This document shows positions 1 through 53,787 of a stretch of 53,787 bases of DNA, in pieces. The stretch covers positions 1 to 53,787 of the forward strand of contig JAAYCJ010000267.1 of assembly GCA_012729815.1 (NCBI GenBank). The letters are read 5' to 3'. Within the stretch, counting starts at the first letter, position 1. Each line of letters opens with the position of its first letter. The position numbers and the translations under genes were made by a program. This DNA is from Phycisphaerae bacterium (GTDB lineage: Bacteria; Planctomycetota; Phycisphaerae; JAAYCJ01). The notes beneath the pieces are model-generated. The model was not told the origin of the DNA and did not search any database. It worked only from the letters and a program-made list of their open reading frames with translations.

Positions 1-446
1 TCGGTCATGAACCAGGAGTAGCCGATCATCTGGACTTCGTAGCCGCTGGAGATCCAATACCACGGCCAGTCGCCGGTTCCGCCGTCCCAGGCGACGATCT
101 GGCTGCCGCTCCCGCCCGGCCAGGGCACCGAGGGGCTTGGGCAGTACAGCAGCTTGGGTGTCGAAATGTACCGCGGATGGAAACTGCCCGCGTCGCGATC
201 GACCACGTGCCGCCGCAGATGCACCATGTGCTGGGCGGGAAAGTAGTGGATGCAGAACGTGCCGTCGTTGTCGTCGGCGTACAGCACGTGGGCCGATCCC
301 AGGTTGTGCAACTGGCTCAGGCACACCGTCCGCTGAGCGCTGCGGCGGGCCTCGGTGAGGGCCGGAAGCAGGATCGCCACCAGCACCGCAATGATCGCCA
401 CGACGACCAGGAGCTCGATCAGGGTGAAACTGCGCGACCGCGGCAT
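1..446 (-). CDS. Prepilin-type N-terminal cleavage/methylation protein (3' end missing)
   Basis: A type IV pilin-like or pseudopilin-like secreted protein. The reading frame opens at an ATG at 446 and runs off the left edge. The first residues are [20 protein letters not shown], the classic class III signal: a short basic leader, cleavage before Phe, Glu at mature position 5, then a hydrophobic helix. After it comes a soluble part rich in Trp, Tyr and Gly, with aromatic stretches such as WPWYW. Planctomycetes carry many such proteins, usually as secreted single-domain proteins rather than pilus subunits. A GntR regulator lies just upstream on the same strand and may control it. GGAAGGCCGGA before the ATG can serve as a ribosome binding site. 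The family call is firm; the role is unknown. Confidence 0.85.
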
Positions 447-518
447 TCCGGCCTTCCGCGTTGTGGGCCCGACATGACGCCGGTTTGTCACCGCCATATT
501 CGCGGACCTCGAAAGGGT

Positions 519-1175
519 TCAGTCGGTCAGCCCGTGGCTGGCCAGGTACTCGTAACCCGAACGCACGTGCCGCTTGGCCAGATACTCAGCCGAGTCGCCG
601 TCGCGGTCGGCAATCGCCTGGATCAGCGCCTTGTGCCGGTGAAGATACTCCCGCCTGTCGATCGGGTCGTTGCGCCCGGCGGTCTTCTCAAGGATCAACA
701 GGCGATCCAGTTCACTCTCCAGCAACGGACACTCGGCGCATCGGTAGATGAAACGGTGGATCGCCACGTCCAGCCGGGTCTGTTCCATCGTATCCCCACC
801 CAGCACCGCCTCTTCCAAATCGTGGCCCATGCCCTTGAGTTCGGCGATCTGGTCGTCCGTGATCCGCTGAGCGCAAAGCCGCGCGGCCACCGACTCCAGA
901 CCTTCGCGGATCAGGTAGAGCCCCTCCAGGTCGCGCAAGCTCAGCGTCCGGACGCGGGCGATCTTCAGCGGCTCCTTGACCAGCAGCCCCTCGCTCTCCA
1001 GCCGCCGCATCGCCTCGGCCACGGGAACCGGGCTGCACCCGAACTCCCGGGCCAGCTTCCGCTGGGAAACCCGCTGGCCGCGGGCCAACTCACCACGGAG
1101 CAGCTTCTGGCGGATCCGTTCGTGCACCCTGTCCACCGTGGTCGCCACCGGCTTTGCCATTGTAGAATTTCCCAT
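519..1175 (-). CDS. GntR-family transcriptional regulator, FCD (FadR) subfamily
   Basis: A DNA-binding repressor or activator that probably senses a carboxylate or sugar-acid ligand. The N-terminal 70 residues form the GntR winged helix, with the pattern LARGQRVSQRKLAREFGCS and a following AEAMRRLESEGLL. The C-terminal two thirds is an alpha-helical FCD domain. It keeps an Asp-x3-His pair (LDVAIH) and two later His residues (YLHRHKAL and AKRHVRS), the usual metal and ligand set. The start is uncertain: GTG at 1184, ATG at 1175 and ATG at 1160 are all in frame, and I chose 1175 for the weak GTGGGG upstream. A small palindrome CCAT-CGA-ATGG at 1190-1200 just upstream could be an autoregulatory site. 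The prepilin-like gene follows on the same strand. Confidence 0.88.
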   Translation of the reverse strand: MGNSTMAKPVATTVDRVHERIRQKLLRGELARGQRVSQRKLAREFGCSPVPVAEAMRRLESEGLLVKEPLKIARVRTLSLRDLEGLYLIREGLESVAARLCAQRITDDQIAELKGMGHDLEEAVLGGDTMEQTRLDVAIHRFIYRCAECPLLESELDRLLILEKTAGRNDPIDRREYLHRHKALIQAIADRDGDSAEYLAKRHVRSGYEYLASHGLTD

Positions 1176-1281
1176 ATGCCCCACTTATACCATCGAATGG
1201 ACTATTTTGCAATGGCATTTTGGCGGCGCATGGATTAAGTATTGAAATGCCCTTGCCTCCCGGACACAAAGAGGGTCGAGG

Positions 1282-3712
1282 CTACTCGTATCGGGGGGTA
1301 ATCAACCAGATTCCGCCCTCGAACCGGTCCAGTGCGTCCTGCAGCCCTTCCTGCAATTCCGGATCGCTCGGACTTTCGCAGTCGCTGCTGCCGCCCCCGC
1401 TGGTCAGGCCGACGCGGATGCGGTCGCCGACCACGGTCACCACCGGATAGGTGAGCTCGATCTTTTGATCGTACCAGTACCCGTAGTAGTCCTTGTCGTA
1501 GAAGTTGTAGCCGAAGACGTTGTAGTCCAGCGGCTCGGGATCGGTCAGACGGTCGAACTCGACCCAGACCCGGTGGCCGCCGTGGTTCGCCTCCGGGTCG
1601 CAGTCGCACTCGCCGGTGACGATTCCGGGAATCGGGTCCGGCGGACGCATCTTGAACATGCACGCGCCGGTGGCGCCCTGCTGGTCGGGTTTGGTCAACA
1701 CGCCGACCGTCGCGCTGCCGCTGTGATCGGCGGTCAGTGTCACCGAGGCCTGGCCGTTCGGATCGGTGACTGCGGTGGTCGATCCAATCACTTCGGCTGG
1801 GCTGCCCGAGAAGAGGTTAAACTCCAACTCCATGCCGACTACCGGGCCCCCGGTCGGCGTGATGCCGTTGTCTTCCTCCTTGAAATACCTCAGCGTCGCC
1901 GTGATCGTCACGGACCCTTCTTCGCCCGGATCAAAGAGCGAGACCGGCGGGTCCGCCTCCATCTCGATGCCGTACTCGGCGAGTTTGAACGTGACCAGGT
2001 TTTCGCCGCACTTGAGCGTCAACGTCTTGCTGCCGTCGATCAGCACGTTCTCGTCGAGGTCCAGGGCCTCCATCTTGATGCTGACCTCGCGGCCGGGGAT
2101 CAGCCCGTCGAACTCCTTGGCCACATGCGGCAGGTCCTGCAGCACGTTGGGATCGGGCGGCGGGAAATTCGGATCAGTGTACTCGATGGTGACCCGCGTG
2201 GTCACCGTCTGCTCCGGCACGCCGAACGTGCCAACGGTCAGCCAAGTCGGCAGATACAGATGACGGGTGGTCCCGCCCGCAAAGGGCCACAAATCGAGAT
2301 TGGCCTCCCAGCCGCCTTCCTTGGCGATGGCTTTGAACTCCAATCCGTACGGATCCCAGTTGCTCGCGTCGTCAGCGGGCTCCGGATCGGCCCCGACCGC
2401 GTAAACCGGAATCTCGCCGCTCTGCCACGCCATCACGTCCGACCAGTTCTTGTAGGCCATCCACGGAATGATCCATACCGCGTCCAGCGCGGTCTGGGTG
2501 TCAACCAGGTCATCCCAGGCCATGAAACTGCCCAAACCGGATTCGAACACGTCGATGGCTTTGAAGCCGAGATTGAACGGGTCCGATGAGTTCGGTTCCG
2601 GTCCGATGGCATCCTCAAGGTCGAGAAATGAAGCGTTGGCCGCCACGAGGTACACGAAGCTTCGCGGCAGCGAGCCCAGATTCTCGCGCCACAGGTCCTC
2701 GCGCATGTAGAGGTACTTGGTTTCGGTTTTCTTGAAGACATCCACGCGACTGACCACGATGACCCGCCCGATCTGTCGCTCGGCCTCAAGGTCGATGCTC
2801 TTGGCAATCCGCTTGAATCCGAAGTCATACGGATCGGTCCAACCCGAGCCGGTCTGGTAGGTCTGGGCGGCGGCCACCTGGATGTAGCAGTAGTGCTCGC
2901 CCATGTCCGCGACCTTAAAGCCGAAGTTGAATGGATCGGGCGTGTCCGCCGCCGGCGCCGGCCGCGAGATCGCGTGGGCAAGGATCACGATCACGCCGTA
3001 ATCTTCGAGATCGACGAAGTCCTCCACGCCCAGCGTCCGATAGCCGTCGTTCGGATCGTTGTATTTGATGTCAATGTCGTACGGATCCCAGTCGTAGTTC
3101 TCCACCAGGTAGTCCCTGATGAGTTCGAAGGCCCGCACGTCGGCTTTGCCAAACTCCTCGGTGGCGGCGCTCATCAGCAGGATCTTGCGCGAATCGGGAG
3201 TGTAGTGGAGGTCATCGTCCTTGGCCGTCGCCTTGGGCGCCTCGATGACCTTGGCCTGATCGGCCTGCCAGGGCCTGGCGCATGGCTGAGGAACTGTAGG
3301 TCGGGCCGTTGCCGAAACCTTCGATGGTGTTGATCGCCGAGACGTACCCGCTGGCGAACTTGACCCAGATCGAATAGCCGTCGTCGGCCAGCAGGACTTG
3401 GCTGACGCCCGGATCGTTGCTCAGCCGCTCGACCAGGGCGGCGCGTGCCTCGGTCGAGGTTTTAGTGGGACGCTCCTGGATTTACAAATCCGTCGCGTCG
3501 TCGAGAATCTTGGCGTCCGCCGCGGTCAACAAAGTTCTTTCAGCCGTATTCGGATCGACCGAATTGGGATCCGAGGTGTTTGGATCGGATGTATTCGGGT
3601 CCGACGCGTTCGGGTCCGGCGCCGCTCCGCCGCAGCCGCCGATCCAGATCGAAACCGCCACCGCCAACAGCGCATAGACCGCCCACGACAACCGATCGCT
3701 CTTGCCCGTCAT
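1282..3712 (-). pseudogene. Large repeat-containing Ig-like lipoprotein, broken by a stop and a frameshift
   Basis: Read through two lesions, this is one surface lipoprotein of about 810 residues. It opens at ATG 3712 (GAGGGTGG upstream) with a lipoprotein signal ending in IGGC, then a linker of SDPNT repeats. An in-frame TAA at 3482-3484 interrupts it. The same frame continues as a well-formed protein until about 3270, where one extra G moves it into the frame of the 630-codon open stretch 1282-3174. That part carries five related motifs of the form DP(F/Y)(N/D/G)(F/L)xFK, spaced through some 280 residues. A bacterial Ig-like or invasin-like domain follows, with a VTDPNGQASVTLTAD signature typical of such folds. 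Function is unknown; cell-surface adhesion or cargo is a guess. Both lesions could be sequence errors, but two in one gene suggest real decay. Confidence 0.7.
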
Positions 3713-3838
3713 TGCACCACCCTCGCTTGAACCTGGACATGTGCCTCAGTCCGTCCACGACGATGCTGATAGTGCATCACGAAGCGGCGATGGGAGTCAA
3801 ACTGGCAAAAGGCGGCAAGACGGACGGGTTGGGCAGGT

Positions 3839-4597
3839 CTACTTCTTTTCGCCGAGGCGGTTGATCATGGCCGCGATGTAGCCGGCGCCGAAGCCGTTGT
3901 CGATGTTGACCACCGAGACATTCGAGGCGCAACTATTGAGCATCCCCAGCAAAGCGGCCAAGCCGCCGAAGCTCGCCCCGTAGCCGACGCTGGTCGGCAC
4001 CGCAATCACCGGAACCGATACCAACCCCCCCACCACGCTCGGCAGCGCCCCTTCCATTCCCGCCACCACGATCACCACGTTCACCTTCGCCAGCGTCGCC
4101 GAAGCCGAGAGCAGCCGGTGCAATCCTGCCACGCCCACATCGTAGACCGTCTCGACCCGCTGATCCATGATCTCGAGCGTCTCGCGAGCCTCTTCCGCGA
4201 CAAACAGATCGCTGGTTCCCGCGCAGACGAGTCCCACCGCGCCGGCTGAGGGCTCGCACGGTTTTTGTCGCACCACGATGGTGCGGCTGATGGGGTTGTA
4301 GCGGGCATCGGCCACGAGGCGCTTGACCTGTTCGTACGCCTGCTGATCGGCCCGCGTAGCCAGAACGTTCGACCCTTTTTGCACCAGGCGTTCGACGATT
4401 TGCGCAACCTGCTCCGGAGTCTTGCGCGGACAGAACACCACTTCGGGGAATCCGCAGCGGATGGCGCGATGGTGATCGACCCGCGCGAACCCCAGGTCCT
4501 CGAACGGCAGATGGCGCAGACGATCGAGGGCTGCTTCGGTCGAGAGCTTGCCCGCTGAGACGTCGTTGAGCAGTTGTTTGAGTGTCTTTTCATCCAT
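3839..4597 (-). CDS. larB: LarB, nickel-pincer nucleotide cofactor biosynthesis (PurE-like)
   Basis: LarB carboxylates and hydrolyses nicotinic acid adenine dinucleotide to give the biscarboxylated pyridinium mononucleotide, the first step towards the nickel-pincer cofactor of lactate racemase-type enzymes. The protein has 252 residues, the usual size. The C-terminal half (about 115-250) is the PurE-like Rossmann domain: GLVCAGTSDLFVAEEA, VVAGMEGALPSVVGGL, VIAVPTSVGYGASFGGLAAL and a closing NIDNGFGAGYIAAM. The N-terminal part carries the LarB-specific segment around DHHRAIRCGFPEVVFCPRKT. No larC or larE lies in the window, so the cofactor pathway must be completed elsewhere. It is divergent from the pyr operon. 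The only other nickel-related gene seen is nikR, 38 kb away. Confidence 0.93.
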   Translation of the reverse strand: MDEKTLKQLLNDVSAGKLSTEAALDRLRHLPFEDLGFARVDHHRAIRCGFPEVVFCPRKTPEQVAQIVERLVQKGSNVLATRADQQAYEQVKRLVADARYNPISRTIVVRQKPCEPSAGAVGLVCAGTSDLFVAEEARETLEIMDQRVETVYDVGVAGLHRLLSASATLAKVNVVIVVAGMEGALPSVVGGLVSVPVIAVPTSVGYGASFGGLAALLGMLNSCASNVSVVNIDNGFGAGYIAAMINRLGEKK

Positions 4598-4778
4598 GGT
4601 TGCGACCGATTATACGTTGACCCGACGGATTGTACACCCGATGCCCGCCGACCGCGGTCGGAACGGGCGAAAAAAGGCTGAAAATGCGGGCATTTTTGGC
4701 CGAAATTTTTGTATTGACACCCGCTGCGGCGGTCGGAAGAATGCCTATAGACGGGCCGGAACCGGTAAGTCAGCCCGA

Positions 4779-4807
4779 TTGACAAAGCCCACCGGCCGAA
4801 CTATACT
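4779..4807 (+). promoter_or_regulatory. Near-consensus sigma-70 promoter for the pyrK leader
   Basis: TTGACA at 4779-4784, a 17-base spacer, then TATACT at 4802-4807. Start of transcription would fall near 4814. This leaves a leader of about 120 bases before pyrK, containing the terminator-like hairpin at 4855-4893. The whole gap 4598-4937 between larB and pyrK holds no further gene. Confidence 0.75.
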
Positions 4808-4854
4808 GAAGTTGCAGTTGGGCACCGAAATTTGTGGCTGTTTTCAGCCGTGGC

Positions 4855-4893
4855 ACTTCCGGACCGGCTCTTCGCCGGCCCGGAAGTTTTTTT
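4855..4893 (+). terminator. Intrinsic terminator in the pyrK leader (possible attenuator)
   Basis: A 14-bp stem with one mismatch (ACTTCCGGACCGGC at 4855-4868 against 4874-4887), a five-base loop TCTTC, and a run of seven T at 4887-4893. It lies between the strong promoter at 4779-4807 and the pyrK start at 4938. It should therefore either attenuate the pyr operon or end a short RNA of about 80 bases. A small hairpin, GGCTG-TTTT-CAGCC, precedes it. I do not see a clear PyrR-binding box. Confidence 0.75.
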
Positions 4894-4937
4894 AGGGCGA
4901 CCGGCCAACATCATAAACTACCGTTAATTCAGAGTTT

Positions 4938-5915
4938 ATGGCACACCATCTGGACAACAAGGCCGTGCACCAGGCCGAGGTGCTTTCGAACCGACCCATC
5001 TCGGCGGGGAAGGACCAGCCGAACTACCTCCTGGAATTAAAGCTCGACCGGAGCTTCACCGCCCTGCCCGGTCAATTCATTCAAATTCAGATTTCAGAGC
5101 CTCCATTGACAACACACCGCGAACTGGAGCACCAGAACGGCGAATTCCAGCCGTGGACGGTGGAAGCGGAGTTGGACCACAAAACTCCGCTGCTGAACCG
5201 GCCGTTCAGCCTGGCGGACCTCCGGACGGTCGATGGTTTTACGCAAGCCTCCGTTTTGTATAAGGTTAGGGGCCCTGGCACCATCCGGTTGAGCCAGTTT
5301 CGAGCGTCCGATAACCTGACATTGTTTGGGCCGCTGGGTTCGAGTGTGTTTACGTTACCCGAAAGGGTGGACCGCGTGGTGATGGTCGGAGGCGGTCTGG
5401 GTTTGGCGGGGCTGCTATTCTGGACCAATGGTCTGATCGAAAAGGGTCTGCCGGTGACGATGGTGGCGGGAGCCCCGACGGCTGAGCAAATCCCGTTGCC
5501 CAAAAAGCTCTGGTCGCAGCGGACGAGTGACACCCGAAATCTCTCGAACGTCTTTTCACGGCTTGGACCCGAGGCGGTGAACCTGTACGTGGCCACCGAT
5601 GACGGATCAGCCGGGCACAAGGGTTTCGTCACCGAGGTTTTCGACCAGGTGCTGGCGGAAAAACCGCCGAGCGAGCGTTGGGCGGTCTATGCCTGCGGTC
5701 CGTGGGCCATGCTGAGGCTGATCGCCCGGGCCGCCGATGAGGCAAACGTCTTTTGCCAGGTGTCGCTGGAGGAGATGATGGCCTGCGGGATCGGGGCGTG
5801 TCAGGCGTGCGTGATCAAGGTCCGGGCCGACAACCAGCAAGGCTGGCAGTACAAGCTCTGTTGCACGCAGGGCCCGGTGTTCGATGCGCGGACCATCGTG
5901 TGGGATCAGGACTGA
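4938..5915 (+). CDS. pyrK: Dihydroorotate dehydrogenase B, electron transfer subunit PyrK
   Basis: PyrK passes electrons from dihydroorotate oxidation in PyrD to NAD through FAD and a [2Fe-2S] cluster. The 325 residues follow the family order. A beta-barrel FAD domain has RPFSLADL at 88-95, and an NAD(P) domain has VVMVGGGLGLAGL around 147-159. A C-terminal cluster-binding loop supplies Cys283, Cys288, Cys291 and Cys308/309. The protein is longer than the common 250-260 residues, mainly from an insertion at about 55-85 in the FAD domain. It begins at an ATG with only a weak AGAG upstream. Its stop is two bases from the pyrD start, so the two are surely cotranscribed and form the heterotetramer. 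Confidence 0.93.
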   Translation: MAHHLDNKAVHQAEVLSNRPISAGKDQPNYLLELKLDRSFTALPGQFIQIQISEPPLTTHRELEHQNGEFQPWTVEAELDHKTPLLNRPFSLADLRTVDGFTQASVLYKVRGPGTIRLSQFRASDNLTLFGPLGSSVFTLPERVDRVVMVGGGLGLAGLLFWTNGLIEKGLPVTMVAGAPTAEQIPLPKKLWSQRTSDTRNLSNVFSRLGPEAVNLYVATDDGSAGHKGFVTEVFDQVLAEKPPSERWAVYACGPWAMLRLIARAADEANVFCQVSLEEMMACGIGACQACVIKVRADNQQGWQYKLCCTQGPVFDARTIVWDQD

Positions 5916-5917
5916 CC

Positions 5918-6880
5918 ATGGATCAATTGAGAAGCCGGACCGACGTTGATCTTTCGGTGGACCTTGCGGGCATTCAAATGCAGAACCCGCTGACCACCGC
6001 CTCAGGCACCAGCGGGTATGGCCCGGAGCTTTCGAGCTACGTGGACCTTTCGCGACTGGGGGCATTCACCACCAAGTCGATCACCGTCGAGCCGCGCGAG
6101 GGCAATCCCGCGCCGCGGATCGTCGAGACGCGGGCCGGCGTGATCAACAGCATCGGGTTGGCCAACGTCGGCTTGGAGAAGTTCCTGGCCGAGAAGCTGC
6201 CGTCGGCGGCGAAGCTGGGCGTGCCGATTCTGGTGAACGTGGCGGGCAAGACGATCGACGAGTATCTGACAGTGGCTTCGGCGCTGGATCGCGTCGAGGA
6301 GATCGCGGGATTGGAGATCAACATCTCGTGTCCGAACGTGGCCGCGGGCGGCTTGGAGTTCGGCACGAACTGCACAATGGCGTCCGAACTGATCCGCACC
6401 CTGCGCGGCGCGGTCAAACGGGCCAAGCTGATCGTCAAGCTCAGCCCCAACGTGACCGACATCTGCGAAGTCGCCCGCGCCGCGGTCGAAGCGGGGGCTG
6501 ATGCGCTGAGTCTGATCAACACGCTGCGCGGCATGGCGATCAACGTCGAAGCGAAGCGGCCGGTGCTGCCGCGAGGCTTTGGCGGATTGAGCGGCCCGGC
6601 GGTCCATCCGGTGGCGGTGTATTGCGTGTGGCGGGTCTATCGCGAGGTGGCCAAACCAGCCGGCGTGCCGATCATCGGCCTCGGCGGCGTGCAGCTCTGG
6701 CAGGATGCGATGGAACTGATGCTGGCCGGTGCGACCGCGGTGGCGATCGGCACGGCGCTGTTTATCGACCCGCAGTGCCCGATCAAGATCCTGGACGGAA
6801 TGACCGATTACTGCCGGCGGCACGGCGTGCGGCGGATCGCCGACCTGATCGGCACGGTGGCGCCGCCCACCGCGACGTAG
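5918..6880 (+). CDS. pyrD: Dihydroorotate dehydrogenase, catalytic subunit, class 1B
   Basis: Fourth step of pyrimidine synthesis: dihydroorotate to orotate, on an FMN TIM barrel in the cytosol. The class is shown by the active-site loop NISCPN with Cys138 as catalytic base, where quinone-linked class 2 enzymes use Ser, and by the PyrK gene directly upstream. FMN and phosphate contacts appear in TTASGTSGYG near the start, GLGGVQLWQDAMELMLAGA and VAIGTALF near the end. I start it at ATG 5918, two bases after the pyrK stop; an upstream extension in this frame would lie entirely within pyrK. The length of 320 residues is normal. NAD-linked class 1B enzymes fit anaerobic growth. Confidence 0.95.
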   Translation: MDQLRSRTDVDLSVDLAGIQMQNPLTTASGTSGYGPELSSYVDLSRLGAFTTKSITVEPREGNPAPRIVETRAGVINSIGLANVGLEKFLAEKLPSAAKLGVPILVNVAGKTIDEYLTVASALDRVEEIAGLEINISCPNVAAGGLEFGTNCTMASELIRTLRGAVKRAKLIVKLSPNVTDICEVARAAVEAGADALSLINTLRGMAINVEAKRPVLPRGFGGLSGPAVHPVAVYCVWRVYREVAKPAGVPIIGLGGVQLWQDAMELMLAGATAVAIGTALFIDPQCPIKILDGMTDYCRRHGVRRIADLIGTVAPPTAT

Positions 6881-6891
6881 CGAGGTGCGGC

Positions 6892-8322
6892 ATGACCGGC
6901 AACGACAACCTGACCGGCCGGTTTATCGACGCCCTGACGGCGGGCAAGCTCATTTCAAGAGGCGATCGCGTGCTGGCGGCGGTTTCGGGCGGCGCCGATT
7001 CGAACGCCCTGCTGCACCTGCTGGTCGCGGCGCGAAACACGATCGGCTTTGACCTCTTCGTCGGGCACTTGAATCACCAGCTTCGCGGCGAATCGGCCGA
7101 CATGGACGAGCAGTTCGTCCGCCGGACCGCCCAGGAGCTCTCGCTTCCCTTCCACGCCGAAGCCGTCGACGTGGACGCCGACCGCCGGCAACGGGGCGGA
7201 TCGCTCGAGGAAGCCGCCAGAAGGGTCCGCTACGAATTCTATGAGCGGGCGGTGCGGCATTTCGGGGCGGGTCGGATCGCCCTGGGTCATCACCGCGGCG
7301 ACCAGGTCGAGACGGTGCTGTTCAACATCATTCGCGGCACGGGTCTGCACGGGCTTCGCGGCATGCCGCGAGCCCGGCCGCTGCGAGTCGGCGGCAGCGT
7401 CATGATCGTCCGGCCGCTGCTGAGTATTACCAAAGATGAACTGGTGGCATACCTTCAGTCGAAGGGTCTCGGCTGGCGGGAGGATCACACCAACGCAGCG
7501 ATGATCGCGTCGCGGAACGTGCTGCGGCACCGCGTGATTCCCGAGATGGAACAGATTCACAGCGGCTTTGCGCAGCACCTGCTGGCGCTGGCCGATCAGG
7601 CGGCAGAGGCTGAGGCGATCGTCGATGACCGTGCCGACCGGCTGCTCGCCGTGGCGCAGCGGGATCAATCCTCCTGGAGCATTGAGGACTGGCGTCTGGA
7701 CCTCTCGCCGGCGATCGTGGCCGGCGAGGCCATTCGCAAGATGCTGATCGGCGTGGGTGTCGGCGCGGGCCGGATCGCCGCGAATCACATCGCGGACGTT
7801 CTGCGACTCGTGCGGAGCAACTCAGGCGCCGTCGATCTGCCCGATGGGATTCGCGCGCGCGTTCTGAACGACCGGCTGTTCGTCGAAAGAAAGCCTGCGC
7901 CTCAAGCAAAGGACCTCGACGCTCAGATCGCGTGGGTCGGCGGCGAATGCCGGTTCGGCGACCGGCGGTTTTCGCAGCAGCGTCAGCCGTTCGACCGGCT
8001 GTGGTTCGAGCGGTTCTTAGGCGAGAAGACCAGCGGCGAAGAGGCCATCGACGCGGAGAAGGTGGAAGGCAACCTGGTGATCCGTTACGCCCGCGAAGGC
8101 GAGCGGTTCCGGCCGTTGGGTTCGCCGGGCGGCAAGAAGATCGGCGACTTTCTCACCGATCGGAAGGTCCCGCCTCAGGATCGGCCAGCCGTGGTGGTCG
8201 CCGATGCGCGAGGCGTGGTGTGGCTGGTCGGATTCCGCATCGATCAGCGGGTGCATGTCGGCGAGCGAACCAGAAACGTGATCGTACTGCGTGTCGAGAG
8301 CAGGCCGGCAGACAGCGTCTAG
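6892..8322 (+). CDS. tilS: tRNA(Ile)-lysidine synthase TilS
   Basis: TilS attaches lysine to C34 of the CAU-anticodon tRNA(Ile) so that it reads AUA. The N-terminal PP-loop ATPase has SGGADS at 32-37, and VGHLNHQLRGESADMDE follows at about 58-74. The segment LGHHRGDQVETVLFNIIRG has Gly where most relatives have the first Asp of the HHxDDQxET motif. The C-terminal domain is present (FRPLGSPGGKKIGDFLTDRKVP). Total length is 476 residues. GAGGTGCGGC just before ATG 6892 supports this start. It is 11 bases after pyrD and the likely last gene of the pyr transcript. Its final four bases overlap the convergent end of def. Confidence 0.93.
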   Translation: MTGNDNLTGRFIDALTAGKLISRGDRVLAAVSGGADSNALLHLLVAARNTIGFDLFVGHLNHQLRGESADMDEQFVRRTAQELSLPFHAEAVDVDADRRQRGGSLEEAARRVRYEFYERAVRHFGAGRIALGHHRGDQVETVLFNIIRGTGLHGLRGMPRARPLRVGGSVMIVRPLLSITKDELVAYLQSKGLGWREDHTNAAMIASRNVLRHRVIPEMEQIHSGFAQHLLALADQAAEAEAIVDDRADRLLAVAQRDQSSWSIEDWRLDLSPAIVAGEAIRKMLIGVGVGAGRIAANHIADVLRLVRSNSGAVDLPDGIRARVLNDRLFVERKPAPQAKDLDAQIAWVGGECRFGDRRFSQQRQPFDRLWFERFLGEKTSGEEAIDAEKVEGNLVIRYAREGERFRPLGSPGGKKIGDFLTDRKVPPQDRPAVVVADARGVVWLVGFRIDQRVHVGERTRNVIVLRVESRPADSV

Positions 8323-8843
8323 TCGGCGGCCTTCTCTTCCATCATCTTAAGCTGCCGACGCGCGGCCAGCTTACCCACCACCGACATCCGCTGAACGATC
8401 AGCGTGCCGCGAAGGTGATCGGTCTCGTGCTGGAAGATTCGGGCCGTCAGGTCGGTCGCCTCGATCTCGCGACGGTTGCCGGTCAGGTCGGTGGCCTCGA
8501 GGATCACCCGCTGGCGGCGGCGGACCTTGCCGTAGATCTCGGGCAGCGACAGGCAGCCTTCCTCCGCCTCGGCCCAGCCCTCTTCATCGACGATCTCCGG
8601 GTTGATCAGGGCGTGGTCGTCGCCCTCTTCGCCGGATGGGTTGTAGGTGAAGATCGCCAAGGCCAGCCCCACCTGATTGCCCGCCAGGCCCACACCGCGA
8701 AACTCGTGCATCAGTTGGATCATCTTCTGGGCCAACTGCTCCACCCACGTATCGAGCTTCTCGATCGGCTTAGCCGTCTCGGCCAAGACCGGATCGGGAT
8801 ACTTCACCAGTGTCAGTTGATCGATTTCCTCTGCGGTCAGCAT
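8319..8843 (-). CDS. def: Peptide deformylase
   Basis: Removes the formyl group from the N-terminal methionine of new proteins; a cytosolic metalloenzyme. All three family motifs are present in 174 residues: GVGLAGNQVG at 50-59, where most have GLAAxQ; EEGCLSLP at about 94-101 with the metal-binding Cys97; and HETDH at 139-143 with the other two metal ligands and the catalytic Glu. The C-terminal tail RRQLKMMEEK is charged. The stop overlaps that of tilS by four bases, so the two transcripts converge with no room for a terminator between them. dprA lies upstream on the same strand. Confidence 0.95.
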   Translation of the reverse strand: MLTAEEIDQLTLVKYPDPVLAETAKPIEKLDTWVEQLAQKMIQLMHEFRGVGLAGNQVGLALAIFTYNPSGEEGDDHALINPEIVDEEGWAEAEEGCLSLPEIYGKVRRRQRVILEATDLTGNRREIEATDLTARIFQHETDHLRGTLIVQRMSVVGKLAARRQLKMMEEKAAD

Positions 8844-8962
8844 CGCTCCACCTTCGCCGTTTCATGCCTGAGTTTAACTTCAGAATTATACCCTTTTCGG
8901 CCGCGGTGCGTCAGGGGAATCTGCTGAGATTGGTCAATTCGACACAAACGGAAGGCACTTGG

Positions 8963-10105
8963 TCACTTGCGGCCGTACTGGTTGCCCGGCAGGGCTTTGA
9001 CCAGCCCTTTGAGCTGCAGCATGGTCAGGACGGATGAGACCTCAGCGGCGGGACGCTGGCAGATCTGGCAAATCGTGTCGATGTCGTTGGGGCCGGCGGT
9101 CAGGAAGTCCCAGACCTTGCGCTCGGGCTCCGAGAGATGGTCGGCCTGGGCGTCGCGAACGGTGATGCTCTGCGGATCGGCCGGCGCGCCGAGGGCTTGG
9201 GCCTGCTTCTTGAGCATGGCGGAGACCGACCCGAACTCATCGAGAATATCGTCGAGGCACATCACCAGCTTGGCTTTGCTCATTTTGATCAACTCATTGC
9301 AGCCGACGAACGTCGGTACGTCGATGGGGCCGGGAATTGCGAAGACCTCGCGATTGCAGTCGGCGGCCAGATGCGCGGTGATCAGAGCCCCGCTGGACTT
9401 CGGCGCCTCGATGACCAGCGTGCCCATCGACATCGCCGCCACGATGCGGTTGCGGGCGGGAAAGTTGCCGGGATCAGGAATGGCCTCCATCGGCAGTTCG
9501 CTGAGGATGGCTCCGTGTCCGTCGGCGATCTCGTCGAACAGGCCCCGGTGCTCGGGCGGATAGACGTTCAGCAGGCCCGCGCCCATCACCGCCACCGTGC
9601 GCCCGCCGCCGTGAATAGCGCCGCGATGGGCTTGGGAATCGATGCCTCGGGCCAGACCGGAGACGACGGTGAAACCGGCCTGGGCCAGCAGCGAGCCGAA
9701 CCGATAGGCCTGCTCCGAGCCGTAGCGCCCGGCCCGCCGTGTGCCAACGATGGCGATGGCGAGCTGGTCCTGTGGGCGAAACTCGCCCTTGACGTACAGG
9801 ACAGCCGGCGGGGAGGGGCTCTGCCGCAACAGCTCGGGATACTCCGGATCGACCATCGTGATGAGCGTAACCCCATTGGCCTCGGCCAGTTCCAGCTCGC
9901 GCTCGGGATTGACCGTGCGCAGCCCTTCGTGGATCTGCTGGGCCGTCGCCAGGCCGATGCCTTCGACCCCCTGCAGTTCCAGAATCGTCGCCCGGGAAAT
10001 CCGCTCGACGTCGCCGAATACATCCAACAGCCGGCGAAACCGCACCGCCCCCACACCGGACGCCAGATGCACCCGAAGCCAACACGTAAGCTCGTTGCGG
10101 TCCAT
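8963..10105 (-). CDS. dprA: DNA-processing protein DprA (Smf)
   Basis: DprA binds incoming single-stranded DNA and loads RecA during natural transformation. The order of parts is an N-terminal SAM/HhH-like region (LQGVEGIGLATAQQIHEGL), a Rossmann-like DNA-binding core (VGTRRAGRYGSEQAYRFG, VVSGLARGIDSQAHRGAI, GAGLLNVYPPEHR, FPARNRIVAAMS) and a C-terminal winged helix (about 310-380). I start at ATG 10105 (MDRNELTCWL); an in-frame ATG at 10135 would add ten residues. Length is 380 residues. Downstream of it lies def, upstream the low-GC cassette. No other competence gene is seen nearby. Confidence 0.94.
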   Translation of the reverse strand: MDRNELTCWLRVHLASGVGAVRFRRLLDVFGDVERISRATILELQGVEGIGLATAQQIHEGLRTVNPERELELAEANGVTLITMVDPEYPELLRQSPSPPAVLYVKGEFRPQDQLAIAIVGTRRAGRYGSEQAYRFGSLLAQAGFTVVSGLARGIDSQAHRGAIHGGGRTVAVMGAGLLNVYPPEHRGLFDEIADGHGAILSELPMEAIPDPGNFPARNRIVAAMSMGTLVIEAPKSSGALITAHLAADCNREVFAIPGPIDVPTFVGCNELIKMSKAKLVMCLDDILDEFGSVSAMLKKQAQALGAPADPQSITVRDAQADHLSEPERKVWDFLTAGPNDIDTICQICQRPAAEVSSVLTMLQLKGLVKALPGNQYGRK

Positions 10106-10158
10106 GCTGCTCCAACTAACCTGCCGCGTGATCATTATCCGTCGATGCTTGCGCAGAG

Positions 10159-10806
10159 CTACAGTCCCAGCTGCACCTCATCTTCCTTCGGTCTTCGCGA
10201 GAAGTACTTCGCTAGTTTCCGTCGAAGCTCTTCCCGGACTGCGACGGAGACCTGCAGGAGCTTGGCGGCAATAGGCACATCGTTGGCGCCTATAACCTTA
10301 TCGCACTCCACTCGGTACGCCCTCCTGAAGTCAATCATGTAGAAACTGCTCCTGATTTTTCCCTTCGGCGTATCCAGTTGATACTCAGGAAGGAGGCCAT
10401 GCGGTTCGTAGACAAACTGCTCCACAAAAGCATATCCCTTGCCAATCTGGAGTCTCTTCTGTCTCTCCTTCTCAGGGAGCTTGTGCCAGATGTCTTGAGG
10501 AACAGCCTGTTCTGGCATCATTTCTCGATTCACCCTTGTTAGGTCCTCCCCTAAATAGCCGTTTTTGAGGAATGTTGGGTTGATATCCGCCAATGGGGAC
10601 ACGGTTAGCATCCGATCGCCGATGGAACAGCAGGGCGTCAACACAACAACGTATTCAGGCCTGACAACGTTGATGTCGTACTTGTAGTGACGCGTATCTC
10701 GCCCAAGCGGTGAAGCCATGCTGACGTTGCAGAGTACGAATCCGGTCAGCACGTCACCTAGACGAAAGGCACGGTCGGGATGCTCCTCGTAGAACGATGG
10801 CTTCAC
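10159..10806 (-). CDS. Unknown protein, last gene of the low-GC TIGR04255 cassette
   Basis: I do not recognise this protein of 215 residues. It is soluble, with no signal peptide or membrane segment. It opens with GDVLTGFVLCNVS and holds VVVLTPCCSIGDRMLTVSPL around residues 53-72. That shape (hydrophobic strand, T-x-x-C-x-I, then a short run to a PL pair) reminds me of proteins from variable islands that carry a VxSQTCDI-like motif, but this is only an impression. The C-terminus is basic, then acidic. It starts at GTG 10806, overlapping the stop of the 73-residue gene as GTGA, with GGAG about ten bases before it. GC content is clearly lower than in dprA and aroB on either side. Confidence 0.75.
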   Translation of the reverse strand: MKPSFYEEHPDRAFRLGDVLTGFVLCNVSMASPLGRDTRHYKYDINVVRPEYVVVLTPCCSIGDRMLTVSPLADINPTFLKNGYLGEDLTRVNREMMPEQAVPQDIWHKLPEKERQKRLQIGKGYAFVEQFVYEPHGLLPEYQLDTPKGKIRSSFYMIDFRRAYRVECDKVIGANDVPIAAKLLQVSVAVREELRRKLAKYFSRRPKEDEVQLGL

Positions 10807-11024
10807 CGGTCGTAGAACTCCGAGACGTCATGAACTCCCGTCTTCGCGATTCGTCGCTCATCGCTGAGAAAATCTCTCCTAATAGAGATGTGCACCACCC
10901 CAAGGAACTCCCCCGCAAGGCTCACTTTCACGCCGACCATGTAGCGGTCGAATGGGACCTCGATAATCTGGGACGGCCTCTGGTAGCTCCCTGTCCCCTC
11001 CTCGGGTAGTAGCTGTCTACGCAT
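10803..11024 (-). CDS. Small unknown protein, middle gene of the TIGR04255 cassette
   Basis: Seventy-three residues, unrecognised. The middle reads as beta strands (SQIIEVPFDRYMVGVKVSL, then GEFLGVVHISI) followed by a charged helix. The start is well supported by GAGGAGG six bases before ATG 11024. It overlaps the TIGR04255 gene by eight bases and the next gene by four, so translational coupling across all three is likely. No signal peptide or known motif is visible. It could be a small partner or antitoxin-like subunit, but nothing in the sequence proves it. Confidence 0.7.
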   Translation of the reverse strand: MRRQLLPEEGTGSYQRPSQIIEVPFDRYMVGVKVSLAGEFLGVVHISIRRDFLSDERRIAKTGVHDVSEFYDR

Positions 11025-11802
11025 CGCTATCCTCCTCGGGTCTCTGCCGCATGTGCTTGATGACTGGTTCCTTTATCGTTCTCTCAAATTCGTCCGCAAC
11101 TAGGCCATGAAGCGTGTCTGTAGTCCTGAGATATTCGGAACTGGGAACGCCCTCTGCATATCCATCAAAATCTAGCGAGTAGGTTATCTTCTCCCCTCTG
11201 GTATCCAGGCGTTCTCGGAAAGTAAGGCGGCATTCACTCTCACGCCTGACCCTCGCGACGACTTCGCATTCAAGTACCTCCTCAACTGCAAATCGCTCAA
11301 CTGGCAGAGCAGAATTGTACCACTCCCTGAAGCTCGACGTGCTCAACTCCGACGGAAGGGGGCATTCATCAATGTACCGCAACCCGATACGCAGAAACTT
11401 CGGAACTGCAACTACCTCCAAAAACCTAGCCACTGCAAACTCGATCGCGTCGCGGAACCTCGGGGTGGCGGCGGGATTGTTGTACGTCTTATGAACCGTA
11501 GAGGAGATGTCCAGCGAGTCGCTGTGAACATTGAGAGATACTCCATCCGGCGAAGCAAAACGCCATATTTTCTTTACAGCAAGACTCTCCTCGCCCCCCA
11601 CCAAGTCCTCGACCTTGGCACCTTCACCAATATCAGCAATCAAGAGATTCCGGCGGAGTTGCAGGGAAGACTCCGGGAACTGCTCCATGATCCGGACCTG
11701 GTATTCTCCAATCTTCTCCTCGATGAAAAAGAGATTAGGATAGCGAATCTGGAAAACAACCTGCTTCACGGTAGGTCTCGGAAATACCTCAGCTATGGTC
11801 AT
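11017..11802 (-). CDS. TIGR04255 family protein
   Basis: A member of a sporadically distributed family of unknown function. The hallmark is the N-terminal stretch RPTVKQVVFQIRYPN, matching the family pattern of a Pro, then a strand E/Q-VVF-x-I-R-F/Y. Further matches are IWRFASPDGVSLNVHSDSL, FLRIGLRYIDECPLP and the 261-residue length. I start at ATG 11802 with GGGAGA upstream; a GTG at 11826 is also open. It is the first of three overlapping genes. The cassette has lower GC than its housekeeping neighbours, which suggests transfer into the gap between aroB and dprA. Confidence 0.8.
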   Translation of the reverse strand: MTIAEVFPRPTVKQVVFQIRYPNLFFIEEKIGEYQVRIMEQFPESSLQLRRNLLIADIGEGAKVEDLVGGEESLAVKKIWRFASPDGVSLNVHSDSLDISSTVHKTYNNPAATPRFRDAIEFAVARFLEVVAVPKFLRIGLRYIDECPLPSELSTSSFREWYNSALPVERFAVEEVLECEVVARVRRESECRLTFRERLDTRGEKITYSLDFDGYAEGVPSSEYLRTTDTLHGLVADEFERTIKEPVIKHMRQRPEEDSDA

Positions 11803-11859
11803 GGCCAACGATCTCCCGGCTCGCACATCAACGATACTGTAGCATTCAGAGCATCTGTA

Positions 11860-11887
11860 AGCATAACAGCAATATGGGGATTGTCAC
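11860..11887 (-). promoter_or_regulatory. Possible promoter for the TIGR04255 cassette
   Basis: Read on the minus strand: GTGACA (11887-11882), a 16-base spacer, then TATGCT (11865-11860). It lies about 60 bases upstream of the first gene of the cassette and downstream of aroB, so the cassette may be transcribed on its own. Confidence 0.45.
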
Positions 11888-11926
11888 CTCGCCCTCGGTG
11901 TTTCACAAGAATAAACACCACCGTTC

Positions 11927-13042
11927 TCACGACACAACCACATCTTCTGACGGTCGCCTGGACAGTATATACTCGATGCCCTCCCTGATGACTTCCGTGG
12001 ACAGATCGTCGAAAACTCCAAACTGGCCGATGGCGGTGGGCAAAACGAAGCGGATTTTGCCGGCTTGGGCCTTTTTGTCGCGCTTCATCAGGTCGAGCAT
12101 CTGTTGCGGATCGAGATCGCGCGTGCGCGTGGGCAGGTTGAAACGGGCGATCAGGGCTTCCATACGGTCGAAGTCGGCCGCGGCGAAGCGGTTCATTTCG
12201 CGGGCGATGAAGCCGGCTGCGACCATGCCGAGGGCGACCGCTTCGCCGTGGCGATAGCGGTCGTAGCCGCCCTGCACCTCGATGGCGTGGCCGACGGTGT
12301 GGCCGAAGTTCAGGATGGCCCGCAATCCCGATTCCCGCTCGTCAGCCCCGACGACCTCAGCCTTGATCCGGCAGTTGCGGGCCAGCAACGGCTCGATGAC
12401 CGCCGGTTCGAGGGCCAGAATGCGATCCACCTGTTGCTCGTGGAGCTCAAAGAACGCGGCGTCGCGGATCACGCCGTGCTTGATGCTCTCAGCCAAACCC
12501 GCCCGGATGTCGCGATCGGAGAGGGTCTTGAGGGTGTCGATGTCCATCAACACCATCCGCGGCTGATGGAACACGCCCACCAAATTCTTGCCGCGTGGCA
12601 GGTTGACCGCCGTCTTGCCGCCGACGCTGGCGTCGATATCAGCTTCCAGAGTCGTGGGAACCTGAACAAAGGGCACGCCGCGCAGCCACGTGCCGGCCAC
12701 GAACCCGGTCAGATCGCCGACCACCCCCCCACCCAACGCGACCAGGCACGAACTCCGATCACACTCAGCGTCGTAGAGGGTCTGGTAGATCGCCTCGGCC
12801 ACCGCCAGCGATTTGCTCCGGTCGCCGGGCGCAATGACGTGGCGAGCCAGGACGAAACCAGCCGCCTCAAGGGACTTCTCAGCCGTCGGACCATAGTAGC
12901 CGTAGACGGTCTCGTCACTAACCAGGCAGACCCGTCGGCTGCGGACGACCTCGGTCAGTCGCGAACCCAATTGACTGAGAAGGCCGGGGCCGACGTGGAT
13001 CGGATAGCTGCGGTCGCCAAGAGGTACAGTAACACTTTCCAT
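11927..13042 (-). CDS. aroB: 3-dehydroquinate synthase
   Basis: Second step of the shikimate pathway: DAHP to 3-dehydroquinate, NAD- and zinc-dependent, in the cytosol. The 371 residues show the NAD-binding SCLVALGGGVVGDLTGF (about 98-114), the substrate loop QVPTTLEADIDASVGGKT (127-144; most relatives have LLAQVDAS, so the LEADIDAS variant is slightly unusual) and the metal ligands in LAESIKHG, NFGHTVGHAIE (245-255) and RHGEAVA. The start ATG 13042 sits close to the predicted lipoprotein gene upstream on the same strand. Other shikimate genes are not in the window. Confidence 0.95.
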   Translation of the reverse strand: MESVTVPLGDRSYPIHVGPGLLSQLGSRLTEVVRSRRVCLVSDETVYGYYGPTAEKSLEAAGFVLARHVIAPGDRSKSLAVAEAIYQTLYDAECDRSSCLVALGGGVVGDLTGFVAGTWLRGVPFVQVPTTLEADIDASVGGKTAVNLPRGKNLVGVFHQPRMVLMDIDTLKTLSDRDIRAGLAESIKHGVIRDAAFFELHEQQVDRILALEPAVIEPLLARNCRIKAEVVGADERESGLRAILNFGHTVGHAIEVQGGYDRYRHGEAVALGMVAAGFIAREMNRFAAADFDRMEALIARFNLPTRTRDLDPQQMLDLMKRDKKAQAGKIRFVLPTAIGQFGVFDDLSTEVIREGIEYILSRRPSEDVVVS

Positions 13043-13066
13043 AAATAAATCCGCCGCATCGCCCGG

Positions 13067-13816
13067 TCATTTCAGGAACGAAGAACCCTTCATCGATCGT
13101 GCGGTGGTGATTCTCACGATCAGGTAGGCGGCTGTCAATACACAAACCAGTGCCAGCACCAGGGTCGGAAAACCTGGCGTCGCCGACCCTCGCGACGATG
13201 GAATGCCCAGCAGTACGCCCATAAACACCGGAACGGTCAGAACTTGAGGCCCTGCCGGATCGGCTGGCTGATCGGTTCGACAGGCCATGAAGTAGCCCAA
13301 GGCAAAAACGGGAACGCCTTTGCGGAACTTTTGCGGGTCTCGAACAGTAAATAATTGAAAAGGACTGCGGTACCGGTCGTCAAACAGGACGACGCTCCAG
13401 CAGTGATCCTGCTCGGGAAGATGGAGTTGGTGATCAACGTTCTCGGCGGAGCCGAAGATGCCTTTGACCAGACATAGCCTGCCTCTGAAATCTCCCGCAT
13501 CCGCGAATATTCTGTTCAAGGAGACGGCTGGGCCAAGTATTTCTGTTATTTCGTCAGTCAATACCATATCGCCCGTGCCCGCGGGTGACAACCCGATGGC
13601 CAGCCGATCCGAGGCGTCGAGCATTTGGGCGACGATCCAGGCAGGAATTTCGGTTTGGCCGTCGGCAAGGAGATCAACCGCCCGACGTTCCGCGGTGCGG
13701 AGGCCGGGCTCGAAGGGACCGGAGGCCGGGTTTTGAACGTAAGCCTTTGCTGAGCAGGCACTTAAAGCCATATTGATGACTATCAACATCGCCCTGATCT
13801 TTTGACAAGTCATCAT
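13067..13816 (-). CDS. Predicted lipoprotein with C-terminal membrane helix, unknown
   Basis: Unrecognised, 249 residues. The N-terminus (MMTCQKIRAMLIVINMALSAC) has a short hydrophobic run ending in LSAC, a fair lipobox. The body is a soluble domain, and about 20 residues before the end lies one hydrophobic helix (TLVLALVCVLTAAYLIVRI) followed by a short basic tail. Anchoring at both ends would be unusual. A TATAAT sits upstream on the minus strand. It is 24 bases upstream of aroB and could share its transcript. AT-richer codon use than aroB is seen in the 5' part. Confidence 0.7.
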   Translation of the reverse strand: MMTCQKIRAMLIVINMALSACSAKAYVQNPASGPFEPGLRTAERRAVDLLADGQTEIPAWIVAQMLDASDRLAIGLSPAGTGDMVLTDEITEILGPAVSLNRIFADAGDFRGRLCLVKGIFGSAENVDHQLHLPEQDHCWSVVLFDDRYRSPFQLFTVRDPQKFRKGVPVFALGYFMACRTDQPADPAGPQVLTVPVFMGVLLGIPSSRGSATPGFPTLVLALVCVLTAAYLIVRITTARSMKGSSFLK

Positions 13817-13904
13817 GATGATTATAAGCCAATGCTACATAAATACTTAGGACAACAAATTCGGGGTTCCCGTGAGATTCTTACGGGTTTTGCCCGAGTT
13901 TGTC

Positions 13905-13933
13905 TTGACTGAACCCACACCCTATTTTAGAAT
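13905..13933 (+). promoter_or_regulatory. Strong promoter placed for a leaderless folC mRNA
   Basis: TTGACT at 13905-13910, a 17-base spacer, TAGAAT at 13928-13933. The ATG chosen for folC begins at 13941, exactly where transcription should start, eight bases after the -10 box ends. No ribosome binding site precedes that ATG. Confidence 0.65.
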
Positions 13934-13940
13934 GATCGCT

Positions 13941-15368
13941 ATGGTTCGGACAGCACCAAAAGCCAAGAGAACGAGCACGACCAAGGAAGTACGCAAGAAG
14001 CGGCGCAGCAGCCCTTCAGCGGGGCTGAAGAGTTATGAAACCGCATTGCGCTTTCTGGGCACATTCACCGACTACGAGCGGATGTCTCGCGTCGGGTACA
14101 ATCATACCACGTTCAATCTGACGCGGATGCAGAAGCTCCTGGCGTCGGTCAACCGGCCGCACCGCGAGTTCCGGTCGATCCACATCGCCGGGACCAAGGG
14201 CAAGGGGTCCACCGCGACGATGCTGGCCCACATGCTGCGGGGCTGCGGGTTTAACGTCGGTCTGTACACGTCGCCGCACCTGGTGGACATGCGCGAGCGG
14301 ATCGTAGTCAACGATGAGATGATCAGTCAGGCGGACTTCGTGCGGCTGCTCAATGAGTTGGTGCCGACGCTTCGGGCCATGCCCACGACCAACCGGGCCA
14401 CGTTTTTCGAGATCATCACTTCGATCGCCTTCATGTACTTTGCCGAAAAGAAGGTGGATTTCGCGGTGATCGAGACGGGTCTGGGCGGCCGGCTTGACAG
14501 CACGAACGTGATCAAGCCGGAGGTCTGTGCGATCACGACGATCGCCCTGGACCACATTCACCAGTTGGGCAACACGGTGGAGAAGATCGCGGTGGAGAAG
14601 GCCGGGATCTTCAAGACGGGCGTGCCGGTGGTGAGCGTGCCGCAGACGCCCGAGGTCCGGTCGGTGCTGATGAAGACGGCTAAGAGCGTAAAAGCTCCGC
14701 TTAAGTTCACCGGAGATGAGATAGATTTCAGCTATCGGTTCGAGTCGAGTCGGGTCGCGGGCCCGCACACGCGGATCTGCCTGAACACCCCTCGAAGCCG
14801 GTTCGAGCACCTGGCGGTTCCGCTGCCGGGCGAACATCAGGCCATCAACTGCGGTTTGGCGCTGGCGGTGGTCGACGCCCTGCGGGAACGCGGTTTCGAG
14901 ATCCAGGACAACGGCGTTCTGGAGGGGTTGAATCGGACGAAACTTTCGGGCCGGATGGAGCTGATCTGCCAGGACCCGCGGATTTTGATCGACGGCGCCC
15001 ATAATCCCACGAGCATGGAGGCGCTGATCAAGACCATCGGTCAACACGTAATCTACGACTCGATGGTGGTGATCTTCGGGTGCGCAGCCGACAAAGACGT
15101 GGATGGCATGATGGACCAGATCGCTTTGGGCGCCGATAAGGTGATCTTTACGAAGAACGGCTCGATCCGTTCGGCCGATCCGGAAGAGCTGGCCCTTCGC
15201 TTCGAGGAGCGGACGGGCCGGATGGCCCAGTGGGCGTCGGATGTCGGCGAGGCGATCCGCACGGCGGCGTCGGTGGCGACCCGAGGGGATCTGATCTGCA
15301 TCACCGGATCATTCTACCTGGCGGGCGAAGCCAAGAAGCACCTGATTGACCGCGGCTTGATGAAGTAG
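13941..15368 (+). CDS. folC: Bifunctional folylpolyglutamate/dihydrofolate synthase
   Basis: Adds glutamate to dihydropteroate and folates, ATP-dependent, in the cytosol. It is a Mur ligase fold: P-loop GTKGKGST at about 84-91, TSPHLVDMRERI, IETGLGGRLDSTNVI, AITTIALDHIHQLGNTVEKIAVEKAGI, a C-terminal domain with SGRMEL, LIDGAHNPTSM and the closing FITGSFYLAGEA type end. The first 28 residues are a basic, Lys/Arg-rich tail not usual in FolC. I choose ATG 13941, with a possible 13932 region start ignored because that ATG is out of frame; the open frame extends back to 13872 but the promoter at 13905-13933 lies inside that extension. A clear terminator follows. Confidence 0.92.
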   Translation: MVRTAPKAKRTSTTKEVRKKRRSSPSAGLKSYETALRFLGTFTDYERMSRVGYNHTTFNLTRMQKLLASVNRPHREFRSIHIAGTKGKGSTATMLAHMLRGCGFNVGLYTSPHLVDMRERIVVNDEMISQADFVRLLNELVPTLRAMPTTNRATFFEIITSIAFMYFAEKKVDFAVIETGLGGRLDSTNVIKPEVCAITTIALDHIHQLGNTVEKIAVEKAGIFKTGVPVVSVPQTPEVRSVLMKTAKSVKAPLKFTGDEIDFSYRFESSRVAGPHTRICLNTPRSRFEHLAVPLPGEHQAINCGLALAVVDALRERGFEIQDNGVLEGLNRTKLSGRMELICQDPRILIDGAHNPTSMEALIKTIGQHVIYDSMVVIFGCAADKDVDGMMDQIALGADKVIFTKNGSIRSADPEELALRFEERTGRMAQWASDVGEAIRTAASVATRGDLICITGSFYLAGEAKKHLIDRGLMK

Positions 15369-15399
15369 TCGCAGCCGACGGATGACGGAACGAATCAGA

Positions 15400-15431
15400 A
15401 GCGGGCTATTACGCAATAGTCCGCTTTTTTT
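15400..15431 (+). terminator. Intrinsic terminator after folC
   Basis: An 11-bp stem with one G-T pair (AGCGGGCTATT at 15400-15410 against AATAGTCCGCT at 15415-15425), a four-base loop ACGC, then seven T. It separates folC from the radical SAM gene. Confidence 0.85.
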
Positions 15432-15556
15432 GTTGGATCGACAAGGAGGCGACGGGTTCTGCCATTCCGGCGTGCCGGAAGGGGGAAAAACTCTCCGGCG
15501 AGACCAGGAAACACAGAAACACCGTCGAGGGCGACACAAAAGGACGAGCAACCACG

Positions 15557-16588
15557 GTGAGACCACTGACTTCGGCAGGGAAAAAGGCGAGGCTGTTGCG
15601 GACGTACGTGGGCGGGTACCCGATGTGGCTCGCCTGGCAGGTGACGTACCGGTGCAATTTCCGATGCGGGTTCTGCGGGTATTGGAACTCACCGGAAGGC
15701 AAGCTGCCCGAGCAGACGGTGGAACAGTTCGTCTACGGCTCCGAGCAGTTGGCGCGGGCGGGCTCGATGCTGATCTCGCTGGCCGGGGGCGAGCCGCTGT
15801 TGCGGGAGGATCTGCCGGCGATCGTGCGGGCGGTGGCCCGCTGGCACCTGCCGTTCGTGACGACCAACGGCTATCTGATGACGACGGACCTGGCCCGGGA
15901 GCTCTATGAAGCGGGGCTTTGGGGGGTTTCGATCAGCCTGGACTACGCCGATCCGGCCCAACACGACCGCCGTCGCGGCGTCAAGGGGGCCCATGCCCGA
16001 GCCGTCGAGGCGCTCGATCATCTGGCCCGAGCTCGAAAGTGGAAATGGCAGCGGCTGAACGTGATGGCGGTTCTGATGCACGACAACCTGGACGACCTGG
16101 ATGAATTGGCGCGGCTCGCCCATGAGCACAATGCTTATTTCATGATACAGCCTTATTGTGCTTTGAAGACCGGCGATCGGCGGTTCACCTGCACCGAGCC
16201 GGATATTTCGGAGAAGCTGCTGGCGTTTCGGGCTCGGCACCCGAACGTTTTGAGCAATCCGTACTTTTTGAGCAAGTTCGGCGTGGCCCTCAACGGCGGG
16301 GTGGGCGGCTGCCGGGCGGGTCGGGCGTTTTTTAACATTGACAGTGTCGGTAATGTAGCTATATGCGTGGAAAATCGGTATGATCCGGTGGGCAATCTGT
16401 ATCGCGACGAGGTGATGGACCTGTTCCATCGGATGCGGCAGGCCTCGCGGGTGAATCGGTGCCGGTGCTGCTGGTACAACTGCCGGGGGGAAGTGGAGAG
16501 CTTGTACCAACCGTACGGGCTGTTCCGGAGCCTGCCGACGTACCTGTTCGACCGCGGACGAGCGCCGGAAAAGTCGCCGGTGTGGTAG
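15557..16588 (+). CDS. Radical SAM protein with cysteine-rich C-terminus
   Basis: A radical SAM enzyme of unknown substrate. The cluster motif is CNFRCGFC at 33-40 (Cys33, Cys37, Cys40), followed by SLAGGEPLLREDLP, the GGEP SAM-binding strand, and VSISLDYADPAQHD. The C-terminal part has a SPASM-like layout: one Cys before RAGRAFFNIDSVGNVAIC and then NRCRCCWYNCRGE, enough ligands for one auxiliary iron-sulfur cluster. Such enzymes modify peptides, cofactors or sugars; no precursor peptide is seen next to it. Start is GTG 15557 with AAGGACG about ten bases before. Length is 343 residues. Its neighbours do not reveal a pathway. Confidence 0.85.
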   Translation: MRPLTSAGKKARLLRTYVGGYPMWLAWQVTYRCNFRCGFCGYWNSPEGKLPEQTVEQFVYGSEQLARAGSMLISLAGGEPLLREDLPAIVRAVARWHLPFVTTNGYLMTTDLARELYEAGLWGVSISLDYADPAQHDRRRGVKGAHARAVEALDHLARARKWKWQRLNVMAVLMHDNLDDLDELARLAHEHNAYFMIQPYCALKTGDRRFTCTEPDISEKLLAFRARHPNVLSNPYFLSKFGVALNGGVGGCRAGRAFFNIDSVGNVAICVENRYDPVGNLYRDEVMDLFHRMRQASRVNRCRCCWYNCRGEVESLYQPYGLFRSLPTYLFDRGRAPEKSPVW

Positions 16589-16674
16589 GATCGGCGGTTC
16601 ACGGGCCCACCGTTTGAGGGAGAACGGTGATTTGTTGACGGTGTCTGGGGGGTTGAGAGAATAGAGTATAAGGT

Positions 16675-17760
16675 ATGGCGGATAGACTGGCGATTATCGG
16701 TTTTCCTTTTTCGGGCAAGACGACGGTGCTGCAGGCGGCGTGCGGGATCGGCCGGGAGCACCTTCACGCGGGCGGCGAGTCGGGCGAGCATATCGGCACC
16801 CTCAAACACGAGCACGATCCGCGGCTGTTGCGGCTGGCGGAGATCTATGAGTCGCGGAAGCTGACGCCGCTGACGCTGGAGTTGTGGGACTTTCCGGGTT
16901 TCGATTTGACGACCGAACCGGGGCGGCAGCACGCCCGCCGGCTTCTGGCTGAGGTCCGGCAGTGCGATCTTCTGGTGATCGTGCTGAGGGCGTTCGAGAA
17001 TCCGTCGGTGCCGCAGTACCGCGACCGGATCGATCCAGCGGCGGACCTGGACGAGCTGATGGAGGAATTCGTCTTCGCGGACATGGACCAGTTGTCGCGG
17101 CGGATCGAGAAGCTCGAACAGCAGCAGAAGAAGCCCAGCCCGACGCGCGAGCAGGAGAAGAAGGAGATTGCCCTACTGAAGCGCTGCCTGGAGGCGTTGG
17201 AGGCGGGCCAGGGGCTGCACGAGGTGGTGCATGGGGCGGAAGAGGACAAGATGCTGCGCAGCTTCGCCCTTTTGACCCAGCGTCCGTGCGTGGTTATTAT
17301 TAATGTGGATGAGAATAGACTGGGACAGGAGTTCGCCCTCAAGCCGCACCCGATGGTGCGGTCGTCGTTGGTGTGCGCCGTGGAGTACGAGCGTCAGCTC
17401 CAGGAGTTGTCGGACGAGGACCGCGAGGTGTTTCTATCGGAAGCCGGGATCACCGAGTTGCTGGCCGACCGGCTGGCGGAGGCGGCGATGTCGGCAATGG
17501 GTCGGATCAGGTTCTATACCGCGGGCGACAATGAGGCACGGGCCTGGCCGCTGGGCGCGGGGATCAGCGCGGTCGAGGCGGCGGGCAAGATCCACTCGGA
17601 CATTGCCCGCGGGTTCATTCGGGCTGAGACGATCGCGTACGCGGACATTGACGCGTTGGGCGCGGTGAAGGAGGCCCGATCGGCGGGCAAGCTGCGGCTT
17701 GAAGGCAAGGATTACGTCATCAAGGACGGCGACGTAATTTTCTTCCGGTTCAATATATAG
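16675..17760 (+). CDS. YchF/OLA1-like GTP-binding protein with TGS domain
   Basis: A TRAFAC-class P-loop NTPase related to YchF, an ATPase tied to ribosomes and stress. Walker A is GFPFSGKTT at 9-17, where YchF has GLPNVGKST, so the G1 motif is divergent. The DxPG motif is WDFPGFD. A coiled coil with EKLEQQQKK lies near 140, as in the YchF helical insert. The G4 position reads NVDE, like the NxxE of YchF that favours ATP over GTP. The C-terminal TGS-like domain has TAGDNEARAWPLGAG, AAGKIHSDIARGFIRAETIAY and DGDVIFFRFNI, close to true YchF. A weak promoter (TTGACG 16635-16640, GAGAAT 16657-16662) and a small hairpin (16608-16629) lie before it. Length is 361 residues. Confidence 0.88.
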   Translation: MADRLAIIGFPFSGKTTVLQAACGIGREHLHAGGESGEHIGTLKHEHDPRLLRLAEIYESRKLTPLTLELWDFPGFDLTTEPGRQHARRLLAEVRQCDLLVIVLRAFENPSVPQYRDRIDPAADLDELMEEFVFADMDQLSRRIEKLEQQQKKPSPTREQEKKEIALLKRCLEALEAGQGLHEVVHGAEEDKMLRSFALLTQRPCVVIINVDENRLGQEFALKPHPMVRSSLVCAVEYERQLQELSDEDREVFLSEAGITELLADRLAEAAMSAMGRIRFYTAGDNEARAWPLGAGISAVEAAGKIHSDIARGFIRAETIAYADIDALGAVKEARSAGKLRLEGKDYVIKDGDVIFFRFNI

Positions 17761-17892
17761 ATTGGTAGCAATCAGGAGAGCCGACCCCGGCGCAGCGACG
17801 GCGCTCGGCCGGACCGGTCGGCAAGCGGCGTTTTTGGATGCAGAGGCCCTGGCCGACGAGGCGGGCGTCTCTGATCAAAGGAGACAGGGGAT

Positions 17893-19332
17893 ATGGCAGG
17901 ACTGAATCGGTTTGAAGATTTCGAGTTGAGTCGCAAGCTGCAGGAGGCGATCAGTTCGGCGCGGCTGGAGAAGCCGACGGAGCTTCAGAAGCAGGTGATT
18001 CCGCCGGCTCTGGACGGCTGCGACGTGATCTTCGAGGCCCGGAGCGGGATGGGCAAGAGCGCGTGCTTCGGGATTCCGTTTCTTCAGAACTGGCTTCGGA
18101 ATCGGAATCAGAAGGGGATGATCGTCACGGCGACGGCGGACGGGGTTCGGCAGATGGGCAAGGTGATTTCGCGGCTTTGCCCGGCCCTCAAGACCAAGGT
18201 GCTCAAGTTCACGGCGAAGGACGACTTTTTCTACCCGGATCTGCTGGCCCGTTCGCCGATGGCGATACTGGAGCTGGCGGTGGTCGAACGGTTCATCAAG
18301 CGGGAGAAGGAGTTTGCCTCGTCGGTCAAGATGCTGGGGATCGACGATTTCGACAAGCTGCTGGAGCACGAGGAACGGCTGAGCCAGGCGATCTCGCCGT
18401 TGAGCACGGACCGCCAGACGCTGATCAGCGCGGTGGAGTTGACCGAGCAGGTGATCGAGCGCGGGCGTTGGTACTGCGACCCGAACCGGCTGGAGAAGGT
18501 CAAGCTGACGCGTCCGGAGGCCAAGTGGTCGGGCGAGCAGGTGCGGCTGCAGTACATGGTGGTGGAAGAGGAGGACCGGTTCGACCGTCTGCTGGAGCTG
18601 CTGTCGGGCCTGAGCGAGAAGGTGGTGATGATCATCACGGACCTGGACCGGGTATCGCGTTACGTGGCGGACCGGCTGGTCAGCGCGAAGATACCGGCGG
18701 AGGTGCTGGCGTATTCGATGCAGTTGGACGCCAAGCAGTCGATTGCCGTTACGACGGGCGAGTCCGGCCGCGGCGTGATGGTCGGTTGCGAGGCGGCTTT
18801 GAACGGGGTGAACCTGCCGAAGGTGGACCACGTTATTTCGTGGGAGCTTCCCAGCCAGATCGACAGCTACTGGCGCCGGGTGGACCGTTTCGTTCACGCG
18901 GGCGAGCTGGGAGCGACTCTCATGGTGGACCAGGAGCGGGTGGGCGCCATTCGCATGCTGGAGCGGCGGTTGGGCCGGAACATGGAGGAGGTTCTGGTCC
19001 GGCCGGGCGCTCCGGAGCGAACCGAGCGTCGGGAGCGCCGGCCGGAACGGTCCGAAAGAGCGGAACGACCCGAACGGCGGGAGCCGCCGGCCCGTCCTCG
19101 CGAGGAGCGTCCGCATCCGGCCGCGGCCGCCGAGACGGCAGAGCCGCAGGCCGAAGCGGTTCAGGCGGCCCCTCCGGTCGTCGCCGAGGAGGTTTCAGAA
19201 CAGGCTCTGATCATCCCGGAGCGGTTCCGGATGCCGGTGTTCGCCACGCCGGAGCAGGTCCAGGACCTGGCTCCTGAAGGCTTCGTCAAGACCCTGGGCA
19301 GCAAGTTCGTTCCGGCCCGTAAGAAGCGATAG
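17893..19332 (+). CDS. DEAD-box-helicase-like protein with degenerate catalytic motifs
   Basis: The fold is that of a DEAD-box RNA helicase, but the catalytic motifs are damaged. The Q motif region is intact (FEDFELSRKLQEAI, then PTELQKQVIPPAL). Motif I reads ARSGMGKSA at about 49-57, which may still bind nucleotide. The DEAD box is IDDFDK, the SAT motif is ISAVE, and motif VI, normally HRxGRxGR, reads RRVDRFVHAG. A C-terminal tail of about 90 residues (from 373) is rich in Arg-Glu and Pro, then ends in VPARKKR; such tails bind RNA. Length is 479 residues. It may act as an RNA-binding scaffold rather than an active helicase. AAAGGAG before ATG 17893 supports the start. Confidence 0.8.
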   Translation: MAGLNRFEDFELSRKLQEAISSARLEKPTELQKQVIPPALDGCDVIFEARSGMGKSACFGIPFLQNWLRNRNQKGMIVTATADGVRQMGKVISRLCPALKTKVLKFTAKDDFFYPDLLARSPMAILELAVVERFIKREKEFASSVKMLGIDDFDKLLEHEERLSQAISPLSTDRQTLISAVELTEQVIERGRWYCDPNRLEKVKLTRPEAKWSGEQVRLQYMVVEEEDRFDRLLELLSGLSEKVVMIITDLDRVSRYVADRLVSAKIPAEVLAYSMQLDAKQSIAVTTGESGRGVMVGCEAALNGVNLPKVDHVISWELPSQIDSYWRRVDRFVHAGELGATLMVDQERVGAIRMLERRLGRNMEEVLVRPGAPERTERRERRPERSERAERPERREPPARPREERPHPAAAAETAEPQAEAVQAAPPVVAEEVSEQALIIPERFRMPVFATPEQVQDLAPEGFVKTLGSKFVPARKKR

Positions 19333-19644
19333 GTACCGGTCGTCGCCGAATGCGAGGAAAGCAGGCGTCGAGCGTTCACAGACGTCCGCCGGTCTCGTCG
19401 ATCTCCAGCCGCAGCGTGGAAGCGGAGGTCAGGGGCTGGAGCGGTTGGAGAAACGGTCGTCGGTGGGCGAGCAGCTCCGGGATTCGCCGCTTCGCGGGAA
19501 AGCCGGAGCGATGGTAGTCGCGACGAGACGCCCGGATGGGTCTACAATTACTCTTTAACCGCTGAGACGGTGCCCGCGGGACGATGGTGTCCGACCGGCT
19601 GGCGGCATCGGTAGGATCGAGGAGAGAGAAGAGGACGGACGGGC
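19333..19644 (+). other. 312-base gap upstream of asnS
   Basis: No gene, tRNA or riboswitch that I can support. A TACAAT at 19544-19549 could be a -10 box with a poor -35. I looked for a T-box leader because asnS follows, but found no convincing T-box sequence or specifier stem. GGATCGAGGAGAGAG close to the asnS start supplies ribosome binding sites. Confidence 0.4.
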
Positions 19645-21171
19645 ATGGATGAGCCGATGGCGGAAACGAAGCAGTACGTGACGATCAACCGACTGGGCCA
19701 GGTGGTGGGCCGGGAGGTGACGCTGCGCGGCTGGGTCCGGCGGGTGCGCAGCTCGGGGAAGGTGCTGTTCGCGGTAATCCGCGACGGGACGGGTATCTGC
19801 CAGGCGGTGCTGGAGAAGCAGGCCCAGACGGCTGAGCTGTTCGAGGCTCTGGACCATCTGGGCATCGAGAGCGTGGTGGAGCTGACGGGCGTGGTGCGGG
19901 CGGACGAGCGGGCGCCGGGCGGATACGAAACGGCGGTCCGCGACGGGCGGGTGCTGCACGCGACCAGCGACTTTCCGATCACTCCCAAACCGCACGGCGT
20001 GGACTTCCTGTTCAAACACCGGCACCTCTGGCTTCGGGTGCCGCGGCAGAACGCGATCATGCGGATCCGCGACACGCTGATCTGGTCGATCCGCGAGTAC
20101 TTCCACAAGGAAGGTTTCACGCTGGTCGATACGCCGATTTTCGCGCCCAGCGCGGGCGAGGGGGCCTCGACGCTGTTTCGGGTGGACTACTTCGAGGAGG
20201 ACGTGTTCCTGGCCCAGACGGGGCAATTGTATCTGGAGTCGGCGGCGGCGGCGTTGGGCAAGGTGTACTGCTTCGGTCCGACGTTCCGGGCGGAGAAGTC
20301 CAAGACCCGCCGGCACCTGACCGAGTTCTGGATGGTCGAGCCGGAGTTGACGTTCGTCGACCTGGACGAGTTGACGGCGCTGGCGGAGGATTTCGTCTGC
20401 TACATTGTCGGCTGTGTGCTCGATCGGCACCGCAAGGATCTGGAGGAGTTAGGCAGGGACGTTGGTCCGCTGGAGAAGATTCAAAAGCCTTTCGTGCGTC
20501 TGACGTACGATCAGGCGATCGAGATTCTGCACGGCGAGCCGGCCGAGCGGCTGATCCTGGGCGAGCAGCGGGAGCTGGAAGCCCGGATCGCCGGCGCCGA
20601 AGCGCGTCTGGTTCAGATGGAATCGCAGCGGGATCAGACCACCAAGGCGTGGCAGAAGGACAAGCTCTCCGCTGAGATCGTCGAGCTGCGGGAGGAGCTC
20701 GCCGAGTGGCGCGAGCAAACGAGGAATCTGCCGGACCACCTGGCGTTGGCCAAGGGGTTCGTCTGGGGCCAGGATCTGGGCGGTTCGGACGAGACGATCG
20801 TTTCGAAGCTGCACGAGCGGCCGGTATTTGTGACCCACTACCCTCGCGAGGCCAAGGCGTTCTACATGCGCCAGGACCGGAAGCGGCCGGCGGTGGTGGA
20901 GAACTTCGACATGCTGGCCCCGGAGGGCTACGGCGAGGTGATCGGCGGATCGGTCCGCGAGGAGGACCTGGACCGCTTGGCGGCGCGGATGGAAGAGGAG
21001 AAGCTGCCGCTCGAGCCGTACCAGTGGTATCTGGACCTTCGGCGGTACGGGAGCGTGCCGCACGGCGGTTTCGGGTTGGGCGTGGAACGGACGCTGGCGT
21101 GGATCTGCGGGATCAGGCACATTCGGGAGACGATCGCCTTTCCGCGGATGATGGGACGTATCTACCCGTAG
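19645..21171 (+). CDS. asnS: Asparagine-tRNA ligase with coiled-coil insertion
   Basis: Charges tRNA(Asn). An N-terminal OB-fold anticodon domain (VTLRGWVRRVRSSGKVLFAV at 25-44, TGVVRADERAPGGYE) is followed by the class II catalytic domain. The domain shows ITPKPHGVDFLFKHRHLWLR, typical of AsnRS rather than AspRS, motif 2 as FGPTFRAEKS at 210-219, and motif 3 as GGFGLGVER at 474-482. At about 300-365 there is an inserted, strongly charged helical hairpin (EQRELEARIAGAEARL, then AEIVELREELAEWREQ), which makes the protein 508 residues long instead of about 430-465. The start could also be ATG 19657. The DedA gene follows after 14 bases. Confidence 0.93.
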   Translation: MDEPMAETKQYVTINRLGQVVGREVTLRGWVRRVRSSGKVLFAVIRDGTGICQAVLEKQAQTAELFEALDHLGIESVVELTGVVRADERAPGGYETAVRDGRVLHATSDFPITPKPHGVDFLFKHRHLWLRVPRQNAIMRIRDTLIWSIREYFHKEGFTLVDTPIFAPSAGEGASTLFRVDYFEEDVFLAQTGQLYLESAAAALGKVYCFGPTFRAEKSKTRRHLTEFWMVEPELTFVDLDELTALAEDFVCYIVGCVLDRHRKDLEELGRDVGPLEKIQKPFVRLTYDQAIEILHGEPAERLILGEQRELEARIAGAEARLVQMESQRDQTTKAWQKDKLSAEIVELREELAEWREQTRNLPDHLALAKGFVWGQDLGGSDETIVSKLHERPVFVTHYPREAKAFYMRQDRKRPAVVENFDMLAPEGYGEVIGGSVREEDLDRLAARMEEEKLPLEPYQWYLDLRRYGSVPHGGFGLGVERTLAWICGIRHIRETIAFPRMMGRIYP

Positions 21172-21185
21172 GTGAAATCCGGCCG

Positions 21186-21902
21186 GTGCTGACACTACTA
21201 GCGATCATCAATTACGAACTGCTGCTTCGCAAGTGGCTGTATCTCGGGATGCTGGCGTTGCTGGTGCTCTCGAGTTTCGGCGCGCCGATTCCGGAGGACA
21301 TACCGCTGCTGCTGGCCGGCTGCCTGTGCCGGCTGGGATACGGCCACTGGTTCTACGCGACGCTGGTGGGATTGGGCGGGGTGCTGTTCGGCGACATGCT
21401 GCTGTATTTTCTGGGCCGGCGTTTCGGGATGGGCGTGCTGAACATGCGTCCGTTCAACCTGCTGTTCACGCGGACTCACATCGCGCAGATGAAGCTGGTT
21501 TTCCGGCGATGGGGGCACTTTATCATTTTCTTCGGGCGGTTTTTCGCGGGCGTGCGTTCGGTGATGTGCGTGACGGCGGGCGTGTGCCAGGTTCCGGCGT
21601 GGAAGTTCATCCTGGTGGACGTTTCCGGCGCGATGGTGACGGTGCCGCTGCTGGTCGGGCTGGGCTGGCTGTTCAGCGCGAGCATCGCCAAGCTGACGGA
21701 AGGGATGCTGGCGGTCGAGCACGTGCTGGCGGGGCTGGCGGCGGCGGGGATCGCCGGCTGGATCATCTACATCCACCTGGCCAAGACCCGTCGCAAGGCG
21801 ATTGTCCGGCGTCTGGCGGCGCCGCCGGCGTCCGAGGCGACGGGCAGCCAATCCGAGGGCAAGGAGGAGGTTGCCGACGATGCCGACTGCGCCCGTAATT
21901 GA
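21186..21902 (+). CDS. DedA-family (VTT domain) membrane protein
   Basis: An inner-membrane protein of the DedA/SNARE-associated family, proposed to flip phospholipids such as undecaprenyl phosphate or phosphatidylethanolamine. Typical motifs: APIPEDIPLLLAG near the start, GDMLLYFLGRRFG, and FGRFFAGVRSVMCVTAGV, the family core. Four or five hydrophobic helices are visible. The C-terminal 40 residues are basic then acidic and cytosolic. The start is GTG 21186, with AGGTGA eight bases before it; no earlier start exists between the asnS stop and here. Its last 23 bases overlap the next gene. Length is 238 residues. Confidence 0.88.
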   Translation: MLTLLAIINYELLLRKWLYLGMLALLVLSSFGAPIPEDIPLLLAGCLCRLGYGHWFYATLVGLGGVLFGDMLLYFLGRRFGMGVLNMRPFNLLFTRTHIAQMKLVFRRWGHFIIFFGRFFAGVRSVMCVTAGVCQVPAWKFILVDVSGAMVTVPLLVGLGWLFSASIAKLTEGMLAVEHVLAGLAAAGIAGWIIYIHLAKTRRKAIVRRLAAPPASEATGSQSEGKEEVADDADCARN

Positions 21903-22989
21903 GTACGAGTTGAGCGGCGAGTGGCATCGGATGGGCGGTCAGTTGGGCCGGGCCCAGGCCCTGGAGATTCGCCGGTTCAACGAACACTTTTTCGATTCGC
22001 CGATCAACCGGTTTCGGTTCGGGTCGCTGGAGCGGGTCTGGGAATACGCGGCGAAGGTGTCGCGGGTGCTGGAGGAGTTCAGCGGCTGTGCGTTTCATTT
22101 CCTGCGCGGGATGGCGGAAGGGGCGTCGCTGCCGATGGAGCGGGTGGTGGCCCAGGCCTGCGCGCCGGAGCTGACGCACATCGCCGGCGAGTCGGACTTC
22201 GCGGCGATCGGATGCACGGCGTGCGGCGTCAGTTCGTCGGTCAGCACGACGCAGAGCGCGCTGCTGGCTCAGAATTGGGATTTCAATTTCGATCTGCCCG
22301 CCTGGTACGTGCTGCGGCTTCGCCCGCCGCTGGACGAGCCGGCGCGGGTGATGGTGGGCATGGGTGCGGTGTTCGCGTGCTGCGGCGTGAGCGGAACGGG
22401 ACTGGCGGCGACGTTCACCTCATCGGGGCACCTGCCGCCGGTTCGGCCGACGGCGGGACTGCCGGTGACCGCGCTGGTGCTCGAGGTGTTGGGCAGCCAG
22501 GATTTCGACGAGGCGATGGGCGTGGCGGTGGCGCTGCCGCGGGCGGGATCGTTCAACATGATGGTGACCGAGGAGTACACCCGCAACGCCCTGGTCGAGG
22601 CGACACCCAGACGGGTGGAGATCATCGACGGCAAAGAGACGCTGGTCGCGGGCAACCACTTTCAGCACCCGGCGATGGTGGCCAGGACGGCGCAGGACCT
22701 GACGCCGCCCGACCGGGCGGGCAGGGAGTTCGCCCGCAGCAGCGTGCTTCGGGCTGAGCGGTTTGAGGATTTGCTGGCGAACCGGCCGTCGAATGGGCTG
22801 ACGCCGGAGGCGCTGATGGGGTGCCTCAAGGACCACGCGAACCATCCGCTGTCGATCTGCTGCCACGAGGAAGAGACGCTGCTGCGGTTCCGCACCCAGG
22901 GTTCGGTGCTCTTGGAGCCGGCGGCGCAGGCGCTGCGGTTCTGTTCGGGCCAGCCGTGTTGCGGACGGTTCGAGACGTATCCGTTGTGA
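21880..22989 (+). CDS. Acyltransferase/amidohydrolase of the C45 (isopenicillin-N acyltransferase-like) family
   Basis: An Ntn-hydrolase-type enzyme, likely cleaving or transferring an amide-linked acyl chain. The family is shown by GCTACGVSSSV with candidate nucleophile Cys112, which becomes the N-terminus after self-cleavage, followed by LLAQNWDFNFD at 128-138. Later parts, GMGAVFACCGVSGTGLAATF and the FNMMVTEE strand, also fit. In family members the segment before Cys is removed. There is no signal peptide, so it acts in the cytosol. The start, ATG 21880, has GAGGAGG nine bases upstream, inside the end of the DedA gene, so they are translationally coupled. The true substrate is unknown. 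Confidence 0.83.
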   Translation: MPTAPVIEYELSGEWHRMGGQLGRAQALEIRRFNEHFFDSPINRFRFGSLERVWEYAAKVSRVLEEFSGCAFHFLRGMAEGASLPMERVVAQACAPELTHIAGESDFAAIGCTACGVSSSVSTTQSALLAQNWDFNFDLPAWYVLRLRPPLDEPARVMVGMGAVFACCGVSGTGLAATFTSSGHLPPVRPTAGLPVTALVLEVLGSQDFDEAMGVAVALPRAGSFNMMVTEEYTRNALVEATPRRVEIIDGKETLVAGNHFQHPAMVARTAQDLTPPDRAGREFARSSVLRAERFEDLLANRPSNGLTPEALMGCLKDHANHPLSICCHEEETLLRFRTQGSVLLEPAAQALRFCSGQPCCGRFETYPL

Positions 22990-23003
22990 CGGAAGCTGTC
23001 GGC

Positions 23004-25343
23004 ATGGACGTCAACGATTTCCTTCAGACGATGCAGCGGCGGGGCGAATATCGGGACCAGATCGCCCACATCCGGGAGATTCCGGCCCGCGAGGCGCGGT
23101 ACGGCATGCCGCGGGAGCCGCTGCCCGAGGCGATCGCCGACGCCCTGTCGCAGGAGAAGATCGAGCGGCTCTACGAGCACCAGAGCCTGTCGGTGGACAT
23201 GGCCCGATCCGGGCGCGACCTGATGATCGTGACGGGCACCGCCTCGGGCAAGACGATGTGCTACAATCTGCCGGTGATCGAGACGCTGCTGTCGGACCCG
23301 TCGGCGCGGGCGATGTACATTTTTCCGACCAAGGCTCTGGCCCAGGATCAGCTTGCCCGCTTGAAGCGGTGGGCGGGTTACAACGAGGCGCTGAAGCAGG
23401 CGGTGCGTCCGGCGACCTACGACGGCGATACGCCCTCGTCGCAGCGGACCAGGATTCGCAAGCAGGCCAGCATCATCCTGACCAACCCGGACATGCTGCA
23501 CCAGGGGATTCTGCCGTACCACGCCAAGTGGAGCGAGTTTTTGCGGAACCTGCGGTGGCTGGTGATCGACGAGATGCACATCTACCGCGGGATTTTCGGC
23601 TCGCAGGTTGCCAACGTGCTGCGCCGGCTGGACCGGGTGCTGGAGTTTCACGGGGCCGAGTGCCGTTACATCGGCTGTTCGGCGACGATCGGCAATCCGC
23701 AGGAGTTGGGTGAGCTTCTGACGGGCCGGAAGCTCGATGTGATCGAGAAGGACGGCTCGCCGCGGGGCAAGAAGTACTTCGTACTGTGGAACCCGCCGTT
23801 CGTGGATGACGGTCGGGTGGTGCGGCGGTCGGCGAACATCGAGGGCAAGCGGCTGTTCACCGAGCTGGTGCGAAGCGGCGTACAGACCATCGTATTCACC
23901 CGGGCCCGGGTGGTGGCTGAGCTGATCTACAAGTACGCGGTCGAGGAGTTCCGGCAGCACAACGAGAACGAACTGGGCAAACGGATCAAACCGTATCGCG
24001 GCGGCTTCCTGCCGGAAGAGCGGCGGCAGATCGAGCAACAGCTCTTTTCGGGCAAGCTGATGGGCGTCAGCGCGACGACGGCGCTGGAGTTGGGGATCGA
24101 CGTGGGCAGCCTCGACGCGGCGGTGCTGGTCGGTTACCCGGGCACGGTCAGTTCGGCATGGCAGCAGGCCGGCCGGGCCGGACGGCGATCGGAGCAGTCG
24201 TTGGCCATCCTGGTGGCGTACAACGATCCGATCGACCAGTACCTGATGCACCATCCGGACTATTTCTTCTCGCGGAACGTCGAGCGGGCGATCGTCGATC
24301 CGTCCAATCCGCACATCCTGGCCAGCCAGTTGGCGTGTGCGGCGTTCGAGCTGCCGCTGGCGACCCACGACGGGCATTTCTTCGGGCCGAAGTTCGCCTC
24401 CACGCTGGAGGCCCTGGCGGGCGAGGAGGGCCAGCTTCGCCGGATCGTCGACCGCTGGTACCACGCCAGCAGCACATTCCCAGCCGCCCACGTAAATCTG
24501 CGGACGATCAGCGAGAGCAGCTACGCCGTGGTCGACGCGTCGGGCAAAGAGAACCAGGTAATCGGCAGCATTGACAGCACCTCAGCTCCGGAACAGCTCT
24601 ATCCGGGAGCGGTCTACCTGCACGAGGGGCGAAGCTACGTGGTGAGCGAGTTGGACCTGGCCACGCGGGTGGCGATGGTCAAACCCGCTGAGGTCGACTA
24701 CTACACCCAGCCGGTGCTGCACAGCCGTTCGGAAATTCTGGCCGATGAGGCCCAGGCGACCGGCCCGTGCGGTGCGGTCACATTCGGACGGGTCAAAGTA
24801 ATCTGGCAGACGGTTGCGTTCAAGAAACTCAAGTTTTACACGATGGAGGTTGTCGGCCAGGACGCCCTGGACCTTCCGGAGTTGGACCTGGACACCCGCG
24901 GCCTGTGGTTTCTGCCGGATGAGTCGATCTGGGACGAGGTCCGCGACGCCGGTTACGTGCCCATCCAGGCCCTCAGCGGCCTTCGCAACCTGATGATCTG
25001 GTCATTGCCGATTTTGGCCATGTGCGACCCGCAGGACATCGGCGGGCAGATTAACGTCAACCGCTTCCAGCGGCCGGCGATCATACTTTATGATCGTTAT
25101 CTGGGCGGTTTAGGATTCTCCCGCCGCGGGTTCGACGAGTTCGAGACGCTGCTGAAGCTGGCCCACCAGATCGTGGCCGAGTGCACGTGTGAGGGCGGTT
25201 GTCCGTCGTGCGTGGGCCTGCCGCTGTTGCGGGCTCCGATCCATCAGGACCCGGACCTTCAGGGGCGCCCGGAAATCCCGGACAAGGAGGGGACGCTATT
25301 TCTGCTGGAACGGTTCCGGGAGCGGGAGTGGCGGATGTGCTGA
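23004..25343 (+). CDS. MrfA/YprA-like DEAD/DEAH helicase with zinc-binding C-terminus
   Basis: A superfamily 2 DNA helicase related to Bacillus MrfA (YprA) and eukaryotic Hrq1, which unwind DNA 3' to 5' in repair of crosslinks such as those from mitomycin. Motif I is GTASGKT at 78-84, motif II is DEMH at 189-192, motif III CSAT, then TTALELGIDVG and WQQAGRAGRR as motifs V and VI. The C-terminal DUF1998-like domain ends with four close cysteines, CTCEGGCPSC, from about residue 727, the metal site of the family. The MrfB (YprB) nuclease that usually accompanies it is not in the window. Start ATG 23004 is 14 bases after the preceding stop. Length is 779 residues. Confidence 0.88.
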   Translation: MDVNDFLQTMQRRGEYRDQIAHIREIPAREARYGMPREPLPEAIADALSQEKIERLYEHQSLSVDMARSGRDLMIVTGTASGKTMCYNLPVIETLLSDPSARAMYIFPTKALAQDQLARLKRWAGYNEALKQAVRPATYDGDTPSSQRTRIRKQASIILTNPDMLHQGILPYHAKWSEFLRNLRWLVIDEMHIYRGIFGSQVANVLRRLDRVLEFHGAECRYIGCSATIGNPQELGELLTGRKLDVIEKDGSPRGKKYFVLWNPPFVDDGRVVRRSANIEGKRLFTELVRSGVQTIVFTRARVVAELIYKYAVEEFRQHNENELGKRIKPYRGGFLPEERRQIEQQLFSGKLMGVSATTALELGIDVGSLDAAVLVGYPGTVSSAWQQAGRAGRRSEQSLAILVAYNDPIDQYLMHHPDYFFSRNVERAIVDPSNPHILASQLACAAFELPLATHDGHFFGPKFASTLEALAGEEGQLRRIVDRWYHASSTFPAAHVNLRTISESSYAVVDASGKENQVIGSIDSTSAPEQLYPGAVYLHEGRSYVVSELDLATRVAMVKPAEVDYYTQPVLHSRSEILADEAQATGPCGAVTFGRVKVIWQTVAFKKLKFYTMEVVGQDALDLPELDLDTRGLWFLPDESIWDEVRDAGYVPIQALSGLRNLMIWSLPILAMCDPQDIGGQINVNRFQRPAIILYDRYLGGLGFSRRGFDEFETLLKLAHQIVAECTCEGGCPSCVGLPLLRAPIHQDPDLQGRPEIPDKEGTLFLLERFREREWRMC

Positions 25344-25385
25344 CCAGACGCAGCGAGGGCCGATCGGGGCGGAGGCAGTTTCCTG

Positions 25386-25414
25386 TTGACGTATCCTGCG
25401 TGCGGCCTTAAGAT
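25386..25414 (+). promoter_or_regulatory. Promoter of the micro-lipoprotein array
   Basis: TTGACG at 25386-25391, a 17-base spacer, TAAGAT at 25409-25414. The third small gene has a closely similar promoter (25950-25978), which supports both. Confidence 0.6.
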
Positions 25415-25474
25415 CGGGCGCGACACGGGAAGGAATATCGGCCCAGCTCCCCTGCTGTTGCCGGAGGAGATTTG

Positions 25475-25624
25475 ATGAAACGGATACTCGTGCAGGTCGT
25501 GCTGCTCATCATGGTGATGATGACCTGGGGCTGTACGTCTTCGGAGATCTTAAATCTGCTGGCATCGATCAGACTCGGCGGCGGCAGCGGCAGCAGCGGC
25601 GGCTGCAGCAGTTGCGGCTGGTAG
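25475..25624 (+). CDS. Micro-lipoprotein 1 of a tandem family
   Basis: A 49-residue protein below usual gene-calling limits. It begins MKRILVQVVLLIMVMMTWGC, a full lipoprotein signal with the lipid-bearing Cys at 20. After cleavage only 30 residues remain: a short hydrophobic segment EILNLLASIRL, a glycine-serine run, and the ending GGCSSCGW. GGAGGAG six to seven bases before ATG 25475 is a strong ribosome binding site. The last residues recur almost unchanged in the next small gene. I know of no family for it. A membrane-anchored peptide with a C-terminal Cys pair could bind metal, form a disulfide, or be processed. Confidence 0.75.
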   Translation: MKRILVQVVLLIMVMMTWGCTSSEILNLLASIRLGGGSGSSGGCSSCGW

Positions 25625-25729
25625 AGGGGTCCGCCGTGCGCGAGACGGTCGAGAGGCCGCAGCGGAATAGCGACGATCAAGCCGTGGATGGATGGTCAGG
25701 TTGAATTGCCCTTTAGTTGGAGAAACGCT

Positions 25730-25858
25730 ATGAAGAAGCTTTTGGGTATCGCGTTGCTGGGCGTAGTGATGGTGACCGGGGGCTGCTCGCCTTCGACGAT
25801 CCTGAGCCTGCTGATGTCATTCGTATTCGGCGGCGGCGGCTGCAGCAGTTGCGGCTAG
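25730..25858 (+). CDS. Micro-lipoprotein 2 of a tandem family
   Basis: A 42-residue paralogue of its neighbours. The signal MKKLLGIALLGVVMVTGGC is nearly the same as in copy 3 and has its lipid Cys at 19. The mature part is only 24 residues: TILSLLMSFVF, four glycines, then CSSCG at the very end. GGAG lies nine bases upstream of ATG 25730. It is followed by a terminator at 25885-25926. The shared 3' sequence with copy 1 (about 19 bases at the GGCSSCG coding end) points to duplication. Confidence 0.75.
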   Translation: MKKLLGIALLGVVMVTGGCSPSTILSLLMSFVFGGGGCSSCG

Positions 25859-25884
25859 AGGCGGTTTCCCTCCTGAAAGAAACG

Positions 25885-25926
25885 GACCGGGCAGCCACGA
25901 CAGTGGCGGTTCGGTCTTCTTTTTTT
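25885..25926 (+). terminator. Terminator after micro-lipoprotein 2
   Basis: Stem GACCG (25885-25889) with CGGTC (25912-25916) and inner stem CCAC-GACA-GTGG (25895-25906), joined by an internal loop, then TTCTTTTTTT. Confidence 0.65.
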
Positions 25927-25949
25927 GCGGCGGCGGTTTTGGTGAAGGG

Positions 25950-25978
25950 TTGACGTTTGAGGGTCCGATAATTAAGCT
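25950..25978 (+). promoter_or_regulatory. Promoter of micro-lipoprotein 3
   Basis: TTGACG at 25950-25955, a 17-base spacer, TAAGCT at 25973-25978. It lies between the terminator of copy 2 and the start of copy 3 and resembles the promoter of copy 1. Confidence 0.5.
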
Positions 25979-26022
25979 GTGGGTATGGTAGGCCCAGATT
26001 GCACTTTTTTCGGAGGAAAGCC

Positions 26023-26169
26023 ATGAAGAAGCTGTTGGGTATTGCGGTATTGGGTGCGGTGGTGTGCAGCGGCTGTGCGACGTTGCCGGCGGAAACGAAC
26101 AGCATGATCTCTTCGCTGATCCTGAACCTGATCATGGGATTCCTGACCGGTGGGATGACCGGCATCTAG
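26023..26169 (+). CDS. Micro-lipoprotein 3 of a tandem family
   Basis: A 48-residue paralogue. MKKLLGIAVLGAVVCSGC repeats the signal of copy 2, with the lipid Cys at 18. The mature part keeps the hydrophobic stretch (SSLILNLIMGFLTGG) but lacks the terminal Cys pair and ends in MTGI. CGGAGGA seven bases before ATG 26023 is a strong ribosome binding site. It has its own promoter and terminator, so it can be expressed separately from copies 1 and 2. The mature segment could lie in or on the membrane as an amphipathic helix. Confidence 0.75.
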   Translation: MKKLLGIAVLGAVVCSGCATLPAETNSMISSLILNLIMGFLTGGMTGI

Positions 26170-26193
26170 CATCGCTTCGACAGTAAGAGGGCC

Positions 26194-26229
26194 GGCCGGT
26201 GGATCCGCGATCCATCGGCCGTTTTGTTT
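26194..26229 (+). terminator. Terminator after micro-lipoprotein 3
   Basis: An 11-bp stem with one G-T pair (GGCCGGTGGAT at 26194-26204, ATCCATCGGCC at 26210-26220), loop CCGCG, then GTTTTGTTT. It also lies at the end of the convergent UroD-like gene. Confidence 0.75.
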
Positions 26230-26247
26230 GATGCAGCGGCGGGTCGG

Positions 26248-27225
26248 TCAGGCCTGCGGGTAGTTGCCTTCCTTTCGCCAGACGTCGAGGATCCGTTCGT
26301 AGCGGCTCAGACGCATGCCGGTGTAGACGCAGTTGGAGGTTGAGAAGATGTAGCCGCCGCCGGGCATGCCGTGCCGCAGAGCGTAGCGGGCGCTTTCGGC
26401 GCACTCGGCTTCGGTGCCGGTATCGAGCAGGCCGCAGTTGACGTTGCCGACCAGGCAGACCTGCTTGCCGTAGCGGCGTTTGACGTCGGCGATGTCGACG
26501 CCGCCCTGGGGGTCGAGGCTGTGGAGGGCGTGCGGACGGCACTGGATCAACTGGTCGATGATGGGCATGATGTTGCCGTCGGTGTGCTTGATGGTGTAAA
26601 GGCCCATGTCACGGTAGGCCTTGATGAGCTTTTCAAGATAGGGCGCGACGAACTCGCTGAACTGCCGCGGCGAGAGAAACGGACCAGTGTTGAAGCAGTA
26701 GTCGGCGCAGAGGGCCATGCCGTCCAGCGGGCCGTCGGCGAAGTAGGTTTCCGCATCGCGGATGGCGTTGTCGACGCGCTCGGCGGCTTCGCGTTTGACG
26801 CCCTCGGGATCGTCGCCGAGTCGGCAGGCGAATTCGAGCATGCTGTCGCCGCCGGGCACACTGAAGGTGGCGTCGCCGTGCTTCATGAGGAAGAACTTCT
26901 CGCCGGTCTTCTCGCGAATGATCTGGGCCTGGCGGCGGAATTCCTCGGACGAAACGGCGCCGGAGAGGAAAATGGCGGAGTGCTCGAAGCGTTCAGCCGA
27001 TTGGATCAGGACGTCGGCCATGTCGCAGCGGTGCAGTTCGCGTTCCGTTTCGGTCATCTGGCCCCACTGGTGGTAGTTGCGGTGTTCCGGGTGGACCTTG
27101 CCGAAGACTTCCATGGTCAGATAGAAGCGCAGCTCGAAGTGCGGCACACGGCCCGGAGGCTGCTTGCCCTCGAGGGCCATGATGAACTTCTCACGCGGGG
27201 TCAGGGGCATCGCTTGGTTCTCCAT
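26248..27225 (-). CDS. Uroporphyrinogen decarboxylase family protein (URO-D/MtaA-like)
   Basis: A TIM-barrel protein of the URO-D superfamily, more likely a methyltransferase-like or sugar-locus member than the haem enzyme. It begins with TPREKFIMALEGKQPPGRVP, the family N-terminus, and includes YTIKHTDGNIMPIIDQLI, ALHSLDPQGGVDIADVKRRYG and LVGNVNCGLL, which line the barrel. In corrinoid methyltransferases, His and Cys of such segments bind zinc; His in KHTDGN and Cys in NVNCG are present here. The closing SNCVYTGMRLSRYE is common in planctomycete members. Start at ATG 27225 or 27210. Length is 325 residues. The substrate is unknown. Confidence 0.85.
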   Translation of the reverse strand: MENQAMPLTPREKFIMALEGKQPPGRVPHFELRFYLTMEVFGKVHPEHRNYHQWGQMTETERELHRCDMADVLIQSAERFEHSAIFLSGAVSSEEFRRQAQIIREKTGEKFFLMKHGDATFSVPGGDSMLEFACRLGDDPEGVKREAAERVDNAIRDAETYFADGPLDGMALCADYCFNTGPFLSPRQFSEFVAPYLEKLIKAYRDMGLYTIKHTDGNIMPIIDQLIQCRPHALHSLDPQGGVDIADVKRRYGKQVCLVGNVNCGLLDTGTEAECAESARYALRHGMPGGGYIFSTSNCVYTGMRLSRYERILDVWRKEGNYPQA

Positions 27226-27294
27226 CACTGCCTTGGGTCGGTCTTCGGCGTACTATAGCCGTGGGTGCAAAACGGTGCAAACCAAATGTCAGGG

Positions 27295-27876
27295 CTATTC
27301 GCCGCGGTATTTGACGACCAGGAAGGTGGTGGCGGGATCGGGTCCGGGATTGCTGATCGAGTGGTTCACGTCGGCTGAGTAGTGCACCGAATCGCCGGCT
27401 GCAAGGTTCACCTCGTGGTCCAGCGAACGGACGGTGATCCTTCCCGAGGCGACGCAGAGGATCTCCTCGGTGTTGTGGAAATGCGGATCGCTGTCGAGGC
27501 TGCCGCCGGGCGCCAGGTCGATCTGGTAGAACTCGACGTCTTTTTCGAGATTGAGGGGCGAGAGGGTCCGGACGGTGCACCGCTGATCGCGGCTGAAGAG
27601 GTAGCGTTCGTCGTCGGCTCGGATGACCTGGAAGCGGTGTCGGACGCGGGCGTCTTCGAGCAGTTCGGAGAGATCGACGTGCAGGGCCCGGGCGATCTTC
27701 CAGACCACAGCGACGGTGGGATTGGCCTTTTCCTGTTCGATCTGGGAGAGCATGGCCGCGCTGACGCCGCTGAGGCGGGCGAGTTGTTCGAGCGAGAGCC
27801 CAGCCTTTTTACGGTGCTTCTTGACCCGCTGGCCGATCCGAAGGGCGGACTGGTCGCCTTTGGACGGGTCGGTCAT
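27295..27876 (-). CDS. XRE-family regulator with cupin sensor domain
   Basis: A transcription factor: a Cro/cI helix-turn-helix at residues about 14-68 (IGQRVKKHRKKAGLSLEQLA, then GVSAAMLSQIEQEKANPT) joined to a C-terminal cupin barrel (about 115-188) with HFHNTEEILCVASG and GDSVHYSADVNHSISN. The His and Glu of the cupin motif are in place, so it may bind a metal or small ligand, as in relatives controlling polyamine or amino-acid use. It overlaps the TrkA-N gene by four bases (ATGA), so the two are one operon and probably one function. Length is 193 residues. Confidence 0.9.
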   Translation of the reverse strand: MTDPSKGDQSALRIGQRVKKHRKKAGLSLEQLARLSGVSAAMLSQIEQEKANPTVAVVWKIARALHVDLSELLEDARVRHRFQVIRADDERYLFSRDQRCTVRTLSPLNLEKDVEFYQIDLAPGGSLDSDPHFHNTEEILCVASGRITVRSLDHEVNLAAGDSVHYSADVNHSISNPGPDPATTFLVVKYRGE

Positions 27877-28472
27877 GCCTTGGCGTCCTGCTGGTCCTGT
27901 CCGTCGGACTTGGGTCTGCGGGCGATGCCGTCGCCGAGCTTGCGGATGAACGACTGGTAGAACTGCATGGCCACTGCGTACTCGGCCTGGACGACCTCAT
28001 CGGCTCCGACGCGGGCCACCTGCAGGCCGGCTGAGGCGTACTGGGTGCGGGCCACGATGTAGATTTTGGGGTTCACCCGGCGGGCGATGATGGTGGCTTC
28101 GAGAACGGCCTGCTCGTCCGGCACGGTCAGGGCCAGGACGGCGGCGCGTTCGACGCCGGCCTCGCGAAGGGTGTTCTCCTCGCGGATATCGCCCTCGATG
28201 ATGCTGGCGCCCAGGTCCCGCTGGACCGCGACGGTGCGCGGATTTCGCTCGACCACCACGAACGGCACGTCATGCCGGCGGAACACGTCGGCTACGAACC
28301 GCCCGGCCAGGCCGTAACCGGCGATGATCACGTGGCCGATCTTGCCGAGATCGATGGGCGAGTTGGGCAGTTCGGGTAGCCGCGTGACCAGCACGGTCGC
28401 CCCTTCGGGCCATTCCACGGAGGTCTCAAGTATGATCCGGCCGTCTTTGTATATCCCGGAGATCTGATCCAT
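27873..28472 (-). CDS. TrkA-N (RCK) NAD-binding protein with an antitoxin-like N-terminal strand
   Basis: The main part (about 45-165) is a Rossmann RCK domain as in the potassium regulator TrkA or in channel tails: HVIIAGYGLAGRFVADVF with GxGxxG-like glycine pattern, VVVERNP binding the ribose, and GDIREENTLREAGVERA. There is no RCK-C domain and no membrane helix. The first 40 residues (ISGIYKDGRIILE, then WPEGATVLVTRLP) resemble the beta-strand pattern of AF2212/DUF104-like antitoxin proteins, an unusual fusion. GGAGG lies ten bases before ATG 28472; a GTG at 28478 is also possible. The C-terminal 20 residues are polar. It is coupled to the XRE-cupin gene. Confidence 0.83.
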   Translation of the reverse strand: MDQISGIYKDGRIILETSVEWPEGATVLVTRLPELPNSPIDLGKIGHVIIAGYGLAGRFVADVFRRHDVPFVVVERNPRTVAVQRDLGASIIEGDIREENTLREAGVERAAVLALTVPDEQAVLEATIIARRVNPKIYIVARTQYASAGLQVARVGADEVVQAEYAVAMQFYQSFIRKLGDGIARRPKSDGQDQQDAKA

Positions 28473-28528
28473 ACGCACGTTTCCTCCAAGGGCAATGCTG
28501 ACTGCCGTACCCTATGGACAAATATCGG

Positions 28529-30094
28529 CTACTTCATCGACTCGGTCCACGCCTTGGCCGACTGGTTCCGATAGCGATCCGGTTCGCGCTTCAGGTAGTC
28601 GCTGTGCACGGCGGTGACCTCGGTGAACCGCAGCGAGTAGTGCTCGATCCCGTCGGAGGCCAACTGGTCGCTGATCTGCCGGTCAAGCGGTAGAATCGTG
28701 TCGCGCAGGCGAGCCCAGGCGCGGGCGTCGGCGGCCTCAACGGCCGCGAGTTGCTCGCGATAGACCCTGGCCGCGGGCCAGTCGATCCGGGCGTTGACGT
28801 ACCAGTGGAAGACCCGCTGAAGCTTGCTGAGCCACAGTTCCAGCGACGGGTCGAACCGGATGCACGTGCCGACGAAGTAGTTGTCGAGCCGGCGGAACCG
28901 GTCCATGTCGATCAGACCCGCCGCCTCGGCCAGCTTGTAGCTCTCGGTGCCCGGGAACGGGTAGAACACGCTCCATCGCATCCGGCCCGGGCGGACCCGC
29001 ACCATCAGGTCGATCGTCTCGTTCATCTGGCCGGCCGTCTCGCCGGGCATGCCGATCATCAGGAACGCGCTGCCGTGCAGGCCGAACCGCCGGCACAGCT
29101 CGAAGGCCTCGGCGATCTGATCGTTGGTCATGTAGCGTTTCAGGAAACCGCGCCGCAGGGCGTCCGAGCCGCTCTCGACCCCGAACTTGACGATCCGGCA
29201 CGGCGAGTCGGCCAGGGCTTTGGCGCAGCGGTCGTTGAACGCCTGGACGTGGGCGTTAACCACGTAGGGAATGGTCAGGCCGAACTCGCGGTAGGCGCGG
29301 GCGAACCGCTCGACCCAGTCCGTATCGAGGGTGAACAGGTCGTCGTCGAAAATGACGGTCTCGAGGCCCGGATGGCGCTCGGTGAGCTGGCCGACCTCGC
29401 GGATCACCCGCTCGACCGGGTACCGCCGCAGATAGCAGCGGCGCGGATGGCCCTGCCCGGCGTACAGGCTCGATATCTCGTGGTTGAAGCAGTACGTGCA
29501 GCGGTACGGACAACCGCGGCTCGAGAGCATGCTCATCCAGCCGTTCTTGCAGGAAAGCAGGTGGTCCAGGTCGAAGATCTCGTAGTCTTCCGGAGCCAGG
29601 GTGTCCAGGTCCGGGTATGGGCCCAGCTCGCCGACCCGGTAGCTGCCGTCGGCCATCCGCAGGGCCAGGTTGTCGATGTCGCCGAGCTGCCCGCCGTTTT
29701 CCAGGGCGTCGACCAGGTCCGGCAGCATCCGGTCGCACTCGCCGTAGCCGATCATCTCCCAATAGCCTTCGTCGATCAACTGATCGAGGCACAGGCTGGC
29801 GTGGACGCCGCCGGCGATCTGGGGAATCTGCGGCAAGGCCTCGCGGATCGACCGGCTGATCTGCACCGCGTAAGGGTACTGCATCGTCTGGACGGAGAAG
29901 CAGACCAGGCCCGGATCGTAGGCCCGCACCTGCTCGACGATCTGGTCGGCGGTGGGCACCGGGTAGAGCTTCTCGTTGAGGTTCATCAGCCGCACGTCGT
30001 GACCGGCCGCTTTGAGCTGTCCGGACAGGCACGCCACGCCGTGATTGAACCCTTCTTCCGCGTTCAGGTTCGGATAGATCATCAGGATTCGCAT
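28529..30094 (-). CDS. B12-binding domain radical SAM protein
   Basis: A class B-type radical SAM enzyme: an N-terminal cobalamin-binding Rossmann domain (MRILMIYPNLNAEEGFNHGV, LKAAGHDVRLMNLN, IAGGVHASL), then the radical SAM domain with CPYRCTYC at Cys195, Cys199 and Cys202, VIFDDDLFTLD, and KFGVESGSDALRRGFLKR. Such enzymes methylate or rearrange unactivated carbons of hopanoids, antibiotics or lipids. In planctomycetes many are orphan. I start at ATG 30094; an in-frame GTG or ATG at 30130 would add 12 residues before the typical first strand. Length is 521 residues. The Nif3-like gene is divergent. Confidence 0.9.
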   Translation of the reverse strand: MRILMIYPNLNAEEGFNHGVACLSGQLKAAGHDVRLMNLNEKLYPVPTADQIVEQVRAYDPGLVCFSVQTMQYPYAVQISRSIREALPQIPQIAGGVHASLCLDQLIDEGYWEMIGYGECDRMLPDLVDALENGGQLGDIDNLALRMADGSYRVGELGPYPDLDTLAPEDYEIFDLDHLLSCKNGWMSMLSSRGCPYRCTYCFNHEISSLYAGQGHPRRCYLRRYPVERVIREVGQLTERHPGLETVIFDDDLFTLDTDWVERFARAYREFGLTIPYVVNAHVQAFNDRCAKALADSPCRIVKFGVESGSDALRRGFLKRYMTNDQIAEAFELCRRFGLHGSAFLMIGMPGETAGQMNETIDLMVRVRPGRMRWSVFYPFPGTESYKLAEAAGLIDMDRFRRLDNYFVGTCIRFDPSLELWLSKLQRVFHWYVNARIDWPAARVYREQLAAVEAADARAWARLRDTILPLDRQISDQLASDGIEHYSLRFTEVTAVHSDYLKREPDRYRNQSAKAWTESMK

Positions 30095-30276
30095 ATCGGG
30101 TATTGTACGCGTTGGCCCATCATTTGCCAAGGTGCGCCCGGGCCGCCGGGACGCGGGGCAAGAACCTTTCGGAAAACCGGTGGCACGCGGTTGGCGGACC
30201 GGCTACAATTGGGGTTCCCAGGGACGGGGCGGCTCAGTCGGGAAACCCGGAACCAGCTCGAAAGGGATCAAGGGCG

Positions 30277-31080
30277 ATGCGAGCGACCGAAATCCGCGAC
30301 TACTTCCGCGACAAGGCGACGTGGGTGGAATGGGACGGCCGGACGGTAGACCGGTTCGCCTACGGCAACGAAAACGTCACCGTCAAGGGGATCGCCGTCG
30401 GCTGGACCCTCACCCTGGAGATGGCCAGACAGGCCGCTAAGGCCGGGGCGAACCTCTTTATCACGCACGAATCGATCTTCTACAGCGGGTATCGATCGGA
30501 ACCGGCCGAGCCCGCGCAGGTGGAGCGCGACCGCCAGAGGAAGGCCCGCGAGTTGGACCGTCTGAAGCTCACCGTGCTCCGCTGCCGCGACACGTGGGAC
30601 CGGTTTCCCAGCGTCGGGATCCCGGACACCTGGATTCGCTTCCTCGGCTTTGAGGACTACCGCCGAGCCCCGCAAAGCTTCTACGCCCGGGCCAAGTTGC
30701 CCTCGACCACGGCGGCCACGCTGGCCAAGCGGATTCTCAAAAAGGTCGCTCCGCTGGGGCAGCAGTACGTCGAGGTGTTCAACCCCGCTGTCAAGGTCTC
30801 CAGCCTGTGCGTGGGCACGGGCAGCATCACGGAACTGCCGCTGATGCGCGAAGAGGCCAAAGCCGACTGCTACCTGGTCACCAACGACGGATCGCGGACC
30901 TCGACCACGGAACTGCACGCGACGGACCTGAAGATCCCGCTGATCCGGGTGGACCACGCGACGTCCGAGCTTCCGGGCATGATGGCCCTGGCCGATCACC
31001 TGGCTGAGGCCTTCCCGGGCGTTCCGGTCAAGTACATCCCCTACCCGTGCCCGTACAAGCTGATCGCCGGAGGCAAGTGA
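30277..31080 (+). CDS. Nif3-like dinuclear metal centre protein
   Basis: Member of the NIF3/YbgI family, found in nearly all organisms and of unsettled role (hydrolase or GTP cyclohydrolase-like). GIAVGWTLTLEMARQAAKAG and LFITHESIF cover the first metal-binding strand, where relatives have ITHHP; the second His is Glu here. VGTGSITELPLMREEAKADCYLVTND and VDHATSELPGMMALADHL supply the other ligands. The start ATG 30277 follows AAGGGATCAAGGGCG. A TACAAT at 30204-30209 may be the -10 box. Length is 267 residues. Confidence 0.85.
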   Translation: MRATEIRDYFRDKATWVEWDGRTVDRFAYGNENVTVKGIAVGWTLTLEMARQAAKAGANLFITHESIFYSGYRSEPAEPAQVERDRQRKARELDRLKLTVLRCRDTWDRFPSVGIPDTWIRFLGFEDYRRAPQSFYARAKLPSTTAATLAKRILKKVAPLGQQYVEVFNPAVKVSSLCVGTGSITELPLMREEAKADCYLVTNDGSRTSTTELHATDLKIPLIRVDHATSELPGMMALADHLAEAFPGVPVKYIPYPCPYKLIAGGK

Positions 31081-31104
31081 GGCACTGGTTACGGCATAAA
31101 ATTC

Positions 31105-31133
31105 TTCCCGCGTGATGGCCGGCGGCTTATAAT
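31105..31133 (+). promoter_or_regulatory. Promoter of the ParA gene
   Basis: TTCCCG at 31105-31110, a 17-base spacer, and a perfect TATAAT at 31128-31133, 44 bases before the parA-like start. Confidence 0.55.
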
Positions 31134-31176
31134 TGCTGTTTCTATTTCTGGATTTCAGCGGCCGTCGGATCAGGAA

Positions 31177-32250
31177 ATGCATCGGATTGCAGTCATCAAC
31201 CAGAAAGGCGGGGTCGGCAAAACGACCACGGTGGCGAACCTGGGCCCGGCGATCGCCCGGGCGGGATGGCCCGTGATCGTGGTGGATCTGGACCCGCAGG
31301 CGAACCTGACCACGCACCTGGGGGTCGAGCCGCGGCCCGAGACGCCGAATATCTACCACGTTCTCTCGCAGCAGAAGAGCCTGGCTGAGGTGCTGGCGAA
31401 GGTGGACGAGAACCTGTGGCTGGCCCCATCCAACATCGACCTGGCCGCCGCTGAGGTCGAGCTTTCCAGCGTGGTCGGGCGCGAGGTCATTCTCCGCGAC
31501 GCGGTTGAGGAGTGCGGCGACGATTACAAGTTCATGTTCATCGACTGTCCGCCGTCGCTGGGAATTCTGACCCTCAACGCCCTCTGTGCCGCCGATGAGG
31601 TGTTCATCACGCTTCAGCCGCATTTTCTGGCCCTCCAGGGCCTGGGCAAGCTGCTGGAGACGGTGCACCTGGTGGCCAAGCGGATCAACCACCGCCTGAA
31701 GGTCAGCGGCGTGGTGCTGTGCATGTACGAGAGCGGCACCAAACTGGCCAACGAGGTGCTGGCGGATCTGGAGCGGTTCATCGAACAGAGCCGCGGCCAG
31801 CCGGTCCCGTGGGCGGAGGCGGTGGTCTTTCAGAGCCGCATCCGCCGCAACATCAAGCTCGCTGAGGCCCCCAGCTTCGGGATGGACATCTTCGGCTACG
31901 CCCCGCAGAGCAACGGGGCTGAGGACTATGCCGCCCTCAGCCGGGAGGTTCTGGCCCACTACGGTTACCCGGCGCGGCCCATCGGGCAGCCGTCCGGTCC
32001 GGCCGCTTCGGCTTCGTCCGCCCCGGAGTCGGACGAAGCCGAAGCCGTCGAGGGCCTGCGGCCCGAGGAGGCGGAACCCCTGGTCCACGCCCCACTGCCC
32101 AGCCAGCCCCCTAACGCTGAGCCGCGACCCGCAGCGGACCGGCCCGTGGAGAACCCGGATGAACAGCCCCCCACCGAGCCGAAAACGGCGGATCAGGGCA
32201 GCCCTGATCGCCTACCTGACGGTATGGGCGGTCCTGACCCACTGGCCTAA
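31177..32250 (+). CDS. ParA/Soj-family ATPase
   Basis: A deviant Walker A ATPase of the chromosome-partitioning family: INQKGGVGKTTTVANL at 7-22, DLDPQANLTTHLG, FIDCPPSLGILTLNAL, and the C-terminal EAVVFQSRIRRNIKLAEAPSFG found in true Soj proteins. No ParB partner follows, so it might be a chromosome-segregation ParA with its ParB elsewhere or an orphan positioning ATPase. The last 90 residues are Pro, Ala and Glu-rich, an unstructured tail not usual in Soj. The final 92 bases overlap the start of the VanZ-like gene. Length is 357 residues. Confidence 0.92.
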   Translation: MHRIAVINQKGGVGKTTTVANLGPAIARAGWPVIVVDLDPQANLTTHLGVEPRPETPNIYHVLSQQKSLAEVLAKVDENLWLAPSNIDLAAAEVELSSVVGREVILRDAVEECGDDYKFMFIDCPPSLGILTLNALCAADEVFITLQPHFLALQGLGKLLETVHLVAKRINHRLKVSGVVLCMYESGTKLANEVLADLERFIEQSRGQPVPWAEAVVFQSRIRRNIKLAEAPSFGMDIFGYAPQSNGAEDYAALSREVLAHYGYPARPIGQPSGPAASASSAPESDEAEAVEGLRPEEAEPLVHAPLPSQPPNAEPRPAADRPVENPDEQPPTEPKTADQGSPDRLPDGMGGPDPLA

Positions 32251-32548
32251 CCCCGGGCCCCTGCCGCCCATTCCCGGCGGGGACAAGACCATCCACATGA
32301 TCGGCTACCTGATCGCGGGAATCCTGCTGATGGCGGTCCCCGGACCGCCCTGGCGTCCGCGGCATCTGCTGTATTCAGCGGGACTTATGGCCTTTGCCGC
32401 GTGCGACGAGGCAACCCAGGCCCTGGTCAATCGCGGACCCTCCATTCACGATTTTGCCGCGGACTGCCTGGGAGCGGCCATCGCCGCGGGGTTGGCATTG
32501 ACATTCTGGATGAGCCGCAAACCGTGCTGTTCAAACAACTTACCGTAG
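32159..32548 (+). CDS. VanZ-like membrane protein
   Basis: A small membrane protein of 129 residues with three to four hydrophobic helices. The family signatures are DKTIHMIGYLIAG and the later CDEATQALVNRGPSIHDFAADCLGAAIA, with the conserved DE, Q, and D. VanZ proteins are linked to cell-wall and teicoplanin resistance, but most members have no known role. ATG 32159 lies inside the parA-like gene, in another frame, so its expression is coupled to it. A later start would lose the first helix. Confidence 0.8.
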   Translation: MNSPPPSRKRRIRAALIAYLTVWAVLTHWPNPGPLPPIPGGDKTIHMIGYLIAGILLMAVPGPPWRPRHLLYSAGLMAFAACDEATQALVNRGPSIHDFAADCLGAAIAAGLALTFWMSRKPCCSNNLP

Positions 32549-32580
32549 CTTCGGGATCGCGGCGGATGGTTCGTTTTCTG

Positions 32581-32609
32581 TTGACGGACAAGGGGGAACG
32601 GCATACACT
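32581..32609 (+). promoter_or_regulatory. Promoter of the DUF502-hpf-pts region
   Basis: TTGACG at 32581-32586, a 17-base spacer, TACACT at 32604-32609. It lies 70 bases before the DUF502 start. Confidence 0.6.
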
Positions 32610-32679
32610 TTGCATTGTTCCGAAAGGAAGACTTTTTCCCGGCCGATCACAGTCCGGAGGCGTATAAGCATATACTATT

Positions 32680-33468
32680 ATGAAGAATGACAAGAGCCTG
32701 ATTGCGGTTTCGAAGCGGCTGTTCTTTCAGGGGCTGGCTGCGCTGCTGCCGACCCTCATTACAATTGTTATTTTAGTAAAGTTATTTTCATTTGTAAATG
32801 ACAACTTCGGTCGTCACATCGGCCGGGGCCTGACGTACAGCGCAGCGTGGGCGTTTCCGCATCTGATCGTGAGCGCGGATGAGGGGCTTAACGCGGAACA
32901 GAGCAGCCAACGGGTCGAGGCCCTGGCGAACAGTTGGCAGATGTCGTTGGTCGGCTTTCTGGTCGCCATCGTGCTGGTGTGCGTCCTTGGTTTTCTGTTG
33001 GCCAGCTTCATCGGTCGACGGCTATGGCGTTCGCTGGAAACCACGCTGGTGCAGTTGCCGGTCATCAAGCAGATTTACCCGTACGTCAAGCAGGTCACGG
33101 ACTACGTGTTCGGCGAGCGGCGGGTGGAGTTTTCGCAGGTGGTCGCGGTGCAGTATCCGCGCGTCGGGATCTGGTCGATCGGGTTCGTGACGGGCCCGGG
33201 CATGCGGGCCATCAGGGAGTCCGAGGGTGAAGAATTTGTATCGGTATTCGTGCCGTCGAGTCCCACGCCGGTGACCGGATACGTGATCACAGTGCCGCGG
33301 AAAGACACGGTCGATCTGCCGATCACAATCGATCAGGCTTTCCGGTTCATCATCAGCGGCGGGGTGATCACGCCGGACGTCAAGCTTCCGACGCGGGAGG
33401 AGTCGAGCCGGGATTCGGACATTCAGGAGAGTCAGCCGGTGATGGCGGACCGGGCCGAGCGGGCCTAG
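32680..33468 (+). CDS. DUF502 family membrane protein
   Basis: A membrane protein of 262 residues common in planctomycetes, cyanobacteria and plants, where a relative (COV) affects vascular patterning. Two main hydrophobic hairpins lie at 15-37 (LFFQGLAALLPTLITIVILV) and 88-110. The conserved core follows: TLVQLPVIKQIYPYVKQVTD, then VSVFVPSSPTPVTGYVITVP, the family's most typical segment. Role unknown. No ribosome binding site at a normal distance precedes ATG 32680; GGAGG lies 19 bases before. A second TATACT at 32671-32676 sits directly before the start. Confidence 0.88.
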   Translation: MKNDKSLIAVSKRLFFQGLAALLPTLITIVILVKLFSFVNDNFGRHIGRGLTYSAAWAFPHLIVSADEGLNAEQSSQRVEALANSWQMSLVGFLVAIVLVCVLGFLLASFIGRRLWRSLETTLVQLPVIKQIYPYVKQVTDYVFGERRVEFSQVVAVQYPRVGIWSIGFVTGPGMRAIRESEGEEFVSVFVPSSPTPVTGYVITVPRKDTVDLPITIDQAFRFIISGGVITPDVKLPTREESSRDSDIQESQPVMADRAERA

Positions 33469-33511
33469 CCGCGTTGTCAAATGGAACCACGGGTCACCTA
33501 TTGTAGGAGGA

Positions 33512-33841
33512 ATGCCGGTGCAGGTGAGCATTGTTGGACGACATATGGACGTGCCGGAGAGTTTCAAGGAATACGCTGAGACCAAGCTGGCCAAGCTTCC
33601 GCGGGTCTTTGACCGGGTGATGATGATCGAGGTGATCCTGGAGGGCCAGGCCTCGCAGAAATCCGTGGAGATTCTGGTTTCGGCCGCTGGGCACAGCGAC
33701 TTCGTGGCCCGCGAGGAGGGCGATGACGTGTTTGCCTGCTTCGACCTGTGCCACGACAAGATCGATCATCAGCTTCGTCGATACAAGGAGAAGATTCGCA
33801 ATCGCAAGCACCCGGAACGGCCCGGAGCGGGCGGAAGCTAG
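33512..33841 (+). CDS. hpf: Ribosome hibernation promoting factor (short form)
   Basis: Binds the ribosome decoding centre in stationary phase and helps form inactive 100S dimers. The fold is seen from QVSIVGRHMDVPESFKEYAETKLAKLPRVF (about 4-33), VEVILEG-type second strand, and DDVFACFDLCHDKIDHQLRRYKEKI, the last helix. With 109 residues it is a short HPF, without the long C-terminal dimerisation domain. AGGAGG before the start is strong. It heads hpf-ptsN-ptsH-ptsI, echoing the rpoN-hpf-ptsN locus of proteobacteria. Confidence 0.9.
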   Translation: MPVQVSIVGRHMDVPESFKEYAETKLAKLPRVFDRVMMIEVILEGQASQKSVEILVSAAGHSDFVAREEGDDVFACFDLCHDKIDHQLRRYKEKIRNRKHPERPGAGGS

Positions 33842-34035
33842 AGAGTCTCCGCCCGAGTTGATCGCGCCGAGCGACCCAAGGATCGATAAAAGTCGGCCGG
33901 ATTAGGTTTGCCTTGCGGCGCAGGCTCTGTTTAACTGGTGATTAAGGTTCGCCCAACGGGAACCGAAATGAATGATGCGGCACCGCACGGCAAGAGCTTG
34001 GCGGCCCGCAATCCAGCGATAGTGAGGATTTGTAA

Positions 34036-34506
34036 ATGAAACTTGCGGACATTGTGGCGAAGGATGCGATTATCGCCGATCTCCAGGCTCAGGATCGAGA
34101 CGGCATCATCAAGGAGATGGTGGAAAAGCTGGTGGCGGCAGGAAAGATCAGCCAGGAGCATGCGGGGGACATCATCAAGTCGATCGTCAAGCGGGAGAAG
34201 CAGGGCAGCACGGGGTTTGGCAAAGGCGTGGCGGTTCCGCACGTCAAGCACGAGTCGATCAAGTCGCTGGTGGCGGGCATCGGCCGCAGCGGTTCCGGGA
34301 TCGATTTTGCCGCGCTGGATCGCGCCCCGGTCTACATTGTGGTGCTGCTGCTGAGTCCGCAGGACCGTCCGGAAGAGCATCTCCAGGCGATGGAGACGAT
34401 TTTCCGCCATCTTCAGCGGGACACATTCCGCAAGTTCCTGCGCCAGGCCCAGACGGTGGACCAGATTTACGACCTGGTGAAGGAAGCGGAGGAGATCGCG
34501 GCCTGA
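34036..34506 (+). CDS. ptsN: PTS EIIA component, PtsN/fructose type
   Basis: A cytosolic phospho-carrier of the EIIA-Ntr/fructose family, 156 residues. Phosphorylated His69 lies in GFGKGVAVPHVKHESI; GREKQGSTGFG before it and PEEHLQAMETIFRHLQ after it are typical. There is no EIIB or EIIC partner in the window, so it likely regulates other proteins rather than taking up sugar. It is followed by ptsH and ptsI and preceded by hpf, after a 194-base gap. Confidence 0.9.
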   Translation: MKLADIVAKDAIIADLQAQDRDGIIKEMVEKLVAAGKISQEHAGDIIKSIVKREKQGSTGFGKGVAVPHVKHESIKSLVAGIGRSGSGIDFAALDRAPVYIVVLLLSPQDRPEEHLQAMETIFRHLQRDTFRKFLRQAQTVDQIYDLVKEAEEIAA

Positions 34507-34630
34507 ACGGCGGCGCAAAAGCCGAGGAATCGCGGTGCGGGAATCGGAACGGGACATCTCGGATCAGAGGTTTTCCGGGTCAGGACGCAGCGACGGGGAG
34601 ATGCCGGTGAACTTGACCAAAAGCGGATCG

Positions 34631-34918
34631 ATGAACAAGGAAAAGGACAACCAGGTTGTCGGGCGGGTGCGGATCATCAACAAGATGGGTCTGCACGCCC
34701 GACCGGCCATGCAGATGGTGGACCTCTCAAACAAGTTTTCGAGTCGGATCCGCATCTGCAAAGACCGTCAGTGCGTCAACGCCAAGAGCATCATGGAACT
34801 TCTGCTGCTGGCGGCGTGCGACGGAACGGAATTGACGATCCAGGCGGAAGGCCCGGATGCGGCGGACGCGGTGGACGCCCTGACCAAGCTGGTGGAGAGC
34901 AAGTTTGACGAGGAGTAG
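34631..34918 (+). CDS. ptsH: Phosphocarrier protein HPr
   Basis: Transfers phosphate from enzyme I to EIIA. MGLHARPAMQMVDL carries His22, the phosphorylated residue, and NAKSIMELLLLA carries Ser53, the HPr kinase site of Gram-positive HPr, so both activation and regulatory phosphorylation are possible. I start at ATG 34631, giving 95 residues; the frame is open back to a GTG at 34535 and an ATG at 34601, and no strong ribosome binding site decides. It lies between ptsN and ptsI. Confidence 0.9.
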   Translation: MNKEKDNQVVGRVRIINKMGLHARPAMQMVDLSNKFSSRIRICKDRQCVNAKSIMELLLLAACDGTELTIQAEGPDAADAVDALTKLVESKFDEE

Positions 34919-34994
34919 GACGCACCTTCGACGCGGCCGCGTCGGCCGAGGCAGGGCGACCGGCGCCTCATTCAACGGAATTTTCTTTTAGGCC

Positions 34995-36734
34995 ATGGAT
35001 ATCAAGAAAGGTGTTGCGGTTTCTCCCGGAGTGGCGATCGCCGCGGCGGTGGTGCTGGACACGCAGGAATACCGCGTGTCCCAGCGGCGGATCGCCCCAG
35101 GCGATGCGCCCAAGGAACTGGAACTGCTGCACCAATCGATCGAGAAATCGATCCAGGAACTTCGGGACCTGCGTGCGCAGGTGGCCCAGAAGCACGGCGA
35201 GGAGACGGCCAGCATCTTCGATTTCCACCTGGCGATCCTGCAGGATACGCACGTTCGCCAGCGGATGGAGCAGTCGATCCTGGAGGAATTCTCCTCGGCC
35301 AGCCACGCGGTCAGCGTCGAGATGCGCCGCCACGTCAAGGACTTCCTGGAGATCAAGGACCAGTACTTCAGCGAACGGGTCAAAGACGTCTACGACGTGA
35401 TGAAGCGTCTTCAGCGGCACCTGGTCGGCGGCCGCAAGGAGGACCTCGGCAAGATCTCGCACGAGTCGATCGTGATCGCCCACGACCTGACCCCGTCTCA
35501 GACGGCCAGCCTCGACCGGCGTTACGTCCAGGCGTTCGCCACCGACATGGGCGGCATGACCAGCCACACCGCGATCGTGGCCCGGGCGTTGGGCATTCCG
35601 GCGGTGGTCGGCCTCAACGACATCACCGCCGCCGCCACCGCGGGCGATACGATCATCGTGGACGGCAACCGCGGCGTGGTGATCGTCAACCCCGACGAGC
35701 AGACCCTCGAACAGGTCCGCCAGCAGCAGGAGGAGTTCATCCGCCTGGAACACGACCTGGTCGAGATGCGCCATCTGCCGGCGGTGACCCGGGACGACGT
35801 GCGAATCCGCCTGCTGGGCAATATCGAGTTTCCCTACGAGGTCGAAGAGTGCATCGCGCACGGGGCCGAAGGCATCGGGCTCTACCGGACCGAGTTCCTC
35901 TACCTGAGCCGGGAAAAGGAACCGACCGAAGAGGACCACTACGAGGCGTACGTCAGAGTCCTCGAGACGGCGGGCGAGCGCGAAGTGACCATTCGGACGC
36001 TGGACCTCGGAGCGGACAAGTACACGCAGGAGCGCAGCCGGGAACCGGAGCGCAACCCGTTCCTCGGATGCCGGTCCATCCGGTTCTGTCTCCAGAACCA
36101 GCACGTGTTCAAGCCGCAGTTGCGGGCCCTGCTGCGGGCGTCGGTGGTCGGCAACATGAAGATCATGTTCCCGCTGATCACCAACCTGATGGAGCTTCGC
36201 CAGGCCAAGATGATTCTCAACGACGTGGTCGAGGACCTGGAGGAGGAGGGCATCGACTTCCGGCGGGACATTCCGCTGGGCGTGATGATCGAGACTCCGG
36301 CGGCGGCGTTGAAGGTGGCGCAACTGGCCCGCGAGGTGGACTTCTTCAGCATCGGGACCAACGACCTGGTCCAGTACACGCTGGCGGTCGATCGGGCCAA
36401 CGAGCGGGTGGCCGGGTTGTACAGCCCGACGGACCCGGCGGTGATTCGGATGATCCGCGACGTGATCCGCCAGGCCCAACGGCTGGGCGTGGACGTCTCG
36501 CTGTGCGGCGAGATGGCGGGCCAGCCCGAGTACGCCCTGCTGCTGTTGGGATTGGGGCTTCGGAATTTCTCGATGACTTCGCGATCGATTCCGGAGATCA
36601 AGAAGATCGTTCGCTCGACGACGATGGAGCACGCCCAGTCGATCGCGCGTCGGGTCATGCGGTTTGAGACGGACCGGCAGGTGACCAACTATCTGCGCGA
36701 GGAGGCCCGCAAGCTTCTGCCGGGGCTTTTCTGA
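34995..36734 (+). CDS. ptsI: PTS enzyme I (phosphoenolpyruvate-protein phosphotransferase)
   Basis: Starts the phosphorelay from phosphoenolpyruvate to HPr. Phosphorylated His191 lies in DMGGMTSHTAIVARALGIPA. The PEP-binding barrel follows with GAEGIGLYRTEFLYL, REVTIRTLDLGADK, GCRSIRFCL and the catalytic Cys in VSLCGEMAG. Complete, at 579 residues. HPr is 76 bases upstream. With EIIA but no permease, the chain looks regulatory, as in PTS-Ntr. Confidence 0.96.
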   Translation: MDIKKGVAVSPGVAIAAAVVLDTQEYRVSQRRIAPGDAPKELELLHQSIEKSIQELRDLRAQVAQKHGEETASIFDFHLAILQDTHVRQRMEQSILEEFSSASHAVSVEMRRHVKDFLEIKDQYFSERVKDVYDVMKRLQRHLVGGRKEDLGKISHESIVIAHDLTPSQTASLDRRYVQAFATDMGGMTSHTAIVARALGIPAVVGLNDITAAATAGDTIIVDGNRGVVIVNPDEQTLEQVRQQQEEFIRLEHDLVEMRHLPAVTRDDVRIRLLGNIEFPYEVEECIAHGAEGIGLYRTEFLYLSREKEPTEEDHYEAYVRVLETAGEREVTIRTLDLGADKYTQERSREPERNPFLGCRSIRFCLQNQHVFKPQLRALLRASVVGNMKIMFPLITNLMELRQAKMILNDVVEDLEEEGIDFRRDIPLGVMIETPAAALKVAQLAREVDFFSIGTNDLVQYTLAVDRANERVAGLYSPTDPAVIRMIRDVIRQAQRLGVDVSLCGEMAGQPEYALLLLGLGLRNFSMTSRSIPEIKKIVRSTTMEHAQSIARRVMRFETDRQVTNYLREEARKLLPGLF

Positions 36735-36803
36735 CCGCGCCGGAGGCCTGGGCGGTCAGATGGGCGCACAGACGGAATTGACAGGATCAGGGACGGTCGG
36801 GCA

Positions 36804-37493
36804 ATGACAAACGAGGGCGGATCAGCCGCTGGAGTCCGGATCGCCTACGGCGAGTTCTCGCTGGGCGGTCCGTTGCGGTTCCTCTCGCACCAGGAGTTGA
36901 TGGACTGCTTTTCGAGGGCGCTGGTTCGCAGCGGATCGCCGGTGGCCTTTTCGAAGGGGTTTAACCCCCGGCCGAAGGTGAGCCTGCCGCTGCCGCGTTC
37001 GGTGGGCATGGCGTGCGAGACGGACCTGGTGCGGATGGAGTTGGAGGGCGAGGCGGATCCGGAGGCGTTGCAGGATCGCTTGGCCGGCGCGTTGCCGGAG
37101 GGCATGACGCTGCGGCGGGTCTGGATCACGGCGTCGAAGACCTTTCCACAGGTCGAGGCGGTGGAGTGGGAAATCGACGTAACGGGCCTGGCGACGGAGG
37201 CTTTAGAGGCGCGTTGCCGGGAAGTGATGGCGGCCGAGCGGTGGCCCATCGAGCGGAAGTCGCCCAAGATGGATCGCCCGGCGCCGTTGGACCTTCGCCG
37301 ATTTGTGCTGGACCTTCGGCTGGAGGACGGACGGTTGCGGGCGCGACTGGCGGTCGGCCCGGAAGGGAGCCTGCGGCCCGGCGAACTGGCCGAGGCCTTG
37401 GGTCTGGATGCGGCGTTGGGAACGTCGCGGATCACCCGGACCGCCATCGAGTGGAAAAACAAGGAATTCTTTGACATGCAGCGGGTCGCGTAG
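36804..37493 (+). CDS. DUF2344 (TIGR03936) radical-SAM-associated protein
   Basis: Member of the family usually found next to RNase E/G or fused to a radical SAM protein. Signatures are GPLRFLSHQELMDCFSRAL, then SPVAFSKGFNPRPKVSLPLP, SVGMACETDLVRMEL. The protein has 229 residues. Role unknown, though the constant link with rng, and in many bacteria with rplU, suggests RNA or ribosome work. Here rng follows after 75 bases. Confidence 0.88.
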   Translation: MTNEGGSAAGVRIAYGEFSLGGPLRFLSHQELMDCFSRALVRSGSPVAFSKGFNPRPKVSLPLPRSVGMACETDLVRMELEGEADPEALQDRLAGALPEGMTLRRVWITASKTFPQVEAVEWEIDVTGLATEALEARCREVMAAERWPIERKSPKMDRPAPLDLRRFVLDLRLEDGRLRARLAVGPEGSLRPGELAEALGLDAALGTSRITRTAIEWKNKEFFDMQRVA

Positions 37494-37568
37494 GTCAAGG
37501 CTTCGGGACGGATCGGACCTTCGGGTCGGCCGTCGGGCCTTGCCGGCGCGAACGGAACGGAGGACGTT

Positions 37569-39272
37569 TTGAGCAAGTTAATGCTGATCAATTTCATACG
37601 CGGCGAGGAGTGCCGGATCGCCGTGCTCGAGGACAGCCGCCTCGAGGAGCTTTTTACCGAGCGGGCTTCAGCAAGCTCGTACGTGGGCAACATCTACAAG
37701 GGCCGGGTGACGAACGTCGAGCCGAGCATCCAGGCCGCGTTCATCGACTTCGGGTTCGAGAAGAACGGGTTTCTGCACATCTCGGACCTGCATCCCCAGC
37801 ACTTTCCCAAGAGCGAGGGCGACGCCAAGGAGCGCGTGGGCAAGAAGACGCCGCGGCGCGACCGGCCGCCCATCCAGCACTGCCTGCGGCGCGGCCAGGA
37901 TGTGATCGTCCAGGTGACCAAGGAAGGCATCGGCAGCAAGGGCCCGACCCTCACGACCTACCTGAGCATTCCCGGCCGGTACCTGGTGATGATGCCGGGC
38001 ATGAACCGCCTGGGCGTCTCGCGGAAGATCGAGGACGAGGAGCTGCGCAAGAAGATGCGCAAGGCGGTGGCCGACCTGAACCCGCCGTCGAGCATGGGCT
38101 TTATCATCCGGACCGCGGGGATGGACCGCAGCAAGCGCGAGCTGCAGCGGGACCTGAACTACCTGGTGCGGTTGTGGAAGGTGGTGCAGAACCGCCTGCG
38201 GAGCGCCAAGGCCCCTTGCGAGCTCTACCAGGAGTCCGACATCGTCACGCGGACGATCCGCGACGTGTACACGCCGGACATCGAGAAGATCGTGGTCGAC
38301 GACGAGGAGATCGCGGCGAAGGTCCGCGATTTTCTGAGCATCGTGATGCCGCGGCACCAGGACCGCGTGACCATCTACGACGGCAAGGTGCCGCTGTTCC
38401 ACAAGTACGGCCTGGAGGACCAGATCGCCCAGATCAACAACCGCCGCGTGGAGCTGCGCAGCGGCGGGTTCCTGGTGATCGATCAGACCGAAGCGCTGGT
38501 GGCCATCGACGTCAACAGCGGCAAGTTCCGCGAGCCGGCCGATCCGGAGCTGATGGCTTTGGAGATCAACCTCGAAGCGGTCAAGGAGTTGACCCGCCAG
38601 CTTCGCCTTCGCGACATGGGCGGGGTGGTGGTGATCGACTTTATCGACATGCGGATGGACCGGCACTGCCGCGAGGTCGAGCGCCATCTGCGCGATGAGA
38701 TGAAGAAGGACCGGGCCAAGAGCAAGACGCTGCGGATGAGCCAGTTCGGCATCATCGAGCTGACCCGCCAGCGGATGCGCAAGTCGCTGGAGCGGTCGAT
38801 TTCGCAGGACTGCCCGCACTGCGACGGATCGGGACAGGTTCGCACCGTTGAGTCGGTGGGCCTGGACGTGATGCGGATGGTCCAGTTGGCCATGTTCAAC
38901 CAGCAGGTCTCGCAGGTGAAGGTCAAGGCCGCGCCCAAGGTGTGCGAGTACCTGCAGAACCGCCGGCGGCGGGCCCTGGTGCAACTGGAGGAGGAGACGG
39001 GCAAGCGGGTGGAACTGCTGATCGATCCGGCCATCCGGTCGGACCGCTATGAGATCGTCTGCTTTGACGAACGGCAGAACGAGGTGAACATTCTGACGAT
39101 CGCGGAGGCGGCCAAGGAGCTTCAGGAGAAGCGCGCGCCGCGCCGGCGGCATCGGCGGCGCGACAAGCACGTGCACGAGGAGCCGACGGTGGTCGAGGAG
39201 ATGCAGAGCGAGATCGACGAGATCAAAGAGAGCGCCACGTCGAACGGGACGGAAGGAGCACCGGGTAAGTGA
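37569..39272 (+). CDS. rng: Ribonuclease E/G family protein
   Basis: Endoribonuclease of the RNase E/G type, acting in rRNA maturation and mRNA decay. An S1 domain lies at about 36-125 (SSYVGNIYKGRVTNVEPSIQ, AFIDFGFEKNGFLHISD), with an insertion around 80-100. The catalytic part has VAIDVNSGKF, the first Asp of the metal site, and GGVVVIDFIDMRM, with the second Asp. The zinc link CPHCDGSG sits at about 415-422. There is an Arg-rich, then Glu-rich tail, but no long degradosome scaffold. The start is TTG 37569 with GGAGG six bases before; no ATG is available upstream of the S1 domain. The last four bases overlap the next gene. Confidence 0.93.
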   Translation: MSKLMLINFIRGEECRIAVLEDSRLEELFTERASASSYVGNIYKGRVTNVEPSIQAAFIDFGFEKNGFLHISDLHPQHFPKSEGDAKERVGKKTPRRDRPPIQHCLRRGQDVIVQVTKEGIGSKGPTLTTYLSIPGRYLVMMPGMNRLGVSRKIEDEELRKKMRKAVADLNPPSSMGFIIRTAGMDRSKRELQRDLNYLVRLWKVVQNRLRSAKAPCELYQESDIVTRTIRDVYTPDIEKIVVDDEEIAAKVRDFLSIVMPRHQDRVTIYDGKVPLFHKYGLEDQIAQINNRRVELRSGGFLVIDQTEALVAIDVNSGKFREPADPELMALEINLEAVKELTRQLRLRDMGGVVVIDFIDMRMDRHCREVERHLRDEMKKDRAKSKTLRMSQFGIIELTRQRMRKSLERSISQDCPHCDGSGQVRTVESVGLDVMRMVQLAMFNQQVSQVKVKAAPKVCEYLQNRRRRALVQLEEETGKRVELLIDPAIRSDRYEIVCFDERQNEVNILTIAEAAKELQEKRAPRRRHRRRDKHVHEEPTVVEEMQSEIDEIKESATSNGTEGAPGK

Positions 39273-39997
39273 CGCGAGCGGGCCGAGCGGCGGTCGGCTA
39301 TCTGCGGCAGTGGATGGGGCATTTCGGCGCCCTGCTGACCTACCGCAACACGGTGATCTGCACCATGACGGTGTGCCTGGCGGCGATCGTATCGTACTAC
39401 CAGGCCCCCTACTTCTGGGGACTCGGCGCCAAATGGCGGCCGTACCTGGTTCCGATGACCGAATTGTTCCACGCGGGCGTCTACGTGCTGCTGCCGCTGG
39501 CGACGCTGCCGTTGTTGCGCGAGCGGGACCGGTTGGGCGTGCGGTGGGGCAACTGGCGGGTGTGGGTGGTGGACGTGGCGGTGGCGTACGCGGTGATCGC
39601 GGCGCTGATCGTGGTGTTCGGGCGGGGCGAGGACTTTCGGCGGATGTATCCGCAGTACAAGCCCGCGGGGGAATTCCTGAGCGTGTTCCTGTGGTTCCAA
39701 GCGGCCCAGTTGGCGTACTTCGTCGGCTGGGAGTTCCTGTTCCGCGGCTACATGCTGTTCGGCACAAAAAAGGAACTGGGCCCGCAGGTGGCGGTGATCC
39801 TGCAAGTGCTGCCGTTCGCCATTCTGCACTTGCGAAAGCCCGAATTGGAGGCGATCGGCTCGATTCTGGCCGGATTCTACCTGGGGGTGCTGGCCCTGCG
39901 GGCCAACAGCGTGCTGCCGTGCGCGATTCTTCACTTTTTGGCTGCCTGCACCATGGACGTCTGGGCGGTCATACAGAACCGCCTGGACGGGATCTGA
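39269..39997 (+). CDS. CPBP-family intramembrane metalloprotease-like protein
   Basis: A polytopic membrane protein of 242 residues. The Rce1/CPBP motifs are WEFLFRGYMLFG at about 152-163 (the first Glu of EExxxR is replaced by Trp, as in one subgroup), FAILH, and the final HFLAA. Six to seven hydrophobic helices. Such proteins are prenyl-protein proteases or immunity proteins; the substrate here is unknown. It starts at GTG 39269 inside the rng stop (GTGA), so it is translationally coupled. Confidence 0.83.
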   Translation: MTRAGRAAVGYLRQWMGHFGALLTYRNTVICTMTVCLAAIVSYYQAPYFWGLGAKWRPYLVPMTELFHAGVYVLLPLATLPLLRERDRLGVRWGNWRVWVVDVAVAYAVIAALIVVFGRGEDFRRMYPQYKPAGEFLSVFLWFQAAQLAYFVGWEFLFRGYMLFGTKKELGPQVAVILQVLPFAILHLRKPELEAIGSILAGFYLGVLALRANSVLPCAILHFLAACTMDVWAVIQNRLDGI

Positions 39998-40037
39998 CCT
40001 TTCTCGCGTAAAGACATGAAGCCGAGCAGGATTAACC

Positions 40038-40067
40038 TTGACGAATTATATACGAAATGGATAAATT
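40038..40067 (+). promoter_or_regulatory. Promoter of fhs
   Basis: TTGACG at 40038-40043, an 18-base spacer, TAAATT at 40062-40067. The leader to the fhs start is about 75 bases; the surroundings are AT-rich compared with the genes. Confidence 0.6.
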
Positions 40068-40149
40068 AGGGCGGTGGAGGCAGTGCCGTGCCGTCACGTA
40101 CTGAGATCTAACACGTTGGTTGATCGTCATTTATAGATGAGGGACGACC

Positions 40150-41913
40150 ATGAAGCTTGACCCGACGGTGATGAAGGACTGGCAGATCGCGGAGACCGCT
40201 GAGGAGCGGATCAAGGGGATCGAGCAGCTCGCCGAGGAGACGGGGCTGTCCGGCGACGAACTGATCCCCATGGGCCGCAACCTGGCCAAGGTGGATTACA
40301 TGAAGGTGCTCGAACGGCTGGGCGAGCGGCCTTCGGCGCGGTACGTCGACGTGACCGCGATCACGCCGACGCCGTTGGGCGAGGGCAAGACGACGACCAC
40401 GATCGGGCTGGTCCAGGGTCTCGGCAAATTGGGCAAGAAGGTGGTAGGCGCGATCCGCCAGCCCAGCGGCGGGCCGACGTTCAATATCAAGGGCTCAGCG
40501 GCGGGCGGCGGGCTCTCGCAGTGCATCCCGCTCACGCCGTTTTCGATCCGCCTGACCGGCGATATCGACTCGGTGACCAACGCCCACAACCTGGCGATGG
40601 TGGCGTTGACCTCGCGGATGCAGCACGAACAGAATTACGACGACGCGCGGCTGGCCAAGAGCGGCCTAAAGCGTCTCGATATCGACCCGAACCGGGTGGG
40701 CATGAAGTGGGCGATCGACTTCTGCGCCCAGGCCCTGCGCAACATCACCATCGGCAAGGGCGGCAAGATGGACGGGCTGGAAATGGAATCGGGATTCCAG
40801 ATCTCGGTCTCCAGCGAGGTCATGGCGATTCTGGCCGTCTCGAAGAACCTGGCCGACATGCGCGAGCGGATGGGTAAAATCGTGGTGGCCCACAGCCGCC
40901 AAGGCAAGGAGGTCACCGCCGGCGATCTGGAGGTGGACGGGGCGATGACGGCGTGGATGGCCGACGCGATCAACCCGAACCTGCTGCAGACGATCGAAGG
41001 CCAGCCCGTGTTCGTCCACGCCGGGCCGTTCGCCAACATCGCGATCGGGCAAAGCTCGATTATCGCCGACGAGTTGGGCGTCAAGCTGGGCGAGTATCAC
41101 GTGACCGAAAGCGGCTTCGGAGCGGACATCGGGTTCGAAAAGTTCTGGAACCTCAAGTGCCGCATGTCGGGCCTTCGGCCGAACGCGGTGGTAATCGTGG
41201 CCACCATCCGGGCCCTGAAGATGCATGGCGGCGGGCCGACGGTCAAGCCGGGCATTCCGCTTGACGAGGTCTACAGGACCGAAAACCTGGAGCTGCTGGA
41301 AAAAGGCTGCGAAAACCTGATCGCGCACATCGAGACGGTCCGCAAGAGCGGCGTGCGTCCGGTGGTGTGCATCAACAGCTTCTATACCGATACCACGGCG
41401 GAGATCGCGCTGGTCCGCAGGATCGCCGAGGGGCACGGGGCGTTCGCCGCGGTTTCGGAGCACTGGCTGCGAGGCGGCGAAGGGGCGCGGGAACTGGCGG
41501 AGGCGGTGATCGCCGCGGCCGAGGAGAGGAACGGCTTCAAGTTCCTCTACGAGCTTGAGACGCCGCTTCGCCAGCGCATCGAGTTGATCGCCAAAGAGGT
41601 CTACGGGGCCAAGGGCGTGACGTATTCCGATCAGGCGCTGGAGAAGGCCAAGGCGTTCGAGGCCGACCCGGCGTCGCGGAAGCTGGGCACCTGCATGGTC
41701 AAGACGCACCTGTCGCTCTCGCACGATCCGGACATCAAGGGCCGGCCGCGGGATTGGGAGCTGCCGATCCGCGACATCCTGGTCTACCACGGCGCGGGTT
41801 TCGTCGTGCCGGTGGCGGGCGATATCAAGCTGATGCCGGGCACAGCGTCGGACCCGGCGTTCCGGCACATCGACGTGGACGTCAAGACGGGCAAGGTGCA
41901 GGGGCTGTTCTAG
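40150..41913 (+). CDS. fhs: Formate-tetrahydrofolate ligase
   Basis: Makes 10-formyl-tetrahydrofolate from formate and ATP; it enters one-carbon metabolism and the methyl branch of acetogenesis. [17 protein letters not shown] is the P-loop (about 75-91), [23 protein letters not shown] follows, and the C-terminal part contains [14 protein letters not shown] and [14 protein letters not shown]. Length is 587 residues against about 555 usual, with the extra length in the N-terminus and C-terminus. No other acetogenic gene is in the window, so a role in serine or purine metabolism is as likely. Confidence 0.96.
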
Positions 41914-41978
41914 GCAAAGCGCCTGTCAGCGTCAAAGCCCCCTGCTCTCTCACGGTCACGGCTCTGTTCAGAGTCGCG

Positions 41979-42413
41979 TCAGTGGGAGTGGGCGTGGGCG
42001 TGAAGCTGCTTGCCGGTGGTGCCGGCGGCGAGTTCGGCGTGCAGGACCCCCTTCTCACGGGCCATGCGGTCGGCCAGCGACCTGATCTCGTGGGCCTTGC
42101 CGCGGACCATGATCATCTCGGCGCAGAGGTGTTCGTCGAGGTGAACATGGGTGGTGGCCAGGACCTTGCCGGCAAACTGGTGCTGTTGAGCGGTGAGGCG
42201 TTCGGTCAGGCCGCGGGCGTGATGGTCGTAGATCAGGGAGATCGTGCCGATCAGGACCTGGTCGCGGTCCCACTCCTGCTCGACGATCCGGTGGCGGATC
42301 AGATCGCGGACGAACTCCGAGCGGTTGCCGTACTGGCTCTGCGAGGTGAGCTTCTCCAAGCGGTCGAAGAGCGGTTTTTCGAGCGAGACGGTAAAGCGGA
42401 CCACGTCGGACAT
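41979..42413 (-). CDS. nikR: Nickel-responsive regulator NikR
   Basis: A ribbon-helix-helix regulator that represses or activates nickel genes when it binds Ni(II). The N-terminal strand and helices are VVRFTVSLEKPLFDRLEKL and GNRSEFVRDLIRHRI. The ACT-like C-terminal domain carries the full square-planar nickel set: His78, His89, His91 and Cys97, matching His76, His87, His89 and Cys95 of the E. coli protein. A His-rich tail ends the protein. ATG 42413 with AAAGGAG at a good distance is preferred to an upstream GTG/ATG at 42452. It is divergent from the PEP-CTERM operon, sharing a 237-base control region. Length is 144 residues. Confidence 0.93.
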   Translation of the reverse strand: MSDVVRFTVSLEKPLFDRLEKLTSQSQYGNRSEFVRDLIRHRIVEQEWDRDQVLIGTISLIYDHHARGLTERLTAQQHQFAGKVLATTHVHLDEHLCAEMIMVRGKAHEIRSLADRMAREKGVLHAELAAGTTGKQLHAHAHSH

Positions 42414-42525
42414 GGCAACTCCTTTCGACGGCGACGGGCTTCGATCCCACAAGCCATTTTAGAGCAAGGGATTGCGCACTTCCAGAGGGGCGGCGTTTTT
42501 TTCCGGAAGATCGCGGAGAACGGAC

Positions 42526-42554
42526 TTTACAGGCCGGGCGGCCCCTGGTAATAT
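42526..42554 (+). promoter_or_regulatory. Promoter of the PEP-CTERM/TroA-like operon
   Basis: TTTACA at 42526-42531, a 17-base spacer, TAATAT at 42549-42554, divergent from nikR. Transcription would start near 42561, within the inverted repeat 42557-42590. Confidence 0.65.
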
Positions 42555-42556
42555 TT

Positions 42557-42590
42557 CGGCTACGTTCGTAATACTGCGGCGGCGTAGCCG
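42557..42590 (+). promoter_or_regulatory. 34-bp inverted repeat over the start site, possible NikR operator
   Basis: Perfect 8-base arms CGGCTACG (42557-42564) and CGTAGCCG (42583-42590), 18 bases apart, just after the -10 box. The size and spacing resemble a NikR site (two six-base half-sites 16 bases apart), though the half-site sequence differs from the GTATGA of E. coli. As an RNA it could also form a hairpin. Confidence 0.45.
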
Positions 42591-42650
42591 CGGGGTTCGG
42601 GCGGGAAGGTACTCGGCCTTCGCAAGGGTCCAACCGAGAGGGAGAGAGAC

Positions 42651-43640
42651 ATGAGACGGGCAACTGGGATTCTGATGTGCGCGTGCCTGGCCGGCCTGCC
42701 GTCGATTGCAGCGGCGGAGACTCATTGGGACCTCCAGGCGACGGATTCGATGGGCGCCTCGACATGGAGCGGCTCGCATCCGTTCGTGCTGACGGGCACC
42801 ATCCTGAACAACCCCGAGGACATGCTGGACGCAACGGCAAATTTCGTGCCGTGGGACGGTGGTGCAGGCCAGGGCCAGATGGGTGGGGAATGGCAGCTCT
42901 TCATTCAGGCCGACGAGACAGGCGACCGAGGCGGAACCGCGCTGTGGATGGGGCAGAACTATGGCAACCTGCCGTGGAATCACAGCAGCGATCTTGGTTA
43001 CAGCAACACGGCATGGGAAGAAGAGATGCTGCGGCTGAACTACGACCCGGACACCGGCCATCGGTTCCGTCAGGGTGACCGGGTGACGGTGACGGCGAAC
43101 TACTCAGCGTTCTACGGCGGCAAGCGAAACGTCAACGAAGGCCACAGCAAGGACACGGGGATGAACTTCAGCGTCACTCTGCTGGAGGCGGGGGCGGGTC
43201 TGCCTGAGCCGGAGAGCATCGACTTGACGGACCTGTTGGCGGACACGAGCGGCGCGGGTTACGATCCGAACTTCCCCATGTTCGACGCCTCGCGGCAGAC
43301 CGGAGCCGAGCACTACCAGGGAGTGTATGTTCACCTGAGCAACCTGCTGATGGATGACAGTTCCGGTTGGGGGGGAACGGCGTGGGGCGAGCGGCTGTGC
43401 ACAGTCAAAGACGAAGCGGGAAACCTCCTGAACCTGCGGATGCCGCTGTACGATCTTGGCGAGGTTCCGACCGGGTCGTTCGACGCATTCGGAATCATCA
43501 ACCAGGAAAGCGGAATGGCGGAAGACGGACGCTTTGGCTATGAGTTGTTTGTGATGCAGATCACCCCGGAGCCGGCGTCGGCGCTCCTGCTGATTACGGG
43601 CGTCTTGGGATGGGTTGGAGCAAGGCGAAGGAACAAGTAG
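42651..43640 (+). CDS. Exported PEP-CTERM sorted protein
   Basis: A secreted protein that is probably anchored or processed by an exosortase. The N-terminus (MRRATGILMCACLAGLPSIAAA) is a Sec signal cut near AAA-ET. The C-terminus is the PEP-CTERM tag: TPEPASALLLI, a hydrophobic helix, then ARRRNK. The body is unknown, with WDLQATDS-like strands and many Asp, Asn and Gly. No exosortase is in the window. GAGAGGGAGAGAGAC precedes ATG 42651. Two bases after its stop comes the prepilin-like gene. Length is 329 residues. Confidence 0.88.
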   Translation: MRRATGILMCACLAGLPSIAAAETHWDLQATDSMGASTWSGSHPFVLTGTILNNPEDMLDATANFVPWDGGAGQGQMGGEWQLFIQADETGDRGGTALWMGQNYGNLPWNHSSDLGYSNTAWEEEMLRLNYDPDTGHRFRQGDRVTVTANYSAFYGGKRNVNEGHSKDTGMNFSVTLLEAGAGLPEPESIDLTDLLADTSGAGYDPNFPMFDASRQTGAEHYQGVYVHLSNLLMDDSSGWGGTAWGERLCTVKDEAGNLLNLRMPLYDLGEVPTGSFDAFGIINQESGMAEDGRFGYELFVMQITPEPASALLLITGVLGWVGARRRNK

Positions 43641-43642
43641 GT

Positions 43643-44284
43643 ATGGCAACACCGAGACGGGCCGCCTTCACGCTGCTGGAGCTTCTGGTGTCCGTGGCGG
43701 TGATGGCGGCCCTGTCGGCTTTGACATGCATGGCGGTCGGCAGCGCGCGGGAGCGGGCGCGGGCGATCAAGGTACACGCTGAGCTGTACGGGCTTGGCGT
43801 GGCGCTGGAGGCCTACGGGATAGACTGCGGCGGCTGCTTTCCGCCGGTGCGGGTCAACTGCAACAGCGATATGCAGGACCACTGGTGCCAGCTTCCGATG
43901 GAACTGGCGGACGGCCGATACATACCGCCGGGCCCTGGAGGCGGGCTGAGCGCGACGCTGGTGGACGAGTTCAATCCGGGCCATACGTACAAGTACGCCG
44001 CGCCCGGTCCGATGCTGCTGAACGGGACGCCAGCGGGGAATTACCAGGTGTGGATTCCCGATGACGTTCCACTCTGCGAGTCGGCGCAGGGACGCTACTA
44101 CTACAACCCGCAGACGACCCCGGTGCGCTGGATGGTCTGGAGCACCGGCCCACATCCGAAGAGCGAGAAGAGCTGCCACGAACGCGCGCCGATGGCGGCT
44201 GCCTCGTGGTACCGAGGGGCGGGCGACGAGGGCGTGCTCGTCCGCTTCCGCGACGCCCAGACGTGTCAGTTCAAGAGCCCGTAG
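43643..44284 (+). CDS. Prepilin-type cleavage/methylation protein
   Basis: A pseudopilin-like secreted protein. MATPRRAAFTLLELLVSVAVM carries the leader, Phe after the cut, Glu at +5 and the hydrophobic helix. The mature domain is Cys-rich for this class (CGGCFPPV, VNCN, HWCQLP, CESAQG, SCHE, QTCQ), which suggests disulfides or metal binding. It starts at ATG 43643, two bases after the PEP-CTERM gene, with AAGGAAC upstream. The TroA-like lipoprotein follows at once, so the three are one unit. Length is 213 residues. Confidence 0.88.
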   Translation: MATPRRAAFTLLELLVSVAVMAALSALTCMAVGSARERARAIKVHAELYGLGVALEAYGIDCGGCFPPVRVNCNSDMQDHWCQLPMELADGRYIPPGPGGGLSATLVDEFNPGHTYKYAAPGPMLLNGTPAGNYQVWIPDDVPLCESAQGRYYYNPQTTPVRWMVWSTGPHPKSEKSCHERAPMAAASWYRGAGDEGVLVRFRDAQTCQFKSP

Positions 44285-44291
44285 AGACAAG

Positions 44292-45155
44292 ATGATGGTG
44301 TCATTGAAACGCTTGTTGCTGGTGTTGGCGATCCCGACTCTGCTGGTGGACGGATGCGGGAAGGGCCGCGCGGAATCGGATCTGCCGACAGAGGTGGCTG
44401 CAACCAACTCATACCTGGAGTGCGTGGCGAGGGATCTGCTGGATGAAGGCGCGCCGGTAGTCCAGTTGAGCAGCCCCGGCATGTGTCCCGGGCATTTCGA
44501 CCTGAGTCCCAGCCAGGCCCAGCAGCTTCAGACCTCGCGGCTGCTGTTTCGGTTTGAGTTTCAGACCGCTTTGGACGCGCGGGTGAGCGATCTGGTGGAG
44601 GCGGGGCTTCGCATCTGTCCCGTTCGCGCGGAGGGCGGATTGTGTTGCCCTGCCACATACGCGGCTGCGTGCCGCCAGGCCGCCGACGCCCTGGTCAAGG
44701 CGGGCCTGCTGCCCGAGACGCGGGTGCAGCCGCGGCTGGAGCGGATCGCCCGGCGCATGGCTGAGCTGGAGCAGCGGTGTCGCCGCCAAATCCAAGACGC
44801 CGGTCTGGCCGGTCGGCCGGTGGTCTGCAGCGTGCATCAGGAGGCATTCTGCCGGTGGCTTGGGCTGGAGGTGGTCGGCACGTTCAAAGCCGCCGACGTC
44901 GAGGCCCTTGGCACAATGGCGAAGGTCATCGAGAACGGGCGTGACGGCGGCGCGTCGCTGGTGATCGCGAACCGCTCGGAGGGACGCCGTTTGGCCGACG
45001 GGGTCGGATCGTGGCTGGCGGCGGAGGTGGTCGTGTTCGGCAACTTTCCGGACTCCGCGATCGGCCAGCGAACGTTCGACGACTTGGTCGACGCCAACGT
45101 CGAGGCGCTGATCGCAGCAGCTGAACCGGCTGCTTCAACCCAGCCGGCGGAGTAG
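44292..45155 (+). CDS. TroA/ZnuA-like metal-binding lipoprotein, cysteine-rich
   Basis: Related to cluster A-I substrate-binding proteins for zinc or manganese. The N-terminus ends in LLVDGC, a lipobox. NSYLECVARDLL, the GHFDLSPSQAQQL strand with the metal His, the long central helix, and VVCSVHQEAFCRWLGLEVVGTF follow the TroA layout. It has some ten cysteines (for example ICPVRA, GGLCCPATY, AAACRQ), unlike usual zinc-binding relatives, where His ligands dominate, and lacks the His-rich loop. No permease or ATPase gene follows. Nearby NikR suggests nickel or another soft metal. Start at ATG 44292 or 44295. Length is 287 residues. Confidence 0.78.
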   Translation: MMVSLKRLLLVLAIPTLLVDGCGKGRAESDLPTEVAATNSYLECVARDLLDEGAPVVQLSSPGMCPGHFDLSPSQAQQLQTSRLLFRFEFQTALDARVSDLVEAGLRICPVRAEGGLCCPATYAAACRQAADALVKAGLLPETRVQPRLERIARRMAELEQRCRRQIQDAGLAGRPVVCSVHQEAFCRWLGLEVVGTFKAADVEALGTMAKVIENGRDGGASLVIANRSEGRRLADGVGSWLAAEVVVFGNFPDSAIGQRTFDDLVDANVEALIAAAEPAASTQPAE

Positions 45156-45220
45156 CCGTCCGCCTGAGGAATCCCGCCTCCGAAAAAACTCCCCAAAAAG
45201 GACCACACCGGTACTGCGCC

Positions 45221-45252
45221 GTCACAAATCGGTAACATCCGTCCCCTACAAT
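45221..45252 (+). promoter_or_regulatory. Direct-repeat operator over the promoter of the kinase operon
   Basis: GTCAC at 45221-45225 and GTAAC at 45232-45236 are 11 bp apart, the spacing of PhoB/OmpR-type half-sites, followed by TACAAT at 45247-45252. The repeats sit where the -35 box should be, as expected for an activator of this type. The operon encodes such a regulator. Confidence 0.5.
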
Positions 45253-45302
45253 CGCCGTGGCGTCGATGGGACAAAATGGTACTATGGTGATGGAGGCAGA
45301 TC

Positions 45303-47198
45303 ATGAAACGAATCGGATTACTGATGGTCGCGGCGATGTTGGGCCTCAGCGGGCCCGTCCGGGCCGAGGCGCCTTCGGTGCTGCTGGAGAAGGCGATCTA
45401 CGCCGAGCAGACCGAGGGCAACCTGGACGATGCGATCCGGCTCTACGAGCAGGTCATCGCCGAAGCCGAGACCAACCGCCAGCACGCCGCTGAGGCGTAC
45501 TACCGGTTGGGCTCGTGCTACCTGCAGAAGGGCGAGAAGGAAAAGGCGGCCAGGACGCTGCGGGAACTGCTCGCCAAGTACTCGGATCAGCCCGGCCCAG
45601 CGGCCAAGGCGCGGCGAATGCTGGCCAAACTGCCGCCGGTCGGCGATCGACCGCTGGTGCTTGGCACCTCGCCGGAGGCGTTCGCCAATAACGTGTCACC
45701 CGATCTGGACAAGATCACGGTCACGTTCGACCGGCCGATGCAGGATGGAGGCTGGTCGTGGACGGGCGACGGCGAGACGTTTCCCAAAGCCACCGGCGGA
45801 CCCCGTTACGACAGCAGGAGAATGACCTGTGTGCTGCCGGTCAAGCTCGAACCCGGCAGGGTCTACTGGGTCGGCATCAACAGCCCGAGCCTTCGGAACT
45901 TCAGGAGCGAGAGCGGTCAACCGGTCTTGCCGTATGTCATCCTCTTCGCAACGGCAACGGCCGACGGCCAGCCCACAACCATTCCGGACGATCTGACGGC
46001 CGAGGCAGAGACAATCAATTCACAGGCAGGACCGCTGGCGACGTCCCAGCCGGCGACGCTTGAGCTTCAACCGGCGCCTTGGCCGAAGAGCGAGGTCATG
46101 CGCCTGAGGTTGGTCACGCCGGCGGGAATGGAAGTGGGCGAGCAGATTTGGACGGTGCAGGCGGACAAGGCGGACGACGTGGAGGCATGGCGGATCGAAT
46201 CCCGCATGACCATTCCGGTCAATAACGCGTGGCAATTCACGCAGGTGTTAACCCGGCAGGATACCTTCGCTCCGATCACCGGCGTGACGCGGCATCAGGG
46301 CGGCGAGTTTGATGCCCGGTACGGCAAGAACGCGGTCGAACTGACGACGACAATGAAGGACAACCTGACCAGCCGGACGATGGACATCGACCGGAAGGTG
46401 TTCGACAACGAGCAGGCGATCTACGTGATCCGCCGCATGCCGCTCGCCGAAGGCTACAACGGTTCGTTCTGGATCTTCCCGGTGCAGAGCAGCGTGGTGG
46501 TCGAATGCCGCATCAATGTGACGGGAAAGGAGACGATCAAGACGCCGGCGGGCGAGTTTGAGTGCTTTGCGCTAGAGCTGCGCGTGTTTGCCGGGAATAC
46601 TTGCGCGTTGACTCATCGGCTGTGGATATCGACGGACCAGCACAGGTACCTGGTCAAGTACGATGCGGACACGGTGGTCATGGAACTGGTCGAAGCCGGT
46701 CCGTGGGTAAAACAGCCGACGACGTACACCAATCGCGAAGTGGGCGCAGCGGTCACGGTTCCGACCGGCTGGTTCGTCTACGAGAACCAGACCCCTCTGC
46801 CGTACAAGTTCATGCTGTATCTGCTCTCGCCGGAGATGAAGGTCTGGTCGGTGCTGGCGGCGACGGAGTTGTCGTTGGCTGAGGCCACGCCCAAGGAGGT
46901 GGCCGACGGCGATATCCAGGTCCTTAAGGGCTACTTCAAGGGCTACACCGTTCGCGAGGGCAGTTGGGCCGACGTGACGGTGGCGGGCCGGCCGGCGATC
47001 CGCTTCGTCGCCGATTACCAAGACGACGGCCGGACGATGGTCGAGGAGCGGACCTACATTCTCGGCGAATCGATGGTATACTGGTTCGTGTTCCGAGTCG
47101 AAAAAGCACTCTTCGATCAGCACAAGCCGGTGTTCGAGAAGATCGTCAGCAGCTTGGACCTCAAGCCGGCAGCGGCCGCGACGCCAGACGGCCAGTGA
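45303..47198 (+). CDS. Exported TPR and Ig-like domain protein
   Basis: A periplasmic or surface protein of 631 residues. It has a Sec signal (MKRIGLLMVAAMLGLSGPVRAEA), then TPR repeats at 30-105 (GNLDDAIRLYEQVIAEA, AAEAYYRLGSCYLQKGEKEKAARTLRELL), then a SbsA-like Ig domain at about 118-210 (SPDLDKITVTFDRPM). The rest is beta-rich, with a DUF3108-like segment around KETIKTPAGEFECFALEL and a C-terminal domain. It is the first gene of the operon with the histidine kinase, 29 bases away, and may be the sensor's periplasmic partner or its target. Role inferred only from context. Confidence 0.82.
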   Translation: MKRIGLLMVAAMLGLSGPVRAEAPSVLLEKAIYAEQTEGNLDDAIRLYEQVIAEAETNRQHAAEAYYRLGSCYLQKGEKEKAARTLRELLAKYSDQPGPAAKARRMLAKLPPVGDRPLVLGTSPEAFANNVSPDLDKITVTFDRPMQDGGWSWTGDGETFPKATGGPRYDSRRMTCVLPVKLEPGRVYWVGINSPSLRNFRSESGQPVLPYVILFATATADGQPTTIPDDLTAEAETINSQAGPLATSQPATLELQPAPWPKSEVMRLRLVTPAGMEVGEQIWTVQADKADDVEAWRIESRMTIPVNNAWQFTQVLTRQDTFAPITGVTRHQGGEFDARYGKNAVELTTTMKDNLTSRTMDIDRKVFDNEQAIYVIRRMPLAEGYNGSFWIFPVQSSVVVECRINVTGKETIKTPAGEFECFALELRVFAGNTCALTHRLWISTDQHRYLVKYDADTVVMELVEAGPWVKQPTTYTNREVGAAVTVPTGWFVYENQTPLPYKFMLYLLSPEMKVWSVLAATELSLAEATPKEVADGDIQVLKGYFKGYTVREGSWADVTVAGRPAIRFVADYQDDGRTMVEERTYILGESMVYWFVFRVEKALFDQHKPVFEKIVSSLDLKPAAAATPDGQ

Positions 47199-47227
47199 GG
47201 CGAGGCGGTTCGTCCTGTAGGTAGCGG

Positions 47228-49194
47228 ATGATGTTTCGACGACGCAGACAACCGGACGGTGGACGCGGCCACGAGATCTGGCCGATCTTCGGCCTGCTCC
47301 TGGCGGCAGTGGTCGTGTCCACCGTCTGCGTCTTGTGGTTCATGGGCCAGGCGATGCGCAACGAGAGCCTGGCCGTCCGGCAGCAGGTGACCGAGTGGCA
47401 TCGTACCCGGCTGGATGAGGCGGCGGGACGCGTGCGGCGGATATTCTCAGCGGATGGAGCGATGGGCGCACCTCTGGCGGCGGGCGGGCCACAGGAGGCC
47501 GCTGAGATCTTTGAACGGGAAATCCGGTCCGGCAAGGCGCAAGGGCTGATCCTCTACGACAAGGACGGGCACCGCATTTGCCCGTTACCGATCGCGGAAG
47601 AGCCGGGATTCGAATCGCCGGCGTGGACGGAGGCTGGGCGGATTGAGCATCAAGAGCACGACCCGGTCTCAGCGGCGAAGCTCTATGCCGCCATCGCACA
47701 GGATTCGGCGGCCGTGGATGAAACAGCGGCGGCCCTGCTGGCCCAGGCGCGGTGCCTGATCAAATCCGGCCAGAACGGCCGGGCGATCGAAACGCTGACG
47801 AAACTGACGGACGATCCAGCCTTCGCCGAAGCGCGAAACGGCGATGGGCGGCTGATGGCGCCCAACGCCATGCTGCTGACGCTGGAGTTGGTGCGGCGGA
47901 TTGGACAGACCGCCCCGTCGGCCAACCTGCTCGAAGAGCGCCTGCGGCGAAGCCTCGCCGCTCGGATCGAGGACTACAGCGGACCGTGCATGCCGTCATC
48001 GCAGCGGCTGATGCTGATGGCCCGCCTGCGTGAGATGTATCCGAATCATCAGGAATTTGCGACCGAACAGGCTGAGGCCCTGGTCCAGGCGTATCTTGAC
48101 GCGGCGACGTCTCCTCCATCGGCCGGCGTGCTGTGCCCTACCCCCCTTCCGGAGGTCTGGCAGTTCGCCTCAGCCGACGGTAGAAGCCTGCGGCTCTTCG
48201 ATGCGCGGACAATCTACCAGTCGATCCGGGAGCAACTGCCGACGGATGACGGCGAAATAACGATCCTGGCCCCGGGCCGAGCGGCTGAGGGCCAACCGTT
48301 CCTCATCACGACTGTGGGCGAGACGATGCCCGAATGGCGGCTGGCTCTGATGCTCGATGAAGCCGAGCTTTTCGCCGCCGCGGTCCAGCGCCGGCAGGCG
48401 TCCTACCTGTGGAGCGCGATCCTGGTGATCCTGGTGATCGCGGCGCTGGCGGCGCTGATCGGCCGGCACCTGCTGCGCCAGGTGCGGCTGGCCCGGCTCA
48501 AGAACGATTTCGTGGCGACGGTCTCGCACGAGCTTAAGACGCCGCTGGCCTCGATGCGTCTGCTGGTCGATACGCTGCTGGAAGGGCGCTGTCGCGATCA
48601 GAGCCAAGTGCGCGAGTATCTGGAATTGCTGGCTCGCGAGAATGTCCGGCTCAGCCGGTTAATCGACAACTTCCTGACTTTCTCGCGAATGGAGCGGAAC
48701 AAACGGACCTTCGAGTTCGTCAACGTCCAGCCGGCGGAACTGGTCGAAGAGGCGGCGGCCAGCGTCAAGGAACGCTTCGAGGCGTCAGGCCATCGACTCG
48801 AGGTGGACGTGGCCGACGGCCTGCCGCCAGTGACGGTGGATTGCGACGCAATGCTCACCGTACTGCTGAACCTGCTGGACAACGCCTGCAAGTACAGCGG
48901 CGACGGTCGGCGGATCGGCCTGCGGGCCTACGCCGACAACGGGCAGGTGCTCTTCGAAGTCAGCGACGACGGGATCGGCATGTCGAAACGGGAGACCAAG
49001 CGGGTCTTCGAGCGGTTCTATCAGGTCGATCAGACTCTCTCGCGCCGGGCCGGCGGATGCGGGCTGGGGCTGAGCATCGTCAAATTCATCGTCGATGCCC
49101 ACAGCGGCTCGATCGACGTGAGGAGCGAACCGGGCAAAGGCAGCACCTTCACCGTCCGGCTGCCATCGGACGGCCAGCGGAGACACTGCGAATC

Positions 49195-49198
<4 letters not shown>
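47228..49198 (+). CDS. Membrane sensor histidine kinase
   Basis: The sensor half of a two-component system. One membrane helix near 17-45 (IFGLLLAAVVVSTVCVLWFM) and another near 396-415 (LWSAILVILVIAALAAL) bracket a 350-residue extracytoplasmic region. That region holds TPR-like helices (LLAQARCLIKSGQNGRAIE), echoing the TPR protein upstream. The HisKA motif is VSHELKTPLASM with phosphorylated His near 434. The ATPase domain has LLNLLDNACKYS (N box), DDGIGMS (G1) and GCGLGLSIV (G2). Its TGA overlaps the regulator's ATG. Length is 656 residues. Confidence 0.93.
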
Positions 49199-49890
<692 letters not shown>

Positions 49891-50253
49891 GCACCTGTAA
49901 TGTGGCACGGCCTCGGAGGCTATGGTCGACGACCAGAATGGCGTACCGCATCCTAAGCTCCCTGACGGGCAAGCCCACTTTTTACCATCTGCGTCAGTAA
50001 GCTGCATTGAGTAATTATAAAAATATGTCATGAGGGGCGACCAGAAGAGACATTCTGTTTCTACAGTTATCGGTCCAAGCTCCAGTCGAAACCGGGCGTT
50101 TGACGACAATAGAATGTGGCGCGGAATGTGCATTTTCCGTGGATAGAACGGCCTGCGGCAGCTAAAATTAGGGTTAATAGTTCAGTTTGTGGAGTCTCGT
50201 TGAAAATATCACACTAGATTTGTCATAGGCGGAAAGGAAAGGTTGGCGCCAGG
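49891..50253 (+). other. 363-base gap before the topoisomerase gene
   Basis: AT-richer than its surroundings and without a credible gene. Weak promoter-like sequences near 50198 (TTGAAA with TCATAG 17 bases on) could serve the topoisomerase gene. No terminator, tRNA or obvious repeat is seen. Confidence 0.4.
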
Positions 50254-52182
50254 ATGGCAAAGACAACCCAGAGCAAGAAGGCAGAAAAGGCAGCGAAAAA
50301 GAAAGAAACGGTGAAGCGGCGGGTCAGTAAACCCAAGACCGAGGACAGCCTCTTTGCGGACCTTGAAGAGCAGGATCAGGCAACGGCGGTGGCGGTTGAA
50401 GAAGCCCCGATCGATGAGCCGGTGGTCGAAGAGCCACTGATCGAAGAGCCGGAGGAGGAAGCGGTCGAAGCCGCTCCGAAAGGAAAGAAGCGTAAGTCCG
50501 ATAAATCGGCGGGCGAGGCCCCGGCCAAGCGGAAGAAGCTGCCGGCCCCCTACGCGACGGCTGAGACGATGGCCCAGCGTCAGCGGGAGATCTCGGTCTC
50601 CGAGTTCTTCGCCAAGAACCGGCACCTGCTGGGCTTCGACAATCCGCGCAAGGCCCTGCTGACCACGATCAAGGAGGCGGCGGACAACTCGCTGGACGCC
50701 TGCGAAGAGGCGGGCATTCTGCCGTGGATCGAGGTAACGGCCAAGCAACTGGCTGAGGACCGATTCGAGGTGACGGTCGAGGACAACGGGCCGGGCATCG
50801 TCAAACAGCAGATTCCCAACATTTTCGGCAAGCTGCTGTACGGCTCGAAGTTCCATCACCTCAAGATGTCCCGCGGCCAGCAGGGAATCGGCATCTCAGC
50901 AGCGGGCATGTACGGTTTGCTCACCACGGGCAAGCCGCTCCGCGTGACCAGCCGGACCTCAGCCAAGAAGCCCGCCCACTACTACGAATTACAGATCGAT
51001 ACTCAAAAGAACCGGCCGGACATCATCAAGGAAGAGGAGGTCGAGTTCGCCCAGGAACACGGCACGAAGGTTACCATTGAGCTGGAGGCCCGCTACCAGC
51101 GAGGGCGAACCAGCATCGATGAGTACCTGCGCCAGACCGCGATCGCCAACCCGCACGTGCACCTGCGCTACCTCACGCCGGACGGCGAACTGATCGAGTT
51201 CAAGCGGACGGTCGAGGAACTGCCGAACCAGCCCAAGGCGATCAAGCCGCACCCGTACGGCGTCGAGCTGGGCGTGCTGATCAAGATGCTGCACACCACC
51301 GAAGAGAAGACCCTCAGCGGGTTTCTGACCGGCGATTTTTCGCGGGTTTCGCCCAACGTGGCCCAGGAAATCGCCAAGGCGGCCAAGCTTGGCGTGCGTA
51401 GCCGGCCGTCGCAGATCGGACGGGGCGAGGCCGACCGGCTCTTCCAGGCGATCAAACAGGTCAAGATCAAAGCGCCCTCCACCGACTGCGTCGTGCCGAT
51501 CGGCGAAGAGTGTCTGCTGGCAAGCCTCCAGTCGGTGGTCAAAGCCGATTTCTACGCAGCCGCCACCCGTCCGCCGGCGGTCTATCGCGGCAATCCCTTC
51601 ATCATTGAAGCCGCTTTGGCCTACGGCAAACCGGTCGAAAACGCCAACGACGGCGGACCGGTCGAGGAAGAGGAACTGGAACTCGGCAAAGGCGACGGGC
51701 AGATCGAGATCGGCGAAGAGGACGAGAGCGAACTGATCAAGCTCTTTCGGTTCGCCAATCGCGTGCCGCTACTCTACCAGCAGTCGGCCTGCGCCACGCA
51801 CCGGGCCACCGTCCAGACCAACTGGCGGAACTACGGCCTCAGCCAATCGCGCGGGGCCCTGCCGACCGGACCGGTGGTGATGATCATCCACGTCGCCTCG
51901 GTGTGGGTGCCGTTCACCAGCGAATCGAAAGAGGCGGTCGCCCACTATCCCGAGATCATCAAGGAGATCAAGCTGGCGATCCAGGACTGCGGCCGCAAGC
52001 TCGCCCGCTACCTCCGCCGCGAGAAGCGCGTGCGGGACGAACTCAAGAAGCGGTCCTACATCGAGAAGTACATCCCGCACATCGGAATCGCCCTCCAGCA
52101 GATCCTCGGCCTGACCCAGCCCAAGACCGACAAGGTGGTCGAAGAACTCAAGGACATCCTGGAAAAGTCCCGGACGCTGTAG
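50254..52182 (+). CDS. top6B: DNA topoisomerase VI subunit B with N-terminal extension
   Basis: The ATPase subunit of type IIB topoisomerase, common in archaea and plants and rare in bacteria. A GHKL fold carries [18 protein letters not shown] (N box, about 137-154), [11 protein letters not shown], and [16 protein letters not shown]2TH and transducer domain follow with PTDCVV-like [13 protein letters not shown] and [33 protein letters not shown]. The first 100 residues are an added charged tail (lysine-rich, then Asp/Glu-rich), not usual in archaeal Top6B. Subunit A, the DNA-cutting partner normally next to it, does not follow in the window. GGAAAGGAAAGG precedes the start. Length is 642 residues. 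Confidence 0.92.
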
Positions 52183-52364
52183 GGGCTGGGCGCGACCTTC
52201 GGCATTTCCAGGTCCACCGGAAAGGGAATACATCTGCAGAGCGTGCCCTGGTCGCTCCTCCGTCACGGCGACCATCGGCACCTGTTGCGGTGCCCCCAAG
52301 AGTCTATCCTTCCCTCGATCCGGCGTGTCAGCGGACCAGAGTGATTACGTGTGACCGCAATAGT

Positions 52365-52734
52365 TTACCCCTCGGTCTGCGGCGGCTCCGGAGGAATGGG
52401 CGGGATCATCGGCTGAAGTGACTTGATCAGGTCAGGAATGCTGGCGGATGCGACTTCCCACAGACGTTCCTGCTTGATTTCGCCGTCTCATGAGCCAGAA
52501 CATTACGCAGACCAATGATCCGTCGCCAAGGCACCTCCGGATGCGATTCACGGAACACGGGCGAGACGCGCCGTGCCGCTTCGCCGATGATCTCCAAGCT
52601 CCGCTCCACCGCCAACTGAAGCTTCCGATCGTCCATGTACTGCGCGAATGGCACGGCGTGCATCATCTCCCAATGGTGACAGCCGACTCCAGCATGTCCC
52701 AGAGGTACGCGGCGTCACGATCCTCACGCCGCAT
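52365..52734 (-). pseudogene. HEPN (MNT-associated) toxin gene with two one-base deletions
   Basis: Read through two gaps, this is a complete HEPN toxin of about 123 residues. It begins MRREDRDAAYLWDMLESA at ATG 52734, overlapping the MNT stop by 11 bases. Near 52663 the frame hits TGA, while the same protein goes on in a second frame (HAVPFAQYMDDRKLQLAVE through IIGLRNVLAHE). At 52486/52487 one base is missing again, and the C-terminus continues in a third frame (GEIKQERLWEV to PPQTEG and TAA). The RNase motif Rx4HxY should read RNVLAHEY; the second deletion falls in the Tyr codon. The toxin should be dead, unless the deletions are sequence errors. Confidence 0.8.
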
Positions 52735-53029
52735 AGATGACCTCCTTGCCGGCCAGGATCGACTGCCGCCGGAACGGATCACGGATCGTGTCCTGCTCCA
52801 CAAGATGCACGGGACGGCCGAAGAGCTCGTGCAGCTCAGCCTCCATGTCCACAAGGTCGAACAGGCTCCAAGTCGCTTCGGCAGCGAAGGTCACCAGGAC
52901 ATCGACGTCGCTTTCGGGTCCGAACCGCTCCGTCAACACCGACCCGAACAGCGCCAATTCCCGCACTCGCCACCTTCGGCAGAAGTCGGCGACATGCTCC
53001 GTCGGAATCTCGACTCGGCTTTGCACCAT
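52724..53029 (-). CDS. MNT-type nucleotidyltransferase antitoxin
   Basis: The antitoxin of HEPN/MNT systems: it AMPylates the Tyr of the HEPN Rx4HxY motif and so silences the RNase. It is intact, 101 residues. The catalytic motif is FGSVLTERFGPESDVDVLV, a GSx(9-11)DxD pattern, and the later FDLVDMEAELHELFGRPVHLVE is the family's second half. Start ATG 53029 has AGGAAAG about ten bases upstream; an upstream ATG at 53062 is less likely. With its toxin broken, the gene may be on the way out. Confidence 0.85.
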   Translation of the reverse strand: MVQSRVEIPTEHVADFCRRWRVRELALFGSVLTERFGPESDVDVLVTFAAEATWSLFDLVDMEAELHELFGRPVHLVEQDTIRDPFRRQSILAGKEVIYAA

Positions 53030-53197
53030 CGGCGCTCTTTCCTGATCTTGTGGCAAACGCACTACACCGGCTTACCAACGATCGTATATCCGAACCCGTT
53101 CTCCGCGCCAAATGCGAGATGGGGCAAGGGCCTGTGCGTCTCGCGGCGCCCTGCCGGCCGGAAAAGCGAGCACGCGTCCGTAGGCAACTCCAGAACT

Positions 53198-53787
53198 CTA
53201 TCCGATCCGAATCTCCGCCCAGACCAGCTTGTACTCCTGCTCGCCGGTCGCCCTGATTTCGACCACGTTGTAGCCGTCGTGCAGCGTCGCCGGATCGATC
53301 TCGAAACCGGCGAGGGTCTTGACGCACGGGTGGACCTTCGGCGGTTTGACGTCGGTGGGTGCCAGCCGCTGCGTGTTGAGCCGCCCTTCGAGGCCCGAGG
53401 CGTCCAGCTCGCCGCCTTGGCCCAGCCCAATCCAGGCCTGGGCGCGGCTGGCGGTCGGCCTGGGACCGATGTGAATGCGGAATGCGGCGGTGCGGTTCTT
53501 TGCCGCGCGGGCGGGCAGGGCCTGCGGCTGCGGTTGGCCCGGCGCCCAGGTGTCAGCGAAGCTGACCACATGCCGCCGCGGATGGGCGGTGGCCGTTTCC
53601 AGGCAGCCGCAATGATTCAGTATCTGACGATAGTCATCCGCATCGTCCACTGTGGTCTGTGAGTCCATGTAGTTGAACAGGTAGACCCGATCCGCCCCAC
53701 GATGCAGGAACGAAGCCGCCGTCCCACGGGCGGTCTCAGCGGTGTGCAGGAACCGCCCGTCGGCGAACGATTCGGGCGAGGGCATCA
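53198..53787 (-). CDS. Unidentified protein, C-terminal part only
   Basis: The open frame reaches the right edge, so the start lies outside. About 195 residues are visible and end at 53198. The first part has strands typical of a TIM-barrel end (GADRVYLFNYMD), followed by a small domain rich in Pro and Ala (FADTWAPGQPQPQALPA) and a beta-sandwich-like tail with YNVVEIRATGEQEYKLVWAEI, similar to C-terminal accessory domains of planctomycete glycoside hydrolases. I do not name an enzyme. No signal can be judged. Confidence 0.6.
   Translation of the reverse strand, partial: MPSPESFADGRFLHTAETARGTAASFLHRGADRVYLFNYMDSQTTVDDADDYRQILNHCGCLETATAHPRRHVVSFADTWAPGQPQPQALPARAAKNRTAAFRIHIGPRPTASRAQAWIGLGQGGELDASGLEGRLNTQRLAPTDVKPPKVHPCVKTLAGFEIDPATLHDGYNVVEIRATGEQEYKLVWAEIRIG

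Follow-up and report, generated by a model that had tools for sequence, protein, structure and literature searches.

The 53,787-nt stretch of Phycisphaerae DNA analysed here (hereafter the window) carries an array of three very small lipoprotein ORFs on the plus strand, flanked on one side by a DEAD/MZB (MrfA/Hrq1-like) helicase gene that ends at 25343 and on the other by a convergent URO-D-like gene on the minus strand (26248-27228). Copy 1 (25475-25624) encodes 49 aa, with the Shine-Dalgarno (SD) sequence GGAGGAG, the lipobox MTWG/C and the mature chain CTSSEILNLLASIRLGGGSGSSGGCSSCGW; ATG 25475 gives this 49-aa form, and TTG 25472 is an alternative in-frame start. Copy 2 (25730-25858) encodes 42 aa, with the SD sequence GGAG, the lipobox VTGG/C and the mature chain CSPSTILSLLMSFVFGGGGCSSCG. 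Copy 3 (26023-26169) encodes 48 aa, with the SD sequence GGAGG, the lipobox CSG/C and the mature chain CATLPAETNSMISSLILNLIMGFLTGGMTGI, which has no tail Cys. The GGAG-type SD sequences lie about 5-8 nt 5' of the starts, the lipobox Cys is residue 20, 19 and 18 in copies 1, 2 and 3, respectively, and the mature chains comprise 30, 24 and 31 residues. These ORFs bear out a preliminary description of this DNA, which had named three head-to-tail genes of 49, 42 and 48 codons with mature chains of 24-31 residues; the ribosome binding site and full lipoprotein signal that it assigned to each gene are likewise found in all three, as a GGAG-type SD sequence and a lipobox Cys.

The tested neighbours are mostly housekeeping genes, and no functional partner for the micro-lipoproteins was found in the neighbourhood. 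The flanking helicase (22821-25343), of the MrfA/Hrq1 type with DEAD, WHD_HRQ1 and MZB domains, had a match at E ≤ 1e-30 in only one (G012, 34% identity) of the 12 relatives searched. Since it gave no match at this threshold in either of two same-family genomes, the synteny of the locus is not comparable with them.

Paralogs and conserved core of the micro-lipoproteins

A whole-genome search with a single copy as query revealed a fourth copy of 38 codons, MKKAAVLSLAAVAVVMCGGCTGSGILSLLFSFLGGGCG, elsewhere in this genome (contig C86, 10429-10545; E 7e-4). By sequence comparison, copy 1 is homologous to copies 2-4, and the mature chains of the family span 19-31 residues. A scan of the genome for the lipobox-to-ILxL pattern gave no further member. 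At the nucleotide and residue level, duplication of the copies is shown by DNA repeats of 72-76% together with shuffle tests: a 108-nt repeat (72%) links copies 1 and 2, a 67-nt repeat (76%) that takes in the leader and SD sequence links copies 2 and 3, and, with the Cys left out, the mature regions resemble each other more than shuffled sequences do in all six pairs (P 0.0002-0.006). The origin by duplication proposed in the preliminary description thus holds, as do two details given there, the stretch MKKLLGIA common to copies 2 and 3 and the common 3' coding end of copies 1 and 2, which amounts to 22 identical nt (GGCGGCTGCAGCAGTTGCGGCT). This 22-nt identity may reflect recent conversion or selection.

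Alignment of the four copies defines a conserved core, present in all of them, that consists of the lipobox Cys, a spacer, the motif S-x-I-L-x-L-[LI]-x-[SG]-[FI] and a Gly-rich end. The spacer between the Cys and the motif has 2-3 residues, and 12 in copy 3. Type II signal features are also found in the four copies, namely an MK[KR] n-region, an h-region with a mean hydropathy of 2.5-2.8, lipobox-like residues and a Cys at position 18-20; the least canonical lipobox is that of copy 1 (TWG/C). The mature chains contain 2, 0, 1 and 0 charged residues in copies 1-4 and have hydrophobic moments of 0.34-0.43. An AlphaFold2 model of copy 2, built on the four-row alignment, has low confidence (pLDDT 62, pTM 0.30) and places helices at residues 4-16 (signal) and 21-33 (just past the Cys), followed by an unstructured tail. 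The CSSCG tail, which had been described as common to the array, is confined to copies 1 and 2: copy 3 lacks a Cys in its tail, and the later-found copy 4 ends in GGGCG. A GGCSSCG C-terminus, found in two of the four copies, is thus not a family trait. Judged from the alignment, the conserved unit of the family is the lipid-anchored, nearly uncharged predicted helix after the lipobox Cys, not the tail.

Two further small lipoprotein ORFs were noticed in the same genome. One starts near 27640 of contig C21 (minus strand; L013, L097 17641) behind a strong SD sequence and encodes a second, 47-aa micro-lipoprotein, MKRMMTSVKVLTIAAVALVMLPG/CCATCLIGPLLALLGLTALPAAGQ; it is unrelated and was rejected as a relative, with a shuffle P of at least 0.2. 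The other, at 18872 of L066 (contig C2, plus strand), encodes a 55-aa acidic small lipoprotein with the mature chain CEREEGPVEEAGEKIDEGIEETGEAIEDAGEGR, which appears entericidin-like by eye.

Evidence for coding

We scanned 972 kb of the genome for ORFs of 25-75 codons with an SD sequence, a basic start, a hydrophobic core and a lipobox. The scan returned 8 ORFs (in 9 rows, two of which are alternative starts of copy 1), a density that is not an unbiased estimate for the genome since the sample is non-random: the window is part of it, and some contigs, C86 and C21 among them, were chosen for holding hits. The reversed 972 kb and 5 Mb of second-order Markov sequence gave no ORF. Among class genomes, 400 kb of G004 gave none and 400 kb of G018 gave 1, as did the reversed sequence of the latter.

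The GC3 values of copies 1, 2 and 3 (0.82, 0.83 and 0.81) are close to those of neighbouring genes (0.82-0.88), unlike those of intergenic or antisense frames (0.52-0.72), and the range across the micro-lipoprotein copies is 0.79-0.83. The antisense ORFs at 25408-25680 (GC3 0.72) and 25728-26165 (GC3 0.63) were rejected on this basis. Pairwise codon comparison showed 7-12 synonymous differences per pair beside the conserved core, a count that is biased by an alignment built on protein; the codon pattern is consistent with selection on the peptide. Since ORFs combining an SD sequence, a signal and a lipobox are nearly absent from random sequence, and since GC3 is gene-like and synonymous differences occur, coding is strongly supported, and the three ORFs are very probably real, coding, duplicated genes.

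Predicted transcription units

Two putative plus-strand promoters of the same form precede the ORFs, TTGACG-N17-TAAGAT at 25386-25414, which scored 9/12 in a consensus scan, and TTGACG-N17-TAAGCT at 25950-25978. Putative intrinsic terminators on the same strand lie at 25884-25926 (a stem at 25884-25917 and then a T-rich tract; fold of 25858-25935, -34.2 kcal/mol, z -2.7) and at 26193-26225 (a 13-bp stem at 26193-26221 and then TTTTG; found by the scanner, fold z -3.9). These elements predict two units, promoter-ORF1-ORF2-terminator followed by promoter-ORF3-terminator. The form TTGACG-N17-TAAGNT occurs at two sites in the window (25386 and 25950), with 0 expected from window shuffles, and these are its only sites in the 972 kb of genome, the pattern itself being derived from them. 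Promoter 2 is weak since TAAGCT fits the -10 consensus at only 3/6 positions, and terminator 1 is absent from the output of a simple scanner. A strict scanner yielded one promoter (0.3 expected by chance) and one terminator (1.3 expected by chance). Given these yields, the self-derived pattern and the poor second -10 element, the transcription units are predictions only. The two like promoters and two terminators described earlier are retained as putative sites and stem-loops, with promoter 2 weak and terminator 1 missed by the scanner. The shared upstream motif GTCCGAT, with 180 occurrences in the sample, was dropped.

Search for relatives and for the tail pattern

Neither of the two same-family genomes, one of which is only 73% complete, yielded a relative, nor did the 100 relatives searched with copy 2 alone, where the one weak match (L007) was rejected on reading. 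In 397 class and 392 phylum genomes, which are overlapping sets, profile searches gave weak matches only and no relative; most of the matches that were read fell on signal peptides of lipoproteins or on unrelated sequence. Scanning GTDB contigs with copies 1 and 2 gave 52 pattern matches, none of which was confirmed, at a tblastn threshold of 1e-3 that is strict for 42 residues. Searches of phages and plasmids (both with copy 1 as query) and of viral contigs found no homolog. Pfam, NCBIfam, PHROGs and the PDB gave no match of any weight; the only PHROG match was a spanin (E 0.59), aligned to the signal peptide of copy 3. The preliminary view that these peptides belong to no known family agrees with these searches. 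Since such short queries are insensitive, "not found" does not equal absent from nature.

The lack of orthologs outside the own genome, in about 790 class and phylum genomes, precludes a cross-species comparison of selection. Missing homologous small ORFs in related genomes had been proposed as an argument against the three genes. None were found between genomes, but the codon-level pattern, GC3 and the paralogs still favour genes. Since these three lines argue for real genes, the absence between genomes points to a lineage-restricted family rather than an artefact, and the family is very probably lineage-restricted as far as the searches reach.

At two loci in class genomes, L014 and L031 (genomes G153 and G274; match at 1501), open frames of 239 and 279 aa encode larger lipoproteins that belong to one family and resemble the micro-lipoprotein core at their mature N-terminus, GC[NS]V[DE]T[IL]LNQ.A[ST]F. 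The similar stretch lies directly after the Cys (E 1.8e-4 and 0.034), but a long further chain follows and the resemblance is one weak stretch; we consider it a lead only.

The tail pattern had no other match in the own genome, and in the 397 class genomes only the window's copies were lipoproteins. A scan of GTDB contigs for GGCSSCG, covering AGY Ser codons only, returned Fe-S carriers, YlbF-like proteins and unrelated frames, and no micro-lipoprotein. These C-termini were seen on A-type Fe-S carrier-like proteins of Chloroflexi and others (seven loci) and on YlbF-like proteins of Paenibacillus (five loci), and a Pfam check of one protein per type placed them on an Fe-S carrier (PF01521) and a YlbF-type protein. 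In RicF (YlbF), Cys residues near the C-terminus ligate a shared Fe-S cluster (PMC6751060). By analogy only, the Fe-S protein tails show what such tails can do, not the function of the micro-lipoprotein tail.

Proposed function and alternatives

We consider that the four genes form a small lineage-restricted micro-lipoprotein family, three of them in a tandem array that arose by duplication, and that their products are envelope lipopeptides with a membrane helix; the probability of this reading is roughly 0.5. The precursors would pass through Sec, receive a lipid and be cleaved by signal peptidase II to yield envelope-held lipopeptides of 19-31 residues. Position +2 is S, T or A, with no Asp, which would direct them to the outer membrane by the E. 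coli rule, a rule that may not be that of this lineage. A short distance past the lipidated Cys, the I-L-x-L-L helix, with almost no charge, would rest on the membrane leaflet or within it, and there the peptides may gather among themselves or around a partner protein. The flexible Gly(-Ser) linker of copies 1 and 2 would present CSSC to the periplasm for disulfide formation or soft-metal binding. Since the helix is conserved and the tail is present only in some copies, the shared role is probably to associate with the membrane or to give structure by way of the helix, and the thiol tail would be an extra found in some copies. The metal-binding, redox, envelope-stress or released-lipopeptide roles suggested in the preliminary description are conjectural.

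As far as comparison of sequences goes, the family is new, and its kind, very small lipoproteins such as entericidins and LptM, is already known. Colicin lysis proteins and VirB7-type lipoproteins fall into the same size class, and VirB7 forms a disulfide via a Cys beyond the lipidated one; the micro-lipoproteins differ from both in lacking a Pfam or PHROG match and in having neighbours, as far as tested, without colicin or type IV secretion genes. LptM is about 20 residues longer than the micro-lipoproteins. This lipoprotein of about 6 kDa (YifL; PF13627) is recognised by its lipobox and a short stretch after it (PMC10567701). The micro-lipoproteins are likewise small and marked by the lipobox and adjoining stretch, but they have no PF13627 match at E up to 1.

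It is possible, but rather unlikely, that the peptides are entericidin-like or lysis-type membrane-active lipopeptides, whose accumulated helices would perturb the envelope and cause autolysis, content release or vesiculation, the array providing dose or a toxin/antidote arrangement. There is precedent in E. coli, where ecnA and ecnB form an operon, and in A. tumefaciens, whose small surface lipoprotein Atu8019 (53 aa, 32 mature) carries an entericidin annotation and occurs in outer-membrane vesicles (PMC7296081). The size class and architecture agree (tandem genes, as the adjacent E. coli genes for entericidins A and B, a lipobox, a predicted helix and a mature chain only some tens of residues long, here 19-31). 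However, no entericidin or lysis-protein model in Pfam or NCBIfam matched at E up to 1, PHROGs offered only the spanin, and the mature chains, with at most two charged residues, differ from entericidins in the nearly uncharged helix, the Gly-rich end and the CSSCG tail of two copies. Phage or bacteriocin genes are absent from the tested neighbours, homologs are missing from the phage, plasmid and viral searches, and membership among phage Rz1/spanin or colicin lysis proteins finds neither a profile match of weight nor a lysis-gene neighbourhood.

Doubtful to a similar degree is an envelope thiol or metal buffer or sensor, in which a functional CSSC tail would bind Cu(I)/Zn(II) or exchange disulfides and copies 3 and 4 would have lost or changed it. 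The identical Gly-linked CSSCG of copies 1 and 2, encoded within 22 identical nt against 72% over the longer repeat, and the similar C-termini on Fe-S proteins fit this idea, but CSSC is missing in two of the four members, recent gene conversion can explain the identity, and no metal or redox genes were recognised adjacent. A bolder combination, improbable at present, is that the uncharged helix self-assembles in the membrane and that metal or disulfide bridges between the Gly-linked CSSC tails create a layer, which would be an undescribed way to build or tune a diderm envelope.

Lipoprotein signal peptides serve as pheromones in enterococci. Short precursors in multiple copies would suit such signalling peptides, or shed lipopeptides, but conservation lies in the mature helix, and the signal-peptide ends preceding the Cys vary (VMMTWG, VMVTGG, AVVCSG, VVMCGG), making release even less probable. 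The least credible explanation is that of chance or decaying ORFs within an intergenic region, which fits the missing homologs in the other genomes searched but not the gene-like GC3, the SD sites and the lipoboxes of four paralogs or the 0 matches in 5 Mb of random sequence.

Proteins so small usually escape annotation. Duplication, the dispersed fourth copy and the coding statistics together argue firmly that these are genes, for which no orthologs were detected. The four copies offer a compact, testable set for studying the origins of orphan envelope peptides and what a short helix on a lipid anchor can achieve. Should the CSSC tail form disulfides or bind metal, the result would be an unusually minimal lipid-anchored thiol peptide.

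Follow-up and report, generated by a model that had tools for sequence, protein, structure and literature searches.

The familiar nickel uptake families are Nik/Opp, Nik/CbiMNQO, NiCoT, UreH and HupE. The canonical metal-ligand sets of cluster A-I binding proteins are HHED or HHH(D/E), with His-His-Glu-Asp as the PsaA type. To our knowledge, the uptake of scarce metals by planctomycetes across their unusual envelope is poorly understood. A 2009 survey lists no Ni/Co transporter for its three planctomycete genomes (PMC2667541), and a study of delta-proteobacteria gives their NikR box as GTGTTAC-[N13/14]-GTAACAC, including a GTaTTAC-[N13]-GTAACAC site (PMC545781). A literature search, with most subscription journals outside its scope, returned, among the matches listed, no publication on the operon described here, and none on a PEP-CTERM protein together with NikR.

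The window, which is the whole 53,787-nucleotide stretch that was analysed, comprises positions 1 to 53,787 of the forward strand of contig JAAYCJ010000267.1 (GCA_012729815.1, Phycisphaerae bacterium). A sequence-only reading of this DNA had placed a nikR gene back to back with genes for a PEP-CTERM protein (PEPC), a prepilin-like protein (PIL) and a TroA/ZnuA-like lipoprotein (LIPO), an arrangement that gene calls and profile matches bear out. The three exported-protein genes, all with intact open reading frames, form a tight plus-strand operon (gene gaps of 2 and 7 bp) that diverges from nikR across a 237 bp intergenic region. On the 3' side of LIPO lie a gene for a TPR/DUF3108 protein at 45303 and then a histidine kinase gene, and the GC content is even (0.60-0.69 in 500-base steps over 38-50 kb).

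Features of the nikR-PEPC-PIL-LIPO locus (window coordinates)
Feature	Position	Strand	Description
nikR	41979..42413	-	144 aa; RHH and NikR_C domains; H78, H89, H91, C97; His-rich C-terminal tail
Predicted sigma-70 promoter of exported-protein operon	42526..42554	+	TTTACA-N17-TAATAT
Predicted NikR operator	42548..42574	.	GTAATAT-N13-GTAATAC; 12/14 to GTATTAC-N13-GTAATAC; left half over -10
8-base inverted repeat CGGCTACG...CGTAGCCG	42557..42590	.	Arms 42557-42564/42583-42590; probably incidental
PEPC	42651..43640	+	329 aa; secreted; predicted OB-like folds; PEP-CTERM tail; conserved GKxNxNExH motif
PIL	43643..44284	+	213 aa pseudopilin; conserved C-terminal domain; C73 as sole invariant Cys
LIPO	44292..45155	+	287 aa TroA/ZnuA-like substrate-binding lipoprotein; GMCPGHFD signature

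The regulator is a complete NikR. Both of its domains score above the cut-off (PF08753 with an E value of 8e-28, and PF01402), as does the protein against the NCBIfam NikR equivalog PRK04460 (147 bits, cut-off 105), and alignment to solved NikR chains identifies H78, H89, H91 and C97 (three His and one Cys) as the putative nickel ligands, so that the earlier description of an intact NikR with four nickel ligands holds. Pyrococcus NikR has its nickel ligands at identically numbered residues. The genome of the window encodes a single NikR. Across 61 genomes from its own group and related ones, NikR_C is present in 30 and a LIPO match in 11; NikR accompanies LIPO in 11/11 genomes and occurs in 19/50 without LIPO (one-sided Fisher p 1.3e-4, a guide only since the 61 genomes are related).

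Wider comparison used the best 80 of 110 relatives found, picked by LIPO similarity (L012-L091), and the locus counts given here therefore describe that set. Genes in these loci were called from mechanical open reading frames and tblastn, and duplicate copies of named loci were left out of the operator and conservation tallies. Most are Planctomycetota MAGs; the others come from Sumerlaeota, KSB1, Verrucomicrobia, Nitrospiraceae, Poribacteria, WOR-3, Elusimicrobia and other groups. The standard cassette order is PEPC-PIL-LIPO-ATPase-permease, and the order NikR-PEPC-PIL-LIPO recurs among them. PEPC and PIL precede LIPO on the same strand in 43 of the 51 close-clade loci with at least 2.6 kb of upstream DNA, the eight exceptions being mainly of Pirellulales type; conservation of the gene order in related genomes, one of the checks proposed at the outset, is thus established. 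A NikR gene lies on 16/80 of the named loci, and no common gene was seen beside the unlinked NikR copies of relatives when seven neighbours were scanned.

Downstream of LIPO the relatives differ from the window. A ZnuC-like ATPase follows LIPO in 65/66 loci with at least 1 kb of downstream sequence, being absent only in L013, and both this ATPase and a ZnuB-like permease are found in 60/62 loci with at least 2 kb after LIPO (the exceptions are L013, with neither gene, and L080, whose permease went unrecognised). These proteins resemble AztA/heme-type ATPases and AztB/ZnuB, none scoring above an equivalog cut-off. No ATPase or permease of this kind was detected in the window by tblastn, which revealed no hidden ABC gene there. 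The statement that no ABC permease or ATPase follows is hence accurate for the window but is not supported as a distinguishing trait, nor is the proposed difference from nik and znu operons through missing ABC genes, because LIPO in nearly all relatives is directly followed by the ATPase and the permease. The window holds a reduced copy of the cassette, and the lack of ABC genes is the exception among relatives.

LIPO matches the ZnuA family PF01297 above the gathering score (45.4 bits versus 29), in agreement with its description as a TroA/ZnuA-like lipoprotein. Alignment to PsaA/MntC-type chains shows that its first ligand region is altered with respect to the Mn- and Zn-binding relatives. 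Alignment and conservation indicate that the canonical cluster A-I metal ligands are not kept and that C65, H68, C118, H182 and E230/N251 stand instead, the putative non-canonical Cys/His signature being GMCPGHFD. Within this motif, C65, H68 and D70 are retained in 85/86 rows, the remaining row having a gap; C118, H182 and E230 are retained in 71, 70 and 69 of 76 close rows, respectively, and mostly replaced in distant rows. The window protein has all six. Before the alignments (A1-A3) were made, L085 and L078 were removed, as were rows whose length fell beyond preset limits; A1 comprises all 52 references, A2 45 of 81 for LIPO and A3 44 of 51 for PIL.

The PEP-CTERM tail of PEPC scores 21.1 bits against TIGR02595 (cut-off 16) and falls under the cut-off of Pfam PF07589. 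Across the family the C-terminus may be a PEP-CTERM tail, a dockerin-like EF-hand stretch or neither, and it is therefore the core rather than the anchor that is conserved. The structure model (pLDDT 90) predicts OB-like barrels. A Foldseek search gave nothing below an E value of 0.001, the best rows being OB-fold proteins, and the VIA-align Z score of about 10 over about 95 residues reflects a common fold from which we draw no functional reading. The DUF3299 protein PA4066, at rank 22 with an E value of 0.033, is a weak lead; PA4066 is zinc-regulated in Pseudomonas. Parvalbumins, the main sequence matches of PEPC among solved structures, were discarded, having matched the dockerin-like tail of relatives. 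PIL has the N-terminus of a class III prepilin (PF07963 and TIGR02532, both above cut-off) with a pilin-like N-terminal helix, so the prepilin part of its earlier description stands; the Cys-rich part does not, a single cysteine (C73) being invariant in the family. Its model has a pLDDT of 93.5, and Foldseek gave no confident fold match for the protein as a whole (best E value 1.3, FimA). In five distant loci (L081, L084, L087, L090 and L091) a TonB receptor gene lies directly before LIPO, in the position that PEPC and PIL occupy in planctomycetes, which suggests an envelope role for these two proteins.

The sequence-only reading had noted a perfect 8-base inverted repeat at the predicted start of the operon. 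The repeat exists, but its quality is matched in 55/500 dinucleotide shuffles of the 237 bp intergenic region, and it occurs once, in the window, and in none of the relatives' loci compared. Being within chance expectation and unconserved, it is rejected as the operator and is probably incidental. It is overlapped by the candidate NikR operator at 42548-42574. Scanning the upstream regions of relatives gave the pattern GTATTAC-N13-GTAATAC, which precedes the same operon in perfect form in L014, L015, L019 and L021 and as a 13/14 match in L024, L026 and L028. The window box conforms to the 27-28 bp delta-proteobacterial NikR box type with 12/14 positions (relatives reach 14/14); its left half is degenerate, so that it reads rather as a direct repeat, and lies over the predicted -10 element of a promoter for which two overlapping matches were found against a mean of 0.1 per shuffle. 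The box score was reached in 0/300 shuffles, a post hoc value because the consensus came from the same relatives and was then matched to the published one. Fairer controls are a scan of the window's genome and a location test in the relatives' loci. The window box is the sole site with at most two mismatches in the 5.47-Mb genome; at up to three mismatches the reversed pattern gives 28 matches per strand versus 19 for the real one, and only the two-mismatch site therefore stands out.

The location test searched the loci of relatives (994,511 bases) for strong boxes (at least 13/14 to GTRTTAC-N13/14-GTAAYAC). There are 21, of which 17 lie no more than 500 bp upstream of the first cassette gene, three just upstream of the TonB receptor gene that precedes LIPO (L087, L090 and L091) and one elsewhere. 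A second motif, type B (GTARCAC...TATGC over a TTGAC-N17-TATTNT promoter, often in tandem), has 46 matches in the same bases; cassette promoters account for 43, and two more precede PEPC of L030. Among 88 loci examined, 11 had no upstream stretch; the remaining 77 divide into 20 with a 13-14/14 box, eight (including the window) with a 12/14 box, 35 with type B (the cupin group) and 14 with neither, two of these last having a NikR gene on the locus. An Rfam search of the window and four relatives gave zero riboswitch matches.

The recurring NikR-PEPC-PIL-LIPO order, together with a NikR box of published type in the shared promoter, supports the earlier suggestion of metal capture under predicted NikR control. 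We regard it as likely that the cassette is a NikR-repressed envelope acquisition operon for a metal, most probably nickel. The loci with type B or with neither motif, and the degenerate left half of the window box, weigh against this view. It is improbable, in our view, that it imports zinc, manganese, cobalt or a chelate and merely adjoins NikR. The relationship of LIPO to ZnuA/PsaA and of the relatives' ATPase and permease to ZnuC/ZnuB would fit such a role, as would the lack of an adjacent NikR in most cupin-group loci; yet NikR boxes occur at the cassette in several phyla, NikR is present in every one of the LIPO-bearing genomes and the His-His-Glu-Asp ligand set of PsaA is not kept in LIPO. 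The window's genome has two LarA-like matches and LarC, which makes a need for nickel plausible. NiFe hydrogenase, urease, CbiM and CODH were all looked for in it and not found (a prismane match considered as CODH turned out to be a hydroxylamine reductase), so nickel demand rests on the Lar proteins, and nickel use, if any, is probably through the Lar cofactor. LarC is not a significant correlate of LIPO (8/11 versus 27/50).

The whole genome contains one ABC-3 permease, on contig C6. It was considered as the LIPO-type permease and rejected, since it belongs to a ZnuABC-like set that also includes an ATPase and a His-rich binding protein. That the missing genes lie in the unassembled few percent of the genome, with nothing really lost, seems doubtful: the assembly is a 367-contig draft of 97.27% completeness, but past LIPO the contig holds unrelated genes and its GC is even, so the adjacency usual in relatives, at least, has been lost. 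In the LIPO tree the window copy does not have L013, the second solitary LIPO, as its sister. L013 groups with L015 (100/88), where ATPase and permease are both present; transporter loss therefore appears to have occurred twice. L085, L086 and L083 form long, unsure branches in this tree. Loss of the transporter might mean that the window copy is decaying, the exported trio persisting by chance and no longer as a working uptake system. We think this unlikely: although both transporter genes are absent from the window, the only ABC-3 permease sits in another set and a second solitary LIPO arose separately, the three reading frames are intact, the promoter and box are kept and the signature residues are retained in both solitary LIPO proteins.

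The conserved order and box and the ABC genes of relatives thus favour a NikR-controlled uptake operon, probably for nickel, whose window copy is without its transporter. Under nickel sufficiency Ni-NikR would occupy the box over the -10 element and switch the operon off, and under nickel scarcity PEPC, PIL and LIPO would be produced. LIPO may hold the metal, or a chelate of it, in its Cys/His site and pass it to an ABC-3 permease, with PEPC and PIL acting at the outer membrane or cell surface, the site of the TonB receptor in distant relatives. With its own ATPase and permease missing from the genome, the window LIPO would need to use the ZnuABC-type permease on C6 or would merely capture metal. 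From position and shared control we infer that PEPC and PIL took the place of the TonB step. A broader proposal, which we offer tentatively, is that the cassettes form an unnamed multi-phylum class of NikR-controlled nickel importers built on the GMCPGHFD lipoprotein and a ZnuBC-like transporter; in Planctomycetota a secreted OB-fold protein and a pseudopilin, bringing nickel across or along the envelope, may have replaced the TonB step, and the capture layer could outlive the transporter. The operon would then add a transporter class to the known nickel uptake families, and a conserved surface-type pair tied to a metal ABC importer by gene order and a NikR-type operator is a direct, testable lead.

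Compared with the ZnuABC/PsaABC (TroA) importers of cluster A-I, the cassette shares a ZnuA-family lipoprotein (PF01297) and, in relatives, adjoining downstream genes for an ABC ATPase and an ABC-3 permease; it differs in its predicted control by NikR instead of Zur or MntR, in carrying the Cys/His signature GMCPGHFD where the first ligand usually lies, in its PEPC and PIL partners and, in the window, in having no co-encoded ATPase or permease. PIL resembles GspG-like pseudopilins in its class III signal and long N-terminal helix, whereas its own conserved C-terminal domain has no confident fold match and is linked to a metal operon. With the NikR-regulated TonB-dependent nickel receptors FrpB4 and FecA3 the distant loci L087, L090 and L091 share a receptor under a NikR-type box, there followed by LIPO, while in planctomycete members this position is taken by a pseudopilin and an OB-like PEP-CTERM/dockerin protein. 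With the NikR-controlled nickel importers nikABCDE, nikMNQO and nikKMLQO the cassette has in common an upstream NikR box with a 13-14 base spacer (PMC545781), but its transporter class is unrelated and the locus encodes no Nik/Opp or ECF components.

A second cassette-promoter motif, other than the NikR-type box, lies 5' of PEPC, the OB-like/PEP-CTERM protein of the cassette, in 35 of the relatives' loci (e.g. L045, L059, L062 and L064). This type B motif, GTARCACGAATTTnnTATTnTTATGCGC, is strongly conserved, frequently occurs in tandem copies and overlies a TTGAC-N17-TATTnT promoter. In alignment A1, the PEPC proteins share one common core, with tails that vary by lineage: PEP-CTERM, a dockerin-like EF-hand or neither.

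Several further genes lie near the cassette among the relatives. L040 and about 20 further loci carry a small cupin gene that points away from PEPC on the opposite strand; in some of them the cupin gene occupies the middle position (NikR/cupin/PEPC). A SAM methyltransferase gene, often found divergent from or 3' of the cassette (L026 and 11 further loci), possibly serves chelator chemistry. The cassette is also frequently linked to a gene for a His-rich membrane protein with a DsbD_2 match (L058 and 12 further loci). Both the window and a single distant relative (L065) have formate-tetrahydrofolate ligase next to the cassette, an adjacency that may be due to chance.

Coordinates of genes near the cassette and of the candidate regulator
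Feature	Position	Strand
Formate-tetrahydrofolate ligase	window 40150-41913	
Formate-tetrahydrofolate ligase	L065:4789-6555	
Small cupin gene	L040:5788-6132	-
SAM methyltransferase gene	L026:7212-7907	-
His-rich membrane protein, DsbD_2 match	L058:10547-11266	+
107-aa RHH-like protein	L101:6278-6601 (contig C6)	+

In the window's own genome, the ZnuABC-like set on contig C6 (locus L101) is preceded by a 107-aa RHH-like protein containing two CxxC pairs, which is possibly a zinc regulator.
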